NCBI RefSeq assembly: GCF_933509905.1
Contig: NZ_OW150024.1
Location: 1,724,001 to 1,788,000, forward strand
Direction: 5' to 3'
DNA from: Trichlorobacter ammonificans
GTDB lineage: Bacteria > Desulfobacterota > Desulfuromonadia > Geobacterales > Pseudopelobacteraceae
DNA length: 64,000 nucleotides
The notes under the pieces were generated by a model. The model did not search any database, was not told the DNA's origin, and saw nothing but the letters and a program-made list of their open reading frames with translations. Positions 1 to 64,000 of this stretch are shown piece by piece (position 1 is the stretch's first letter; each line of letters opens with the position of its first letter). A program made the position numbers and the translations under genes.

Positions 1-1
1 G

Positions 2-1624
2 GAGGAACTGGCCCGGGCCGGCGAGCTGCGGGACGAGCTGGCCCGCCTGCTCAAGAATATCCACGACCTGGAGCGGCTGAACGGGCGGATCGCCATGGCC
101 GGCGCCAACGGCCGGGATCTGCGCTCCCTGCTGGACTCGCTGGAACAGATACCGGTCATACAGCGGTTGCTGGTCGACACCCGGTCAGAGTTGATCCGCG
201 AGTGCAGAGACTCCCTCGATCCCCTGGACGACCTGCGGGACCGGATCGGCCGGGCCATTGTCCCCTCCCCGCCCTTCTCCCTGCGGGAAGGGGGGATCAT
301 TGCCGAGGGCTACCATGCGGAGCTGGACGAACTACGCACCATCAGCCGCGAGGGCAAGGGATTCATCGCCCGACTGGAGGCCCGGGAGCGGGAGCGGACC
401 GGCATCGGTTCCCTCAAGATCCGCTACAACCGGGTGTTCGGCTACTACATCGAGATCACCAAGTCAAACCTCTCCGGCGTGCCGGCCGACTACATCCGCC
501 GCCAGACCGTGGCCAATGCGGAGCGGTTCATCACCGAAGAGCTGAAGAACTACGAAGAAAAGGTGCTGGGGGCGGAGGAACGGATCTGCGACCTGGAGTA
601 CAGCCTGTTCCAGGAACTGCGGGAAGAGGCGGCGGCCCATGGGGCGGCCCTCAGCCGTACCGCCGCCGGCCTGGCGCTGCTGGACATCCTGCAGGGGCTG
701 GCCACGGTGGCGGTGGAGCGGAACTACTGCCGCCCCACCGTGGACGACGGCGACCGGATTGAAATCATCGAAGGGCGCCATCCGGTGGTGGAGGCCATGA
801 ACCTGGGGGAGCGGTTCGTGCCCAACGACACCCTGCTGGACGGCGAAGCTCACCAAATTCTGATGATCACCGGCCCCAACATGGCCGGTAAGTCCACCTA
901 CATGCGCCAGACCGCCCTGATCGTGCTGATGGCCCAGATCGGCTGTTTCGTGCCGGCAACCTCGGCCCGTATCGGCATCGCCGACCGGATCTTCACCCGG
1001 GTCGGGGCCGGCGACAACCTGGCCCGGGGCCAGTCCACCTTCATGGTGGAGATGATGGAAACCGCCCACATCCTGCGCAATGCCACCCCGAAAAGCCTGG
1101 TGGTGCTGGACGAGATCGGCCGGGGCACCTCCACCTTCGACGGCCTTTCCATCGCCTGGGCCGTGGCCGAATACCTGCACGACACCGAACAGTGCCGGGC
1201 CCGCACCCTGTTCGCCACCCACTACCACGAACTGGCCGAGTTGGCGGCCAGCAGGGAGCGGATCACCAACCTGACCGTGGCGGTGCGGGAGTGGAACGAT
1301 CAGGTGATCTTCCTGCGTACCATCGTCCCCGGCGCCGCCTCCCACTCCTACGGCATCCAGGTGGCCCGGCTGGCCGGCATGCCGGCGGATGTCATCGAAC
1401 GGGCCAAAGAGGTGCTGAAGAACCTGGAGGAGGGGGAATTCGAGCAGGGAGCGCCCCGCATCGCCAAATCGCACCGTAAGACGGCAATCCCGGACAGCCG
1501 GCAGTTTTCCCTCTTTGAACCGCAGGGGGATCTGTTGCGGGAACGGTTGAAAAAACTGAACATTTCTGGTATGACCCCTCTGGAAGCTCTCAATCTGCTG
1601 GACGAACTGAAAAAAATGGTCTGA
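2..1624 (+). CDS. mutS: DNA mismatch repair ATPase MutS, 5'-truncated by window start
   Basis: The reading frame is open from base 2 of the window, so the N-terminal mismatch-recognition and connector domains lie outside. The visible 540 codons cover the lever/clamp region and the whole ATPase domain. The Walker A motif GPNMAGKST is near base 871 and the Walker B/signature [13 protein letters not shown] near 1108, followed by the conserved FATHYHEL. The C-terminal tail is typical of bacterial MutS. An internal ATG at 95 is not the start, because the frame before it reads as MutS (for example DLERLNGRI). The stop overlaps the next start (ATGA at 1622-1626), so amidase translation is probably coupled. 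In mismatch repair MutS binds mispairs and recruits MutL. Confidence 0.97.
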
Positions 1625-2928
1625 TGATCCACTACCTGCGTTACATAGCGCTGCTCTGCGCCCTGCTCCTGTTCTGCAGCGGCGTGGCGGCCGCAGCTCC
1701 CCGGAAGGCGCCATCCCCGCATCCTGCCGCCACCGTCACCAAAGCTCCCCCCACAGCCTCACCGGCCCACGTTCAGGAAATCAAGTACTGGTCCAACCCC
1801 GACTACACCCGCATCGCCATCGCCCTCGACCGTGACACCACCTGGAAAAGCAATGAACTGGACAAGGGAAGCGCAGGCAAGCCGGGACGGATTTTCATCG
1901 ACATCCAGAACGCCAGGCTCGGCCCGGCGGTCAAGGATATCCCGATCGGCGACGGCCTGCTGAAAAAGGTACGGGTCGCCCAGTTCAAGCCCGGGGTGGT
2001 CCGCATCGTCCTCGATACGGATAACTTCAAGGATTACAAGATATTCCCCCTGTCCGATCCGGCACGGCTGATCATCGACGTACGGGGAGAACGGCGGGAA
2101 GAGATCCACCGCCTGGAAGCCACCCTCTCCAGTCAGGTGCAGGAAGCGGCTGTTCCGGCACCGGCCGCACCGGCAAAGGCCGAGCAGCCGGTGCCGCCTC
2201 CCCCGCTCCCGGCTGCGGAAAAACCGGCCAAGGGGCGCAAGACGCCACCTGTCTCCAAGATCCGCAGAATTGTCGTGGATCCCGGTCACGGCGGCCACGA
2301 TCCCGGCGCCGTGGGTCCCACCGGCCTGCAGGAAAAAGAGGTGGTGCTGTCCATCGGCCTGAAACTGCGGGAGTTGCTGAAGGAAGAACTGGGCCTGGAT
2401 GTCGTGATGACCCGCTCGACGGATGTGTTCATTCCGCTCGAAGAACGGACCGCCATCGCCAACAAGGTGGGAGCCGATCTCTTCGTCTCCATCCATGCCA
2501 ACGCCGCCCCCAACCGTTCGGCCGCCGGCATTGAAACCTATTACCTGAACCTGGCCAAAACCGAGAAGGTGGCACAACTGGCCGCCAAGGAGAACGGCAC
2601 CACCCTGGAAAAGGTCAGTGTGCTGCAGGCGATTCTCTTCGACCTGATGGCCAATTACAAACTGAACGATTCCGCCCACCTGGCCGAGGAGATCCAACGG
2701 GCGCTCTACAAGGCGACCAAAAGCAGATACCCGGAGACCAAAAATCTGGGAGTCAAGCAAGGTCCCTTCTACGTGCTGGTGGGAGCCACCATGCCCAGCA
2801 TCCTCACCGAAGTCGCCTTCATCAGCAACAGCGTCGAGGAAGCGCACCTGAGAAATCCCGCCTACCTGCATCTGGCCGCCGAAGGGATCATGGAGGGGGT
2901 CAGGAGCTACATCGCCAGCCTGAAGTAA
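1624..2928 (+). CDS. amiC: Periplasmic N-acetylmuramoyl-L-alanine amidase (AMIN + amidase_3)
   Basis: 434 residues. An N-terminal signal peptide (hydrophobic residues about 6-24) is followed by a short Pro/Ala-rich linker and an AMIN domain (about 48-155, wall/septum targeting). A second Pro/Ala linker and the zinc-dependent amidase_3 domain (about 215-430) come next. Catalytic-domain motifs visible are DPGHGGHDPG and SIHANA (zinc histidines), an early Glu in EKEVVL, and the catalytic Glu in LTEVAFISN. It should cleave the bond between N-acetylmuramic acid and the stem peptide during cell separation. Start and stop overlap mutS and rsmI respectively, giving a tight three-gene unit. AmiC-like is inferred from architecture; regulation by an EnvC/NlpD-type activator cannot be judged here. 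Confidence 0.93.
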   Translation: MIHYLRYIALLCALLLFCSGVAAAAPRKAPSPHPAATVTKAPPTASPAHVQEIKYWSNPDYTRIAIALDRDTTWKSNELDKGSAGKPGRIFIDIQNARLGPAVKDIPIGDGLLKKVRVAQFKPGVVRIVLDTDNFKDYKIFPLSDPARLIIDVRGERREEIHRLEATLSSQVQEAAVPAPAAPAKAEQPVPPPPLPAAEKPAKGRKTPPVSKIRRIVVDPGHGGHDPGAVGPTGLQEKEVVLSIGLKLRELLKEELGLDVVMTRSTDVFIPLEERTAIANKVGADLFVSIHANAAPNRSAAGIETYYLNLAKTEKVAQLAAKENGTTLEKVSVLQAILFDLMANYKLNDSAHLAEEIQRALYKATKSRYPETKNLGVKQGPFYVLVGATMPSILTEVAFISNSVEEAHLRNPAYLHLAAEGIMEGVRSYIASLK

Positions 2929-3755
2929 TGTCCGCTCTTCTCTACATCGTGGCAACTCCCATCGGCAACCTGGAGGATATGACCTTCCGGGCGGTGCGCA
3001 TGCTCAAGGAGGTGGCGCTGATCGCCGCCGAGGACACCCGCCACTCCCGCAAGCTGCTGGCCCACTACGGCATTACCACGCCGCTCACCTCCTACTTCGA
3101 TCACAATCAGACCCTGAAGGGGGAGCGGATTCTCGCAACCCTGCGGGACGGCAAGAGCGTCGCCCTGATCTCGGACGCCGGGACTCCCTGTATCTCCGAC
3201 CCCGGCTACCACCTGGTGCGCGATGCGCTGGCCGAGGGGATACGGGTGGTACCGCTGCCCGGAGCCTGCGCGGCCGTAACCGCGCTTTCGGCTGCCGGCC
3301 TGCCCACGGACAGTTTTCACTTCGCCGGTTTTCCGCCGGCCAGGGAGGGAAAGCGCCGCAGCTTCCTGGCAGCCCTCGCCGGGGTACGGGCAACGCTCGT
3401 TCTTTACGAAGCTCCTCACCGGCTGGCGGCAACGCTGGCCGATATAGCCGCGGTTCTCGGAAATCGGCAGCTGGCGGTGGCGCGGGAACTGACCAAGCTG
3501 TACGAGGAGTTTCTGCACGGCACGGCACATACGCTGCTGGAGCAGGTACGGGACGGTCGGGAGCGGGGCGAGGTGGTGATCCTGATCGCCCCCGGCGACG
3601 GCATGTCGGCGGCTCCGGAGGGGCCTGCGCCGGAAGAACGCTTGCGGACTCTGCTGGCTCAGGGCCACTCGGTCAAGGAGGCGGCGGCCCTGGTGGCCGC
3701 AGCCACCGGCCTGCCCCGCCGGGAGCTGTACGCCCAGGCTCTGCTGCTGCGCTAG
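2928..3755 (+). CDS. rsmI: 16S rRNA (cytidine-1402 2'-O)-methyltransferase RsmI
   Basis: 275 residues, normal family length. It begins with the family signature LYIVATPIGNLEDMT, and the tetrapyrrole-methylase-like SAM fold carries SDAGTPCISDPG. RsmI methylates the ribose of C1402 in 16S rRNA using S-adenosylmethionine, helping decoding fidelity. The start overlaps the amidase stop (TAATG), indicating translational coupling in a mutS-amiC-rsmI run. The C-terminal 40 residues look like the small helical RsmI C-terminal domain. Confidence 0.95.
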   Translation: MSALLYIVATPIGNLEDMTFRAVRMLKEVALIAAEDTRHSRKLLAHYGITTPLTSYFDHNQTLKGERILATLRDGKSVALISDAGTPCISDPGYHLVRDALAEGIRVVPLPGACAAVTALSAAGLPTDSFHFAGFPPAREGKRRSFLAALAGVRATLVLYEAPHRLAATLADIAAVLGNRQLAVARELTKLYEEFLHGTAHTLLEQVRDGRERGEVVILIAPGDGMSAAPEGPAPEERLRTLLAQGHSVKEAAALVAAATGLPRRELYAQALLLR

Positions 3756-3822
3756 CAGTTAAGCGATGATCTGCTATACTTAGCCCCGAATACGGCAGAC
3801 CCGCCGGTTCCGGAGACCCTTG

Positions 3823-6800
3823 ATGCCCCTTGCACGCTTCAGCGACAAACGACTGGCTCTGCTGACCTTTTTCGGCCTCGTCTGTGCCGGTCTGCTGGGC
3901 AACTACTTCAAGCTCACCCTCTTTCTGAATGTCGACTTTCTGTTCGGCAGTATCTTCGCCCTGCTGGCCCTGCAGCGCCTGGGACATGGTCCCGGCATCG
4001 CCGCCGCCCTGCTGATCTCCTCCTACACCTACGCGCTCTGGAACCACCCCTTCGCCATCATCATCCTGACCGCCGAGGTCGCCGTGGTGGGCTGGCTGGT
4101 GTTTCGTCGCCGTCTGGGAATGGTGGTGGCCGACACCCTGTACTGGCTTGTCGTCGGCATGCCCCTGGTCTACCTGCTCTACCACCTGGTCATGGGGACC
4201 ACCCTTGAAAACACCATGGTGATCATGGTGAAGCAGGCGATGAACGGCATCGTCAACGCCCTGATCGCCCGGATACTGTTCAGCCTCTGCCGGTACTGCT
4301 CCCGCGATATCGAATTTTCCTTCCGGGAAATAACCCACAATATCCTCAGTTTTTTCATCCTCTGCCCCACGCTGCTGATCATGGCCCTTTCCAGCCGTGC
4401 CGACTTCAGCGATGCCGACCAGCAGATCCGGCGCCTGCTGCGCCAGGATATCGGCCAGATGCAGAACCGCCTGGAAACCTGGATTCACAACCGTACCACC
4501 GCCGTGAGCTTTCTTGCCGCTGAAGCGGCCCGACGGACGCCCCGCCAGATGCAGCCGCTGCTTGAGCAGAGCCGGTTGTCCGACGATAACTTCCGGCGCA
4601 TTCTGCTGCTGGACCGCTCCGACATCAGCAGTGCCGCCTCGCCGCAGAGCACCGGAGCGGTCGGCATTTCCTTCGCCGACCGCCCCTACCTGCCCATCGT
4701 CAGACAAACGTTACAGCCGATGCTGTCGGAAGTGGGGCCAAGTCGAATCGACCCCGCCAGTCCGCGCGTGCTGGCTCTGGCGCCGATCCTGCGGGCAGGA
4801 GCCTACGACGGCTGCATCGCCGGCGTGCTCGACCTGGCACAGATCCGCGCCTACCTGGAAAAAAGCTCCCGGCATTCCAGCAGCTACTTCACGCTGCTTG
4901 ACCGCCACGGCCATGTCATCACCTCCAACCGCGGCGACCAGCGGGCCATGACCCCGTTCCGGCGCGAGGCCGGAACACTTTCCCCCCTCGGTGACGGTCT
5001 CGCGCAATGGATTCCCCGTCTTCCGGCCAACACGCCGGCCACCGAGCAGTGGAAACAATCGTTCTACGTGGCCGAAAGCAGCATCGGAAAGCAGAACGAA
5101 TGGCGGCTGATTCTGGAACAGCCGCTGGCACCGCACCAGAAATTGCTGGCAACCCGCTATGCCAAACGTCTGACCCTGCTGTTCGGGCTGCTGCTGGCCA
5201 CGCTGGCCGTTGCCGAGCTGGTCAGCCGCAGATTCGCCCTGACTATGGAGCAGTTGCGGGCGATGACGGAAAATCTGCCGTCCCGCCTGGCCTCCGGCGA
5301 CATCATGATCGAGTGGCCGAAAAGCTCGGTGGTCGAAACCAGTGTACTGGTCCGCAACCTGCAGGAGATGGCCAAGACCATGTTCCAGCAGTTCCAGCGG
5401 ATCCGTCTGATCAACGCCACCCTTGAAGAGCGGGTTGCCGAACGGATGCAGGCGTTCGCCGAAAGCGAGGAGCGCTACCGCAGCCTCTTTGAAAACCATG
5501 CCGTGGTCATGCTGTTGATCGACCCGCAGACCAGCCATATCCTGGCTGCGAATCCGGCCGCCGAAGCCTTCTACGGCTGGTCGGCCGCAGAGCTGGCCAC
5601 CAAGAAACTGCAGGATATCGACACCCTGGCGCCTGAGACAATCGATGAGGAGCTGCGCCAACTTCTCTCCAGGCATTATAATCACTACTTTCTGACCCAT
5701 CGCCTGGCCGACGGTACGCTTCGGGACGTGGAGGTGTTCAGTTGCCCGGTGCAATCGGGAGGAACAACCGTTCTCTTTGCCATCGTTCACGACATCACGG
5801 AACGGTGCCGGGCCGAGCGGGAGCGCGAGCAGTTCCATGCCTTTTTCACCACCGCCGCCGACCTGATGTGCATCGCCGACCCCCACGGTGCTTTCAGGCA
5901 GGTCAATCCGGCCTGTTGCGAGGTGCTGGGCTACAGTGAGGAAGAGTTGCTTTCGCGCCCCTTCCTCGACTTCATCCATCCCGACGACAAACAGCGCACG
6001 GTGGAGGAGATGGCGCGGCAACTGCAGTCCGGCTATTCCCTCAACTTCGAAAACCGCTATATCCGCAAGGATGGTTCGGTCTGCTGGCTTTCCTGGCGCG
6101 CCATTTACAACAGCGATGACCGGACCACCTATGCAACGGCCCGTGACATATCAGAGCTGAAACGGGCTGAAGCAGAACTGCGCCAGGCCAAGGAGGCTGC
6201 CGAAGCGGCGAGTGTCGCCAAGAGCAGCTTTCTGGCGACCATGAGCCACGAAATCAGAACCCCGATGAACGGCGTTATCGGTATGACCGACCTGCTGCTG
6301 GACACCAGCCTGGACCCGACCCAGCGCGAATACGCCGAACTGGTCAAATATTCCGGCAGAAGCCTGCTGCGCCTGATCAACGACATTCTGGATCTCTCCA
6401 AAATCGAAGCGCACAAGATCGAGTTGGAAAGCGAGCCGTTCAATCTGCGCACTGCGATTACGGGTACCGTGGAGCTGCTTTCCCTGAAAGCCCGTGAAAA
6501 AGGGCTGACCATTGACTGGACCGTTGCCGACGATGTGCCGCTGCTGCTCAAGGGGGACGAGGGACGATTGCGCCAGATTCTGACCAACCTGCTGGGCAAC
6601 GCCGTCAAGTTCACCGCCCAGGGCCGGGTCTCCCTTGCGGTAACGCGGCAGGCGCTTGCGGAGCACCGGACAACACTGCATTTCGAGGTGCGCGACAGCG
6701 GCATCGGCATCGCTCCGGACAAGCAAAGGGTGATCTTCGAGCCCTTCTCCCAGGCCGATGCCTCCACCACCCGCCAGTACGGTGGGACCGGGCTGGGGCT

Positions 6801-7386
6801 GGCCATCAGCAAACAACTGGTGGAGTTGATGGGCGGAAGCATCCAGGTAGAAAGCACGGAAGGGGTGGGAAGCACCTTCCGCTTCACCGCTGTTTTCGAG
6901 ACACAGCCGGTCGCTGAGCAGCCTCCGCCACTGTCGGTGGAGCGGAGCCGCCCCACTGCGCCGCCGGATGCACGTCACATTCCCCCACAGCCCGCCGGAG
7001 CGGAACCGCCCCCGGCTCCTCGCCTGCTGCTGGCCGAAGACGATCCCACCAACCAGATCGTTATCAAAGCAATTCTCGGTCGTAACGGCTACCGGGTCGA
7101 CATTGCTCCGAACGGCGTCCAGGCGATCCGGATGCTGGAGCAGCAAGCGTATGATCTGGTACTGATGGATTGCATGATGCCGGAGATGGACGGATTCGAG
7201 GCAACCGCGATTATTCGCGACCGCTCCTCGGCGGTCCGCAATCATGACCTGCCGGTGATCGCGCTGACCGCCAACGCCATGAAGGAAGACCGCGAGCGCT
7301 GCCTGCAGGCCGGCATGGACGACTACCTGGCCAAACCGGTCGAAGTGGCCGATCTGCTGCTGCTGCTCGACCGGTGGCTGGGATAA
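3823..7386 (+). CDS. Membrane hybrid histidine kinase (multi-TM, periplasmic sensor, 2 PAS, HisKA, HATPase, REC)
   Basis: 1187 residues from ATG 3823, preceded by GGAG with 7-nt spacing; a TTG immediately before (3820) is an alternative start. The N-terminus has about five or six hydrophobic segments (to about residue 200). A periplasmic Cache-like region follows (about 205-435), then another membrane span, two PAS domains (about 547-665 and 672-790) and HisKA with phospho-acceptor His about 809 in [11 protein letters not shown]. HATPase (GTGLGL about 988) and a receiver with Asp about 1116 in LVLMDCMMP complete it. The ligand is unknown. The next genes are a solute-binding protein and a second, clearly paralogous hybrid kinase, suggesting a shared sensory circuit. 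No DNA-binding output is fused, so phosphotransfer to a separate partner is likely. Confidence 0.93.
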   Translation: MPLARFSDKRLALLTFFGLVCAGLLGNYFKLTLFLNVDFLFGSIFALLALQRLGHGPGIAAALLISSYTYALWNHPFAIIILTAEVAVVGWLVFRRRLGMVVADTLYWLVVGMPLVYLLYHLVMGTTLENTMVIMVKQAMNGIVNALIARILFSLCRYCSRDIEFSFREITHNILSFFILCPTLLIMALSSRADFSDADQQIRRLLRQDIGQMQNRLETWIHNRTTAVSFLAAEAARRTPRQMQPLLEQSRLSDDNFRRILLLDRSDISSAASPQSTGAVGISFADRPYLPIVRQTLQPMLSEVGPSRIDPASPRVLALAPILRAGAYDGCIAGVLDLAQIRAYLEKSSRHSSSYFTLLDRHGHVITSNRGDQRAMTPFRREAGTLSPLGDGLAQWIPRLPANTPATEQWKQSFYVAESSIGKQNEWRLILEQPLAPHQKLLATRYAKRLTLLFGLLLATLAVAELVSRRFALTMEQLRAMTENLPSRLASGDIMIEWPKSSVVETSVLVRNLQEMAKTMFQQFQRIRLINATLEERVAERMQAFAESEERYRSLFENHAVVMLLIDPQTSHILAANPAAEAFYGWSAAELATKKLQDIDTLAPETIDEELRQLLSRHYNHYFLTHRLADGTLRDVEVFSCPVQSGGTTVLFAIVHDITERCRAEREREQFHAFFTTAADLMCIADPHGAFRQVNPACCEVLGYSEEELLSRPFLDFIHPDDKQRTVEEMARQLQSGYSLNFENRYIRKDGSVCWLSWRAIYNSDDRTTYATARDISELKRAEAELRQAKEAAEAASVAKSSFLATMSHEIRTPMNGVIGMTDLLLDTSLDPTQREYAELVKYSGRSLLRLINDILDLSKIEAHKIELESEPFNLRTAITGTVELLSLKAREKGLTIDWTVADDVPLLLKGDEGRLRQILTNLLGNAVKFTAQGRVSLAVTRQALAEHRTTLHFEVRDSGIGIAPDKQRVIFEPFSQADASTTRQYGGTGLGLAISKQLVELMGGSIQVESTEGVGSTFRFTAVFETQPVAEQPPPLSVERSRPTAPPDARHIPPQPAGAEPPPAPRLLLAEDDPTNQIVIKAILGRNGYRVDIAPNGVQAIRMLEQQAYDLVLMDCMMPEMDGFEATAIIRDRSSAVRNHDLPVIALTANAMKEDRERCLQAGMDDYLAKPVEVADLLLLLDRWLG

Positions 7387-7416
7387 AGACAGGGTCAAGG
7401 AGCAGGGGGTAGGTAG

Positions 7417-8480
7417 ATGCCGCATGGTGTGAAAAAGCTGGTGCTCTCTCTGATGCTGTTGACCGTCATATTCTGCTCCGTACTCTGTTTCATACCGGCC
7501 GAGGCTGGGGAACAACCGCTGCGGGTGCTGGCATGGCCCGGGTATGCGGACCCCGATATCGTCAAGACCTTTGAGCAGCGCACGGGGGCCAGGGTGGAGG
7601 TAACCTTTGTCGGCACCGACCTGGAGCTGTGGACCAAGCTCAGCCGGAACAATGGTCGGGATTTTGATGTTTTTGCCGTGAACACCGCAGAACTGCAACG
7701 CTATATTGCTAAAGGTCTGGTTAGCGGCATTCCGGTGCAAGAGATTTCAAACCGCTCGAAACAACTCCCCAGATTCCGTGATTTAAACAGCATACGCGGC
7801 ATCGTGCACAATGGCACGGTGTACGCCATCCCCTATACCTACTCGGAGATGGGGCTGATCTATGACCGGCAACAACTCAAAAAGGCGCCGGAAAGCATTA
7901 CAGCACTCTGGGACAAGCAGTACCGCGGCAAAGTGATCGCCTACAATGCCGGGGTACATAATTTTTCTTTGGCGGCACAGACGCTGCGCCTCTCCTCCCC
8001 GTTCAGCATACCGCCGGCAGACATACCGGCGGTTGTCGATCGGTTGATCGCCCTGCGCCGAAATGTAACCGGCTTTTATACACAGCCGGAAGAATCAGTC
8101 GCCATGTTCAAGAATCGCAAAGCTGCCTTAATGTTTGCCAACTTTGGCACGCAGCAGGTGCAACTGCTGAAAAAAGCCGGCGTCGATGCCGGTTATGCGC
8201 TTCCCAAAGAGGGCGCTCTGGCTTGGCTGGATTGCTGGGCCATCACTCGCGAAGCGAAAAACAAAAAACTGGCCGCAGCCTGGATCAACTACCTGCTGGA
8301 CGATCTGCCGGGAAAGGCATTGACAAGCCGTCAGGGGTTGGCCAACACCACAGCGGAATCGCCCTCTATCACACCAGAAAAGCTGATACTCTGGCTGGAG
8401 CCGGTTGAAGACGAAGCTCGCCGCGATCAACTGTGGGGCAGAATCGTTTCAGGCAGCTCTGCTGCAAAGGTGCTGGCCCC

Positions 8481-8484
<4 letters not shown>
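7417..8484 (+). CDS. Periplasmic extracellular solute-binding protein (polyamine/spermidine PotD-like fold)
   Basis: 355 residues. A Sec signal peptide (hydrophobic about 7-24, cleavage near AEA-GEQ) is followed by the start of a class II periplasmic binding protein (LRVLAWPGYADPDIVKTFEQRTG), resembling PotD/PotF-type proteins. No permease or ATPase gene is adjacent. Instead the gene lies 30 bp after one hybrid kinase and its stop overlaps the proposed TTG start of a second (TTGA at 8481-8484). This context suggests a ligand-presenting subunit for sensing rather than transport. The ligand cannot be told from sequence; polyamine is only the fold-based default. Confidence 0.85.
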
Positions 8485-10897
<2,413 letters not shown>

Positions 10898-10904
<7 letters not shown>

Positions 10905-11725
10905 ATCCGGTAATTCTCCGGATCGCTGAACAGTTGACGGAGCAGCAGGTTGTTCAGGTGGTGCCCGGTCTTGTGAGCCTCCACCTTGCCGAGGATACGG
11001 TAGCCGCTGGTATAGAGGTCGCCGATCAGGTCCAGTATCTTGTGATTGACCAGTTCCTTGCGATAACGCAACCCCTGCGGATTGAGCACATCCTCGGCCC
11101 CCACCACCACGGCGTTATCCAGCGATCCCCCCTTGGCAAGCCCCATCTTTTGAATCGCCTCGATCTCCTCCTGCATGGTGAAGGTACGGGAGTTGAGGAT
11201 GGAAAAGGCGTTCTCCACATCGGCCACCCGCCGCTTCTGCTGTCCGACCGGTGGACGGAACTCGATGGTCATGGTGATATCCAGGGTATTGAGCGGCTTG
11301 ATCCGCACCCAGGCGTCACCATGGGTCGCCTCCACGGTTTTCAGCACCTTCAGGTAGACGTTCTGCTCCGGAAACTCGTACACTCCCGCCTTCCACATCC
11401 CCTGGTAGAACTCCCAGGCCGACCCGTCCAGGATCGGCACCTCCGGCCCGTTGATGTAGACCAGGCAGTTGGTGACTCCGGCGTAGTAGAAGGCGGCCAT
11501 CAGGTGTTCGATGGTGGAAACCGTCACACCATCCTTCGCAATCAGCGTCGAGAGCCGGGTATCGGCAACCTGGTCGTAGCGGGCCGGAATCTGCACGCCG
11601 TTCAGCACAAAGACGATCCCCTGCTCACGACGGGGCAGGAATTCAAGGTTGACCTCGTGACCTGAGTGGAGCCCGATACCGGAAAGTTTGAAGATGCGGT
11701 TGATGGTAGTCTGTCGTTTGATCAT
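10898..11725 (-). CDS. lpxC: UDP-3-O-acyl-N-acetylglucosamine deacetylase LpxC
   Basis: 275 residues, somewhat shorter than the usual 300-310, the C-terminal tail being short. LpxC is the zinc deacetylase committing precursor to lipid A. Motifs seen are TIEHLMAA (zinc His and catalytic Glu, residues about 71-78), the HKILDLIGDLY block with a zinc His and Asp, and GHHLNN carrying the C-terminal catalytic His. It shows the organism makes LPS. ATG at 11725 has only a weak ribosome binding site. cysE lies 15 bp upstream on the same strand, so the two may be cotranscribed. Confidence 0.95.
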
Positions 11726-11740
11726 GGGTGCGATATCCGT

Positions 11741-12418
11741 CTATTGGCCGGCCAGACGCTGTTTCAGCTCGTCGTGCTCTTTCTGCAGCGCCTCGTATTT
11801 CTGTTCCAGGCTCCTGACCTGGTCGAACAGGCAGGCGATGGCCGTGGCCGAGGGGTCCGGCAGCTTGCCGTGCTCAAGATCCGGGCGTCCCTCTTTGGCC
11901 GCCTCCTGGGCCATCACCACCTTGCCCGGAATGCCGACCACCGTGGCGTTGGGAGGCACTTCCTTCACCACCACCGAGTTGGAACCGATCTTGGCCCCCT
12001 TGCCCACGGTGAACGGTCCCAGCACCTTGGCACCGGAGCCGATCACCACCTTGTCCTCAAGCGTGGGGTGGCGCTTGACCTTGTCCCAGGTAACCCCCCC
12101 CAGGGTGACGCCGTGGTACAGGGTGACGTCGTCGCCGATTTCGGCGGTTTCGCCGATCACCACCCCCATACCGTGGTCGATGAAGAAGCGCTTGCCGATC
12201 TTCGCGCCGGGATGGATTTCGATGCCGGTCAGAAAACGGGAGAGATGGGAGGTAAGGCGTCCCAGGAAGTAGCATTCACGGGTCCAGCACCAGTGGGCCA
12301 GCCGGTGAAACCAGACCGCATGCAACCCCGGATAGCAGAAAAACACTTCAAGGGAACTGCGGGCCGCCGGGTCGCGATCAAATACGGAGCGGATATCATC
12401 CCGAATACGACTGAACAT
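11741..12418 (-). CDS. cysE: Serine O-acetyltransferase CysE
   Basis: 225 residues from ATG 12418, chosen because AAGGAG lies 7 nt upstream; an in-frame upstream ATG at 12445 lacks that. The protein has the helical N-terminal part followed by left-handed beta-helix hexapeptide repeats with the catalytic [16 protein letters not shown] region and YHGVTLGG. It transfers acetyl from acetyl-CoA to L-serine, the first step to cysteine. The last 30 residues ([20 protein letters not shown]) form a predicted coiled coil in place of the usual short interaction tail. Confidence 0.94.
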
Positions 12419-12534
12419 CGTGCGTCTCCTTGGTATAGGCGTCATTTTCCTCTACCATACCCCATTGATTTAGTCAAAGACTGCATCGGGCTTGCTACGC
12501 CACACTTACCGTAGTATGGGCAGGTAATTACTGC

Positions 12535-12563
12535 TCGACAATAAAACCGGTTTTCAATATGAT
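12535..12563 (+). promoter_or_regulatory. Sigma70-type promoter for fumarase
   Basis: TCGACA (12535-12540) and TATGAT (12558-12563) are separated by 17 bp, each a 5/6 match to consensus. The predicted start near 12570 gives a leader of about 53 nt before the fumarase ATG. Confidence 0.6.
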
Positions 12564-12622
12564 GCACGGGATTTTGATTGTATACGGTATTATTTCACAT
12601 CACAGGAAAGGAGCACCGCACC

Positions 12623-14251
12623 ATGGCAACCCCCGAATTCTTCTATCAGGAGCCGTTCCCCCTTGCCAAGGACAGCACCCCCTACCGCAAGGTGGCAGGC
12701 TCTGAAAAGTACGTATCCGTTGCACAATTCGACGGCAAGGACGTTTTGAAGGTCGATCCCGAGGCTCTGACCGTGCTGGCCAACGAGGCGATGAAGGATG
12801 TCTCCTTCCTGCTGCGCCCCGGTCACAACGAGCAGGTGGCGAAAATCCTGGCCGATCCCGAGGCATCCATGAACGACAAGGGAGTTGCCCTGGCCTTCCT
12901 GCGTAACGCCATGGTGGCGGCCAAGTTCGAGCTGCCCCTCTGTCAGGACACCGGCACCGCCACCATCGTCGCCAAGAAGGGACAGCAGGTCTGGACCGGC
13001 GGCAAAGACGAGGAGTATATCTCCAAAGGGGTGTACCGCACCTACACCGAGGAGAACCTGCGCTACTCCCAGACCGTGGCCCTGGACATGTATGAAGAGA
13101 AAAACACCGGCACCAACCTGCCGGCCCAGATCGACATCATGGCCTGTGACGGCGACGCCTACAAGTTCCTGTTCATGGCCAAGGGTGGCGGCTCCGCCAA
13201 CAAGACCATGCTCTACCAGGAGACCAAGGCGCTACTCACCCCGGCTTCCCTCAAGAAATACCTGGTGGAAAAGATGAAGTACCTGGGCACCGCCGCCTGC
13301 CCCCCCTACCACATAGCCTTTGTCATCGGCGGCACCTCCGCCGACGCCTGCATGAAGACCGTCAAACTGGCCACGGCCCGCTACCTGGACGACCTGCCCA
13401 CCGAAGGCAACGCCCACGGCCAGGCATTCCGCGACACCGCCCTGGAGGCGGAACTGCTGGAGGCAGCCTATACACTGGGGATCGGCGCCCAGTTCGGCGG
13501 CAAGTACTTTGCCCACGACGTGCGGGTCATCCGCCTGCCCCGCCACGGTGCCTCCTGCCCCGTGGGCATGGCGGTCTCCTGCTCCGCGGACCGCAACATC
13601 AAGGCCAAGATCACCCGCGACGGACTGTTTGTGGAAGAACTGGACCGCGATCCGGGGCGTCTGCTGCCGGAGAAGTACCGCATGGCCAAGCACGAGCACG
13701 GCACCAAGATCGACCTGAACCGCCCCATGGCCGACGTGCTGGCCGACCTGACCAAGCTGAAGGTAGGTGACGCCCTGCTCCTGAACGGCACCATCGTGGT
13801 GGGCCGCGACATCGCCCACGCCAAGTTCAAGGAGATTCTGGATAGTGGCAAGCCGCTGCCCGACTACCTGAAAAACCACCCGATCTATTACGCCGGCCCG
13901 GCCAAGACCCCGGCGGGCAAGCCCTCCGGCTCCTTCGGCCCCACCACCGCCGGACGGATGGACAGCTACGTGGATCTGCTCCAGGCAAACGGCGGCTCCA
14001 TGGTGATGATCGCCAAGGGGAACCGCAGCCAGCAGGTAACCGACGCCTGCAAGAAGCACGGCGGCTTCTACCTGGGCTCCATCGGCGGCCCGGCAGCCAT
14101 CCTGGCTGAAGAAAACATCAAGAAGGTGGAATGCATCGACTTCCCGGAACTGGGCATGGAAGCGGTCTGGAAGATCGAAGTGGAAAACTTCCCGGCTTAC
14201 ATCCTGGTGGACGACAAGGGGAACGATTTCTTCAAGCAGCTTGGCCTGTAG
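12623..14251 (+). CDS. Class I fumarate hydratase ([4Fe-4S], single-polypeptide type)
   Basis: 542 residues from ATG 12623, preceded by AGGAAAGGAG; an in-frame codon at 12578 lies in the leader and is not needed. Both halves of the class I fumarase (alpha and beta in two-subunit relatives) are in one chain. The N-terminal part includes CQDTGTA and a Cys-containing [15 protein letters not shown] stretch, and the C-terminal beta part contains [13 protein letters not shown]. It interconverts fumarate and malate in the TCA cycle with an oxygen-sensitive 4Fe-4S cluster. A solitary gene with its own promoter and a strong terminator. Confidence 0.95.
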
Positions 14252-14272
14252 CCAAGGACACTGACATACGCG

Positions 14273-14307
14273 AGAGCCCCTGGCGATTCCGGCCGGGGGC
14301 TCTTTAT
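14273..14307 (+). terminator. Rho-independent terminator after fumarase
   Basis: A 12-bp stem with one G-T pair (arms 14273-14284 and 14292-14303, core AGAGCCCC/GGGGCTCT) and a 7-nt loop is followed directly by TTATTT. Confidence 0.85.
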
Positions 14308-14330
14308 TTCATCCCTGTAAAGAGAGCATT

Positions 14331-15215
14331 ATGTTCAACCTGAAACCTGAAGTCGTCGCCCGCCTGGAGCGGGTCTTAAGCTCCGTTGAAATGCTGCTGC
14401 CCCGTGCCATTGCTCCCGTTGACTGGAGCAGCTGCTATGCCGCCAACTGGCGGCGCCACTCCTTTTCCGGCTACCTTGAAGCGGTACGCATAACCGATAC
14501 CACCACCCTGGACGAGCTGCTGGGGGTAGACGAGCAGAAAGAGGTCATGCTGCACAACACCCGTCAGTTTCTGCTGGGGCTCCCTGCCAACAACGCCCTG
14601 CTCTGGGGCTCCCGGGGAACCGGCAAATCATCGCTGGTCAAGGCCCTGATGAATCACTTTGCCCCCCAGGGACTGCGGGTTATCCAGATCGAGAAGGAAG
14701 ACCTGATCTACCTTTCGGAGATATTCAGCGCCGTGGAGAATGAGCCGTACCGCTTCATCCTGCTCTGCGACGACCTGACCTTCGAGGTGGGCGAGCTGAG
14801 CTACAAGATGCTGAAAAGCGCCCTTGACGGCTCCGTCTACTCACCACCGGAAAACGTGCTGATCTACGTCACCTCCAACCGCCGTCATCTGCTGCCGGAG
14901 TATGAATCGGACCATATCGGCGGTAAATTTGTACGGGGTGAACTGCAACAGAGCGAGGCGATGGAGGAAAAAGTATCGCTGTCCGACCGTTTCGGACTCT
15001 GGGTCGGTTTCTACGCCTTTTCCCAGGACCGCTACGTTGATGCCGTCCGGCTCTGCATCGCCCGTGAAGCCAGGGACCGCAAAGTCGATATCCCTTGGAC
15101 CAAGGAGCTTGAGCGCGAAGCGATCAAGTGGTCCCAGGAAAAGAGCAAACGGTGCGGACGAACCGCCTACCAGTTTTCCAAAAACTATGTGGGCAGATTT
15201 CTGCTGCCGGCCTGA
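14331..15215 (+). CDS. DUF815-family AAA-like ATPase
   Basis: 294 residues. The Walker A motif is GSRGTGKSS (about residue 88) and the Walker B-like motif FILLCDDLTFE (about 142). The family has P-loop ATPases of unclear role and usually the same length. It stands alone between the fumarase terminator and a strong inverted repeat, convergent with the bactofilin gene. The ribosome binding site (AGAGAG) is weak. No function can be assigned beyond nucleotide binding. Confidence 0.85.
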   Translation: MFNLKPEVVARLERVLSSVEMLLPRAIAPVDWSSCYAANWRRHSFSGYLEAVRITDTTTLDELLGVDEQKEVMLHNTRQFLLGLPANNALLWGSRGTGKSSLVKALMNHFAPQGLRVIQIEKEDLIYLSEIFSAVENEPYRFILLCDDLTFEVGELSYKMLKSALDGSVYSPPENVLIYVTSNRRHLLPEYESDHIGGKFVRGELQQSEAMEEKVSLSDRFGLWVGFYAFSQDRYVDAVRLCIAREARDRKVDIPWTKELEREAIKWSQEKSKRCGRTAYQFSKNYVGRFLLPA

Positions 15216-15228
15216 CCCGCAAACGGCA

Positions 15229-15260
15229 AGCGGCCCCCGGCTGTGCTGCCGGGGGCCGCT
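15229..15260. terminator. Perfect 12-bp inverted repeat between convergent genes
   Basis: AGCGGCCCCCGG and its exact complement flank an 8-nt loop, just past the DUF815 stop and 36 bp beyond the bactofilin stop. Neither side has a clear T-run, so it is either a weak bidirectional terminator or an RNA 3'-end stabiliser. Confidence 0.55.
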
Positions 15261-15295
15261 GTGCTGGTTCAGTCCAGCCGCATGATTTTCAGGAA

Positions 15296-15670
15296 TTACG
15301 CTGCTTCCACGACTCCGCCCCTGTAGCCGATCTCCTTGGAAGCATGCATGGAAGAGCGTCCTTCAAAGCGTCCGCCGTCGGCAATGGACAGCCGTGTGGA
15401 AAAGAGATCGCCGCGTACGTCGCCGGTCCGCTGGATCTCCACTGTCTCCGACGCCCGGATCGTGCCGACCATCCTGCCGCCAACCACCATCTGGCGCACC
15501 ACCGCATCGCCGGTAATCACCCCTTTTTCACCGATGATCACGCAATCGGCAGTGATGTTACCCTCCAGCCCGCCATCGATCCGTACCGTTCCCTTGGAGA
15601 TGATATCTCCCTTGACCGCCGACTCCTGGCCGATAATGATCTCAAGCTTGGGTTGCTTCGAACTGAACAT
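15296..15670 (-). CDS. Bactofilin (polymer-forming cytoskeletal protein)
   Basis: 124 residues, the usual small bactofilin size. The core consists of regularly spaced Gly/Val/Ile-rich turns of a right-handed beta-helix (for example ISKGTVRIDGGLEGNI, CVIIGEKGVITGD), with short unstructured ends. Bactofilins form nucleotide-independent filaments at the membrane and often organise cell-wall enzymes. It lies 20 bp downstream of an M23 peptidase on the same strand, the common bactofilin-M23 pairing. Confidence 0.93.
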   Translation of the reverse strand: MFSSKQPKLEIIIGQESAVKGDIISKGTVRIDGGLEGNITADCVIIGEKGVITGDAVVRQMVVGGRMVGTIRASETVEIQRTGDVRGDLFSTRLSIADGGRFEGRSSMHASKEIGYRGGVVEAA

Positions 15671-15690
15671 GCCGGAATGCTCCTGACTGG

Positions 15691-16533
15691 CTACCGTGCG
15701 CGGGCAACGGTATCCGAGGGATTGATCGGCCGGCCGTTCCGCCAGACCTCGTAATGCACATGCACGCCGGTGGTGGCGCCGGTGGCGCCGGCGTAGGCGA
15801 TCACCTCACCCCGCCTGACCGTCTGCCCCACCCGCACCGCATTGCGGTCGTTATGGGCGTAGACCGTGCTGAAGCCGTGACCGTGCTCGATCACCACCAC
15901 ATTGCCGTTGCCCTTGCCGTAACCGGACACGCTGACGATACCGTCGGCCGTGGCCATGACCGGCGTTCCCCGCTGGGTGGAAAGATCCACGCCACTGTGA
16001 AAGCGCTGGCTGCCCTGCAGCGGATGCTCCCGCATGCCGAAGCCGGAGGTGAACGTTCCGTCAACCGGCCATCCCTGGGGAGTGGCACGGTGCAGGTCCC
16101 GCTGCTGTGCCAGATACTGTCTGATGCCGGCCACCGATTGCATCGATTCCTCAACCTGGCGTTTCAACTCCTCCAGATCAACGGAGCCATCGTTTTTTTG
16201 CGGGCGCACCTCATCAAGGATCTTGCTCCGGGAACCGCCGGAGAGCAGTCGCCGCAGTTCGCTGTCAGCCTGCCTGAGCGACTGCATGGTTCCCTGCAGG
16301 GCCTGGAACTGGCCGTTCATCGCCTCGTACTTATGCTTCATCACCAGGTAATCAACGGCATGGACGGTCAGGGAAAAGGTATAGACGATGCCGACCACCA
16401 CGAAGAGCCCCAACAGACCCAGCACGGCCAGGGGCAACTTGAGGTTGATCGCCCCGCTACGGGTGTGGGGCACCAACATGATGGTGACGGGAGTGGACAG
16501 CTTTTTCAGCCAGGGATACAGTCTGTTCCGCAT
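15691..16533 (-). CDS. Membrane-anchored M23 (LytM-type) metallopeptidase
   Basis: 280 residues: a cytoplasmic N-terminus with basic residues, one membrane span (about 33-55), a coiled-coil stretch (about 68-130) and a C-terminal M23 domain. Zinc and catalytic residues are visible in RFHSGVDLS and in VHVHYEVW (HxH), with YAHN between. It should cut or regulate cutting of peptidoglycan crosslinks in the periplasm. ATG 16533 has GGAGG 8 nt upstream. Operonic with bactofilin, which in related bacteria positions such peptidases. Confidence 0.92.
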   Translation of the reverse strand: MRNRLYPWLKKLSTPVTIMLVPHTRSGAINLKLPLAVLGLLGLFVVVGIVYTFSLTVHAVDYLVMKHKYEAMNGQFQALQGTMQSLRQADSELRRLLSGGSRSKILDEVRPQKNDGSVDLEELKRQVEESMQSVAGIRQYLAQQRDLHRATPQGWPVDGTFTSGFGMREHPLQGSQRFHSGVDLSTQRGTPVMATADGIVSVSGYGKGNGNVVVIEHGHGFSTVYAHNDRNAVRVGQTVRRGEVIAYAGATGATTGVHVHYEVWRNGRPINPSDTVARAR

Positions 16534-16557
16534 GGAATACGCCTCCGGTCTGCATCA

Positions 16558-16591
16558 GGGGACCGTGCTGCGGAAAGCTCCGCACGACCCC
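16558..16591 (-). other. Imperfect hairpin in the M23 gene leader
   Basis: GGGG...CCCC arms with an inner TGCGGA/TCCGCA pairing lie between the predicted promoter and the M23 ribosome binding site. No T-run follows; its role is unknown. Confidence 0.35.
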
Positions 16592-16631
16592 GAACCTCAC
16601 CGGAAGTACCGTCTGGATGTGAGGGGTGGGC

Positions 16632-16661
16632 ACTTTACCACATTTTTTTCGTGACATTCAA
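16632..16661 (-). promoter_or_regulatory. Sigma70-type promoter for the M23-bactofilin unit
   Basis: Read on the minus strand: TTGAAT (16661-16656), 18 bp, TAAAGT (16637-16632). It lies in a 200-bp gap between the ABC-F stop and the M23 start and gives a leader near 95 nt. Confidence 0.45.
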
Positions 16662-16733
16662 ACCATTTTTGCCCCCGGATGCTCCGACAACCAGCACCAA
16701 CAGCCGAAAAAGCTCGCAAAAACGGGCCTTACG

Positions 16734-18362
16734 TCAGTGCACACGGTGCGGCGATTTTTCCAAATAGTACTCGTAATTCCCCTCGTAGGCACGCATCTCG
16801 CCGTGGTCCACCTCCAGCACCCGGTCCACCAGGCTGCGCAGGAAGTGGCGGTCGTGGCTGACCAGCACCACGGTGCCGCTGAAGCCCTGCAGAGCATCCA
16901 GCAACATTTCCCGGGACCGGATATCCAGGTGGTTGGTCGGTTCGTCCAGCACCAGGAAATTGATCGGCCGCCCCAGCAGGGTGGCCAGCACCACCCGGCT
17001 CTTTTCCCCGCCGGAGAGGTTCTCGATCCGCTTGTCCACCGCATCGCCGGAAAACAGGAAGGCTCCCAGCAGGTTCATGATCACCCCGCGGTTGGCCAGC
17101 GGCATCGCCGCCTGCACCGTTTCGAACACCGTCCGCCTGGGATCGAGAATCTCCATGGCATGCTGGCTGAAGTAGCCCAGCTCCACGTTGGCCCCCAAAG
17201 CAACGTTGCCGGAGGTCGGCTCGGTCTGGCCGGCCAGCACCTTCAAAAAGGTGGATTTGCCGGCGCCGTTCACCCCCACCACCGCCACCTTGCTCTGGCG
17301 GCGGATAATGCCGGAAACCCCGGAGAAAACCGGCTTTACCCCGCCGTCCGGCAGGGGCCACTCCTTGGCCAGGTTCTCCATGATCACCACGTCGTCGCCA
17401 CTGCGGGGCGGCTCGCTGAACTCGAACCGCACCACCCGCTCCTCTGCCGGGATCTCGATCCGCTCGATCTTCTCCAGCTTCTTGACCCGCGACTGCACCT
17501 GGGCCGCATGGGAGGCCCGGGCCGCGAAACGGGCGATAAACTCCTCCTCCTTGGCCAGCATCTCCTGTTGCCGCTTGTGACTGGCCAGCAACTGTTCCCG
17601 GCGGATTTCCCGCTCCCGCTCGTAGAAGTCGTAGTTGCCGCCGTAGGTGGTGACGGTTCTGTTGGCCACCTCCACAATACGGCTAACGATCCGGTTCATG
17701 AAGTCCCGGTCGTGGCTGGTCATCAGCAGCGCGCCGTCAAAGGTATCGGCCAGCCACTCCTCCAGCCAGACAATGGACTCCACATCCAGGTGGTTGGTCG
17801 GCTCATCCAGAAGCAGCACGTCCGGTTTCAGGGTCAGGATTTTCGCCAGGGCGATCCGCATCTTCCAGCCGCCGGAAAAGGACTCCACCGGATGGTTGAA
17901 GCGGTCAGGGCCGATGCCCAGGCCGGTCAGCACGGTCTGGGCGCGGGTGTCCAGGTCGTAGCCGCCGCGGTGCTCGAACTCTTCCTGCGCCTCACCGTAG
18001 CGCTCCAATAGCGTTGCCATCTCGTCGTCGGAGCGGGGTTCGCACATGGCGGCCTCCATCTCCTTCAACGCCGCTGCCAGCCGCATGGTCTCGGCCGAGC
18101 CGGCCATCACCTCTTCCAGGGCGCTCCGGCCGGCCATATCCCCCACATCCTGGGAGAAATAGCCGATGGTGGTCCGTTTGGCCCGGGTGATCTCGCCACT
18201 GCCCGGCTCCTCCTCACCGGTGATGATCCGGAACAGGGTGGTCTTGCCCGCACCATTGGGCCCCACCAGCCCGGTACGGCTGCCGGGCAGAATCTGGAAG
18301 CTGGCGTCACGGAACAGTACCTGGGAGCCGTGCTGTTTGGTGATGTTGGAAAGATGGATCAT
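16734..18362 (-). CDS. ABC-F family ATPase (ribosome-associated, Uup/YbiT-type)
   Basis: 542 residues with two ABC domains in one chain and no membrane segments. Walker A motifs are GPNGAGKTT and GVNGAGKST; the signature motifs are SFSGGWKMR and NLSGGEKSR; Walker B is followed by DEPTNHLD in both halves. A charged helical linker joins the domains, as in ABC-F translation factors that act in the ribosomal E site. Starts 28 bp after the helicase stop on the same strand, so it may share the helicase promoter and leader. The subfamily is not resolvable by eye. Confidence 0.93.
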   Translation of the reverse strand: MIHLSNITKQHGSQVLFRDASFQILPGSRTGLVGPNGAGKTTLFRIITGEEEPGSGEITRAKRTTIGYFSQDVGDMAGRSALEEVMAGSAETMRLAAALKEMEAAMCEPRSDDEMATLLERYGEAQEEFEHRGGYDLDTRAQTVLTGLGIGPDRFNHPVESFSGGWKMRIALAKILTLKPDVLLLDEPTNHLDVESIVWLEEWLADTFDGALLMTSHDRDFMNRIVSRIVEVANRTVTTYGGNYDFYEREREIRREQLLASHKRQQEMLAKEEEFIARFAARASHAAQVQSRVKKLEKIERIEIPAEERVVRFEFSEPPRSGDDVVIMENLAKEWPLPDGGVKPVFSGVSGIIRRQSKVAVVGVNGAGKSTFLKVLAGQTEPTSGNVALGANVELGYFSQHAMEILDPRRTVFETVQAAMPLANRGVIMNLLGAFLFSGDAVDKRIENLSGGEKSRVVLATLLGRPINFLVLDEPTNHLDIRSREMLLDALQGFSGTVVLVSHDRHFLRSLVDRVLEVDHGEMRAYEGNYEYYLEKSPHRVH

Positions 18363-18390
18363 ATATCTGCCTTTAGCGAGTAGTCAGACT

Positions 18391-19716
18391 CTACCGGGGC
18401 GTTCTGGAGCGCTGCTGCTGCCGACCTGCGCCGGGGCTTGACGGCCTCGTGCCGGCCGGTCTTCCCTGCTTTGCCGGTTGCTGACCGGAACGGGGTTGCC
18501 CGCTTCCCTGCCCTGCCACCTCTTTCTTCGCCTTTGGCTGCGGCCGCGGCGGGCGGGGAGGACGGGCAAACTCCTCGTCCTTGCGGGGGGCCTGCACGTT
18601 GTAATCGAACCCCGCCACGGTGCGTCGCTCGATGGCGCTGCCCAGGGTCTTTTCAATGGCCCGCACCATGGCGGTGTCCTCGTCGGTCACCAGGGTGAAG
18701 GCATCACCGTTCCTGGCGGCACGGCCGGTGCGGCCGATCCGGTGGATATAGGCTTCAGTGGTGTCCGGAATATCATAGTTGATCACGTGGGATACCTGGG
18801 AAACGTCGATGCCCCGAGCCGCAATGTCGGTGGCCACCAGGATCTGGAAGGCGCCGCTACGGAAGCCGTCCATGGCGGCCTGACGGCGGTTCTGGGACAG
18901 GTTCCCCTGCAGCGAGGCCGCCGTGTAGCCGGCTTTTTCAAGCTGCTCCCCCAGCCGCTTGGCACGGTGCTTGGTGCGGGTAAAAATCAGCACCGACCCG
19001 GTGTCGGTATGCTGGAGGAGCTGCATCAGCAGCGGCGTCTTCAGGTGCTGGGCCACCGGATAGAGGGCATGGGTCACCGTGGCCGCCGGGGCCACCGTAT
19101 CCACCTGCACCGTCACCGGGTCCCGCAGGATTTCCCGGGCCAGGCCGCGGATCTCCGGCGGCATGGTGGCGGAAAAGAGCAGGGTCTGACGCTGGGCCGG
19201 CAGGTGCTTGAGAATGCGGCGGATATCGGGCAGAAACCCCATGTCGAACATCTGGTCCGCTTCGTCCAGCACCAGCAGCTCCAGGCTGGAGAGATCGATG
19301 GTCCCCTGGTTGATGTGATCCAGCAGACGGCCGGGACAGGCCACCACGATTTCAACCCCGTTTTTGAGCTTCTCCACCTGGGGATTTACTCCTACCCCGC
19401 CGTAGACGGTGATGCTCTTCAGGCGCGTCTGGCTTCCCAGCTCCTGGATACTGTCGTTGATCTGCTCGGCCAGCTCCCGGGTGGGGGCGATCACCAGGGC
19501 GCGCACCTGCTTGCGCGGTCCCTGCATCAGCCGGTGCAGGATCGGCAGGGCAAAGGCGGCGGTCTTGCCGGTGCCGGTCTGGGCAAGCCCCATCAGGTCA
19601 TGGCCGGCCATGATCTTCGGAATCGCCTGGGCCTGGATCGGCGTAGGGGTGGCGTAACCGGCCGCCTTGACGCCGGCTACCACCTTGGGATGAAAACTGA
19701 ACAACTGAAACGGCAT
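18391..19716 (-). CDS. rhlE: DEAD-box RNA helicase, RhlE-like
   Basis: 441 residues. Helicase motifs in order are the Q motif (ATPTPIQAQAIP), motif I AQTGTGKTA, APTRELAEQ, LDEADQMF, FSATMP, and the HRIGRTGR motif VI. The tail of about 75 residues is basic and Gly/Pro/Gln-rich, as in RhlE proteins that bind RNA nonspecifically. It should unwind or remodel RNA in ribosome assembly or mRNA decay. The ribosome binding site is weak (AAGAAGAG). A good promoter sits about 110 nt upstream, and between them is a terminator-like hairpin, so expression may be attenuated. Confidence 0.93.
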   Translation of the reverse strand: MPFQLFSFHPKVVAGVKAAGYATPTPIQAQAIPKIMAGHDLMGLAQTGTGKTAAFALPILHRLMQGPRKQVRALVIAPTRELAEQINDSIQELGSQTRLKSITVYGGVGVNPQVEKLKNGVEIVVACPGRLLDHINQGTIDLSSLELLVLDEADQMFDMGFLPDIRRILKHLPAQRQTLLFSATMPPEIRGLAREILRDPVTVQVDTVAPAATVTHALYPVAQHLKTPLLMQLLQHTDTGSVLIFTRTKHRAKRLGEQLEKAGYTAASLQGNLSQNRRQAAMDGFRSGAFQILVATDIAARGIDVSQVSHVINYDIPDTTEAYIHRIGRTGRAARNGDAFTLVTDEDTAMVRAIEKTLGSAIERRTVAGFDYNVQAPRKDEEFARPPRPPRPQPKAKKEVAGQGSGQPRSGQQPAKQGRPAGTRPSSPGAGRQQQRSRTPR

Positions 19717-19745
19717 TGACTACTCTTCTTTCTCTGTTCCACACG

Positions 19746-19774
19746 AAAAAGCCCCGAAAGGGTTTCCGGGGCTT
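19746..19774 (-). terminator. Terminator-like hairpin in the helicase leader (possible attenuator)
   Basis: On the minus strand AAGCCCCG and CGGGGCTT form an 8-bp stem around a 10-nt loop, with the closing strand running into five consecutive T residues (19750-19746). It lies between the predicted start site (about 19825) and the helicase ATG (19716), so it is inside the transcript rather than at its end. Confidence 0.6.
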
Positions 19775-19831
19775 ACGAACATTTGTCGGTACTCGTGATC
19801 TTCCTGGAACAATCTTGGGTAATATGGCGTT

Positions 19832-19860
19832 ACTGTACAGGGGGTGGAGGGCAATGTCAA
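19832..19860 (-). promoter_or_regulatory. Strong sigma70-type promoter for the helicase
   Basis: Minus strand: TTGACA (19860-19855, perfect -35), 17 bp, TACAGT (19837-19832). The predicted start near 19825 gives a leader of about 110 nt. Confidence 0.7.
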
Positions 19861-20117
19861 CCCAGAGCCGTCTCACGGGCAACGGACGCATGGCAACGAG
19901 TGGGCCGGGGACGACCGCGCAAGACCGGGATGTCCCTAAGTTTCCCTGCGCCGCCCCCGCCACGGGAGGTTCCGCCAGCTGTTTGTCACCCCGCATCCCC
20001 GGAAGCCGTTCGGCATCAGGCTTTGCATTTGCTGATCTTGTGATACAGTTACCGCCATGATGCGCACAATCGCGCACACCTGTCCCTGATGCCGTGTAGC
20101 AGACGAGGAACCGAGAC
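19861..20117. other. Non-coding stretch upstream of the mechanosensitive channel
   Basis: About 257 bp between the helicase promoter and the MscS start. I see no convincing gene, riboswitch class or tRNA. The sequence is GC-rich with several short inverted repeats (for example GGGAC/GTCCC around 19910-19935), and a long channel leader is possible. Confidence 0.4.
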
Positions 20118-21770
20118 ATGACAATCAAACAGTTGGCCGCCCTGCTTCTGTTCCTGCTGACAACGGCAGGAACCTGCCGTGCGGCGCCTGCGCCCAAAGC
20201 GGCCGTCGCTCCGGCGGCACCGGCAGCCGCACCTTCGCAGTCGGTGGCGGAGCCGGTACTGCTTGACGGCAAACCGGTGCTGACCATTACCTCCGGCATG
20301 CTTTCCTTCACGCCCAAAGAACGGGCCCGCACCATCTCGGAGCGCCTTGACAAACTGAGCAGGGATCGGCTGCTGCCGGTGGACCGGATCGCGGTGGTGG
20401 AGACCGAAACCACCAGCGACATCGTACTGGATGACCGGATACTGATGAACGTGACCGCTGCCGATGCCAGGGGCACCGGCAGCACCCGCCAGGAACTGGC
20501 CCGGCAGTATGCCGAAACGATCAGAACGGCCGTGACGGCCTACCGCTCGGAACGAAGCACCCAAAACCTGCTGGTCGGCACGGCACAGGCCATGGGGATC
20601 ACCTTACTTCTGGTTCTGCTGCTGGTGGGGATCAAGCGGGCGGTCCCGCGGCTCGAGTCCCTGATCGGCTCCTGGAAAGGCCGCCTGATCCGTTCGATCC
20701 GGTTTCAGTCCATCGAATTCCTGCATGAAGACCGGATCGTGGCTCTGCTGCTGTCCGGCATCCGCTTTGTCCGGCTGCTGCTGGTGCTGGGGCTTCTGTA
20801 CCTCTACGTCCCGCTGGTCCTGAGTTTCTTCCCGATGACGGAGGGGATGGCAGCCCGCCTGTTCGGTTATATAGAAACGCCGGTGGTCAAGGTCTGGCAG
20901 GGGGTTACGGCCTATCTGCCCAATATCTTCTTCATCCTGGTGATCACGGTCTGCACCTGGTACGTGATCCGCTTCAGCAGGTTCCTGTTTCATGAAGTCG
21001 AGAAGCAGACCATCTCCCTGCCCGGCTTCTACCCCGACTGGGCCATGCCCAGCTTCAAAATTGTCCGTTTCCTGATCATCGCCTTTGCGGTGGTGGTGGC
21101 CTTCCCCTATCTGCCCGGCTCTGAATCGCCTGCTTTCAAGGGGGTATCGGTTTTTCTGGGAGTGTTGTTCTCGCTGGGTTCGTCATCGGCCATTGCCAAC
21201 GTGGTGGCCGGGGTGATCCTGACCTACATGCGGGCCTTCACCGTGGGAGACCAAGTCAGGATCGCCGACACCATGGGCGAGGTGATCGAGAAGACCCTGC
21301 TGGTGACCCGTATCCGTACCGCCAAGAATGTCGATATCACGGTGCCCAACTCCATGGTGCTGGGCAGCCATATCACCAATTACAGTTCCTCTGCCCGCTT
21401 GATTCTGCACACCACGGTCACCATCGGCTATGATGTGCCCTGGCGCCGGGTCCACGAGCTGCTGCAGGCCGCGGCGCGCTCAACGGACCGGATACTGGCC
21501 GATCCCCAGCCGTTTGTCCTGCAGACGGCGCTGAACGACTTCTCGGTGAGCTATGAGCTGAACGTCTACACCGATGCCCCGTCGGCCATGGCGACGATTT
21601 ACTCCACGCTGCATGCAAACATCCAGGACCGTTTCAACGAGGCCGGGGTGGAGATCATGTCGCCCCACTACAGCACCCTGCGGGACGGCAATGGGACCAC
21701 CATACCGGCCGACTACCTGCCGGCCGACTATCAGCCGCCCGCCATCCGGGTGACTACCGTGACCTCGTGA
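20118..21770 (+). CDS. MscS-family mechanosensitive ion channel
   Basis: 550 residues. A signal peptide (to about 22) and an Ala/Pro-rich stretch are followed by a periplasmic region (about 45-150) and several membrane spans (about 155-175, 205-240, 270-290, 315-345, 350-370). The pore-lining helix and beta domain of MscS follow, with SLGSSSAIANVVAGVILTYMRAF then VGDQVRIADTMGEV. The C-terminal alpha/beta domain contains VPNSMVLGSHITNYS. Such channels open on membrane tension to release solutes in hypo-osmotic shock. It is longer than E. coli MscS (286) through the N-terminal extension. Confidence 0.93.
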   Translation: MTIKQLAALLLFLLTTAGTCRAAPAPKAAVAPAAPAAAPSQSVAEPVLLDGKPVLTITSGMLSFTPKERARTISERLDKLSRDRLLPVDRIAVVETETTSDIVLDDRILMNVTAADARGTGSTRQELARQYAETIRTAVTAYRSERSTQNLLVGTAQAMGITLLLVLLLVGIKRAVPRLESLIGSWKGRLIRSIRFQSIEFLHEDRIVALLLSGIRFVRLLLVLGLLYLYVPLVLSFFPMTEGMAARLFGYIETPVVKVWQGVTAYLPNIFFILVITVCTWYVIRFSRFLFHEVEKQTISLPGFYPDWAMPSFKIVRFLIIAFAVVVAFPYLPGSESPAFKGVSVFLGVLFSLGSSSAIANVVAGVILTYMRAFTVGDQVRIADTMGEVIEKTLLVTRIRTAKNVDITVPNSMVLGSHITNYSSSARLILHTTVTIGYDVPWRRVHELLQAAARSTDRILADPQPFVLQTALNDFSVSYELNVYTDAPSAMATIYSTLHANIQDRFNEAGVEIMSPHYSTLRDGNGTTIPADYLPADYQPPAIRVTTVTS

Positions 21771-21822
21771 TGCGGAGCATGCGGCACGGCTCCCAAGGGG
21801 GCGGTCGCCAGGGGGATGGGTC

Positions 21823-22764
21823 GTGAGCAGGGAGGCTCCGGACATCCCGGAAGAAGGGCCGTGGCGCCTGCTGGAGCCGGAGGAGGTTATTGCCGACGGG
21901 ACCGGTCAGGTGCGGCGGATCTGGTCCCTGGTGCTGGCCTCCCGCGACATCCCCTACCGTCTGATCCGCCGGGAAGGGATGCTGGTGGTGCTGGTGCCGG
22001 AGGAACGGCTGGCGGATGCGCTCCACGAACTGCGCCGCTTTGAAGAGGAAAACCGTCACTGGCCCCCTGCCCCGCCGGTTTCCCGCCCCCCGGGCGGTAC
22101 CGTTTACTCCACCCTCTCGGTACTCCTGCTGCTGGCCGCCTTCCACAACCTGGTGCGGGCCGATTATCTGATCATCCAGGGACGCTACCCGGACTGGCTG
22201 CAGCTGGGCATGGCCCAGGCCGACCTGATCCGCGACGGCGAGTGGTGGCGGCTGGTGACCGCGTTAACCCTCCATGCCGATCTGCAGCACCTGCTGGGCA
22301 ACTTGGTGATCGGCGGCCTGTTCGTGCTGCTGCTCTGCCGCGAGACGGGCTCCGGCCTGGGCTGGAGCCTGATCCTGGCCGCCGGAACCCTGGGTAACCT
22401 GGCCAACGCCTGGCTGCAGAACGCGGACCACCGCTCGGTGGGGGGCTCCACCGCCGTGTTCGGTGCCGTGGGCATCCTGGCGGCCATCAGTGCCATCCGC
22501 TACCGCCACCACCTGCGCCGGCGGCGACTACTGCCGGTGGCGGCGGCCCTGGCCCTGCTGGTGCTGCTGGGGAGCGAGGGGGAGCACACCGACCTGGGGG
22601 CCCACCTGTTCGGCCTGCTGGCCGGGTTCCTGCTGGGACTGCCCGCCGGCCTGCTGCTGATCCGCCACCGCCGCCCCGGTCCCGTGCTGCACCTGCTGCT
22701 GGCCCTGGGAAGCGCTCTCCTGGTGGCGGCGGCCTGGTGGCTGGCCCTCGCCCTTCCTTACTGA
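21823..22764 (+). CDS. Rhomboid-family intramembrane serine protease
   Basis: 313 residues from GTG 21823, with a purine-rich AGGGGG upstream. About 90 cytoplasmic residues precede six or seven membrane spans. The catalytic Ser is in GGSTAVFG and the catalytic His in GAHLFGLLAG, in the expected helices; the LLGNLVIGG segment matches the conserved HxxxN-type helix region. Substrates are unknown. The gene is 52 bp after the channel gene and overlaps convergent tex by 7 bp. Confidence 0.88.
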   Translation: MSREAPDIPEEGPWRLLEPEEVIADGTGQVRRIWSLVLASRDIPYRLIRREGMLVVLVPEERLADALHELRRFEEENRHWPPAPPVSRPPGGTVYSTLSVLLLLAAFHNLVRADYLIIQGRYPDWLQLGMAQADLIRDGEWWRLVTALTLHADLQHLLGNLVIGGLFVLLLCRETGSGLGWSLILAAGTLGNLANAWLQNADHRSVGGSTAVFGAVGILAAISAIRYRHHLRRRRLLPVAAALALLVLLGSEGEHTDLGAHLFGLLAGFLLGLPAGLLLIRHRRPGPVLHLLLALGSALLVAAAWWLALALPY

Positions 22765-25040
22765 CCGCGCTTCACCCGGAAACCCGCCCGTTCCATGGCC
22801 GCAGCCAGATCCGGCTTCCGCGCCGGTGTCGTCGGCTGTTCCGGCTTTTGCCGGGCCGGTTTGCCACCGCCTCCCCCCTCGGCCTCCTTGATGGAGAGGG
22901 CGATCCGCTTGCGCTGCGGGTCGGCGGACAGTACCTTGACCTTGACCACCTGTCCCACCGACACGGCATCGTTGGGGTCCTTGATGAAGCGGCTGGCCAG
23001 GTGGCTGACATGCACCAGCCCGTCCTGGTGGACCCCGATATCCACAAAGGCGCCGAAGGCGGTGACGTTGGTCACCACCCCCTGCAGGATCATCCCCTCC
23101 GCAAGGTCACCGATCTCCCGGACATCGTCCCGGAAATCGGCGGTGGCGAACTGTTGACGGGGGTCCCGCCCCGGTTTCTTCAATTCCTCCACAATGTCCC
23201 GCAGGGTGGGCAGCCCCACCCCGTCACCGACATAGCGATTCAGGTCGATCCGCTCGGCCAGCAAGGGGTTCTGCGCCAGTTCTTCAAGCGACACCTGAAG
23301 GTCGGCCGCCATCCGCTCCACCAGGGGGTAGCGCTCCGGGTGCACGGCGCTGTTGTCCAGGGGATGACTCCCTCCCCGAATGCGCAGGAAGCCGGCCGAC
23401 TGCTCGAACGCCTTTGCCCCGAAGCGGGGGACCTTGAGCAGCTCCCTGCGGGAGCCGAACAGGCCCTGCTCGTCGCGATGACGGACCATGGCCTTGCCCA
23501 GGGCCGGTCCCACCCCGGCCACGTAGGAAAGCAGTGCCCAGGAGGCGGTGTTCAGATCCACTCCCACGTAGTTCACGCAGGACTCCACCACATCGTCCAG
23601 ACTCTTTTTGAGCATGGTCTGGTTGACGTCGTGCTGGTACTGCCCCACCCCGATGCTCTTGGGGTCCACCTTCACCAGTTCCGCCAGGGGGTCCTGCAAA
23701 CGGCGGGCAATGGAGATGGCCCCCCGCACGGTCAGGTCCAGGTCGGGAAACTCCTCCCGGGCGATCTCCGAGGCGGAATAGACGCTGGCCCCGGCCTCGC
23801 TGACCATCACCACCCCCACCTGCCGGTTCAGGTTCTTCAGGGTTTCGCGGGCAAACTGCTCCATCTCCCGGCCGGCGGTGCCGTTGCCGATGGCCACCAT
23901 GGCCACGCCGTGGGTTTCCACCAGCCGCAGCAGCTCTCTGGCAGCCTGTTCCACCCGTCCGGCGCCGGTGTGGGGGTAGATGGTGACATGCTCCAGGAAG
24001 CGGCCGGTTTCATCCACCGCCGCCAGCTTGGAGCCGGTGCGCAGCCCCGGATCGATCCCCAGTACCCGCTTGCCCCCTGCCGGCGGCGCCAGCAGCAGGT
24101 TGCGCAGGTTGCGGGCAAAGACCGTGATGGCCGCCTCGTCGGCCCGGTCCTTGGCCTGCAGGCGCAGTTCCCCTTCAATGGAGGCGGCGATGAGCCGCTT
24201 GTAGGCATCCTCGGCCACCTTTTCCAGAAATGCGCCGAAAATACTCTTGCCCCTGATCAGGCGATGCTTCAGCCCGGCCAGGATCTCCTCCTGGGGGGCC
24301 TCCAGGGAGAGGAACAGCACCTCCTCCTTCTCCCCCCGCCGCATGGCCAGCATCCGGTGGGAGGGGATATCCTTCAGCGGTTCCCGGTAGTCGTAGTACA
24401 TCTCGAACTTGGTGACCTGCTCCTTCTTGTCCGCAGCCACCCTGGTGGTCATGATCCCCTGTTCCCAGGTGAGCCGCCGCACCATGGCACGGGCATCGGC
24501 ATCGTCGGCAAGCCGTTCGGCCAGGATATGGCCGGCCCCCTCCAGGGCCGCTTCGGGGCTGGGCACCTCCCGCTCCGGATCGACAAAGGGGGCGGCAACC
24601 TGCAGGGGATCACCAACGGTCAACTCCTGAGCCACAATAATATCCGCCAGCGGCTCCAGACCCCGCTCCCGGGCAATGGTGGCCTTGGTGCGGCGCTTGG
24701 GCTTGTAGGGCAGGTAGAGGTCTTCAAGCTCGGTCTTTTGGCGCACCGCCGCGATACGGGCCTGCAGCTCCGCGGTCAGTTTCCCCTGTTCGGCAATGGA
24801 GGCAAGAATGGCTGCTCGCCGGGCCTCCAGCTCGTTGAGGTAGGTCAGGCGGTCTTCAATGGTGCGGATCTGCACTTCATCCAGTTCACCGGTCTGTTCC
24901 TTGCGGTAGCGGGCGATGAACGGCACCGTGGCTCCCTCCTGCAGCAGGGCGACGGTGTTGGCTACCTGGGCGTGCGTGAGGCCGATTTCTTCAACGATGA
25001 TGGCGACGATTGCCGCCGGGAACTGCTGGTCTGCTGCCAT
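22758..25040 (-). CDS. tex: Tex family RNA-binding transcription accessory protein
   Basis: 760 residues from ATG 25040; the frame stays open upstream but that part has no Tex similarity and overlaps the promoter. It has the N-terminal helical region (LLQEGATVPFIARYRKEQTG), a YqgF/RNase H-like domain (GIDPGLRTGSKLAAVDE), helix-hairpin-helix repeats and a C-terminal S1 RNA-binding domain (VVTNVTAFGAFVDIG). A Lys/Pro-rich tail follows. Tex binds nucleic acids and is linked to transcription and stress tolerance. The SD-to-ATG distance is long (about 13 nt). Confidence 0.95.
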   Translation of the reverse strand: MAADQQFPAAIVAIIVEEIGLTHAQVANTVALLQEGATVPFIARYRKEQTGELDEVQIRTIEDRLTYLNELEARRAAILASIAEQGKLTAELQARIAAVRQKTELEDLYLPYKPKRRTKATIARERGLEPLADIIVAQELTVGDPLQVAAPFVDPEREVPSPEAALEGAGHILAERLADDADARAMVRRLTWEQGIMTTRVAADKKEQVTKFEMYYDYREPLKDIPSHRMLAMRRGEKEEVLFLSLEAPQEEILAGLKHRLIRGKSIFGAFLEKVAEDAYKRLIAASIEGELRLQAKDRADEAAITVFARNLRNLLLAPPAGGKRVLGIDPGLRTGSKLAAVDETGRFLEHVTIYPHTGAGRVEQAARELLRLVETHGVAMVAIGNGTAGREMEQFARETLKNLNRQVGVVMVSEAGASVYSASEIAREEFPDLDLTVRGAISIARRLQDPLAELVKVDPKSIGVGQYQHDVNQTMLKKSLDDVVESCVNYVGVDLNTASWALLSYVAGVGPALGKAMVRHRDEQGLFGSRRELLKVPRFGAKAFEQSAGFLRIRGGSHPLDNSAVHPERYPLVERMAADLQVSLEELAQNPLLAERIDLNRYVGDGVGLPTLRDIVEELKKPGRDPRQQFATADFRDDVREIGDLAEGMILQGVVTNVTAFGAFVDIGVHQDGLVHVSHLASRFIKDPNDAVSVGQVVKVKVLSADPQRKRIALSIKEAEGGGGGKPARQKPEQPTTPARKPDLAAAMERAGFRVKRGQ

Positions 25041-25069
25041 GGTACCAATGGTTCTCCTTAGGGTGGATG

Positions 25070-25089
25070 CCGGCACGACAGCGTGCCGG
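25070..25089 (-). other. Hairpin at the very 5' end of the tex transcript
   Basis: CCGGCAC and GTGCCGG form a perfect 7-bp stem with a 6-nt loop, immediately downstream of the predicted tex start site. It could protect the mRNA 5' end; no T-run follows. Confidence 0.4.
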
Positions 25090-25095
25090 AGGCTG

Positions 25096-25124
25096 CTTAT
25101 ACTATGTCTCGCTTCCGTCTTCAA
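25096..25124 (-). promoter_or_regulatory. Sigma70-type promoter for tex
   Basis: Minus strand: TTGAAG (25124-25119), 17 bp, TATAAG (25101-25096). It is divergent from the infA promoter. Confidence 0.55.
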
Positions 25125-25164
25125 CCGCAAGCAGCGTTCCAGCGACCTACCTGCATGTTAACAC

Positions 25165-25193
25165 TTGCAATAACCGCTGAATAACAGTACAGT
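25165..25193 (+). promoter_or_regulatory. Sigma70-type promoter for infA
   Basis: TTGCAA (25165-25170), 17 bp, TACAGT (25188-25193). Predicted leader about 38 nt. Confidence 0.5.
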
Positions 25194-25237
25194 GTCCAGC
25201 GGATTTACAGCCCCCCACAGACAGGAGCATCTGCTGC

Positions 25238-25456
25238 ATGAGCAAAGAAGAAGCGATCGAAGTTGAAGGCACGGTGATCGAACCGCTGCCCAACGCCATG
25301 TTCAGGGTCAAACTGGAGAACGACCACGTGGTGCTGGCCCATATCTCGGGCAAGATGCGCAAGTACTTCATCAAGATTCTCCCCGGCGACAAGGTGACGG
25401 TTGAACTTTCCCCCTACGACCTGAGCCGCGGCCGCATTACCTACCGGGCCAAGTAA
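25238..25456 (+). CDS. infA: Translation initiation factor IF-1
   Basis: 72 residues, exact family length. The OB-fold is evident ([47 protein letters not shown], ending GRITYR). It binds the 30S A site during initiation. AGGAG lies about 10 nt upstream. A hairpin terminator follows, separating it from efp. Confidence 0.97.
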
Positions 25457-25478
25457 AGCCGTTTCATACGACATATCC

Positions 25479-25525
25479 AAACTCATGCGCGGAGCCCTTT
25501 TATGGAGCGCATGAGTTTTGCGTTT
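25479..25525 (+). terminator. Terminator between infA and efp
   Basis: A perfect 12-bp stem (25479-25490 with 25507-25518, AAACTCATGCGC and its complement) around a 16-nt loop, with TGCGTTTCT after it. Because A-rich and T-rich ends are present on both sides it could also work on the other strand. Confidence 0.65.
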
Positions 25526-25554
25526 CTATTCCATTCGCTAGCAAGGAGATTCCC

Positions 25555-26118
25555 ATGCTGTCCGTTGCAGACCTGAAAAAAGGCATCAAGCTGATCATCG
25601 ACGGCGATCCCTACGTGGTCACCCACTTCGATTTCGTGAAGCCCGGCAAGGGCCAGGCCCTTTACAAGTGCAAGATGAAGAACATGATCAGCGGCATCAC
25701 CCTTGACCGCACCTACCGCTCCGGCGAGAACTTCGAGCCTGCCAGCATGGACGAGCGGGACATGGAGTACCTCTACAAGGAGGGAACCCACTACACCTTC
25801 ATGGACCAGCAGAGCTACGAGCAGGTGGTGATGGAGGAGGATGCCGTGGGCGATGCCAAGAACTTCCTGCTGGAAAACACCAAGGTGTCGGTGCTGCTCT
25901 TCGGCGACAAGCCGATCGGCGTCACCCTGCCCAACTTCATCAACCTGCGGGTCACCCAGACCGATCCCTGGGTCAAGGGAGACACCTCCGGTAACGACTC
26001 CAAGCCGGCCACCGTGGAAACCGGCTACGTGCTGCGGGTTCCCCCCTTCATCGAAGAGGGTGAACTGATCGTCATCGATACCCGGACCGGCGAGTATTCC
26101 ACCCGCGTCAAGGGTTAA
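25555..26118 (+). CDS. efp: Elongation factor P
   Basis: 187 residues with the three beta-barrel domains of EF-P. The tip loop reads VKPGKGQA with Lys32, the residue beta-lysylated in EpmA-type systems; epmA is the next gene. EF-P relieves ribosome stalling at polyproline. CAAGGAGATTCCC precedes the ATG. The C-terminus TRTGEYSTRV is canonical. Confidence 0.97.
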   Translation: MLSVADLKKGIKLIIDGDPYVVTHFDFVKPGKGQALYKCKMKNMISGITLDRTYRSGENFEPASMDERDMEYLYKEGTHYTFMDQQSYEQVVMEEDAVGDAKNFLLENTKVSVLLFGDKPIGVTLPNFINLRVTQTDPWVKGDTSGNDSKPATVETGYVLRVPPFIEEGELIVIDTRTGEYSTRVKG

Positions 26119-26237
26119 AAGCGGCTGTGGAGGTCGTCTGCTTCGTTGCGCGGTGCTCGCTCCCCCGCCTACCTCATATGGTATGTCTCGGTCACTGTGC
26201 TCCGTGCGCCTTGTAGCCGACCTTCCTCGCGCGTTTT
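26117..26237. repeat. Long imperfect palindrome between efp and epmA (candidate dispersed intergenic repeat)
   Basis: About 120 bp with inverted ends: AAAAGCGG near 26117 mirrors CGCGCGTTTT near 26237, and AGGTCGTCTGC (26131) mirrors GTAGCCGACCT (26213-26223), 9 of 11 matching. The centre contains CCTCATATGGTATGTCTCGG. No coding frame is convincing. The composition resembles bacterial interspersed palindromic elements, but whether other copies exist cannot be seen in this window. Confidence 0.5.
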
Positions 26238-26251
26238 CAGACGTTTAAGGT

Positions 26252-27157
26252 ATGGACAATAACGCCTTGCAGATCAGGGCGCAGGTGCTCCGCACTGTTC
26301 GCGCCTTTTTCCAGGAAGAGGGGTTTCTCGAAGTGGAAACCCCTCTTCTCATTCCCGCCAATGCCCCGGAAGAGCATATCGATCCGGTCATCGTCTCCCC
26401 CACCGGCCAACTCCAGACCTCGCCGGAACTCTGCATGAAGCGGCTGCTCTGCCGCGGCCATCACCGTATCTTCCAGATCAGCCGCTGCTGGCGGGCCCAT
26501 GAGCGGGGAAGCCGCCACTTGAGTGAGTTCACCATGCTGGAGTGGTACCGGGCCAATGCCGATTACACCCAGTTGATGAACGACTGTGAAGGGCTGCTGC
26601 GCCGGGTTGCCGCGGATTGTGCCGTGGGCAGCCTGTTCCGGCGGGACGGCCGCACCATCGATCCCCGCCTCCCCTGGCAACGTTTCACCGTGCAGGAAGC
26701 ATTCCGCCGCTTTGCCGCCGCCGATGCCCTGACCGCTGTTGAAAATGACTCCTTTGACGAACTGGTGGTGTCGGTCATCGAACCGGCCCTGGCAGAGCTG
26801 CCGGTGCCGTCGATCCTGACCGACTACCCGGCGGAAATGGCGGCCCTGGCGCGGCTGAAGGGGGACGATCCCCGCTATGCCGAACGGTTCGAACTGTACG
26901 CAGGGGGGCTGGAACTGGCCAACGGCTTCAGCGAGTTGAGCGACCCGGTTGAGCAACGGCTACGCTTCGGGGCGGCCAATGCGGTACGGGTCACGCGGGG
27001 GATGGAACCGTTGCCGCTGCCGGAGCCGTTTCTGGCGGAGCTGCCCGCCCTGCCGCCGTCGGCGGGTATCGCCCTGGGGATCGACCGACTGGTGATGCTG
27101 ACCACGGGGTGCGCAACCATCGATGAGGTGGTGGCCTTTACGCCGGAGGAGTTGTAA
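26252..27157 (+). CDS. epmA: EF-P--(R)-beta-lysine ligase EpmA (GenX/PoxA)
   Basis: 301 residues, close to EpmA length and lacking the anticodon-binding domain of true lysyl-tRNA synthetases. Class II aaRS motifs are visible: motif 2 (FQISRCWRAHERGSRHLSEFTMLEW) and motif 3 (GIALGIDRLVML), with GGLELANGFSELSDP. It activates (R)-beta-lysine and attaches it to EF-P Lys32. Adjacent to efp, which supports the assignment. The mutase EpmB that makes beta-lysine is not in the window. The 3' end overlaps convergent xseA by 20 bp. Confidence 0.95.
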   Translation: MDNNALQIRAQVLRTVRAFFQEEGFLEVETPLLIPANAPEEHIDPVIVSPTGQLQTSPELCMKRLLCRGHHRIFQISRCWRAHERGSRHLSEFTMLEWYRANADYTQLMNDCEGLLRRVAADCAVGSLFRRDGRTIDPRLPWQRFTVQEAFRRFAAADALTAVENDSFDELVVSVIEPALAELPVPSILTDYPAEMAALARLKGDDPRYAERFELYAGGLELANGFSELSDPVEQRLRFGAANAVRVTRGMEPLPLPEPFLAELPALPPSAGIALGIDRLVMLTTGCATIDEVVAFTPEEL

Positions 27158-28490
27158 ACGTATCTTCCACCCGGCAACGGGCACTGCCCCGGTGCAGGCG
27201 CAGCTTCAACAGCTCTCCCGCCCCAAGGGTCCCCGCATCCCTGACCACCGAACCGTCAGCAACCCGCTCGGCCACGGCATAGCCACGGGAAAGGGTCTTC
27301 AGGGGCGAAAGACTGTCCAGGCGGGCTGTTGCCTCTCCCTGAACCCGGCCCAGCCGTTCCAGGTGGGCGGTCATGCGGTGCTCGGCCCGTTCCGCCAGCA
27401 GCAGCACCTGCTGGCGCAGCCGGTCGATGGTCAGTGACGGGTGATGCAGATCCAGTTGCTGTTCCAGCCGCCCCACCCGCTCCCGGTTCCGGTGCAGGCA
27501 GTGTTCCATGCCGTTTTCCAGGCGCTGGTTCAGATCGTCCAGCCGTTGCCCCAGGTGTCCCAGCAGCAGAGTGGGATCGTGCAGCGCCCGCTTCAGCCCC
27601 TGCAACCGTTCGTTCAATCCTGTTAGCCGGCTACCCATGGCCCGGTTGAGCCGCTGCGCCAGCTCCTCAACCCGGCGGGACAGCTCTTCGCTGCTGGCAC
27701 AGACCAGTTCCGCCGCCGCCGAAGGAGTCGGGGCCCGCAGATCGGCCACAAAATCGGCAATGGTCCAGTCGGTCTCATGTCCCACTGCCGAGATCACCGG
27801 AATGCGGGAGCCATGGATGGCACGGGCCACCGCCTCCTCATTAAACGCCCAGAGGTCTTCGAGGGATCCGCCCCCCCGCCCCACGATCAACACGTCCGCC
27901 GCCTCAAGCCGGTTGAAGTCGTCAATGGCCCGGGCCACCTCCTGCGCCGCACCGTCTCCCTGCACCCGCACCGGCATAATCAGCAGCTCCAGCGAGGCGA
28001 AACGTCGTCCCAGCACGTTGAGGATGTCGTGGATGGCGGCCCCGCTGGCCGAGGTGACAATGCCGACCCGACGGGGCAACGTCGGCAGTGGTCGCTTGCG
28101 CTCCTGCGTGAACAGCCCTTCGGCAGCCAGCCGCTCCTTCAGCTGCAGGAACGCCAGTTGCAGGGCGCCGGCTCCCCGCGGTTCCAGGTAGTCGCAGACG
28201 ATCTGGTATTCTCCCCGCTGTTCGTAGAGCGACAGGCGTCCCCGCACCACCAGCGACATCCCTTCATCCAGCCGAAAGCGGAGCGCCCTTGCGCTGCTGC
28301 GGAACATGACGCAGCGCACCATGGCCCCGCTGTCCTTAAGGGTGAAATAGAGATGGCCCGAAGCGGGGCGAGAAAGGTTCGACACCTCCCCCTCCACCCA
28401 GACCTGCTGGAAGTTCTCCTCCAGCACCTCCCTGACCAGGGAGGTCAGGCGGGAAACGGTCAGGATGGTCCGTTCGGCAAAGAGGTCCAT
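27138..28490 (-). CDS. xseA: Exodeoxyribonuclease VII large subunit
   Basis: 450 residues from ATG 28490, which has GGAG 5 nt upstream. The frame remains open to 28694, but that extension is antigenic noise inside the upstream gene with no XseA similarity. The protein has the N-terminal OB fold (VWVEGEVSNLSRPASGHLYFTLKD), the catalytic domain (IVTSASGAAIHDI, VGRGGGSLEDLWAFN, SAVGHETDWTIADFVAD) and a long coiled-coil C-terminus that binds XseB. It degrades single-stranded DNA. xseB is not in this window. The start lies 31 nt inside the preceding gene. Confidence 0.95.
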   Translation of the reverse strand: MDLFAERTILTVSRLTSLVREVLEENFQQVWVEGEVSNLSRPASGHLYFTLKDSGAMVRCVMFRSSARALRFRLDEGMSLVVRGRLSLYEQRGEYQIVCDYLEPRGAGALQLAFLQLKERLAAEGLFTQERKRPLPTLPRRVGIVTSASGAAIHDILNVLGRRFASLELLIMPVRVQGDGAAQEVARAIDDFNRLEAADVLIVGRGGGSLEDLWAFNEEAVARAIHGSRIPVISAVGHETDWTIADFVADLRAPTPSAAAELVCASSEELSRRVEELAQRLNRAMGSRLTGLNERLQGLKRALHDPTLLLGHLGQRLDDLNQRLENGMEHCLHRNRERVGRLEQQLDLHHPSLTIDRLRQQVLLLAERAEHRMTAHLERLGRVQGEATARLDSLSPLKTLSRGYAVAERVADGSVVRDAGTLGAGELLKLRLHRGSARCRVEDTFTTPPA

Positions 28491-29173
28491 AACTGCTCCG
28501 GCAGGGTAAAATGGGCAAAATCGATCAACAGGGCGGTGGGGATCAGGGTGTCCAGCTCGTTCAGCGGCTGGCCCGTCAGCCGCCGGGCCAGCTCGCGGAA
28601 CAGCAGCTGTTCCTGGGTAAAGATCTCGCTGAAGTGAAACTGCAGGTCCGGTTGCCGGAGGGGGTCCAGCGTGGTGAAGTTCAGGCTGCACCATTCGTCG
28701 AACAGCACTTCCCCGGAACTGTCGCGGTGCGGTATGCCGTGCAGCCGGCAGGTCATGGGGCGATGGTCGTAAATCAGGCAGCGACCGTCGTCGTCCAGCA
28801 GCACGCAGGGGGTTTCGTCCTCGTCCGGCATGGCTGCGTCGTACTCGTCTTCCGGGTAGGAGTTCAGCAGCCAGGGGGCGTCGAAATCGGGCCAGGTCCG
28901 GCGTACCGTTGCCACGGAACCGCTGACCCGATCCAGCACCCGCTCCCGCAGGTCCGCCGGCAACTGCGCAAACCCGGCCTGCACCAGCAGGCCGTCCAGC
29001 AGGGTGATGTCAAAGAGGCCGCGGCAGCAGTGGCTGCACCCCGTTGTGCAGGCGATCTGCTCCGGGAACCGCGCCATGGCTCCCCGGAACCAGCCGTCCA
29101 CCTCCTCCAGCAGGTCGCGGTAGCGGCAGATCAGGTCGTGGTGCTGTTTCAGGTTGTTCAAGGAACCGGTCAA
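28460..29173 (-). CDS. YkgJ-family Cys-cluster (putative Zn/Fe-chelating) protein
   Basis: 237 residues. The family Cys pattern is present: CTTGCSHCC (about 42-50), then CVLLDDDGRCLIYDHRPMTCR (about 121-141) and a later Cys in WCSLNF. Such proteins are thought to bind a metal or an iron-sulfur cluster, but the function is not established. The stop lies inside the xseA start region, and the CheX-like gene ends 10 bp before its start, so the three may be one transcript. Confidence 0.82.
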   Translation of the reverse strand: MTGSLNNLKQHHDLICRYRDLLEEVDGWFRGAMARFPEQIACTTGCSHCCRGLFDITLLDGLLVQAGFAQLPADLRERVLDRVSGSVATVRRTWPDFDAPWLLNSYPEDEYDAAMPDEDETPCVLLDDDGRCLIYDHRPMTCRLHGIPHRDSSGEVLFDEWCSLNFTTLDPLRQPDLQFHFSEIFTQEQLLFRELARRLTGQPLNELDTLIPTALLIDFAHFTLPEQLWTSLPNGPS

Positions 29174-29183
29174 CCGCGGGGAG

Positions 29184-29675
29184 CTACATGTACACCATGA
29201 CCTTCAGGTTCACCGCTCCGTCCTTGTTGGTGAACGGGATGGTGACCCCCTTGCACTGGACGTTCATGCTGGCTCCCTCTTCGGGCGGTTCGGTGACGGT
29301 GCGCAGTTGCCCGGAAACCACCAGCGGCAGGCCCATGGCCACGTTGCCGTACTGGTCGTGGTACTTGGTCTTGAAGGAACCGGCAATATTGTTGATCAGT
29401 TCGCCGATGGCATCCCGGATGGAATCCTCGTCCGGCTCGTCGTCCATCAGCATCTCCCGCGCTACCAGTTGGGCGGTGCTGCGGTCGGCGGCCACGATGA
29501 TGTAGCCGACCCGGTCCCCGGCCACGCCGATGATGCCGGTAACGTCGGAATCCACCGGTGCCACCTTGCGGTCAACAGCGCCGGCGAACAAGTCGATATT
29601 CATATAACATTTGAAGGTTTCCTGGGTCGCCGTCATAACGGTGAACATCACTTCTTCAAAACTGATTGCTGGCAC
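29184..29675 (-). CDS. CheX-like chemotaxis phosphatase-fold protein
   Basis: 163 residues from GTG 29675, with AGGAGGAGG 8 nt upstream. The CheX/CheC-type helix is visible as IRDAIGELINNIAGSFK; the Glu and Asn in ExxN are the catalytic pair that dephosphorylates CheY in the family. It stands alone with no che genes nearby, so its partner could be one of the many stand-alone receivers. The ribosome binding site is unusually strong. Confidence 0.85.
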   Translation of the reverse strand: MPAISFEEVMFTVMTATQETFKCYMNIDLFAGAVDRKVAPVDSDVTGIIGVAGDRVGYIIVAADRSTAQLVAREMLMDDEPDEDSIRDAIGELINNIAGSFKTKYHDQYGNVAMGLPLVVSGQLRTVTEPPEEGASMNVQCKGVTIPFTNKDGAVNLKVMVYM

Positions 29676-29738
29676 TGTCCGTACCTCCTCCTGGATACAA
29701 ATAAGGTGTGATTTTTCTTTTTTCGAATACCGCTGCTG

Positions 29739-30080
29739 CTAGCGCTTTGGGGTGAGCAGGTGGTCGGCCAGCGCCGCGATCTCGGCCGCCGACAACTGGC
29801 TGCCAAAGGCCGGCATGCCGCCGGGACGGCCACTGCTGATGGTCTTCACGATATCGTCACGGTACTTCCCATACCTGTAGCGGGTGGCGCTCAGGTCCGG
29901 CCCCACACCACCCCGGCCATCCGTGCCGTGACAGGGAGCGCAGTGGTGGGCAAACAGCTGTTTTCCCGCCTCAGGCGCAAGGGCTGGCACTGGTGCGCCG
30001 CCATTTTGCTGTTCAGGCGCCTGACGACAGCCGCTCCCCAGGGCGAACAGCACGGCACACGCCGCCACGACCCCCCTCAC
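29739..30080 (-). CDS. Monoheme c-type cytochrome, probable lipoprotein
   Basis: 113 residues. The N-terminal hydrophobic stretch ends in LGSGC, a lipobox-like site with Cys18. One heme motif CAPCH (about residue 48) and a distal Met candidate in GGMPAFG suggest His/Met heme ligation. Class I cytochrome fold with GPDLS. The start overlaps the transglutaminase stop (ATGA), so the two are translationally coupled. Role in electron transfer is inferred; the partner is unknown. Confidence 0.85.
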   Translation of the reverse strand: MRGVVAACAVLFALGSGCRQAPEQQNGGAPVPALAPEAGKQLFAHHCAPCHGTDGRGGVGPDLSATRYRYGKYRDDIVKTISSGRPGGMPAFGSQLSAAEIAALADHLLTPKR

Positions 30081-31999
30081 AACGCTTTTCCACTGACTTT
30101 GAAGACAAAGTCGTAGTTAAGGATATCTTCCCACTGGAATCCCTTGGCGGTGGAGCGGGTGTCATCCCCCTCGCTGTAGGGCTTGCCGGGGATGTAGAAC
30201 CAGTTCATGATCGCCTCGCCCGAGGCCCGCAGCACGATCCAGTATTTACCGGGAACGAGCTGGTGCGGCCTGGCGCCGTCCGGCGGGAAGCTGAAATCGA
30301 CCCAGTAGTACCCTGGTTTGCGGGCGATTTTTTCCAGATCAATCAGGTTGGAACGGATCCCCTGCATGATGTCGGGGCGTCCTCCCTTGTCCTTGACCAG
30401 GTCGATATAGACCGAACCATCGCCGCCGAACTTGCGCATGGCCAGGGAGATGCGGTCCAGGCTCATCTGAGCCTTCACCTGGACCGCCTGGGCAAAGATA
30501 TACTTGGAGGTGACGTATTCGGAAGTTTCCCGCTCGAAGACCCGGGTACCGGTGTCCCCCTTGACGTTATAGAGATTGACCAGGTTCGGGAACTCCATGT
30601 TGCCGAAGACCAGACTGGTGCCCGGCCTTGGTTTCTTGTGGCCCGGTTCCGGTGCCGGCTTGCTTTCCGGCAGCGACTTTTCCGGCTTAGGCAGCGGCTT
30701 CGTAGGCTTGACCGGTTTCGCCGGCTTCTTGCCGGTTGGTTTTGGAAGCCCCTCGTCGTCAAGCGGCCCCTCATCGGTGACGAACCGGGTCTCAGCAGGC
30801 CCGGCACCGCTTCCTTGGGGCGGCTCGGCAGGCTTGGAGGGGCGGGGCTCCGGCTGTGCTTTTGCTTTCGGCTCGGGCTGCGGCTCCGGCCTGCGGGAGG
30901 CAACCGCGGCCTGCGGTGGCGTTTCTCCCGCCACGGGGGCAGATCCGGCGGCAACGGCAGCCACCAGGTTGCTCAGCACGTAGGGACGGGGAGCGGTGTC
31001 AAACCGCTTCATCTTCAGGTTGATCGCGTCGCTGGTGAAGCGTCCCTCGATCAGTTCACTGTAGGCGGGCAGGTAGGGGGCTCCCCGCCAGGTGTCGTTG
31101 ATATCCTTGGAATCCAGGCCGTGGCTCTGCTTGATGTGCCGCGACGAGGTGAACTGCTTGGACTGCTGCGGATCGTAGGGAAGCCAGCCCAGGTCCGGGA
31201 ACCAGACTTCCAGCCAGGCGTGCCCTCCCTGCCCCATGCTCTGCACGATGGAGTTTTTGGCGTCGATCGGTACCTTCCAGGGATCCTTGAGGGTGATCCC
31301 CCCCACGATCCGGGCCGGGATGCCGACACTGCGCAAGAGCGCGATGGCCAGGTGGGCGAAGTTCTGGCAGTTGCCGCTGCGGGTGGCCAGGGTGTAGGCG
31401 GCGTCGTACTGGGGCGGATTAAAAGTGTACTTGATATTGTCCGCCACCCAATTGGTCACGGCGGTGACCGCCTCGTACTGGGTTCTGGCCTGGGCCGTGA
31501 GGGTACGGGCATGGGCGGCAATGTCCCCTGAACCGGATTGCACCAGTTCCGTCGCCTTCAGGTACTGGGCCTCGGGGTTGGCCCGGCTGCCCAGCGGAAA
31601 GGGGGTCTTGCTTTCCAGGGCGGTCAGCTCGGTATGCACCGTGACCCCGTAGGAGAGATTGACCCGGATATCCTGGGTAACATCGTTCCAGGTGACCTTC
31701 TGGAAACGGTTGCCGAAACGGTCGGTCTCCACCGTTGAGCTGGCCGGCCGGGGGGTGAAACTGAGGTCGAGACCGTTAATGGACTGGCTGACCGTACGGG
31801 TGGCAAAGGTTGCCGGCAGGGCGAACTTAAAGGAGAATGCCGAAACATTCCCCCGGTTGACGGCAAACTCCATGGACTGGCGCATGGCCACCGTGCCGTC
31901 CAGCTTCCCCTCAAGGATCAGGGTCTTGGCCGGCGCGGACACGGTCCACGCCAGCAAACAGACAATCACGGCCACTGTCGTCAGAAGCGGGTTTCTCAT
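30077..31999 (-). CDS. Exported transglutaminase-like cysteine peptidase-fold protein
   Basis: 640 residues from ATG 31999 (GGAGG 5 nt upstream). A signal peptide (about 1-25) is followed by a beta-rich N-terminal region. The transglutaminase core comes next, with Cys in RSGNCQNFAHLA, His in GGHAWLEVW and Asp in WLPYDPQQS (the Cys-His-Asp triad). A Pro/Lys/Glu-rich low-complexity linker (about 345-435) and a C-terminal beta domain of unknown type complete it. It acts in the periplasm, perhaps as a protease or crosslinker. Stop overlaps the downstream cytochrome c start. Confidence 0.88.
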   Translation of the reverse strand: MRNPLLTTVAVIVCLLAWTVSAPAKTLILEGKLDGTVAMRQSMEFAVNRGNVSAFSFKFALPATFATRTVSQSINGLDLSFTPRPASSTVETDRFGNRFQKVTWNDVTQDIRVNLSYGVTVHTELTALESKTPFPLGSRANPEAQYLKATELVQSGSGDIAAHARTLTAQARTQYEAVTAVTNWVADNIKYTFNPPQYDAAYTLATRSGNCQNFAHLAIALLRSVGIPARIVGGITLKDPWKVPIDAKNSIVQSMGQGGHAWLEVWFPDLGWLPYDPQQSKQFTSSRHIKQSHGLDSKDINDTWRGAPYLPAYSELIEGRFTSDAINLKMKRFDTAPRPYVLSNLVAAVAAGSAPVAGETPPQAAVASRRPEPQPEPKAKAQPEPRPSKPAEPPQGSGAGPAETRFVTDEGPLDDEGLPKPTGKKPAKPVKPTKPLPKPEKSLPESKPAPEPGHKKPRPGTSLVFGNMEFPNLVNLYNVKGDTGTRVFERETSEYVTSKYIFAQAVQVKAQMSLDRISLAMRKFGGDGSVYIDLVKDKGGRPDIMQGIRSNLIDLEKIARKPGYYWVDFSFPPDGARPHQLVPGKYWIVLRASGEAIMNWFYIPGKPYSEGDDTRSTAKGFQWEDILNYDFVFKVSGKAL

Positions 32000-32019
32000 T
32001 ACACCCTCCGTGCCGACTC

Positions 32020-33573
32020 CTATTCCCACTCGATGGTTGCCGGCGGTTTCTGGCTGATGTCGTACACGACCCGGTTGACCCCTTTCACCTCGTTGATGAT
32101 CCGGGACGAAATGTTGCCCAGCAACTCGTAGGGAAGCTTGACCCAGTCGGCGGTCATCCCGTCAAGCGAGTTTACCGCACGCAGGGCGATTGTAAAGTCA
32201 TAGGTCCGGGCATCCCCCATCACGCCGACGGAGCGGACCGGCAGCAGCACGGCGAACGATTGCCAGATATCGCGGTACAGGCCGGCCTTGCGGATCTCGT
32301 CCAGCACGATGGCGTCCGATTCCCGCAGGATCTCCAGCCGCTCGGCGGTGATCTCGCCGATACAGCGGATGGCCAGGCCCGGTCCGGGGAACGGCTGGCG
32401 ATGGATCACCTCGTCCGGCAGCCCCAGCTCCTTGCCCAGGAGGCGCACCTCATCCTTGAACAGCTCCCGCACCGGCTCCAGCAGTTTCAGCTTCATCCGC
32501 TCCGGCAGCCCTCCCACGTTGTGGTGGCTCTTGATCACCGACGACGGCCCCTTCACCGACACCGACTCGATCACGTCCGGATAGAGGGTTCCCTGGGCCA
32601 GCCAGTCCACGGTGCCCAGCTTCTTGGCTTCCTCTTCGAACAGGAAGATGAACTCGTTGCCGATGATCTTGCGCTTCTTCTCCGGGTCGGTGACCCCGTT
32701 CAGCTTGTCCAGGAAGCGAGTCGAGGCATCCACGTAGTCCAGGTTGATCCTGAAATGCTTGGTGAAGAGATTGACCACCTTCTCGGCCTCGCCTTTGCGC
32801 AGCAGGCCGTTGTTCACGAAGATGCACTGCAGCTGGTCGCCGATGGCCTTGTGCAACAGCACCGCCACCACCGAGGAGTCCACCCCGCCGGAGAGGGCGC
32901 AGATCACCTTGCCGGAACCCACCTTTTCCCGCACCGCGGCAATTTCGGTCTCGATGAAGTTGGCCATGGTCCAGACCGGCTTGCAGCCGCAGACGTTGAA
33001 GACGAAGTTCCCCAGCATCTCGGCCCCCTTGGGGGTGTGCACCACCTCGGGATGGAACTGGACGCCGTAGAGACGGCGCTTCTCATCCTTCATGGCTGCC
33101 GCCGGGGTGTTGTCGGTGTGGGCGATGGCGCTGAAGCCGCGGGGCATCAGCTCGATCTTGTCGCCGTGGGACATCCAGACTTCTTCTTTGCCGGAAAGCC
33201 CGGCAAAGAGGTCGGCGGTGTCGTCGATGGTCATGGCGGCGCGGCCGTACTCCCGCTTGTGGGAGCGTTCCACCTTTCCTCCAAGCTGGCTGGTCATCAG
33301 TTGCATGCCGTAGCAGATCCCCAGCACCGGCAGTCCCAGGTCGTAGATGCCGGCATCGGAATGGGGGGCATCGGCGTCGTAGACGCTGCAGGGACCGCCG
33401 GAGAGGATGATCCCCTGGGGCGCAAACTCCCGGATCTTTTCCAGGGACAGGGTGTAGGGATGGATCTCGCAGTAAACCGACTGCTCGCGGATGCGGCGGG
33501 CGATCAGCTGGGTCACCTGGGAACCGAAATCAAGGATCAGAATCTTCTGGCTGTGAATATCAGTGAAACTCAT
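32020..33573 (-). CDS. guaA: GMP synthase (glutamine-hydrolysing)
   Basis: 517 residues. The glutaminase domain has catalytic Cys in GICYGMQLM and the His/Glu in FHPEV. The ATP pyrophosphatase P-loop reads [11 protein letters not shown], and the dimerisation domain ends with the canonical IEWE. It converts XMP to GMP. It starts 9 bp after guaB on the same strand, forming a guaBA operon. Confidence 0.97.
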
Positions 33574-33582
33574 CGTATGGTC

Positions 33583-35070
<1,488 letters not shown>

Positions 35071-35083
35071 TTAAATTTTACAG

Positions 35084-35112
35084 ACGTTAGTACAGCGCCA
35101 CGGTGAAGTCAA
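35084..35112 (-). promoter_or_regulatory. Possible promoter of guaBA
   Basis: Minus strand TTGACT (35112-35107), 17 bp, TAACGT (35089-35084). The -35 is good and the -10 poor (3/6), so this is tentative. Confidence 0.35.
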
Positions 35113-35220
35113 GAATGTCTACGGTATACGGTGTCATTTTCAGCCGGACCGGCTGGAGGGAGGGATACGGATAACGTAACAGCGGCATTGCCGGTGCCAT
35201 ACGTAACGAGAGCAGCAGAC

Positions 35221-35280
35221 ATGGTCAACACAACAACCGAAAAAAAACAGAAGGACGGTATCCCGAGCTGGGCAGCCTAG
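35221..35280 (+). CDS. Tiny open frame (19 residues), uncertain
   Basis: ATG to TAG gives MVNTTTEKKQKDGIPSWAA. Upstream GAGAG is a poor ribosome binding site. It lies in a 227-bp gap between guaB and a ribbon-helix-helix gene, whose stop it overlaps by 3 bp tail to tail. The composition (Thr/Lys then a Trp near the end) is not obviously random, but there is no family I recognise and chance cannot be excluded. Confidence 0.2.
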   Translation: MVNTTTEKKQKDGIPSWAA

Positions 35281-35465
35281 CTGGAGGGCTCCTTTACGCC
35301 GTCGCGGTCATCGGGAATGCCGGCAAAGCGCCGCATTGCCTCACGCATGATTTCAGACATGCTCATATTCGTCCGCTCCATGATTTCGTTGAGATATTCC
35401 CGTTCCTGTGCGCTGATCCGCATGGAAATGACATTATAGCGTGGTTTTTCGATCATTCTGCCCAT
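35277..35465 (-). CDS. Small ribbon-helix-helix (CopG-type) protein
   Basis: 62 residues. A beta-strand with YNVISMRIS is followed by two helices (AQEREYLNEIMER and SMSEIMREAMRRF), the ribbon-helix-helix DNA-binding pattern. Start may be the ATG at 35465 or 35456; neither has a good ribosome binding site. No toxin gene is next to it. Targets are unknown, with guaBA and the small-gene region on either side. Confidence 0.7.
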   Translation of the reverse strand: MGRMIEKPRYNVISMRISAQEREYLNEIMERTNMSMSEIMREAMRRFAGIPDDRDGVKEPSS

Positions 35466-35630
35466 TTGTTCGGATTCCCGTGACGACGCCGGCCGGAGAC
35501 GCCGGGATGACCCCGTTCCCCGTCGCCCCGCAGCGGCGGCGCATCCGTTGAAAGTACCTACCGTCCGGGGAATGCCCCTCCCCCCGGCGGCATCCGGAAA
35601 CAGGGAGCACTCCCATCCACAGAATCGCCG

Positions 35631-35732
35631 TCAGTGCCGGATATTCTTGTTATCCCTGGCAGACCCATAGCAATAGAATTGAATTCCAATCACCACTACC
35701 AGTACCACCACTACTGCTCCCAGAATATACAT
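35631..35732 (-). CDS. 33-residue single-span membrane peptide
   Basis: ATG 35732 with GGGGAGG about 10 nt upstream. Residues 2-18 are strongly hydrophobic (YILGAVVVVLVVVIGIQF), followed by a short polar tail with Cys19 and basic residues. The C-terminus is probably cytoplasmic or periplasmic depending on insertion. It begins 40 bp after the Cys-rich small gene on the same strand, probably on the same sigma54-driven transcript. I know no named family. A frame extension upstream to 35843 exists but has no start signals. Confidence 0.5.
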   Translation of the reverse strand: MYILGAVVVVLVVVIGIQFYCYGSARDNKNIRH

Positions 35733-35772
35733 ATGCGCTTTTCCTCCCCTGGAATATTCAGTGCCATGCTGT

Positions 35773-36000
35773 TCACCCTCGTGGTGCCGACTGTTCTCCC
35801 TCCCCACTGGCATCTTTCGACCGGTAGATACTGCAGGCGGCATAGTCGTCGGCGCAAAACAGGAGCATCTTTTGGATGTTCTTGCTGGAAATGTTCATGC
35901 AGTAGCATTCGGGAAACGGAGCCTTCAGAAACCTGCACATCAGCGCGGCTCTCTCTGCAATGATATCCGTTGCCTTCAACAGAGTACCGGTGGTGGCCAT
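35773..36000 (-). CDS. Small Cys-rich protein of unknown function (75 residues)
   Basis: ATG 36000 is chosen because the sigma54-type promoter at 36075-36090 should start RNA near 36064, excluding the open frame further upstream; ATG 36015 is an alternative. Five Cys occur at about 22, 32, 34, 49 and 56 in the pattern C-x9-CxC-x14-C-x6-C, within MCRFLKAPFPECYCMNISS and LLFCADDYAACSIYR. This could bind a metal or cluster. Similar short Cys proteins occur in Geobacter as far as I recall, but without function. It is followed by the membrane peptide. Confidence 0.6.
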   Translation of the reverse strand: MATTGTLLKATDIIAERAALMCRFLKAPFPECYCMNISSKNIQKMLLFCADDYAACSIYRSKDASGEGEQSAPRG

Positions 36001-36074
36001 GATCGTTTCCCGCATGCGGCGCAGAGCGCAGTGATAGATGCAGCTATCCGAGACTGCATCATTCAAATGACGAC

Positions 36075-36090
36075 AGCAACAATGGTGCCA
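36075..36090 (-). promoter_or_regulatory. Sigma54 (-24/-12) promoter
   Basis: Minus strand TGGCAC (36090-36085), 5 nt, TTGCT (36079-36075). GG and GC are exactly 10 nt apart, and the only departure from the extended consensus is C for G after TGGCAC. The predicted start is near 36064. A sigma54-activator gene ends 126 bp upstream. Confidence 0.75.
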
Positions 36091-36174
36091 CATCACAACA
36101 TTTCGATTTTATTGGGGATTACTTCGAAGGACTTTTAACAGGGGTGATCAAAACAACCAGAGCGGAACAACAGG

Positions 36175-36191
36175 GGGTACGCAAAATACCC
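36175..36191. promoter_or_regulatory. Possible enhancer half-site pair for the sigma54 activator
   Basis: GGGTA and TACCC flank 7 nt, about 85-100 bp upstream of the -24 element, the usual enhancer distance. Short and unproven; it could equally be the end of the regulator transcript. Confidence 0.25.
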
Positions 36192-36215
36192 ACCATCGAC
36201 AGTAAGGCTCCCCAC

Positions 36216-37568
36216 TCACGACGAGCGGAGGTGATAACGGGCAAGCATCCGCTTGAAGCGGCCGTACTCCACCGCCAGCAGCCGGGCCGCCTCCATCTTC
36301 CTGCCGCCGGTCGCCTCAAGAGCATGGAGAATAGCCGTGCGTTCCAGCTCCGCCAGGGTCTGTACCGGCTGCACAGGGGCAGTCACGACACCGTCACCCT
36401 GCAAGGCGGCGGCAAGATCGGCGGCATGCAGGATATCGCCGGCAAAAAGGGCGACGCGCTTCATCACGCTCTTCAGCTCACGGATATTGCCGGGCCAGGT
36501 GTGCCGACGCAGCAGCAGCTGGGCATCGGCGGAAATGCGGGGAGGCGTTCTGTCCAGCTCTCGCGAGACATTGATGAGAAAACCACGGGCAAGCAACACC
36601 ACATCCTCGCCCCGCTCCCGCAGCGGCGGGAGGGTGATGACCAAGTCCCCCAGGCGATAGTAGAGATCTTCCCGGAAGCGCCCGCTACGGGCTTCTTCCT
36701 GCAGATTGCGGTTACTGGCGGCGATGATCCGCGTATTAACCGTCACCTGGCGGGTGCCCCCGACGGGAAAGAAGCGTTTCTGCTCCACGGCATGCAGAAT
36801 CTTGGCCTGAATGGCCGGAGAAGCGCAGTCGATGTCGTCCAGGAACAGCGTCCCGTCGTCGGCCTCCTCGAACAGTCCGCTTCTCGCGGCCACGGCGCCG
36901 GTGAAAGCGCCCCGGACATGGCCGAACAACTGGCTTTCCACCAGCGATTCCGGTATTGAGCCCACGGAAACCGTCACGAAAGGGTGGTGCTTGCGCCGGC
37001 TCAAATCATGGATCAGCGCCGCCAGGTGGGATTTGCCGGCACCGGTTTCTCCCTGGATGATCACGGAAAAATCGGTGGCGGCAATGCGGCGGGCCTGCTG
37101 GATGATCTGCTGCATGGCCGGACTGTCCCCCAGCAGGGCCTCAAGCGATGCCTGTTCCCGGCAGCGGGCCTGTTCCAGCTCCATCTGCTGCAGGATCGGC
37201 CGGGCCACCTGCATAATGGTTTCGATGAGCTGCCGGCAGTCCAGCGGTTTGCGCACGTAGGCCGCCACTCCCAGTTCGATCGCCTTCAGCAGAAAACCGG
37301 CCTCGGTGAAGGCGGTACTGAGAATGACCGGCGTGGCCGGGGCCAGCTCCCGGATGCCGCGGGTCATCTCCAGGCCGTCCATGACCGGCATCATGATATC
37401 GCTGATCACCACGGCGGGGTGTTCCTGCCGGAAACGGTCCAGTCCCTCCTTGCCGTTGGCGGCGGTCAGCACCTGCTCGAAATGCATTGCAAGGACGATA
37501 CGAATCCGCTCCCGCAGGTCCGGCTCATCCTCGACGTACAGCAGCGTCAGCGGTATCTTCTCAGACAT
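36216..37568 (-). CDS. NtrC-family response regulator (REC, AAA+, Fis HTH)
   Basis: 450 residues. The receiver has phospho-acceptor Asp57 in VVISDIMMP. The AAA+ domain has Walker A GETGAGKS (173-180) and an intact GAFTGA loop (220-225), needed to contact sigma54. The C-terminal Fis-type helix-turn-helix contains ALEATGGRKMEAARLLAVEYGRFKRM. It overlaps the kinase gene by 8 bp. A strong sigma54 promoter sits 126 bp downstream on the same strand, so the neighbouring small genes are its most obvious target. Confidence 0.95.
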   Translation of the reverse strand: MSEKIPLTLLYVEDEPDLRERIRIVLAMHFEQVLTAANGKEGLDRFRQEHPAVVISDIMMPVMDGLEMTRGIRELAPATPVILSTAFTEAGFLLKAIELGVAAYVRKPLDCRQLIETIMQVARPILQQMELEQARCREQASLEALLGDSPAMQQIIQQARRIAATDFSVIIQGETGAGKSHLAALIHDLSRRKHHPFVTVSVGSIPESLVESQLFGHVRGAFTGAVAARSGLFEEADDGTLFLDDIDCASPAIQAKILHAVEQKRFFPVGGTRQVTVNTRIIAASNRNLQEEARSGRFREDLYYRLGDLVITLPPLRERGEDVVLLARGFLINVSRELDRTPPRISADAQLLLRRHTWPGNIRELKSVMKRVALFAGDILHAADLAAALQGDGVVTAPVQPVQTLAELERTAILHALEATGGRKMEAARLLAVEYGRFKRMLARYHLRSS

Positions 37569-39519
37569 CGTTCTCCCCGCCCCGCCGCGCTTCCCGCGGC
37601 AGCTCGATCCTGAACTGCGTTCCTTCCGGCGAACTGGTGAAACAGAGCCGTCCCCCCATGCTCTCCTCGATGATCAGCCGCGACATGTACAGCCCGATGC
37701 CGGTCCCCTTGCCTTCCGACTTGCTGGTGAAGTAGGGATCAAACACCTTGTCGGCGTACTCGGACGGTATGCCGCAGCCGTTGTCATCCACCTCCACCAC
37801 CACCCAGTCCTCGGCAGCGGAAAGCGCGATCGTCACCCGGCCGCACAACGGTGTCGTCCCATTCCTCTCCTGGCCGGCGACAGACCGCATCCGCTCCACC
37901 ACAGCGTCGAAGGCGTTACTGACCAGATTGAGCAGGGCCTGCTTGAACTCGTTTTGATACCCTCTGATCGTGAGACGGCCGTGCCCTGCCTGCGCGACAA
38001 TCTCCAGGGTGACATTCGAGTTGGCAAACTGGGCCGCTACCAGTTGCAAGACCTCTCCCACCTTCTCGGTCACGTCGAACCGTTCAACCACCTTTTCCGG
38101 ACTGAAAAAGTTTCTGAAATCCTCGATGGTATCGGACATATAGTAGAGCTGCTTCTGGGCATCGGCCTCGGCCTTTTCCAGGAAACGTTCGTCCAGACAG
38201 CGATGTTCCCAAGCCATCCGGAGACTCTGGATGGTTGCCCCCAGGGTCGCCAGCGGTTGTCGCCACTGGTGCGCAATGGCTCCGATCATCTCCCCCATGG
38301 CGGCCAGGCGGATATGGCGGGCCAGCAACCGCTCATGGCTGACTCTCCGCTCCGTCTCTTCCGCCACCCGCTTCAGCAGATCCCGGTTCAGGTCGCTCAA
38401 CTCCTGCTCCCGCGCCGCCAGTTTACGGGCCATTTCGTCGAAGGCGCGTCCCAGTTCTCCCAGCTCGCCGCCTCCCACCAGATCAGCGACCCGCACCTGC
38501 AGCTCCCCCTCGGCAAGCCGGGCCGAAGCCTCCTGCAGCCGCTTCACCCGCTGCACAAAACACACGTTACCGATCACCAGAGTCAGAACGAAAGCGGCCA
38601 GCAGCACCGTCGCCAGCAGCCCCATGTTGACCAGTTCGGCCTGTCGGGCTTTCCTCATGACCCCGTCCAGGGGGACACTGGCACAGACGTAGAGGTAGGG
38701 GTCCGTTTCATGGGGAAGGCGCAGAACGCGATAGGAGATGATCCGCCGGTCGTCCTGGTCCGTTTCGTCGAAGAAGGTATCACGATCTTTGGCGGGATCG
38801 CCGGCCATCCGACGCAACAGTGCCGGCTTCAGCGGCGTGCCGACGAATCGTTCCGGCTCCTGGCTGCTGAAAACAATGGTACCGTTGCGATCCACGATGG
38901 TTAGTTGCGATTTTTTGGGCAACTCGGTGGTGGTGAGCAGGCGACGGACCAGGCGCTCGAAATCGAGATTGGCGGAGATCACCCCTTGCCACTCCCCCTG
39001 CTCGTTTTCGATGGGATAGCCGAAGCCGATGGTGTGCTTCACCGACAGCCTGCCCACCACGTACTCGCCGGATGAAAAGGCTCCACTCTGTCGGGTCGCC
39101 CGGAACATCAGCCGCTCACGCAGGGAAAAGGGCTGCCCCATCGGCAGGCCGGAAGCCCAGACCATCCCATCGCGGTCCGTGACCACGATATTGCCGAACT
39201 GGGGATTTTTCCTGAGAATTTCCCCCAGCAAGCTATTGACGTCGGCAACCTTGCGGTTCCTGATGTCCGGAAGCTGCGCCAGCACGACCAGCAACTGCTC
39301 GGCATTTCCGACCTGATTGTACTGCTCGTTGGCGATCAGGGTCACCAGCCGGCGGGCATCGCGGTTCCCCTTGCGGATCGCCTCCTGGCGCTGCACGACC
39401 CCGGAATGCAGGATCAGCGCCAGCGCCGGCAGGGAAAGCAGCAGCGCCAGCAGCAGCAGGTGCGTCCGCAGCGAAAGCGAGAGCAGTCGGGTGCGCAGGG
39501 CGGCAATGGCCTGATTCAT
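37561..39519 (-). CDS. Membrane sensor histidine kinase (dCache, HAMP, HisKA, HATPase)
   Basis: 652 residues: TM1 (about 18-38), a periplasmic dCache-like domain (about 45-290), TM2 (about 298-320), HAMP, then a coiled coil and HisKA with His417 in AHQWRQPL. HATPase ends the protein and no receiver is fused. It is the cognate partner of the overlapping NtrC-type regulator. Ligand unknown. It starts 40 bp after an M42 peptidase gene on the same strand. Confidence 0.93.
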   Translation of the reverse strand: MNQAIAALRTRLLSLSLRTHLLLLALLLSLPALALILHSGVVQRQEAIRKGNRDARRLVTLIANEQYNQVGNAEQLLVVLAQLPDIRNRKVADVNSLLGEILRKNPQFGNIVVTDRDGMVWASGLPMGQPFSLRERLMFRATRQSGAFSSGEYVVGRLSVKHTIGFGYPIENEQGEWQGVISANLDFERLVRRLLTTTELPKKSQLTIVDRNGTIVFSSQEPERFVGTPLKPALLRRMAGDPAKDRDTFFDETDQDDRRIISYRVLRLPHETDPYLYVCASVPLDGVMRKARQAELVNMGLLATVLLAAFVLTLVIGNVCFVQRVKRLQEASARLAEGELQVRVADLVGGGELGELGRAFDEMARKLAAREQELSDLNRDLLKRVAEETERRVSHERLLARHIRLAAMGEMIGAIAHQWRQPLATLGATIQSLRMAWEHRCLDERFLEKAEADAQKQLYYMSDTIEDFRNFFSPEKVVERFDVTEKVGEVLQLVAAQFANSNVTLEIVAQAGHGRLTIRGYQNEFKQALLNLVSNAFDAVVERMRSVAGQERNGTTPLCGRVTIALSAAEDWVVVEVDDNGCGIPSEYADKVFDPYFTSKSEGKGTGIGLYMSRLIIEESMGGRLCFTSSPEGTQFRIELPREARRGGENDV

Positions 39520-39559
39520 GGTGACGGGAGTCCTCGGGTCGGCGGTGCGCTATGCCCGG

Positions 39560-40633
39560 TTATACCGGTAAAAACTGCTCCTGGGTACGGATGTGTGCCA
39601 AAACCGCCACGATCAGCCGGGCCGCCTGTTCCAGGTCGGCCAGGGAGACGACCTCCACCGGGGTATGCATGTACCGCAGCGGCAGCTTCACCAGGGCGGT
39701 GGCCACACCGTTGCGGGAAATTTGCATCACGTTGGCATCGGTGCCGGTGGCCCGGGGGTTGGCGGTCAGCTGCACCGGAATTTTTTCTTTTTTCGCTGTT
39801 GCGTACAGCAGTTCGAACAGCCCGTGGTTGATGTTGGGGCCGCGGCTTAAGATCGGCCCCTTGCCCAGGGCAACCTCGCCGTTGTGCTTGCGCTCCACGT
39901 CCGGCTGATCGGTGGCGAAATCCACCTCCACGCAGATGCCGATGTCCGGGTTAACGGTGTAGCTGCTGGTGGTGCCGCCCCGCAGCCCGATCTCCTCCTG
40001 CACCGACGACACGCCGTACAGGTCAACCGGCAGTTTTTTCTTCCCCTCCGCCACCAGCCGCAGCACCTCGGCCACCACAAAGGAGCCGGCCTTGTCGTCG
40101 AACCCCCGGGAGGCCACACGGTCCCCCTGCAGACGGGTAAAACCGCTCGCAAAGGTGATGCAGTCCCCTACCCGCACCAGCTTGTCCGCCTCCTTTTTGC
40201 TCCCGGCGCCGATGTCGATGTACTGGGACTCCAGTTTCACCACCGTTTCCCGGTCCTTGGTATCCATCAGATGGATCGGCTTCTTGCCGACGACACCGGG
40301 GAGGGGGCCGCCGGCGGTATGGATATGAACCACCTTGCCGGGAGTGAGGTGGGCATCGACACCGCCGATGGCGGCAAAGTAGATGAACCCCTTGTCGTCA
40401 ATATACTTCACCTGCAACCCGATCTCATCGGAATGCCCCACCAGCATCACCTTCGGACGGTTCTTGCCCTGGCCGGCGATGAAGCCGTACACGTTACCCA
40501 GCACATCGCTGCTGACCTCGGCATAGGGAGCGACGTACTCGCGGAACAGGCGTTGAGCCGGCTGCTCGTAACCGGAGGGGCTGGGGGCGGACAGCAGTTG
40601 TTCAAGAAAGGTCACCGATTCACTCCGCATCAA
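39560..40633 (-). CDS. M42-family metallo-aminopeptidase
   Basis: 357 residues. Metal ligands and catalytic residues of the M42 fold are visible in LVGHSDEIGL (His and Asp), SRGFDDKAG (bridging Asp), SSVQEEIGLRG (catalytic Glu pair), CVEVDFATDQ, and a final His in RYMHTPVEV. It should be a cytosolic dinuclear-metal aminopeptidase, often a large oligomer. The start overlaps the upstream radical SAM stop (ATGA). Confidence 0.92.
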   Translation of the reverse strand: MMRSESVTFLEQLLSAPSPSGYEQPAQRLFREYVAPYAEVSSDVLGNVYGFIAGQGKNRPKVMLVGHSDEIGLQVKYIDDKGFIYFAAIGGVDAHLTPGKVVHIHTAGGPLPGVVGKKPIHLMDTKDRETVVKLESQYIDIGAGSKKEADKLVRVGDCITFASGFTRLQGDRVASRGFDDKAGSFVVAEVLRLVAEGKKKLPVDLYGVSSVQEEIGLRGGTTSSYTVNPDIGICVEVDFATDQPDVERKHNGEVALGKGPILSRGPNINHGLFELLYATAKKEKIPVQLTANPRATGTDANVMQISRNGVATALVKLPLRYMHTPVEVVSLADLEQAARLIVAVLAHIRTQEQFLPV

Positions 40634-41688
40634 AGCATCTCCTCGTCATTCAGTGTGGTTAGTATGGAACCGCTCATGCGGTGCCCGCATGATTGCACGA
40701 CAAGCTCGTCAGGTGCAAGTCCCGCATCGGCCAGAACCCGCTGCACCGCCAGCCCCCGCTGGTGCCAGCGGACAAGGTTGCGGCGGGCATGTCCGACAAC
40801 GTCGGCGATACGGCGGGGATGGCAGAAAACCTGCTCAGGCGCTCCGGCAAGCCCACCGGCCAACGCACAAACCAGCAGAAAATACAGTTCTCCCCGCGCC
40901 AGCTGCCCCAGGGCCGGATGCCAGGGACCGGCCAGGACGGTTTCTCCGGCCACCAGCCCCTCGTCGCTCTGCAGGCCGAGACGGATCACCGGAATACCGG
41001 CTTTAGCGGCCAGCAGCAGCATCCGGGCGCACAGTCGGACCGTAGCATCAAGCGACGGCGGTTGCCAGCCCCCGGTTGCATGCAGTTGAGCCAGGCCGGT
41101 ACCCGTAAGCACCAGGGCGGGATAGATGCGGACGAACTGGGCACCGGCCCCGATCACGCCGGCCAGGGAGGCCAGGGAGCGCTCCGGCGTATCGCCCGGC
41201 AGCCCGGGCAGCAGTTGCGCCCCGGTGTGGAAGCCGGCTCCGGCGACACGGCCGATGGCGGCGCAGCTTTCGGCCGCACGGTGCCCCCGTCCGGCCCGTT
41301 GCAACACCTCGTCATCCAGCGACTGTACCCCGATCTCCACGGTACGCACGCGGTAGTCGCGCAGAAATGCCAGGGCAGCCTCGTCCAGACCATCGGGACG
41401 CGTGGAGATACGGATTCCCGACAATTGCCCCGCGTCCACCAGGGGCTGCACCGCGTCCAGCAGCCGCTCCTGCCGTTCCCGGGGCAGCAAGGTGAAACTG
41501 CCGCCGAAAAAGGCCACCTCTGCCGACCGCCCCGGCGACCGCCGCAGCCACTCCCGCACCGTCGCCCGTATCTGCTCCGGCCGCGGCAGGTCGTCCGTTT
41601 CACGGGCTGTCAGCCGCTGGTTGCAGTACAGGCACGCATGGGGACAACCGGCGTGGGGGATGAACAATGGGATGATCAGGGGATGCAT
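40630..41688 (-). CDS. Radical SAM protein, Elp3-like fold without acetyltransferase domain
   Basis: 352 residues from ATG 41688; a TTG at 41712 is another possible start. The cluster motif is CPHACLYCNQ (C-x3-C-x2-C), near residue 14 from this start. FFGGSFTLL, RPDGLDEAALAFL and VEIGVQSLDDEVLQRAGRGH are typical of the Elp3/HemN-like radical SAM barrel. Product unknown. Translationally coupled to the M42 peptidase. Confidence 0.88.
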   Translation of the reverse strand: MHPLIIPLFIPHAGCPHACLYCNQRLTARETDDLPRPEQIRATVREWLRRSPGRSAEVAFFGGSFTLLPRERQERLLDAVQPLVDAGQLSGIRISTRPDGLDEAALAFLRDYRVRTVEIGVQSLDDEVLQRAGRGHRAAESCAAIGRVAGAGFHTGAQLLPGLPGDTPERSLASLAGVIGAGAQFVRIYPALVLTGTGLAQLHATGGWQPPSLDATVRLCARMLLLAAKAGIPVIRLGLQSDEGLVAGETVLAGPWHPALGQLARGELYFLLVCALAGGLAGAPEQVFCHPRRIADVVGHARRNLVRWHQRGLAVQRVLADAGLAPDELVVQSCGHRMSGSILTTLNDEEML

Positions 41689-41810
41689 AGGGCTGCTGCA
41701 TTTTCCATTCAAATATGCTATGAATTTTTCTTATCCCAGATATTGCTGCCAATGACAAGCATGATGCGCCGCCCCAGTGGCCGTGCGGCACTCCCACAAG
41801 GAACCCCGCT

Positions 41811-42143
41811 ATGAGCACCTACTACACCCCGGACGATCTGGCCAGGTTTACCGAAATCGGCAACGATGCCCCGGAACTGGCCCAAAAATTCTTCGCGTAT
41901 TACGGTGCCGTGTTCGCGGACGGGGCACTCTCGAAGCGGGAAAAATCACTGATTGCCCTTGCCGTGGCGCACGCCGTGCAGTGTCCCTACTGCATCGACG
42001 CCCATACCCGGAGCTGCCTCGAAAACGGCTCCAACCTGGAGGAGATGACCGAAGCGCTCCATGTGGTCAGCGCAATCCGGGGAGGCGCCTCGCTGGTGCA
42101 CGGCGTGCAGATGCGCACGGTTGCCGAAAAGCTGTCGATGTGA
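41811..42143 (+). CDS. AhpD-like protein, arsenosugar-biosynthesis-associated type
   Basis: 110 residues of the carboxymuconolactone decarboxylase/AhpD fold. The redox CPYCIDAH motif (CxxC-x2-DxH) is present at about residue 62. The stop overlaps the ArsS start (TGATG), and this pairing is what I recall for the arsenosugar-associated peroxidase-like family. It may supply or remove reducing equivalents for an arsenic intermediate. AAGGA precedes the ATG. Confidence 0.85.
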   Translation: MSTYYTPDDLARFTEIGNDAPELAQKFFAYYGAVFADGALSKREKSLIALAVAHAVQCPYCIDAHTRSCLENGSNLEEMTEALHVVSAIRGGASLVHGVQMRTVAEKLSM

Positions 42144-43126
42144 TGTCACCGGACATCGAACGGAACGCCCTCTCCATGACCTTCAACCAAACTCTTGCCC
42201 GGCATGCGCTTTCCCTCGTACGGGCCACGACCGACACCCTGCAGGTCAACATCGGCAGACGCTGCAACCTGGCCTGCCGTCACTGTCACCTGGAGGCGGG
42301 GCCGGAACGGAACGAGCTGATGAGCGCCGAAACCGTTGAACAGGTTATCGCCTGCGCCGGTCGCCTGGCCTTCACCACCATCGACATCACCGGCGGCGCG
42401 CCGGAGCTGCTGCCCCATCTTCCCCGCCTGATCAGTGGCCTGCGTCCCCATGCGGCACGGCTGATGGTCCGTACCAACCTTACCGCCCTGGGACGGGAGG
42501 AAACGGCCCACCTGATCGAGCTGTACCGCAGCAACCGCGTCATGATCGTCGCCTCGCTCCCCTCCCTCAATCTTTCCCAGACGGAGTCCCAGCGGGGCAA
42601 CGGGGTCTGGAGCGCCTCGCTCGCCACATTGCAGCGCCTGAACAGCGCCGGATTCGGTAGCGAAGGCAGTGGACTCGTTCTGGATATCGCCGTCAACCCG
42701 ACCGGGGCCTTTCTGCCCCCCTCCCAGCGGGAAACCGAGCTGCGCTTCCGCAGAGAGCTGCGGGAACGCCACGGCATCAGCTTCACCCGCCTGCTCACCT
42801 TTGCCAACGTGCCGCTGGGGAGATTCCGGCACTGGCTGGAACAGTCCGGCAACCTGCCGGGATATCTGGAGAAGCTGCGCTCGAACTTCAATCCCGGCGC
42901 TGTTGGCGGCCTGATGTGTCGTTCCGTGCTTTCCGTCGACTGGCAGGGCTATCTCTACGATTGCGATTTCAATCAGGCGGCACGACTGTACCACCGCAAC
43001 GGCATCCACCATATTTCCGCTCTGAACGCCCAGCCGCTCGACGGCCTGCCGATCCCCACCGGTGAACACTGCTTCGCCTGCACCGCCGGAGCCGGCTTCA
43101 CCTGCGGGGGCTCCCTTGATGCCTGA
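42143..43126 (+). CDS. arsS: ArsS-type radical SAM protein (arsenosugar biosynthesis)
   Basis: 327 residues from ATG 42143, which overlaps the AhpD-like stop; the frame is open further upstream but only as an overlap of that gene. The radical SAM cluster is CNLACRHCH (about residue 34). A GG-containing ITGGAPEL follows, and the C-terminal DUF3641-like part ends with a Cys-rich CFACTAGAGFTCGG. ArsS-type enzymes attach a 5'-deoxyadenosyl group to dimethylarsenic in the arsenosugar route. Some family members use selenocysteine; here all positions are Cys and no in-frame TGA occurs. No arsM is in the window. Confidence 0.9.
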   Translation: MSPDIERNALSMTFNQTLARHALSLVRATTDTLQVNIGRRCNLACRHCHLEAGPERNELMSAETVEQVIACAGRLAFTTIDITGGAPELLPHLPRLISGLRPHAARLMVRTNLTALGREETAHLIELYRSNRVMIVASLPSLNLSQTESQRGNGVWSASLATLQRLNSAGFGSEGSGLVLDIAVNPTGAFLPPSQRETELRFRRELRERHGISFTRLLTFANVPLGRFRHWLEQSGNLPGYLEKLRSNFNPGAVGGLMCRSVLSVDWQGYLYDCDFNQAARLYHRNGIHHISALNAQPLDGLPIPTGEHCFACTAGAGFTCGGSLDA

Positions 43127-43154
43127 GACGCTCTCGCTCCAACGCCGCTTCGCC

Positions 43155-43182
43155 TTGACTTCGCGGGGCAGTCGAGTACTAT
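43155..43182 (+). promoter_or_regulatory. Sigma70-type promoter before the signalling block
   Basis: TTGACT (43155-43160), 16 bp, TACTAT (43177-43182). The start near 43189 leaves a leader of about 34 nt. Confidence 0.6.
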
Positions 43183-43222
43183 TGCTACACACAACCAACC
43201 CTTACGAACAGGTGTGCGTCTG

Positions 43223-46051
43223 ATGTCCCAGACCGATCCCCATGCCGCCCCCCGGCGCCTTGCCCGGCTGACTGTCCCGGCAGCCCTGGTCTGGACCCTC
43301 GTCCTGGCCGCGTCCCTCTTCTGGAACGCGGCCAAGGCCCGTACCCAGGCACTGGAACTGGCCTATACCGAAGCCCGTTCCAACCTGAACAAGGATATCA
43401 CCTTTCGCCGCTGGGCCACCGGCCATGGTGGCGTGTACGTACCGATAACGCCTACCCAGCAGTCGATCCCCTGGCTCTCCCATGTGCCGGGCCGCGACGT
43501 GGTCACCACCGACGGTCGTCACCTTACCCTGCTGAACCCGGCCTCCATGCTGCGCCAGGTCATGGATCAGTATTCGGAGCACTACGGCATCCGGGGCAGG
43601 ATCACCGGCCTTAAGCAGTTAAACCCCGGCAATGCTCCGGACGACTGGGAGCGGGCGCAACTGGAAGCGTTCTCCCGTGGCGAGACGACCGAGGTCTGGG
43701 AGGTGGCCGACATCAACGGCGCGCCCCATCTGCGCTACCTGCGGGCCATGTTCATGGAACCGGGCTGCGACAAGTGCCACGGCATCCTGGGCTACAAGAC
43801 CGGCGACATGCGGGGCGCCACCGGACTCAATCTGCCCCTGACCCCCTATTACCGCCAGATCGCCACCGCCCGCCGCGATCTGGCCCTGAGTCACGGCGTC
43901 ATCTGGCTGCTGGGACTGACCGGTATCCTCTGGGCCGGACACCAGACGGAGCGGAAGAACCGCGAACGGCTGCAGGCACAGACGGCGCTGCAGGAGAGCG
44001 AGGCCACCCTGAAACGTGCCCAGGCGGTGGCCCAGACCGGCAGCTGGTACCTGGACGCCTCCCGCAACCACCTGCACTGGTCCGACGAGACCTACCGCAT
44101 ATTCGGCATTTCCGCAGAGCTCCCCCTCTGCTACGACCTGTTCCTCTCCTGCGTCCACCCGGACGACCGTCTCGAAGTGGATGCCGCCTGGCAGCGGGCC
44201 CTGAAGGGTGAGCCCTACGACATTACCCACCGCATCCTGGTAAACAGCGACGTCAAGTGGGTACGGGAACAGGCCGACTTAACCTTTACCCCCGACGGCA
44301 CGCTCAGCGCGGGCATCGGCACCGTCCAGGACGTCACCTCCCAGAAACTGAACGAAGACACCCTGCGACTCTACGCCAACGTCTTCCGGCACAGCGGCGA
44401 AGCGATCATGATCACGGACCGGGATCAGCAGATCATTGCCATCAACCCGGCCTTCACCAGACTTACCGGCTACACCCTCGACGACCTGAAACAGCAGACC
44501 CCCCGCGTACTGGCATCCGGGCACACACCGCCGGAAACCTACCGGAACATGTGGGCGGCCCTGAAGGAAAGCGGCTTCTGGCAGGGAGAGCTGTGGGACC
44601 GCCACAAGGACGGCGCCATCAATCCCGCCTGGGCAGCGGTATCGGTGGTACGCAACCCGGATGGCGAGATAACCAACTACATCGCCGGCTTCACCGACAT
44701 CAGCGAACGCAAGGCGGCGGAAGAGCGGATCTACCACCTGGCCCACCACGACCTGCTTACCGGCCTGTTCAACCGCTACAACCTGGAAAACCGGCTTGAG
44801 CAGGCACTCGCACTGGCCCGGCGCAACAGCGAACCCCTGGCGGTGATGTTCATCGATCTGGACCGTTTCAAGGTGATCAACGACACCCTGGGACACAACA
44901 TCGGCGACCTGCTGCTGATCGAGGTAGCCCGCCGCCTGCTTGCCTGCGTGCGGGAGAGCGACATCGTCTCGCGCCCCGGCGGGGACGAGTTCGTGGTGGT
45001 GCTGACCGGTATCGGCGCGGTCTTGGACGCCGCTCCCATTGCTCACACCATTCTGGACACCCTGGGACAGCCCTACCAGATCGAAGGCCGGACCCTGCAC
45101 ACCACTCCCAGCATCGGCATCAGCCTCTTCCCCGATGACGGCGACGACACCGAAACCCTGATGAAGCATGCCGACACCGCCATGTACCACGCCAAGGAGC
45201 AGGGCCGGAACAACGTGCAGTTCTTTGCCGCTGCCATGAATACCGCTGCTTCGGAACGGCTGGAACTGGAACGGGAGCTCCGCCAGGCGTTGCGCCAGAA
45301 ACAGTTCGAACTGTACTACCAGCCCAAGGTGCGGACGGCGGACGGCAGCCTTTACGGCGTGGAGGCGCTGTTACGCTGGCGCCATCCCAAGTTCGGCATC
45401 ATCTCCCCGCTGAAGTTCATTCCGATCGCCGAAGAAGCCGGCCTGATCGAGACCATCGGCGCCTGGGTGCTGGACGAAGCCTGTCGCCAGCTGATCGCCT
45501 GGCGGGAGGCCGGCATTTCCGGCCTGACCATGGCGGTGAACCTGTCGGCCCACCAGCTCCGTTCACCGGCCCTGGCGGAACAGGTGCTCGCCTGCATCAA
45601 GTACTACGGTCTCCGCGAGGGTGAACTGGAGCTGGAGGTGACCGAGTCGATGGCCATGAACAACCCGGAGCGGGCCATCGGCCAGCTGCAGAGTCTGCGT
45701 GCACTGGGGGTTCATCTGGCCATCGACGATTTCGGCACCGGTTATTCTTCCCTGGCCTATCTGAAGCTGCTGCCGATTCAGACCATCAAGCTGGATCGCA
45801 CCTTTGTCCGCGACATCGAGACCGACGTCAACGACGCCGCCATCAGTACCGCCACCCTGGCCCTGGCCCACAGCCTGGGACTCAAGGTGGTGGCGGAAGG
45901 GGTGGAAACCGAGGCGCAGCGTCAGTTCCTGGCCCGCCACGGCTGCGATTTCCTGCAAGGGTATCTTTTCGGCAAACCGGAGCCTGCCGAGGTCTGGACG
46001 CAACGGTGGAGCGAACCGACGGATGACGCTCCCTCCCCGGTGTCGTCGTGA
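43223..46051 (+). CDS. Heme-c-sensing GGDEF/EAL protein (DUF3365/Tll0287-like, PAS, PAS, GGDEF, EAL)
   Basis: 942 residues from ATG 43223 (GTG 43214 also possible). TM1 about 14-35, then a periplasmic DUF3365-like domain with a c-type heme motif CDKCH at 182-186, and a second span (about 222-240). Two PAS domains, GGDEF (about 586, intact, with a RESD inhibitory site five residues before) and EAL (about 714) with DDFGTGYSSL follow. Both cyclic-di-GMP activities look catalytically intact. Heme could sense redox, NO or O2. Its own promoter is at 43155. Confidence 0.92.
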   Translation: MSQTDPHAAPRRLARLTVPAALVWTLVLAASLFWNAAKARTQALELAYTEARSNLNKDITFRRWATGHGGVYVPITPTQQSIPWLSHVPGRDVVTTDGRHLTLLNPASMLRQVMDQYSEHYGIRGRITGLKQLNPGNAPDDWERAQLEAFSRGETTEVWEVADINGAPHLRYLRAMFMEPGCDKCHGILGYKTGDMRGATGLNLPLTPYYRQIATARRDLALSHGVIWLLGLTGILWAGHQTERKNRERLQAQTALQESEATLKRAQAVAQTGSWYLDASRNHLHWSDETYRIFGISAELPLCYDLFLSCVHPDDRLEVDAAWQRALKGEPYDITHRILVNSDVKWVREQADLTFTPDGTLSAGIGTVQDVTSQKLNEDTLRLYANVFRHSGEAIMITDRDQQIIAINPAFTRLTGYTLDDLKQQTPRVLASGHTPPETYRNMWAALKESGFWQGELWDRHKDGAINPAWAAVSVVRNPDGEITNYIAGFTDISERKAAEERIYHLAHHDLLTGLFNRYNLENRLEQALALARRNSEPLAVMFIDLDRFKVINDTLGHNIGDLLLIEVARRLLACVRESDIVSRPGGDEFVVVLTGIGAVLDAAPIAHTILDTLGQPYQIEGRTLHTTPSIGISLFPDDGDDTETLMKHADTAMYHAKEQGRNNVQFFAAAMNTAASERLELERELRQALRQKQFELYYQPKVRTADGSLYGVEALLRWRHPKFGIISPLKFIPIAEEAGLIETIGAWVLDEACRQLIAWREAGISGLTMAVNLSAHQLRSPALAEQVLACIKYYGLREGELELEVTESMAMNNPERAIGQLQSLRALGVHLAIDDFGTGYSSLAYLKLLPIQTIKLDRTFVRDIETDVNDAAISTATLALAHSLGLKVVAEGVETEAQRQFLARHGCDFLQGYLFGKPEPAEVWTQRWSEPTDDAPSPVSS

Positions 46052-48237
46052 TGGCGGCCAGCGGGCCCGAACGGAGCCCCACCTACGCCGATCTGGTGGA
46101 TATCCAGAAATTGCAGGCCCTGCTGGAGAGTTGCAGCCAGGTATTCGGCATCGCCAATGCCGTGATCGACATGCAAGGAAACGTGCTTGCCCACTCCTGC
46201 TGGCAGGAGATCTGCATGCAGTTTCATCGTGCCAACCGGGAAACCTGCAGGCGCTGCATCGAGAGCGACACCTCCCTGGTGAGGAGTGTCACCCAGGGCG
46301 CCTCCCTTGCCATTTACGAATGTCCCAACGGCCTGGTGGACAGCGCCGCTCCCATCGTGGTTGAGGGGATGCACCTCGCCAATGTGTTCACCGGTCAGTG
46401 CTTCATCACCCCTCCCGATCTCGATTTTTTCCGCCGCCAGGCCGGGGAATTCGGCTTCGACCCGGAACGCTACCTGGAGGCGGTCGGGCAGGTGCCGGTG
46501 ATATCGCGGGAGCGGCTCGAATCCATCACCCGGCTGTACGCCCACCTTGCCTCCCTGCTGGCCGACAACGGCATGGACCGGCTGAAGCTGCTGGATGCCA
46601 CGGCGGAACTGGCCGCCGCCAACCGCGAGCTGGAGCGCCGCGTCGCCCGGCGCACCGCGGCCCTGGAGGCGTCGGAAACCGCCCTGCGCAGCCGCGACCG
46701 CTACCAGCGCGCGCTGCTGGACAACTTTCCCTTCATGGTCTGGCTGAAAGACCGGGACAGTCGCTTCCTGGCCGCCAACATCGTGTTCGCCAGGGCGGCC
46801 GGTGCCGCCGGTCCCGATGACCTGGTGGGCAAAACCGATTTTGATTTCTGGCCGGCCGAACGGGCCGAGGCGTATCGGGCCGATGACCGCGACGTATTGA
46901 ACTCCGGCACACCGAAAAATGTCGAAGAGGCGATCCTGACGCCAGAAGGCCGGATCTGGTCGGAAACCTATAAGTCACCGGTTGAACTTGACGGCGTCCT
47001 CATCGGCACGGTCGGATTTTCCCGGGACATCACTCGCCGCAAGCAAACCGAAGAGGAACTCCAGGCGGCCAAGACCGCAGCAGAAGCGGCCAACAGTGCC
47101 AAAAGCGAGTTTCTGGCCAACATGAGCCATGAAATCCGCACCCCCATGAACAGCGTCATCGGCAACGCCCAACTGCTCCGTTTCACTGCCCTGACCGAGG
47201 AACAGGCCCGCTACCTGGAATATATCGAAGCCGACGCCAAGCACCTGGTGCAGGTCATCAACGACGTGCTCGACCTTTCCAAAATCGAGGCGGGCAAGAT
47301 GGAACTCGAACAGGCGCCGTTTCAGCTGCGCAGTTGCATCAACGACATTCTGAAGCCGGTGGAAGCACGGATTCACGCCAAGGGGCTCACCCTGCGGATC
47401 GATATAGACCAGGCTGTTCCGGAGATTCTCTGTGGCGACCAGCTGCGTCTCAAGCAGATTCTGCGCAACCTGGTGGGCAATGCCGTCAAGTTCACCCCAA
47501 CGGGGGAAATCAGGGTACAGGTGGCTCGCATCGACCGGGAGGAGGTTACTCCCCGTTTCCGTTTCAGCGTCATCGATACCGGTATCGGCATCAAGGCCGA
47601 TGCCCTCGAACGACTCTTCGCCCCCTTCAGCCAGGCTGACAGCTCGGTGACCCGCCGCTTCGGAGGAACCGGCCTGGGGCTGTCGATCTGCGACCGCCTG
47701 GTCAGCCTGATGGGAGGGAACATCAGCATCGAGAGCCGGGAGGGCGCCGGCAGCAGCTTTCATGTCACCCTGCCGTTCCAGGTTGCCCAGGTCCCGCCGG
47801 TTTCCGCCACCGAGCAGCAGGGGGGCGCCGCGTCGACAGCCTGGGAGGGGACGCCGTTGCGAATCCTGCTGGCGGACGACAGCCCGACCAACCGTTCCAT
47901 GACGGCAAAACTCCTGCAACGGTTCGGCCATCGCGTAGCCACCGCCTGCGACGGCGCCGAGGCCCTGGAACGGTGGCGACGCGAGCACTTCGACCTCATC
48001 CTGATGGATATTCAGATGCCGGTCATGGACGGGCTGGAGGCAACGCGGCTCATCCGGGAGGATGAACGGGCAACCGGCGGCCACACCCCCGTCGTTGCCC
48101 TGACTGCCCACGCCCTGCTGGAACAGCGCACTCACCTCCTGGCATCGGGCTTTGACGGGTATGTGGCCAAGCCGGTCGACCTGGCCCTGCTGCATGCCGA
48201 AATGAAGCGGGTCATGACCGGCGCCGCACTTGAGTGA
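46051..48237 (+). CDS. PocR-domain hybrid histidine kinase (PocR, PAS, HisKA, HATPase, REC)
   Basis: 728 residues, with the ATG overlapping the previous stop (GTGATG). No membrane segment; the N-terminus (about 15-175) is a PocR sensory domain ([43 protein letters not shown]), known for binding small organic ligands such as propanediol in PocR. PAS (about 225-330), HisKA His360, HATPase and a receiver with Asp653 follow. Cytoplasmic. Probably cotranscribed with the GGDEF/EAL gene. Confidence 0.92.
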
Positions 48238-48298
48238 CGGGCCGTGCGCCCCTGATCGCGATACGGGATAGATACTCAAGCAAAGAGAGCACACACCC

Positions 48299-49588
48299 AT
48301 GCCCCTGAACCATGCCGACAGACCGCTTATCCTGCTGGTGGACGACATGCCCTCCAACCTGCACCTGCTGGTAGCGGCCCTGAAAGACGACTACCGGCTG
48401 AAGACCGCCGTCAACGGTGCCGCAGCCCTGGAGCTGGCGGCGCGGGAGGATCGGCCGGACCTGATCCTGCTGGACATGATGATGCCCGGCATGAGCGGCA
48501 TCGACGTGCTGAAAGAGTTGCGGCAACAGCCGGAAACCGCCTCGATCCCCGTGATCTTCGTTACCGCCGACACCTCCGAACAGAGCCAGTTGGACGGCCT
48601 GGAGCTGGGGGCCGACGACTATCTCACCAAACCGGTGGTAACTGCCGTGCTGCAGGTGCGGGTACGCAACCTGCTCCAGCGCAAACGGATCGAGCGGGAA
48701 CTGCGCCTTGCCAGTCACGTATTCAACTACAGTGGCGAAGCGATCATGATCACTGACCGCGACAACCGGATCATTGACGTCAACCCCGCCTTCAGCCGCC
48801 TCACCGGTTACAGCCTGGATGAGGTGCGGGGAGCAAATCCCCGGCTGCTCTCCTCCGGCCGCACCGCGCCCGAGGAGTACCAGGCCATCTGGCAAAGTAT
48901 CCGGGAGCACGATTTCTGGCAGGGCGAGCTATGGGACCGCCGCAGGGACGGCTCCGTCTACCCCAAGCTGCTGACTATTTCCGTGGTGCGCAACCAGCGG
49001 GGCGAGATCGACTTCCACATCGGCAGCTTCACCGACATCACCCGCCAGAAGAACGTTGAAGCGGAGATCCGGCACATCGCCAATCACGACCACCTGACCG
49101 GCCTGCCCAACCGGATGTACCTGCAGGCCGCCCTGGAGCAGACCCTGGCCATGGCCCGACGGGACAAAAGCGAGGTTGCCGTCATGTTCGTCGACCTGGA
49201 CCGCTTCAAGTCCATCAACGATACTTACGGCCATGCCGTCGGCGACGGCCTGCTGATCCAGGTGGCGGACCGACTGAAGGAGAGCGTGCGGGAGAGCGAT
49301 CTGGTGGCACGCCTTGGCGGCGACGAATTCGTGGTAGTCGCAACCGGACAGGATATTCGGAACGGCGCGGCCACGGTGGCCATGAAAATCCTGTCGAGCC
49401 TCTCGACCCCCTACGGGGTTGACGGACAGACCCTGCACAGCACCCCCAGCGTCGGCATCAGCCTCTACCCGGAGGATGGCGCAACGGTGGAAGCGCTGAT
49501 GAAGCACGCAGACCAGGCCATGTACCGGGTCAAGCAGGCGGGTCGGGGGCATTTCAGATTCTACGGTGACGGGGGGCAGACGGTATGA
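48299..49588 (+). CDS. Response regulator diguanylate cyclase (REC, PAS, GGDEF)
   Basis: 429 residues. The receiver has Asp in LILLDMMMP (about 58) and is followed by PAS (about 138-255). The GGDEF domain (about 340) has an intact active site and RESD inhibitory site. PAS-GGDEF is closely similar to the same segment of the protein encoded at 43223-46051, so one arose from the other. It could be phosphorylated by either neighbouring hybrid kinase and make cyclic-di-GMP. The next gene starts inside its stop (ATGA). Confidence 0.94.
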   Translation: MPLNHADRPLILLVDDMPSNLHLLVAALKDDYRLKTAVNGAAALELAAREDRPDLILLDMMMPGMSGIDVLKELRQQPETASIPVIFVTADTSEQSQLDGLELGADDYLTKPVVTAVLQVRVRNLLQRKRIERELRLASHVFNYSGEAIMITDRDNRIIDVNPAFSRLTGYSLDEVRGANPRLLSSGRTAPEEYQAIWQSIREHDFWQGELWDRRRDGSVYPKLLTISVVRNQRGEIDFHIGSFTDITRQKNVEAEIRHIANHDHLTGLPNRMYLQAALEQTLAMARRDKSEVAVMFVDLDRFKSINDTYGHAVGDGLLIQVADRLKESVRESDLVARLGGDEFVVVATGQDIRNGAATVAMKILSSLSTPYGVDGQTLHSTPSVGISLYPEDGATVEALMKHADQAMYRVKQAGRGHFRFYGDGGQTV

Positions 49589-52500
49589 CCCTGTTCAACA
49601 ACCGCAGACAGCGGTTCCAGCAATGGCTGACTCTCGCCTTTATCCTGCTGTCCCTGGCCGTTTTGCTGGGCGTCCGTATCTATCAGGATCATCAGCGGAC
49701 CGGTGAGCGGGAACGGGAGCGGCTCATGACCCAGACCCGCATCGTCCAGGAAAACCTGATCTGGAATTTCGACGCCCTGAACAAGGCGCTCACGAAACTG
49801 CGGCAAGAGCCTAGCCTGCTTTCCTTCAGCAGCGCCTACAATCAGCGGCTCATCGACCTGACCGACGCCATGCCCGGCGTGCGCACCATGCTGATCCTGG
49901 ATGAACAGGGTGTCTGCCGGCTTGCCAACCGTCCGCAACTCATCGGCAACAATTTCAGTGTGCGGGATTATTTCAGCGTGCCCCGCCGGCAGGGTGATGC
50001 AAGCCTGCTGTACGTTTCTCCCCCCTTCAAAACCTCGCTGGGCACCTACGTGATCAACCTGAGCAAGACCATCAACAGGGCCGACGGCAGCTTTGCCGGG
50101 GTTGTGGCTGCTTCCCTGGATCCGGACTATTTCAGCACCCTGATCGGGTCGGTGCTCTACGAACCGGACATGTGGACCTATCTGAGCCATGGCGACGGCA
50201 AGCTCTTCCTGATCACCCCGTACCTCGACAGGGCGGCGGGCACGGACATGGCTGCCCCGGACAGCCTGTTCAGCCGCCATGTGGCCAGCGGTACTCCCGC
50301 CTCGATCCAGACCGGTGCAAGCAACCTCAGCGGCACCATACGCATGGCCGCCTTCCGCACCATCCAGCCGGAACGCCTGCAGATGAACAAGCCGCTGATC
50401 GTGTCGGCAAGCCGCAGTCTTCCGGAGGTGTACGCCACCTGGCGCACCGACACCCTGGTGCATGGCGCCCTCTTTGTCCTGTTCGCCCTGCTCTCCTCCC
50501 TGGCGCTGCTGCTGTACCAGCGCCGCCAGCAGGAGATCGCAGAGCAGAAGGCGGCTGCGGATGCCAGCATTCGCAGCCTCAGCGAAGAATTGGACCGTTT
50601 TTTCAGCATGTCCCTGGACCTACTCTGCATCGCCGATCTTGACGGCCACTTCAGGCGGCTGAACCGGTCCTGGGAGGAGACCCTGGGGTACACCGTGGAC
50701 GAGCTGGCCGGCCAACGGTTTCTCGATTTCGTGCATCCCGAGGATATTCCGGCAACCCTGGCGGCCATGGCGGAACTGGGGGCCGAGCGGCAGGTACTGA
50801 GTTTGGTCAACCGCTACCGCTGCAGGGACGGCTCCTACCGCTGGATCGAGTGGCGCTCCAGCCCCTTTCAGAACCTGATCTACGCCGCGGCGCGGGATAT
50901 TACCGAGCAAAAAACCAAGGAAGCGGCGCTGCGCACCGCCCTGACCGAGGCGAAACGGTTCCGGGAAGCCCTGGATCATGTCTCCTCCTATATTTTCATG
51001 AAAGACCGCGATCACCGGTACGTCTATGCCAACCGCCCCACCTTGGAACTGTTCGGCGTCACCCTGGAAGAGCTGGTGGGCAGCGAGGACAGCCGTTTCT
51101 TCCCCCCCGCCACGGTGCAGCGGCTGCGCGAGGTGGACTGCCGCGTGCTGGCCGGCGAGCAGACCGGTGCGGAGATCGACGTTGCCCACGCCGACGGCGG
51201 CCACCGGGTCTACTGGGAGGTCAAGACCCCCATTTACGAGGATCAGGAGCGGACCGCCATCTGGGGGCTCTGCGGCATCTCCACCGATATCACCGAATTG
51301 AAGACCACCGAGGCGGCGCTTGAGGAAAGCGAGCGCTTCATGCGGATGCTGACCGACATCATCCCCGGCATGGTGGGCTACTGGACCAGCGAGCTTCGCT
51401 GCGGTTTTGCCAACATCGCCTACCTGGAGTGGTTCGGCAAATCTCCGGAGGAGATGCGCGGCATCCATATCCGCGACCTGCTCGGGGAGGAGCTGTACCG
51501 GAAGAACGAGCCGTTCATCAGCGCCGCCCTGCGGGGAGAACGGCAACAGTTCGAGCGGACCATCGTCAAGGCGGACGGCAGCGCAGGCTACACCTGGGCT
51601 CACTACATACCCGATCTGGACAACGGCCGGGTCCGGGGCTTTTTCGTGCTGGTATCCGACGTCACCGAGCTGAAGCAGACCCAGCGCAAGCTGGAAAACC
51701 TCAACGAGGAACTGCTCAGCCGCACCGCCGAAGCGGAAGGCGCCAACCAGGCAAAATCAGAGTTCCTGGCCAACATGAGTCACGAAATCCGCACCCCCAT
51801 GAACGCTATCCTGGGAATGACCCGACTGGTTCTGGAATCCGACCTGAATCGTCAGCAGCGGAACTTTTTGTCCAAGGTTTACAGTTCCTCCCAGGCACTG
51901 ATGGGCATCCTCAACGACATTCTGGACTACTCAAAGATCGAGGCGGGACGGCTCGACATCGAGCACCTGCCGATGGATGTGACGGAAGTGGTCAGGGAAA
52001 CGGCGGAACTGTTCAGACCGAGGCTCGAGGAAAAAGGGTTGCGGCTCACCCTTGAACTCGACACCTCCCTGCCGGAACTGGTCATCGGCGATCCATTGCG
52101 CCTTTCCCAGGTACTGAACAACCTGCTGGGCAATGCCGTGAAATTCACCGAAACCGGAGAAATCGGCATCAGGGTCGAAACGGTCCCGTCAGACCGGGAC
52201 GGCAACGGCATCATACTGCGCTTCGCCGTGCGGGACACCGGCATCGGTCTTTCCAAGGAACAGGCGGACCGGTTGTTCCAGGCCTTCACCCAGGCCGACG
52301 GTACCATCACCCGCAAATACGGCGGCACCGGCCTGGGGTTGACCATCTGCCAGCGCCTGGTCAGGCTGATGGGCGGCGACATCCAGGTATCCAGCACCGA
52401 AGGAGCGGGGGCGACCTTTACGTTCACGATCCTGGTTACCGCAGCGCCGGCAGGTTCCCGGCCCGCCAGCCGCCATATTTTCCACGAGCAGGAGCTGCTG

Positions 52501-53553
52501 CCCGCCCACGTCGGGGAGCAAAACAGCACTGCGGGGAGACTGGGCGGCGAGCTGGAGAATGTCCATGTCCTGCTCGTGGAAGACAACCGGATCAACCAGG
52601 AGGTTGCCGCCGAATTCCTGCGGCAGCGGGGAGCAACCGTCACCCTGGCCGACAACGGTATCGAGGCACTGGAGCTGATTCAGCGCCCCTCCTTCGATGC
52701 CGTGTTGATGGACCTGCACATGCCGGTGATGGATGGATTCGAGGCCACCAGAAAAATCCGGGAGTTGCATGATAGTGCCAAACTGCCGGTCATCGCCATG
52801 ACTGCCGCCGTCATGCAGGAAGATCGTGAGCGCTGTTCCGCCGCCGGCATGGTGGACTTCATTGCCAAGCCGATCAACCCCGATGAACTGGTACAAGTGC
52901 TCAGGCGCTGGCTGAAACCGGACAGCCCGGTCCCGACGCCTCAGCCCCCGGAGAAGCAGCCACCACCGCCGGACACGGTAATGCCCGAGCTTCCCGGCTT
53001 CAACACCACTGCCGCCCTGCGCCGCATGGGAGGCAACATCGCCCTGTTGCGGAGCCTGCTGCGGCAGTTTTCCCTGGAGTATGGCGCCTCGACGGAAGGA
53101 CTGAGCGCCTTTTTGGAGGCCGGCAACATCGACCAGGCCTGCCACCTGGTCCACACCATCAAGGGGGCGGCCGGCACCCTTGGGGCAACCGCCATTGCCG
53201 AAGCCGCAATCGCACTGGAAGAAGAGCTGCGCGGCAACCTCCCGCCGGTCAGCTTCGAGCGTTTCCGGCGCGAGATGTCCGCCGCCATGGCCACCATCGA
53301 TGCCGCACTCCCGGCGCCGGCGCAACCGGACGTCCAGCCTGTGGCGACCGACGCGCCACCGCTCGCTCCACTCCTGGCCGAATTGGCCGGTTACCTGCGG
53401 GAGCAGGAACTGGTACCCGACCGTTTGCTGGGCAGCCTGCAGGCTCTGGCCGAAGCCGGCGACAACGCCCTGCTCAGAACCCTGCTGCGCCAGCTTGACC
53501 GTTTCGACCATGCCGGCGCGCTGGCAACGGTGGCACGGCTGACCGGCGAGTGA
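49585..53553 (+). CDS. Large hybrid histidine kinase (Cache, 3 PAS, HisKA, HATPase, REC, Hpt)
   Basis: 1322 residues: TM1 (about 14-33), periplasmic Cache-like sensor (about 40-290), TM2 (about 293-312), three PAS-type domains (about 330-450, 465-575, 585-700), HisKA His733, HATPase (GTGLGL), REC Asp1043 and Hpt His1190 in HTIKGAAGTLG. Pro-rich linkers join REC to Hpt. This is a complete internal phosphorelay whose output is probably the adjacent REC-GGDEF. The stop overlaps the next start (GTGA). Confidence 0.94.
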   Translation: MTLFNNRRQRFQQWLTLAFILLSLAVLLGVRIYQDHQRTGERERERLMTQTRIVQENLIWNFDALNKALTKLRQEPSLLSFSSAYNQRLIDLTDAMPGVRTMLILDEQGVCRLANRPQLIGNNFSVRDYFSVPRRQGDASLLYVSPPFKTSLGTYVINLSKTINRADGSFAGVVAASLDPDYFSTLIGSVLYEPDMWTYLSHGDGKLFLITPYLDRAAGTDMAAPDSLFSRHVASGTPASIQTGASNLSGTIRMAAFRTIQPERLQMNKPLIVSASRSLPEVYATWRTDTLVHGALFVLFALLSSLALLLYQRRQQEIAEQKAAADASIRSLSEELDRFFSMSLDLLCIADLDGHFRRLNRSWEETLGYTVDELAGQRFLDFVHPEDIPATLAAMAELGAERQVLSLVNRYRCRDGSYRWIEWRSSPFQNLIYAAARDITEQKTKEAALRTALTEAKRFREALDHVSSYIFMKDRDHRYVYANRPTLELFGVTLEELVGSEDSRFFPPATVQRLREVDCRVLAGEQTGAEIDVAHADGGHRVYWEVKTPIYEDQERTAIWGLCGISTDITELKTTEAALEESERFMRMLTDIIPGMVGYWTSELRCGFANIAYLEWFGKSPEEMRGIHIRDLLGEELYRKNEPFISAALRGERQQFERTIVKADGSAGYTWAHYIPDLDNGRVRGFFVLVSDVTELKQTQRKLENLNEELLSRTAEAEGANQAKSEFLANMSHEIRTPMNAILGMTRLVLESDLNRQQRNFLSKVYSSSQALMGILNDILDYSKIEAGRLDIEHLPMDVTEVVRETAELFRPRLEEKGLRLTLELDTSLPELVIGDPLRLSQVLNNLLGNAVKFTETGEIGIRVETVPSDRDGNGIILRFAVRDTGIGLSKEQADRLFQAFTQADGTITRKYGGTGLGLTICQRLVRLMGGDIQVSSTEGAGATFTFTILVTAAPAGSRPASRHIFHEQELLPAHVGEQNSTAGRLGGELENVHVLLVEDNRINQEVAAEFLRQRGATVTLADNGIEALELIQRPSFDAVLMDLHMPVMDGFEATRKIRELHDSAKLPVIAMTAAVMQEDRERCSAAGMVDFIAKPINPDELVQVLRRWLKPDSPVPTPQPPEKQPPPPDTVMPELPGFNTTAALRRMGGNIALLRSLLRQFSLEYGASTEGLSAFLEAGNIDQACHLVHTIKGAAGTLGATAIAEAAIALEEELRGNLPPVSFERFRREMSAAMATIDAALPAPAQPDVQPVATDAPPLAPLLAELAGYLREQELVPDRLLGSLQALAEAGDNALLRTLLRQLDRFDHAGALATVARLTGE

Positions 53554-54239
53554 GCAGAGCGGTGCATGCCATGAAGGTTTCCGTCATCATACCGGTCCTG
53601 TTCGAAGCGGAGCGGATCAACGACGCCGTGGAACAGGTTCGCCGCTACGCCGACGATACCGAAATCATTGTGGTAGACGGCGATCCCGCCGGCTCCACCC
53701 TGTCAGCCACCGCCGATACCCGGATCGTCCACCTGATCGCCCCTCCGGGACGGGGCAGCCAGCTGGCTGCCGGCGTCCGTGCCGCACACGGCGACCTGCT
53801 GCTCCTCCTCCATGCCGACACCCTGCTGCCTGCCGACGCCTTTGCCTCCCTGCGACGAGCAGCTGCTGCGGGAGCAGACTGGGGCTCTTTCCGGCTGGGA
53901 ATCGACGCCATCGGAGCCGGCTGGCGCCTGATGGAACGGATTATCGACCTGCGCTGCCGCCTCTTCTCCCTCCCCTACGGCGATCAGGCGATTTTTCTCA
54001 CCCGCGATGCCATCGAGCGGATCGGCGGTATTCCTGAAATTCCTCTCATGGAGGACGTGGCGCTGGTGCGCAGCCTGAAATGCTGCCGACTGCGCGGCAT
54101 CCTGCTGCCGGAACGGGTCCGCACCTCACCGCGACGCTGGCAGCGGGACGGCATTGTCCGGCGCAGCCTGAAGAACTGGTGGCTGCTCCTGCGTTACCTG
54201 GCCGGCACTCCGCCGGAACGGCTGGCACGGGAATACTGA
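53550..54239 (+). CDS. Family 2-like glycosyltransferase, TIGR04283 type
   Basis: 229 residues from GTG 53550 (overlapping the kinase stop); ATG 53571 is an alternative. GT-A fold signature with VIIPVLFEAERI, EIIVVDGDPAGST and a metal-binding LLHADTLLP. FLTRDAIERIGGIPEIPLMEDVALVRSL matches the family seen beside arsenosugar and radical-SAM/seleno loci. Sugar donor unknown. Stop overlaps the next start. Confidence 0.88.
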   Translation: MSRAVHAMKVSVIIPVLFEAERINDAVEQVRRYADDTEIIVVDGDPAGSTLSATADTRIVHLIAPPGRGSQLAAGVRAAHGDLLLLLHADTLLPADAFASLRRAAAAGADWGSFRLGIDAIGAGWRLMERIIDLRCRLFSLPYGDQAIFLTRDAIERIGGIPEIPLMEDVALVRSLKCCRLRGILLPERVRTSPRRWQRDGIVRRSLKNWWLLLRYLAGTPPERLAREY

Positions 54240-55267
54240 TGGAGACAGCCGGCAGCTGCATTGCCCTCTTCGTCAAACCGCCGCTGCCGGGCCGGGTGAA
54301 GACCCGCCTTGCCCGCAGCATCGGTCACCCTGCCGCCTGCCGGCTGTACGAGATGCTGGTGCGCCGGACCATCGCCCACTGTCGTGCCTCGGGCCTGTCG
54401 CTCGTGATCTGCCATGACGGCGACGATCCCGCGTTGCTGCCCGCCTTCTGGCTGAAGCGGGCATCGACCTGCCTGCCGCAGCGGGGCGCCGACCTGGGGG
54501 AACGGATGGCCGACGCCTTCACCCGCCTCTTCGCGGCCGGCGCACAGCGGGTCATCCTGATCGGCAGCGACATCCCGGGGTTGGATGCCGACTACCTGCG
54601 CCAGGCCGACCGCCTGCTCGCTCACCACGGCTTGGTGATCGGGCCGGCCCTGGATGGCGGTTACTGCCTGATCGCCCTGCAGGCTGCGGCCTTCAGCCCG
54701 GAGCTGTTCCGCGGCATCCCCTGGAGCGGCGAACGGGTACTGGAACTGACCCTGGCCGCCGCCCGTACCGTCGGTCTTTCGCCGGTGATGCTTGCTCCCC
54801 TGCGGGACCTGGACACTATTGACGACTTGCAGGCCCTGCGGGCTGCGGGACTGCTGCCGGAGGAGGAAACCATGGACACGATCTCGTGCAGTGATCGCGA
54901 ATGGCGGGAACGACTCACCCCCACCCAGTACCGGATCACCCGGCTGGCCGGCACCGAGCCCCCTTTTGTCAACCCCTACTGGAACAACCATGCAGCCGGT
55001 CTCTACCGTTGCGTCTGCTGCGCGCTTCCCCTCTTCCGCTCCGACGACAAATACGATTCCGGCAGCGGCTGGCCCAGCTTCTTTCAGCCGGTGGACCCGG
55101 CCCACTTCGTCACCGACGAGGATCGCTCCCTGGGAATGGTGCGCACCGAACTGCGCTGCGCCCGGTGCGACGCCCACCTGGGACATCTCTTCCCCGACGG
55201 CCCTCCCCCCACGGGGCAGCGTTACTGCATCAACTCCGCAGCCCTGGAATTTATCCCGGACCCCTGA
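54239..55267 (+). CDS. Fusion: TIGR04282/DUF2064 glycosyltransferase + methionine-R-sulfoxide reductase MsrB
   Basis: 342 residues from ATG 54239, overlapping the previous stop (TGATG). Residues 1-205 are a DUF2064 transferase (LFVKPPLPGRVKTRLA, LIGSDIPGLDADYL, GPALDGGYCLIAL). Residues 212-342 are a whole MsrB: zinc CxxC pairs in YRCVCCALPLF and LRCARCDAHLGHLF, SGSGWPSFF, and the catalytic Cys in RYCINSAAL. Both halves look intact. An AGGAGG site precedes an in-frame ATG (54872) at the junction, so a separate 131-residue MsrB is likely made too. Confidence 0.9.
   Translation: METAGSCIALFVKPPLPGRVKTRLARSIGHPAACRLYEMLVRRTIAHCRASGLSLVICHDGDDPALLPAFWLKRASTCLPQRGADLGERMADAFTRLFAAGAQRVILIGSDIPGLDADYLRQADRLLAHHGLVIGPALDGGYCLIALQAAAFSPELFRGIPWSGERVLELTLAAARTVGLSPVMLAPLRDLDTIDDLQALRAAGLLPEEETMDTISCSDREWRERLTPTQYRITRLAGTEPPFVNPYWNNHAAGLYRCVCCALPLFRSDDKYDSGSGWPSFFQPVDPAHFVTDEDRSLGMVRTELRCARCDAHLGHLFPDGPPPTGQRYCINSAALEFIPDP
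54861..54874 (+). promoter_or_regulatory. Internal ribosome binding site and start for stand-alone MsrB
   Basis: AGGAGG (54861-54866), 5 nt, ATG (54872). In frame with the fusion, at the exact start of the MsrB domain. Ideal spacing. Confidence 0.6.
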
Positions 55268-55270
55268 TTT

Positions 55271-55284
55271 TTGACTCCGGTCAA
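55271..55284 (+). promoter_or_regulatory. CRP/FNR-superfamily box before the triheme cytochrome
   Basis: TTGACTCCGGTCAA: perfect TTGAC-N4-GTCAA half-sites. A -10-like TATGCT lies at 55307-55312, so the site is centred close to -41.5, a class II activator position. Confidence 0.7.
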
Positions 55285-55341
55285 AGTATACCGGCCGGTT
55301 GAAGGCTATGCTCGGCGCAGTTCACCGGAGGTAACCATTCC

Positions 55342-55608
55342 ATGCGCCGCCTGTTGTTCCCCCTGTTGCTTGTACTTACCGTTGTCCCGGCTACGGCAAC
55401 CGCCTTTGAATGCACCGTCTGCCACAGCAAAAACCCCGCCATGGTGAAAATGCACGCTGCCGCGCGGGGACAGGGCTGCTTCGGCTGCCACCGGGTGGGA
55501 GAACGGCTGATGGGCAAGAAACAGCCCAAGGACCGGGAAAGCCTGCTGGCCCGCCGCCAGATCGATACCACCTGCCTGCCGTGCCATGGGACGCCCCCGG
55601 CACGCTGA
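55342..55608 (+). CDS. Small periplasmic triheme c-type cytochrome
   Basis: 88 residues with a signal peptide (about 1-21). Three heme motifs CTVCH, CFGCH and CLPCH in about 60 residues. Size and spacing resemble the small cytochrome c7-like carriers of Geobacter, but the sequence is its own. GGAGG precedes the ATG. Periplasmic electron carrier, possibly expressed with the nitrate genes because of the shared box upstream. Confidence 0.87.
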   Translation: MRRLLFPLLLVLTVVPATATAFECTVCHSKNPAMVKMHAAARGQGCFGCHRVGERLMGKKQPKDRESLLARRQIDTTCLPCHGTPPAR

Positions 55609-55714
55609 CCCACCCCCTCATCATCGTACAGGCCCGCCATGAGTGGTCTTTGTAGTGCCTGACCGGACCGCGCCGCCGGTCACCCCCACAACCAAAAGAC
55701 CATTGCTGTCTTTT

Positions 55715-55728
55715 TTGACCGCCATCAT
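55715..55728 (+). promoter_or_regulatory. CRP/FNR-superfamily box (variant) before DUF1858/hemerythrin
   Basis: TTGACCGCCATCAT: left half as in the other boxes, right half ATCAT. Centred about 41.5 bp before a start if TACCCT (55751-55756) is the -10. Confidence 0.5.
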
Positions 55729-55785
55729 CCATTTTTCTCTCCCGCTCCCTTACCCTGAGATCATCACAGAGCACGGGAGGCAATC

Positions 55786-56007
55786 ATGCACCTGATCAAC
55801 GGTTTGGGAGAATGGGCAATACAGGATGTTCTGAAGAAACACCCCGGTGTGGGACCGATTCTGGAGCAGGCCGGCATCGGCTGCGTCACCTGCTCGGTGG
55901 GGATCTGCCTGCTCAAGGACGTGGTGTCGATCCACGCCCTGCCGGCGGAGGAGGAAGCGCGTCTTGAACGGGAAATCAACGACCATCTGGCCGGAAGGGA
56001 GGAATAA
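55786..56007 (+). CDS. DUF1858/ScdA-N-like redox domain protein
   Basis: 73 residues. One small helical domain with the Cys motif GCVTCSVGICLLKDV, like the N-terminal part of RIC (YtfE/ScdA) iron-centre repair proteins. A hemerythrin gene follows 3 bp later. GGGAGG precedes the ATG. Probably a thiol or metal-binding partner in nitrosative-stress repair. Confidence 0.82.
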   Translation: MHLINGLGEWAIQDVLKKHPGVGPILEQAGIGCVTCSVGICLLKDVVSIHALPAEEEARLEREINDHLAGREE

Positions 56008-56010
56008 CTC

Positions 56011-56559
56011 ATGAAGACCGACATTACCCATGCCCTGATTGAAGAGCACAAGCTGATCCTGCGCATGATCGCCCTGCTGGAGAACAACGCCCGGCGCACC
56101 GCCGAAGGAAACTACACCACCTGGCAGTTCTACCGGGACGGTATCGACTTCATCCGCCAGTACGCCGACCGGTTCCACCACGCGAAAGAAGAGGATGTGC
56201 TCTTCACGGCCCTGATCGACAACGGCATGCCCCGCGAGCACAGCCCGGTGGCGGCCATGCTGATGGAGCACGAACGGGGTCGCGCCTTTGTCGGCGCCCT
56301 GGAGGAGGCGGTGACCGAGGCGGAGGCCGGCAATAGGCAGGCATACGGAAGGATCGCCGAAAATGCCCTTGGCTACGCGGCCCTGCTGCGGGACCATATC
56401 GCCAAGGAGGACGGCATCCTCTACCCCCTGGCGGAACGGATCGTTCCCGAGGCGATGCGGCAGCGTATCGTCAACGGCTACCGCGACGCCGAGGCGAAGA
56501 CGCCGACCGCCCCGGGTGACCACTACCGGCGACTCGTTGAGCAGTACGAACGGGAATAG
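56011..56559 (+). CDS. Hemerythrin-domain protein (RIC/YtfE-like, split)
   Basis: 182 residues. Hemerythrin four-helix ligands: His in LIEEHKLIL, His in FHHAKEEDVLF with acid, His in MEHERGRAF and in RDHIAKEDGILYPL. This binds a di-iron site. Together with the DUF1858 gene just upstream it reconstitutes the two parts of a RIC-type protein that repairs iron-sulfur centres after NO damage. A terminator follows. Confidence 0.9.
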   Translation: MKTDITHALIEEHKLILRMIALLENNARRTAEGNYTTWQFYRDGIDFIRQYADRFHHAKEEDVLFTALIDNGMPREHSPVAAMLMEHERGRAFVGALEEAVTEAEAGNRQAYGRIAENALGYAALLRDHIAKEDGILYPLAERIVPEAMRQRIVNGYRDAEAKTPTAPGDHYRRLVEQYERE

Positions 56560-56589
56560 CCGGTTCGTCACCGCGTATGACATCGTACT

Positions 56590-56630
56590 AAACCGCTTTT
56601 TCAATCATGAGAAAGCGGTTTTTCTTTTTC
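56590..56630 (+). terminator. Terminator after hemerythrin gene
   Basis: AAACCGCTTT (56590-56599) pairs with AAAGCGGTTT (56612-56621), 10 bp, 12-nt loop, then TTCTTTTTC. Confidence 0.8.
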
Positions 56631-56710
56631 CGCACCAACTCCAAGCCCCTGGATTACACTATTTAAAGATCGTTTTAGTCCTTATTCCCACACAACTTAC
56701 TGTACTTTTT

Positions 56711-56724
56711 TTGACCGCGGTCAA
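56711..56724 (+). promoter_or_regulatory. CRP/FNR-superfamily box for the nar operon
   Basis: TTGACCGCGGTCAA is a perfect palindrome. TATGAT at 56746-56751 serves as -10, placing the box centre near -41.5. The form TTGACC-N2-GGTCAA matches the HcpR consensus as I recall it. Confidence 0.75.
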
Positions 56725-56787
56725 TGTTTTGGTAAAATATCGTTTTATGATGATGTCATCATACCACCCTACAGGAGGGACCACCCC

Positions 56788-57267
56788 ATGCGACACCTGA
56801 TCAGGCTTGGCTGTCTCCTCATCCTGGCGCTGGCCGTTCCGGCGGGAACCACGTCCGCGCAGCAGGAGCCCGCACCGGTCCCGGCCGGCGACCCGGCACG
56901 CGGCGCGGACCTGTACACCGGCGCCCTCTCCTTTGCCAAAGGAGCCGCCCCCTGCGGCGCCTGCCATGCCCTGGCCAACCGGGGAATCACCGGCGCACGG
57001 ATGGCCGCCGACCTGGGCGGACTGTTCACCGCCGACAGTGCCGACGCCATCAGGGATACGGTCGGCGCCATCGAGGTGCCGGTGATGAAGAAGATCTACA
57101 GCGCCCATCCCCTGACCGACACCGAATATGCCGATCTGGCCGCCTTTGCCCGCCAGCCGCTGCCCACCACGCCCGTGGACCGTGGCACCACCCTTCCCCT
57201 GGCCGGGGCCGGAGTCGCTGCCCTGTTTCTGCTCTGCTTCACGTTCCATAAAAGGAGGATATCCTGA
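56788..57267 (+). CDS. Membrane-anchored monoheme cytochrome c, first gene of nar operon
   Basis: 159 residues: a signal peptide (about 1-24), a class I-like domain with heme motif CGACH (about 56) and possible Met ligands in PVMKK, and a C-terminal membrane anchor (about 136-153). The stop overlaps narG start (TGATG). It could carry electrons to or from the nitrate reductase on the periplasmic side. Confidence 0.85.
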   Translation: MRHLIRLGCLLILALAVPAGTTSAQQEPAPVPAGDPARGADLYTGALSFAKGAAPCGACHALANRGITGARMAADLGGLFTADSADAIRDTVGAIEVPVMKKIYSAHPLTDTEYADLAAFARQPLPTTPVDRGTTLPLAGAGVAALFLLCFTFHKRRIS

Positions 57268-60200
57268 TGAGCACCACACGGATCACGGACGATCATTCCC
57301 TGGGAGCACGCGACTGGGAAGAGTTCTACCGCAACCGCTGGCAGTACGACAAGGTGGTGCGCAGCGCCCACGGGGTGAACTGTACCGGCGGCTGCAGCTG
57401 GATGGTGCATGTCAAGGACGGCATCGTCGGCTGGGAACTGCAGGCCAACGACTACCCCCAGTTCAACGGCGAACTGCCGAACCACGAACCGCGCGGCTGC
57501 CCCCGGGGGATCAGCTTCTCCTGGTACCTCTACAGCCCCCTGCGGGTGAAGCACCCTTATATGCGCGGCGTGCTGCTGGACCTCTGGCGTGAGGCCCGTC
57601 AACGGTTCGACGATCCGGTGGAGGCATGGAAGAGCATCGTGGAGAACCCCCAGGCGCGGCAGAGCTACACCGGCAGCCGCGGCATGGGCGGGTTCCGGCG
57701 GGTTGCCTGGGAAACGGCCCAGGAACTGATCGCCGCCTCCTCCCTCTACACGGCAAAGACGTACGGTCCCGACCGGGTGGTGGGCTTTTCGCCGATCCCG
57801 GCCATGTCCATGATCAGCTACGCCGCCGGCAGCCGGTTCCTGCAGCTCTTCGGCGGCGTGGCCATGAGCTTCTACGACTGGTACTGCGACCTTCCCCCGG
57901 CGTCTCCCCAGGTCTGGGGCGAGCAGACCGACGTCAACGAATCGGCCGACTGGTACAACGCCTCTTACATCGTGCTCTGCGGCTCCAACGTGCCGATGAC
58001 CCGCACCCCGGACGCCCACTTCCTCTCCGAGGCCCGCTATCGCGGTACCAAGGTGGTGGTCATGTCCCCGGACTACAACATGGCCACCAAGTTCGCCGAC
58101 GCCTGGCTGCCGGTTGAGCAGGGGCACGACGGCGCCTTCTGGATGGCGCTCAACCACGTCCTCCTCACCGAGTTCTACGTCGAGCGCCAGGTTCCCTTCT
58201 TCGACGAGTACGTGCGGAACTATACCGACCTCCCCTTCCTGGTCAAACTGACCGAGAAGGACGGCGCGCTGCGCCAGGGGGAGTTCCTGCGTGCCTCGGA
58301 GCTGGAGCGGGCCGAGGGGCTGGAGCATGCCGACTGGACCATGTGCGTCTGCGACAGCGCCGGCAGCGTCCGCATCCCCCACGGCAGCATCGGCTCCCGC
58401 TACAGCAAGCGGGAAGGGGCCTGGAATCTGGACATGAAGGATATGGTGGACGGCGGCGAGATCGACTGCAGCCTCTCCTTCCTGGGGGGGGAAACCGGCA
58501 TGGTGCGCTTCTCCTTCGAGGCGGACGGCGACCTGCTGCGGGAAGTGCCGGTACGACGGGTCATGACCAGAAACGGCGAGGTGACCGTTGCCACGGTGTT
58601 CGACCTGCTCATGGCCCAGTTCGGCGTCTCCCGGGGCCTGAAAGGGGACTACCCCGCCGGCTACGGCGACGACAAGCCGTTCACTCCGGCCTGGCAGGAG
58701 AAGTACACCGGCATTGCCGCGGAAACCCTGCTCAAGATCGCCCGCGAGTGGGGTCAGAACGGCGAACAGAGCAACGGCCGCAACATGGTCATCATCGGCG
58801 CCGGCATCAACCACTGGTACCACAACGACCTGATCTACCGCTCCATCATCACCGCCCTGATCCTCACCGGCAGCGTGGGGCGCAACGGCGCCGGTCTGGC
58901 CCACTACGTCGGCCAGGAAAAGGTGGTGCCCCTGGCCCCGTGGACCACCGTGGCCATGGCCCAGGACTGGACCAAGGCGTCCCGCCTGCAGAACACCCCC
59001 AGCTTCTGGTACATCCACTCCGACCAGTGGCGCTACGACCGCACCTTTGTGGACTACTTCAAGCCGGAGACCGGCGAGAACATGCCGCTGCACGCCGCCG
59101 ACTTCAACGCCAAGGCGGTCCGGCTGGGCTGGCTCCCCTTCGCCCCCCATTTCAACGACAACACCCTACGGCTGGTGGAGGCGGCCAAGGCGGCCGGCGC
59201 CGCCACCGACGACGAGATCCGCGCCTGGCTGGTGGCCCGCCTGAAAAGCGGTCAGACCCGTTTCGCCATCGAGGACCCGGACGGCGCGGGGAACTCCCCC
59301 AAGGTCTGGTTCATCTGGCGCGGCAACGCCATCTCCTCCAGCGCCAAGGGGCACGAATTCTTCCTCAAGCATGTCATCGGCGCCCCCAACAGCAGCTTCA
59401 CCGCCCGGGAAGCGGCCAAGGGACAGGTGCACGAGCTGGTCTGGCACGAACAGGCCCCCACCGCCAAGATGGACCTGGTGGTGGACCTGAACTTCCGGAT
59501 GGACACCTCCACCCTCTACTCCGACATCGTGCTGCCGGCAGCCACCTGGTACGAGAAGTCGGACCTGAACACCACCGACATGCACTCCTTTGTCAACTGC
59601 ATGGACGCCGCCGTGCCGCCGGCCTGGGAGTCGCGGACCGACTGGGACATCTTCGGCGGCATCGCCGCCAAGGTCAGCGAACTGGCCCCGGCCCACTTCC
59701 CGGCGCCGGTCAGGGATATCATCGCCGCCCCGCTGCTCCACGACACGCCGGGCGAAATCGCCCAGCGCAGCGTCAAGGACTGGAAGCTGGGCGAATGCGA
59801 GGCGATACCGGGCACGACCATGCCCAACCTGCCGATCGTGGAGCGGGACTACGTCAACCTCTACAACCGCTTCCTCTCCCTGGGGCCCGGCATCGGCCAC
59901 CTCCATGCCCACGGAGTGAACTTCGACGCCGAGGATGTCCACGCCAGGCTGCTCAAGGAGATGCCGACCCGCTCCTGGGGCGACAAAAGCTTCGTGGATC
60001 TGCAGGACACCCGCACCGTGGCCGACGTGCTGATGGCCTTTGCCCCGGAAACCAACGGCGAGCTGGCCTACCGCGCCTACCAGAACCTGGAGAAGCGGGT
60101 GGGCAAGCCGCTGGCCCAGATCGCCGCCGGCGACCGCAATTTCCGGATCACCTGGGAGGAGATCACCCAGAAGCCGCGCCGCTTCATCAGCACCCCGGTC

Positions 60201-60842
60201 TGGAGCGGCCTGGTCAACGACAGCCGTCCCTACGCCCCCTACACCCTGAACGTGGAGCACGGCGTACCCTGGCGCACCCTGACCGGCCGGCAGTCCTTCT
60301 ACCTGGATCACCCCTACTACGGCCAGTTCCACGAGGGGCTGCCCACCTTCAAGGCCAAGCTCGACCCGGCCATCCTGGACGAGACCGAGGGGGAAAGCGG
60401 GCTGATCCTCAACCTCCTCACCCCCCACGGCAAGTGGAGCATCCATTCCACGTACAGCGACAACCTGCGGATGCTGACCCTTTCCCGGGGCGGCCCCGTG
60501 GTCTGGCTGAACCATGAGGATGCGGCAAGCGCCGGCATCGAGGACAACGAGCCGATCGAGGTCTACAACGCCAACGGCGTGGTGACCAGCCGGGCCGTGG
60601 TGTCGTCCCGCATCCCGCGGGGAGCGGCCATCATGTACCACGCCCCGGAACGGACCCTGGACATCAGGAAATCGCGCAAGAGCGGCAAGCGGGGCGGCGT
60701 GCACAACTCCCTCTCCCGCATCCGCCTGAAGCCGACCCTGATGCTCGGCGGCTACGCCCAGTTCAGCTACTACTTCAATTACTGGGGACCGACCGGCGTG
60801 AACCGTGACAGCTACGTGGTGGTCAGAAAGTTGAGGGGGTGA
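57267..60842 (+). CDS. narG: Respiratory nitrate reductase catalytic subunit NarG
   Basis: 1191 residues, a little shorter than E. coli NarG (1247). The N-terminal FS0 region reads HGVNCTGGCSW. The molybdenum ligand Asp is in WYCDLPPASPQVWGEQTDVNESADWYN. Mo-bis-MGD domains continue to a C-terminus with GGYAQFSYYFNYWGPTGVNRD. No twin-arginine signal, so it faces the cytoplasm as in NarGHI. It reduces nitrate to nitrite. Similarity to the enterobacterial protein is high throughout. Confidence 0.97.
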   Translation: MSTTRITDDHSLGARDWEEFYRNRWQYDKVVRSAHGVNCTGGCSWMVHVKDGIVGWELQANDYPQFNGELPNHEPRGCPRGISFSWYLYSPLRVKHPYMRGVLLDLWREARQRFDDPVEAWKSIVENPQARQSYTGSRGMGGFRRVAWETAQELIAASSLYTAKTYGPDRVVGFSPIPAMSMISYAAGSRFLQLFGGVAMSFYDWYCDLPPASPQVWGEQTDVNESADWYNASYIVLCGSNVPMTRTPDAHFLSEARYRGTKVVVMSPDYNMATKFADAWLPVEQGHDGAFWMALNHVLLTEFYVERQVPFFDEYVRNYTDLPFLVKLTEKDGALRQGEFLRASELERAEGLEHADWTMCVCDSAGSVRIPHGSIGSRYSKREGAWNLDMKDMVDGGEIDCSLSFLGGETGMVRFSFEADGDLLREVPVRRVMTRNGEVTVATVFDLLMAQFGVSRGLKGDYPAGYGDDKPFTPAWQEKYTGIAAETLLKIAREWGQNGEQSNGRNMVIIGAGINHWYHNDLIYRSIITALILTGSVGRNGAGLAHYVGQEKVVPLAPWTTVAMAQDWTKASRLQNTPSFWYIHSDQWRYDRTFVDYFKPETGENMPLHAADFNAKAVRLGWLPFAPHFNDNTLRLVEAAKAAGAATDDEIRAWLVARLKSGQTRFAIEDPDGAGNSPKVWFIWRGNAISSSAKGHEFFLKHVIGAPNSSFTAREAAKGQVHELVWHEQAPTAKMDLVVDLNFRMDTSTLYSDIVLPAATWYEKSDLNTTDMHSFVNCMDAAVPPAWESRTDWDIFGGIAAKVSELAPAHFPAPVRDIIAAPLLHDTPGEIAQRSVKDWKLGECEAIPGTTMPNLPIVERDYVNLYNRFLSLGPGIGHLHAHGVNFDAEDVHARLLKEMPTRSWGDKSFVDLQDTRTVADVLMAFAPETNGELAYRAYQNLEKRVGKPLAQIAAGDRNFRITWEEITQKPRRFISTPVWSGLVNDSRPYAPYTLNVEHGVPWRTLTGRQSFYLDHPYYGQFHEGLPTFKAKLDPAILDETEGESGLILNLLTPHGKWSIHSTYSDNLRMLTLSRGGPVVWLNHEDAASAGIEDNEPIEVYNANGVVTSRAVVSSRIPRGAAIMYHAPERTLDIRKSRKSGKRGGVHNSLSRIRLKPTLMLGGYAQFSYYFNYWGPTGVNRDSYVVVRKLRG

Positions 60843-60846
60843 GGCT

Positions 60847-62294
<1,448 letters not shown>

Positions 62295-62298
<4 letters not shown>

Positions 62299-62852
62299 AC
62301 AGTCCGGAACTCTACGACGCCCTGTCCCGCCTGCTGGACTACCCGGAAAACCCGGAGCAGGTGCGGCGGGACCAGGCCCTGGTCGGCGACCTGCTGGGCA
62401 GACGCTACCCCGACTGCCATCTCGACTCCTTTGCCGCCTTCGTCGCCTCCTCCCCGGAAGCGGCGCTGCAGGAGGAGTACGTCGCCACCTTCGACTTCAA
62501 CCCGACCACCGCCCCCTACCTGGGTCACCATCTCTTTGGCGACAACCAGAAAAAAGGGGGATATATGATCATGCTGAAACAGGAGTACGAACGCCGGGGC
62601 TACGTCGCCAACGGCTGCGAGCTTCCCGACCACCTTGCCGTGGTGCTCGGCTTCCTGGCCCACCAGGCCCGTCGGGAGGAAACGGAGGAGGAAGCGGAAA
62701 CCCGTCGCCGGTTCATCGCCCAGTGCGTGCTACCGGGGGTCGAGCGGCTGCAGGCGGCCTTCGACGAACGGCAGCACTCCCCCTGGCGACCGCTCATTGA
62801 AGCAGTGCGGCTGTTGTGCGCGGAAGATTGCAAGGAGGTTCCGTCATGCTGA
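62295..62852 (+). CDS. narJ: Nitrate reductase assembly chaperone NarJ
   Basis: 185 residues, all helical, of the TorD/NarJ chaperone type (LLDYPENPEQ, YVATFDFNPTTAPYLGHHLFGD). It helps insert the Mo cofactor into NarG. ATG overlaps the narH stop, and its end overlaps the narI start by 7 bp. Confidence 0.92.
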
Positions 62853-63526
62853 ACACCATCGTTTTCGTCATACTCCCCTACGTGGCCCTGGCGCTGCTCC
62901 TGTTCGTGACGCCGTACCGCTTCTTCAGCAACCGGCTGACCTGGTCCGCCTACTCCACCCAGTTTCTGGAGCGCGACACCCTCTACTGGGGGATCAATCC
63001 CTGGCACTACGGCATCCTGCCGGTGCTGCTGGCTCACCTCTTCGCCACCCTGTTCCCCGGCGTCACCGCGGCCCTGCTGGGGGACCGCACCCGGCTGCTG
63101 GTGGTGGAGGCCACCGGCCTTGGGCTGGGAATCATCGCCCTGCTGGGCTGCCTGATCCTGTTGCTCCGCCGGGCGAACTCCCCCATCCTGGGCAAGGTCA
63201 CCTCGCCGGCCGACATCCTGCTGCTCCTGGTGCTGGCGCTCCAGACCGCCAGCGGCATCGTGGTGGCGGTCACCGCCGGCTGGGGAGCCCAGTGGTATCC
63301 GGCCACGGCCGGTCCCTACCTGCGCTCCCTGGTACTGCTCAACCCGCAGCCCGAGTACGTAAGCGGCATTTCCACCGCCTTCACCCTGCATGTGGCCGGC
63401 GCCTTCCTGCTGCTGGCGGTGCTGCCCTTCACCAAGCTGGTGCACCTGCTCTACCTGCCGTTCGATTTCCTGAAGGACCCGCCGCTGTTGTACAAGTGGC
63501 GGACGCGGCGGGACGAAATCGGCTAG
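62846..63526 (+). CDS. narI: Nitrate reductase cytochrome b subunit NarI
   Basis: 226 residues from ATG 62846, with AAGGAGG 7 nt upstream; an in-frame codon at 62816 is not needed. Five membrane spans. Heme b ligand His candidates are in NPWHYGIL, LLAHLFA, TLHVAGAF and KLVHLLY, matching the two axial pairs. It oxidises quinol on the periplasmic side. Confidence 0.94.
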   Translation: MLNTIVFVILPYVALALLLFVTPYRFFSNRLTWSAYSTQFLERDTLYWGINPWHYGILPVLLAHLFATLFPGVTAALLGDRTRLLVVEATGLGLGIIALLGCLILLLRRANSPILGKVTSPADILLLLVLALQTASGIVVAVTAGWGAQWYPATAGPYLRSLVLLNPQPEYVSGISTAFTLHVAGAFLLLAVLPFTKLVHLLYLPFDFLKDPPLLYKWRTRRDEIG

Positions 63527-63554
63527 CAGCTTCACCCCACAAGGAGAACGCGCA

Positions 63555-64000
63555 ATGTCCGGATCGACACGAACCGACGAAAAACCGATGGGCTGGATGG
63601 ACCTGCTCGCCTTCGGGCGGGACGACATCATGGCCCTGCACAAGACCTGGGTCGCCTTCTTCATCACCTTCTACGTCTGGTTCAACATGGCGCCGCTGGC
63701 CTCCACCATCATGAAGGAGACCGGGCTGACCCTTGACCAGCTCAAGATCCTGGCAACCTGCAACGTGGCCCTGACCGTGCCGATGCGGGTCATCGTCGGC
63801 ATGCTCTGCGACCGGCTGGGGCCGCGCAAAACCTTCTGCCTGGTGATGTGGACCATGGCGGTACCCTGCGTCTGGTTCGCCTTTGCCAGCACCTTCACCG
63901 AAATGCTGATCACCCGCCTGATCCTGAGCGCGGTGGGAACCGGCTTCGTGGTGGGCATCGCCATGACCTCCCTCTGGTTCAAACCGAAGGACACCGGCTT
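63555..64000 (+). CDS. narK: Nitrate/nitrite transporter NarK, 3'-truncated by window end
   Basis: 148 codons visible. MFS transporter: the first four membrane spans are in place, with WFNMAPLAST in the first and the loop motif GMLCDRLGPRK between the second and third. AAGGAG precedes the ATG. It moves nitrate in or nitrite out for the adjacent NarGHI. The rest lies beyond the window. Confidence 0.93.
   Translation, partial: MSGSTRTDEKPMGWMDLLAFGRDDIMALHKTWVAFFITFYVWFNMAPLASTIMKETGLTLDQLKILATCNVALTVPMRVIVGMLCDRLGPRKTFCLVMWTMAVPCVWFAFASTFTEMLITRLILSAVGTGFVVGIAMTSLWFKPKDTG

Follow-up and report, generated by a model that had tools for sequence, protein, structure and literature searches.

In a 64,000-nucleotide stretch of the Trichlorobacter ammonificans genome (hereafter, the window), a histidine kinase gene and an NtrC-type regulator gene are followed on the same, minus strand by a putative sigma54 promoter and two small genes, the first of which encodes a five-cysteine protein that we call CYC. 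The question raised by this locus is whether these parts make up one sensory circuit, as an earlier note on the sequence had proposed, and what its small output might do. Related loci are referred to below by L numbers.

Regulator, promoter and paired upstream sites

The sensor histidine kinase (37561..39519, minus strand; 652 aa) carried dCache_1, HAMP, HisKA and HATPase_c domains in a domain search, the HisKA match scoring 25.3 bits, under the cut-off of 26.9, and the regulator (36216..37568, minus strand; 450 aa) carried a receiver, a Sigma54_activat domain with an intact GAFTGA motif and a Fis HTH. The two genes overlap by 8 nt, and the pair has the domain composition of a sigma54-dependent two-component (NtrC/bEBP) system, with a HisKA/HATPase kinase and a regulator combining receiver, GAFTGA-bearing AAA+ and HTH domains, as the earlier note had read it. 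The kinase gene is upstream of the regulator gene in many related loci. In a phylogenetic tree, the regulator was split from seven paralogues of its own genome by a 100/100 branch; in this tree the label 'cyc' was also given to five regulators without an adjacent CYC gene (L139, L142, L146, L153 and L156), L061 and L155 are one gene, L058 and L076 grouped with the paralogues, and L064, L087 and L094 were among the sequences flagged by a long-branch warning.

At 36075..36090 (minus strand), 125 nt beyond the regulator stop codon, lies the TGGCAC-N5-TTGCT element TGGCACCATTGTTGCT with the exact GG-N10-GC spacing that the earlier note had described past the regulator on the same strand. Nowhere else in the 64 kb window is TGGCACN5TTGCW matched exactly; with up to two mismatches allowed, 35 matches were expected and 35 were found, and we therefore placed weight only on the exact match and its recurrence. 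The promoter score in the window's gap between regulator and CYC was above that of all 200 dinucleotide shuffles, the scores being relative since the -24/-12 weights were approximate. Among the 25 corresponding gaps at regulator-clade loci with CYC, 23 scored at least 14.5 and 22 had a score matched by at most 1% of shuffles, the weak promoters being those of L138 and L143. A strong promoter within 620 nt was absent at 33 of 77 CYC copies, and at L217-L219, where the activator is distant, the best sites were missing the canonical -12 GC, so that sigma54 control is unsupported at those loci. As judged from sequence, the target in the window thus has a -24/-12 promoter with GG-N10-GC spacing, and its transcript would be predicted to start near 36064.

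Two enhancer-like sites precede this promoter. Site 1, TATTTTGCGTACCC (36175..36188, minus strand), starts 98 nt upstream of where the -24 element begins, has one mismatch to CATTTTGCNYACCC and sits in the inverted repeat GGGTA-N7-TACCC, while site 2, TGTTTTGATCACCC (36142..36155, minus strand), starts 65 nt before the -24 element and 33 nt from site 1 and, with three mismatches, is a poor match taken alone. A comparable pair was found in none of 2000 shuffles of the window's region. Of the CYC copies, 44 have a strong promoter, and the pair was present at 18 of them, including that of the window (0 of 4400 shuffles), and missing at 26; its spacing was 32-33 nt with site starts at -97 to -99 and -65 to -67, and it was also seen in other families (L202, L203, L204, L207 and L208). 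We chose ten genomes because they carry the regulator or a close locus; of the 11 exact site copies in them, 10 were located at the module, and the reversed control gave one match. This suggests that few targets exist for the regulator. The pattern was derived from some of the loci later counted; the informative evidence is the shuffles, the constancy of the spacing and the scarcity of sites elsewhere in the ten genomes. Conserved sites of this kind upstream of the promoter are a feature of NtrC/bEBP systems, and the enhancer code, compared as sequence, looks new.

Small genes behind the promoter and their neighbours

The first gene past the promoter is CYC (35773..36000, minus strand), a 75-aa protein with the cysteine pattern given in the earlier note, C22-x9-C32-x-C34-x14-C49-x6-C56. 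Its ATG at 36000 has a modest ribosome site, and an alternative in-frame ATG is present at 36012. C22, C32, C49 and C56 were invariant and C34 was kept in at least 90% of 53 CYC sequences, the conserved part being a block of about 43 residues; the window's protein has the C-x9-CxC-x14-C-x6-C core with PFxxCYC and CxIY by which we define the family here. No Pfam or NCBIfam model matched it at E values up to 1, and searches of the 53 members against Pfam (best E 0.0065, to a bromelain inhibitor model, in 2 of 53) and of CYC against the PDB (best E 0.39) gave nothing credible. A search of a plasmid collection returned no match, nor did Rfam over the window at gathering scores. The family is unnamed and, on these comparisons, looks new. 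The AlphaFold2 model (alignment of 8 sequences) had a mean pLDDT of 44.5 and was unusable, and the idea of metal or Fe-S binding therefore derives from the cysteine spacing. No signal sequence was seen by eye, and this reading, with the kinase fusion described below, points to a cytoplasmic protein.

The second gene (35631..35732, minus strand), downstream of the ribosome binding site GGGGAGGAAAAGCGCAT, encodes the 33-aa single-span membrane micropeptide that had been noted earlier, in which Q18 and Y22 do not vary across the 10 peptides aligned. Conservation of both small frames in relatives, a point on which the earlier note had staked its proposal, was borne out. Against the nearest relative, L039, pN and pS were 0.29 and 0.78 for CYC and 0.34 and 0.70 for the micropeptide, with both frames conserved; the contrast was weaker for the L041-L045 pair (CYC, 0.06 and 0.15; micropeptide, 0.11 and 0.19). 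By this pattern both frames look selected as proteins. The micropeptide accompanied only 9 of 60 surveyed CYC copies, so of the two products that had been proposed as the output, CYC is the constant one and the micropeptide belongs to a minority of loci; micropeptide relatives seem to exist elsewhere. A 62-aa ribbon-helix-helix protein (35277..35465, minus strand; RHH_1, 21.2 bits, cut-off 20.5) is possibly encoded by a later member of the CYC transcript, and a frame homologous to this RHH_1-like protein also follows in L039.

The order of kinase, regulator, sigma54 promoter and CYC was found repeatedly among relatives, as had been anticipated, and this core arrangement is common to many Geobacter relatives as read from their genomes. 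When only the regulator was used as the query (P0003 clade), a same-strand downstream CYC was present in 25 of 30 cases, or 24 of 29 without the window's own; the same gene order with the same regulator type occurred in other families (L201, L202, L204, L206, L207 and L210). At the five clade regulators without a recognisable CYC, listed above, L153 is at a contig edge, the best promoter site of L146 falls within a coding frame, and L139, L142 and L156 still have a -24/-12-like site (15.0 to 16.0), whose target must be something other than CYC. L203 and L208 have the promoter and site pair with no regulator recognised in the region examined, and at L205 the kinase and regulator are downstream of CYC. 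The survey started from CYC alone gave 76 hits in 74 regions besides the window, with some repeated or near-repeated copies (e.g., L047/L048 and L066/L067/L068). Same-strand neighbours within 900 nt numbered 46 downstream, of which 43 were scanned (leaving out a duplicate at L051 and two very long ones, L060 and L083, covered in part by a separate scan), and 58 upstream, of which 57 were scanned (a second L089 row was dropped). Of these upstream neighbours, 33 of 57 were sigma54 activators and 35 of 57 bore a receiver; a same-strand activator directly upstream was absent at L040, L043, L046, L047, L048, L051, L052, L055, L058, L062 and L066.

In a second subtype, CYC is followed by larger genes encoding cytochromes, surface proteins, barrel-like proteins and chemoreceptors. 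The circuit is thus not always closed, although the description of it as self-contained gains support from the site pair, which occurs almost only at the module. MCP genes made up only 4 of the 43 scanned downstream neighbours. An MCP gene comes after CYC at L073, L086, L217 and L219, and at L211 what follows is a chemoreceptor-like gene truncated by the end of the contig. A second CYC copy in the window's genome (L093) has MCP and CheW genes upstream, a PAS-GGDEF gene follows CYC at L213, a kinase gene precedes it at L214, and at L063 CYC shares its reading frame with a HisKA_3-type kinase (a marginal Pfam match, 24.2 bits, cut-off 24). Fusions to transporters occur in a sister group, whose similarity to CYC is weak (E 5e-4 to 0.04). 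We also observed FAD_binding_2 flavoprotein genes within about 4 kb upstream of CYC at L040, L046 and L066, tatA-like frames, identified by eye, after CYC at L058, L062, L067 and L068, and a radical SAM gene upstream of CYC at one locus, L058.

A predicted circuit and its alternatives

Gene order, promoter and site pair can be read from the DNA itself, as can the fact that both products are conserved and show a coding pattern, the recurrent signalling neighbourhood of CYC and its one in-frame kinase. The reading that in our judgement best explains the whole, held at slightly better than even confidence, is a locally wired two-component circuit, of which the wiring as far as CYC is very probably correct. 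From the sequence we infer that a periplasmic signal would be sensed by the dCache kinase, and that the regulator, once phosphorylated, would bind a pair of sites, spaced by about 33 bp, just beyond its own gene and fire one sigma54 promoter, leading to transcription of CYC, a small soluble cysteine protein, and in this lineage of the one-span micropeptide. Given the activators, kinases and chemoreceptors beside it and the in-frame kinase, CYC looks like a soluble cysteine protein that assists signalling. CYC would then act in the cytoplasm as a metal-, Fe-S- or thiol-based accessory domain and tune a signalling partner. The neighbouring kinase is the likeliest candidate, which would make this a feedback loop, and the micropeptide would take part in it at the inner membrane; we put forward this accessory and feedback role of CYC tentatively, at somewhat under even odds.

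CYC could instead be an effector, a small carrier or buffer (redox or metal) whose synthesis is triggered by an envelope or respiration sensor when needed. Its richness in cysteine, the cytochrome, barrel-like and surface-protein genes that second-subtype CYC leads, and the flavoprotein genes and tatA-like frames near other copies are all in keeping with this, but the L063 fusion and the nearby chemoreceptors, CheW, PAS-GGDEF and kinases fit signalling better and CYC had no match in Pfam to ferredoxins or any other carrier family, so that we consider an effector possible but rather unlikely. The several kinds of gene after second-subtype promoters might also mean that CYC and the micropeptide are mere first genes of sigma54 operons, with CYC a leader or by-product and the main targets elsewhere; consistent with this, promoter and sites are retained at the L139 and L142 regulators, where CYC is missing, and in G015 the clade regulator (L146) and CYC (L091) are on different contigs. 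That reading is improbable given that the exact site copies are concentrated at the module, that CYC is constant where later genes vary, and that CYC shows the substitution pattern described.

Were CYC not a folded domain but a modified (RiPP-like) peptide precursor or a secreted signal, its small size, its richness in cysteine and the radical SAM gene at L058 would be in keeping, but we hold this very unlikely: what is conserved is the roughly 43-residue block instead of a leader, no common maturase appeared among the first 25 neighbour families of either the upstream or the downstream tally, and CYC shares a frame with a kinase at L063. Short frames and a number of looser promoter matches equal to expectation are what chance features would give, yet the neighbours, gap promoters, site pair and substitution pattern contradict chance, to which we assign a negligible probability; for the frames themselves it was rejected since both are conserved with synonymous change proportionally exceeding non-synonymous change. 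The locally wired circuit remains our preferred reading.

Known systems and meaning of the family

Small cysteine clusters serve in gene regulation or as kinase input in WhiB-like proteins and NreB, with a cysteine spacing that differs from that of CYC, which has no credible Pfam or NCBIfam family. The closest known wiring is ZraPSR. The zraP gene is divergent from zraSR, whereas CYC is downstream of and on the same strand as its regulator, and ZraPSR is not known to include a micropeptide. The window's regulator scored 303 bits against the ZraR model NF007689 (cut-off 760) and the kinase 78.6 bits against the ZraS model NF007688 (cut-off 479), both below cut-off. As proposed for the module, ZraPSR joins a kinase and a sigma54-dependent regulator to a small accessory protein among very few targets, the direct targets by ChIP-exo in Escherichia coli being zraSR, zraP and mgtA (PMC7657598). 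ZraP, described as a ZraSR repressor (PMC7657598, PMC10848872), is a periplasmic chaperone (PMC7657598), unlike CYC with no signal sequence by eye and no known family matched. In Geobacter sulfurreducens, enhancer-binding protein genes likewise adjoin RpoN promoters in the activator-linked operons pilR-pilA, dcuB with the preceding hypothetical protein GSU2750, and fdnG to tatA, but the part of that account considered here describes no kinase-regulator-CYC module (PMC2725144). The Desulfovibrio sigma54 regulome similarly places response regulators beside their own conserved sigma54 operons with predicted motifs, e.g., DVU0619 with DVU0617-DVU0616, and a five-cysteine target family goes unmentioned in the corresponding part of that source (PMC4641369). 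No description of the module was found in titles and abstract openings of the open-licence PMC literature. For the form, of which the earlier note knew no described example, ZraPSR is a precedent; the CYC family and enhancer code look new.

In its widest form, the proposal is that CYC may be a signalling domain of a new and general kind, used by Geobacterales and wider relatives. In this view it is a small cysteine module of the cytoplasm, based on metal, Fe-S or thiol, that would work with histidine kinases, chemoreceptors and, in the weakly similar sister group, membrane transporters, under dedicated kinase-regulator-sigma54 control via a fixed two-site enhancer; we offer this as a conjecture somewhat short of an even chance. 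For an orphan small-protein family, a trigger can now be predicted and a cognate regulator, a code of DNA sites and candidate partners proposed, and in the second subtype cytochrome genes resembling parts of extracellular electron transfer are found behind the same promoter type. If the general proposal is true, that subtype would connect outer-membrane electron-conduit genes with sensing in the periplasm, and should CYC prove to be an input module for redox or metal, the coupling of redox state to sensory kinases and chemoreceptors in metal-respiring bacteria would become easier to understand.

The circuit and its recurrence

The minus-strand module of the window consists of a sensor kinase gene (37561-39519; dCache-HAMP-HisKA-HATPase by domain search), an overlapping NtrC-type regulator gene (36216-37568; receiver, GAFTGA AAA+ and Fis HTH), a sigma54 promoter, TGGCACCATTGTTGCT (36075-36090), located 3′ of the regulator stop, CYC (35773-36000), which encodes a 75-aa protein with five cysteines, and a gene for a 33-aa one-span micropeptide with a good ribosome site (35631-35732). 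The window sequence and domain searches showed that the earlier note had described these parts accurately, and a scan of the 64 kb with TGGCACN5TTGCW gave the promoter as the single exact match. A 62-aa ribbon-helix-helix protein is encoded 3′ of the micropeptide (35277-35465) and has a counterpart in the nearest relative, L039.

Regions round 76 CYC copies were collected by CYC sequence alone, and among the same-strand upstream neighbours Sigma54_activat was present in 33 and a receiver in 35 of 57 scanned. In the converse test, starting from the regulator, a clade defined at E ≤ 1e-112 comprised 30 members, the window's own counted, in 25 of 76 genomes, and CYC was located downstream on the same strand at 25 of these; no clear CYC was found downstream of four (L139, L142, L146 and L156), and L153 ends at the contig edge. 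The gene order, whose recurrence had been proposed as a check, thus recurs from both starting points. A tree of 43 regulators split 34 rows from the seven paralogues tested from the window's own genome by a 100/100 branch, and the L058 and L076 regulators grouped with these paralogues. Outside the family, the same order and regulator type were found at L201, L202, L204, L206, L207 and L210, and L217, L218 and L219, which come from other classes or families, keep the order kinase, sigma54 activator, CYC, the activator there being more distant. The L217 activator is of PAS type, with no receiver found when one was looked for, and at all three loci the best promoter-like site was without the canonical -12 GC.

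Promoter and enhancer sites

Scored with a -24/-12 weight table, 23 of 25 regulator-CYC gaps came to 14.5 or more, and in 22 no more than 1% of 200 dinucleotide shuffles did as well as the gap itself; the weak promoters were those of L138 and L143. Across all 77 CYC copies, the window's counted, a -24/-12 site of this strength lay within 620 nt in 44 and was absent in 33.

When the gaps were compared side by side, CATTTTGCNYACCC was seen to be repeated. With the leading base of the -24 element as reference point and up to three mismatches allowed, an enhancer-like site pair, starting at -97 to -99 and -65 to -67, was present in 18 of the 44 copies with a strong promoter (15 of the window's subtype by CYC sequence, with other families represented) and in 0 of 4400 shuffles of the same regions. 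The window's sites are TATTTTGCGTACCC (start -98) and TGTTTTGATCACCC (start -65), and none of 2000 shuffled versions of this region held such a pair. At 33 bp, the sites are some three turns of the helix apart, the distance expected if two activator dimers bind the same face of the DNA. In ten whole genomes of our own choosing, CATTTTGCNYACCC had 11 exact copies, spread over seven genomes, and a reversed control pattern had one match; the window's genome has zero, its own sites being inexact. Since 10 of the 11 are located at the module, the regulator appears to have few targets; two of the ten are in G014, beside a regulator without clear CYC, and the remaining copy is elsewhere in G042.

The second subtype, in which CYC leads larger genes, has a related yet different site, roughly ACTATCnnTTTTnnnTAYC by eye. 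In this subtype some 30 nt separate the start of the promoter from the ATG chosen for CYC, and the message would therefore be almost leaderless (L071, L074, L079, L080, L082, L085, L088 and L091). As a separate observation, an HU/IHF-like gene lies between promoter and CYC at L134 (G007:C150; Bac_DNA_binding, E 3.4e-26) and, by eye, at L135 (G009:C77); the product could itself help sigma54 promoters.

Together, the recurring order, promoter and site pair support the local sensory circuit that the earlier note had inferred, and on this comparative sequence evidence the kinase-regulator-sigma54 promoter-CYC wiring is very probably correct.

The two small gene families

A single-sequence search of 76 same-family genomes matched CYC in 53 genomes at E ≤ 1 and, as tallied from the table, gave 60 matches in 35 genomes at E ≤ 1e-3; the single-contig genome G052 has eight matches. 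At E ≤ 1e-3, a profile search had matches in 71 of 141 genomes from the order, some of them to a divergent sister group, and at 0.01 it had matches in 20 of 395 genomes in a phylum sample. C22, C32, C49 and C56 are invariant among 53 aligned members and C34 is kept in at least 90%, and the Pfam, NCBIfam and PDB libraries gave no credible name.

The micropeptide lies 3′ of CYC at nine loci among 60 CYC copies surveyed (the window, L039, L041, L042, L044, L045, L050 with two peptides, L053 and L059), and Q18 and Y22 are invariant in ten aligned one-span peptides of about 30 residues. A profile search of the 76 genomes gave ten strong matches, every one at these loci and the same rows from which the profile was built; among the weaker matches, frames at L229, L231 and L232, with good ribosome sites and no CYC found nearby, look like true relatives. 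Between the window and L039, change is mostly synonymous in both CYC (pN 0.29, pS 0.78) and the micropeptide (pN 0.34, pS 0.70); the micropeptides of L053 and L059 gave pN 0.06 and pS 0.77, and the L041-L045 pair is less clear (pN 0.11, pS 0.19). The homolog search thus found both small proteins conserved, and both genes look real.

Precedents and the possible role of CYC

The closest wiring is that of ZraPSR, for which the cited accounts describe a sigma54 regulator with very few direct targets, one being a small accessory protein that represses its own two-component system (PMC7657598, PMC10848872). The window's kinase and regulator are far under the ZraS and ZraR model cut-offs. For G. sulfurreducens, the source drawn on here reports activator genes adjoining RpoN promoters and lists the dcuB operon with an unnamed protein ahead of dcuB (PMC2725144). 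The circuit form is already known, and the earlier claim of a system without described precedent falls in this respect, given the wiring of ZraPSR; the effector family is unnamed, and the portions of open-licence PMC literature searched gave no description of the enhancer site code.

Structure prediction for CYC gave no usable fold (pLDDT 44.5). An MCP gene lies 3′ of CYC at L073, L086, L217 and L219, and MCPsignal is the commonest downstream family, yet at 4 of 43 in the neighbour tally; at L211 a chemoreceptor-like gene after CYC is cut by the contig end. A PAS-GGDEF gene follows CYC at L213 and a kinase precedes it at L214. The second CYC of the window's genome (L093, G000:C1:1385475-1385624) comes after MCP and CheW genes and has a LuxR-type response regulator beside it. 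The L063 CYC shares a reading frame with a kinase of HisKA_3 type (24.2 bits against a cut-off of 24) that has partial NCBIfam matches to MctS and UhpB, and the sister group (CPFYGKNDDYCDVGCGYIS...), weakly similar to CYC, is in frame by Pfam with HisKA and MFS at L109, MFS at L105 and YaaH at L119. These signalling-gene neighbours and in-frame kinase and transporter fusions suggest that CYC is a cytoplasmic signalling module; that it is a signalling accessory with feedback is a tentative reading, at somewhat under even chances. By eye, L120 and L124 hold further sister-domain fusions of the MFS, HisKA and MFS, or YaaH type, and the window's genome has a sister-group member (L215, G000:C1:1698778-1698915) whose core is preceded, at a distance of 55 nt, by a -24/-12-like TGGCGCGATCAATGCT.

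The later genes of the second subtype encode multihaem cytochromes (L080 and L069, by Pfam), beta-barrel-like proteins (L080, L071 and L079, by eye), collagen-like or DUF4347 surface proteins (L083, L064 and L060) and also chemoreceptors, and CYC may therefore equally be an effector made together with electron-transfer genes. Separately, gene size points to multihaem cytochrome genes after CYC at L079, L081 and L091, and a tatA-like frame was seen by eye after CYC at L058, L062, L067 and L068. Judged from its genes, the second subtype is a possible sigma54-controlled electron conduit.
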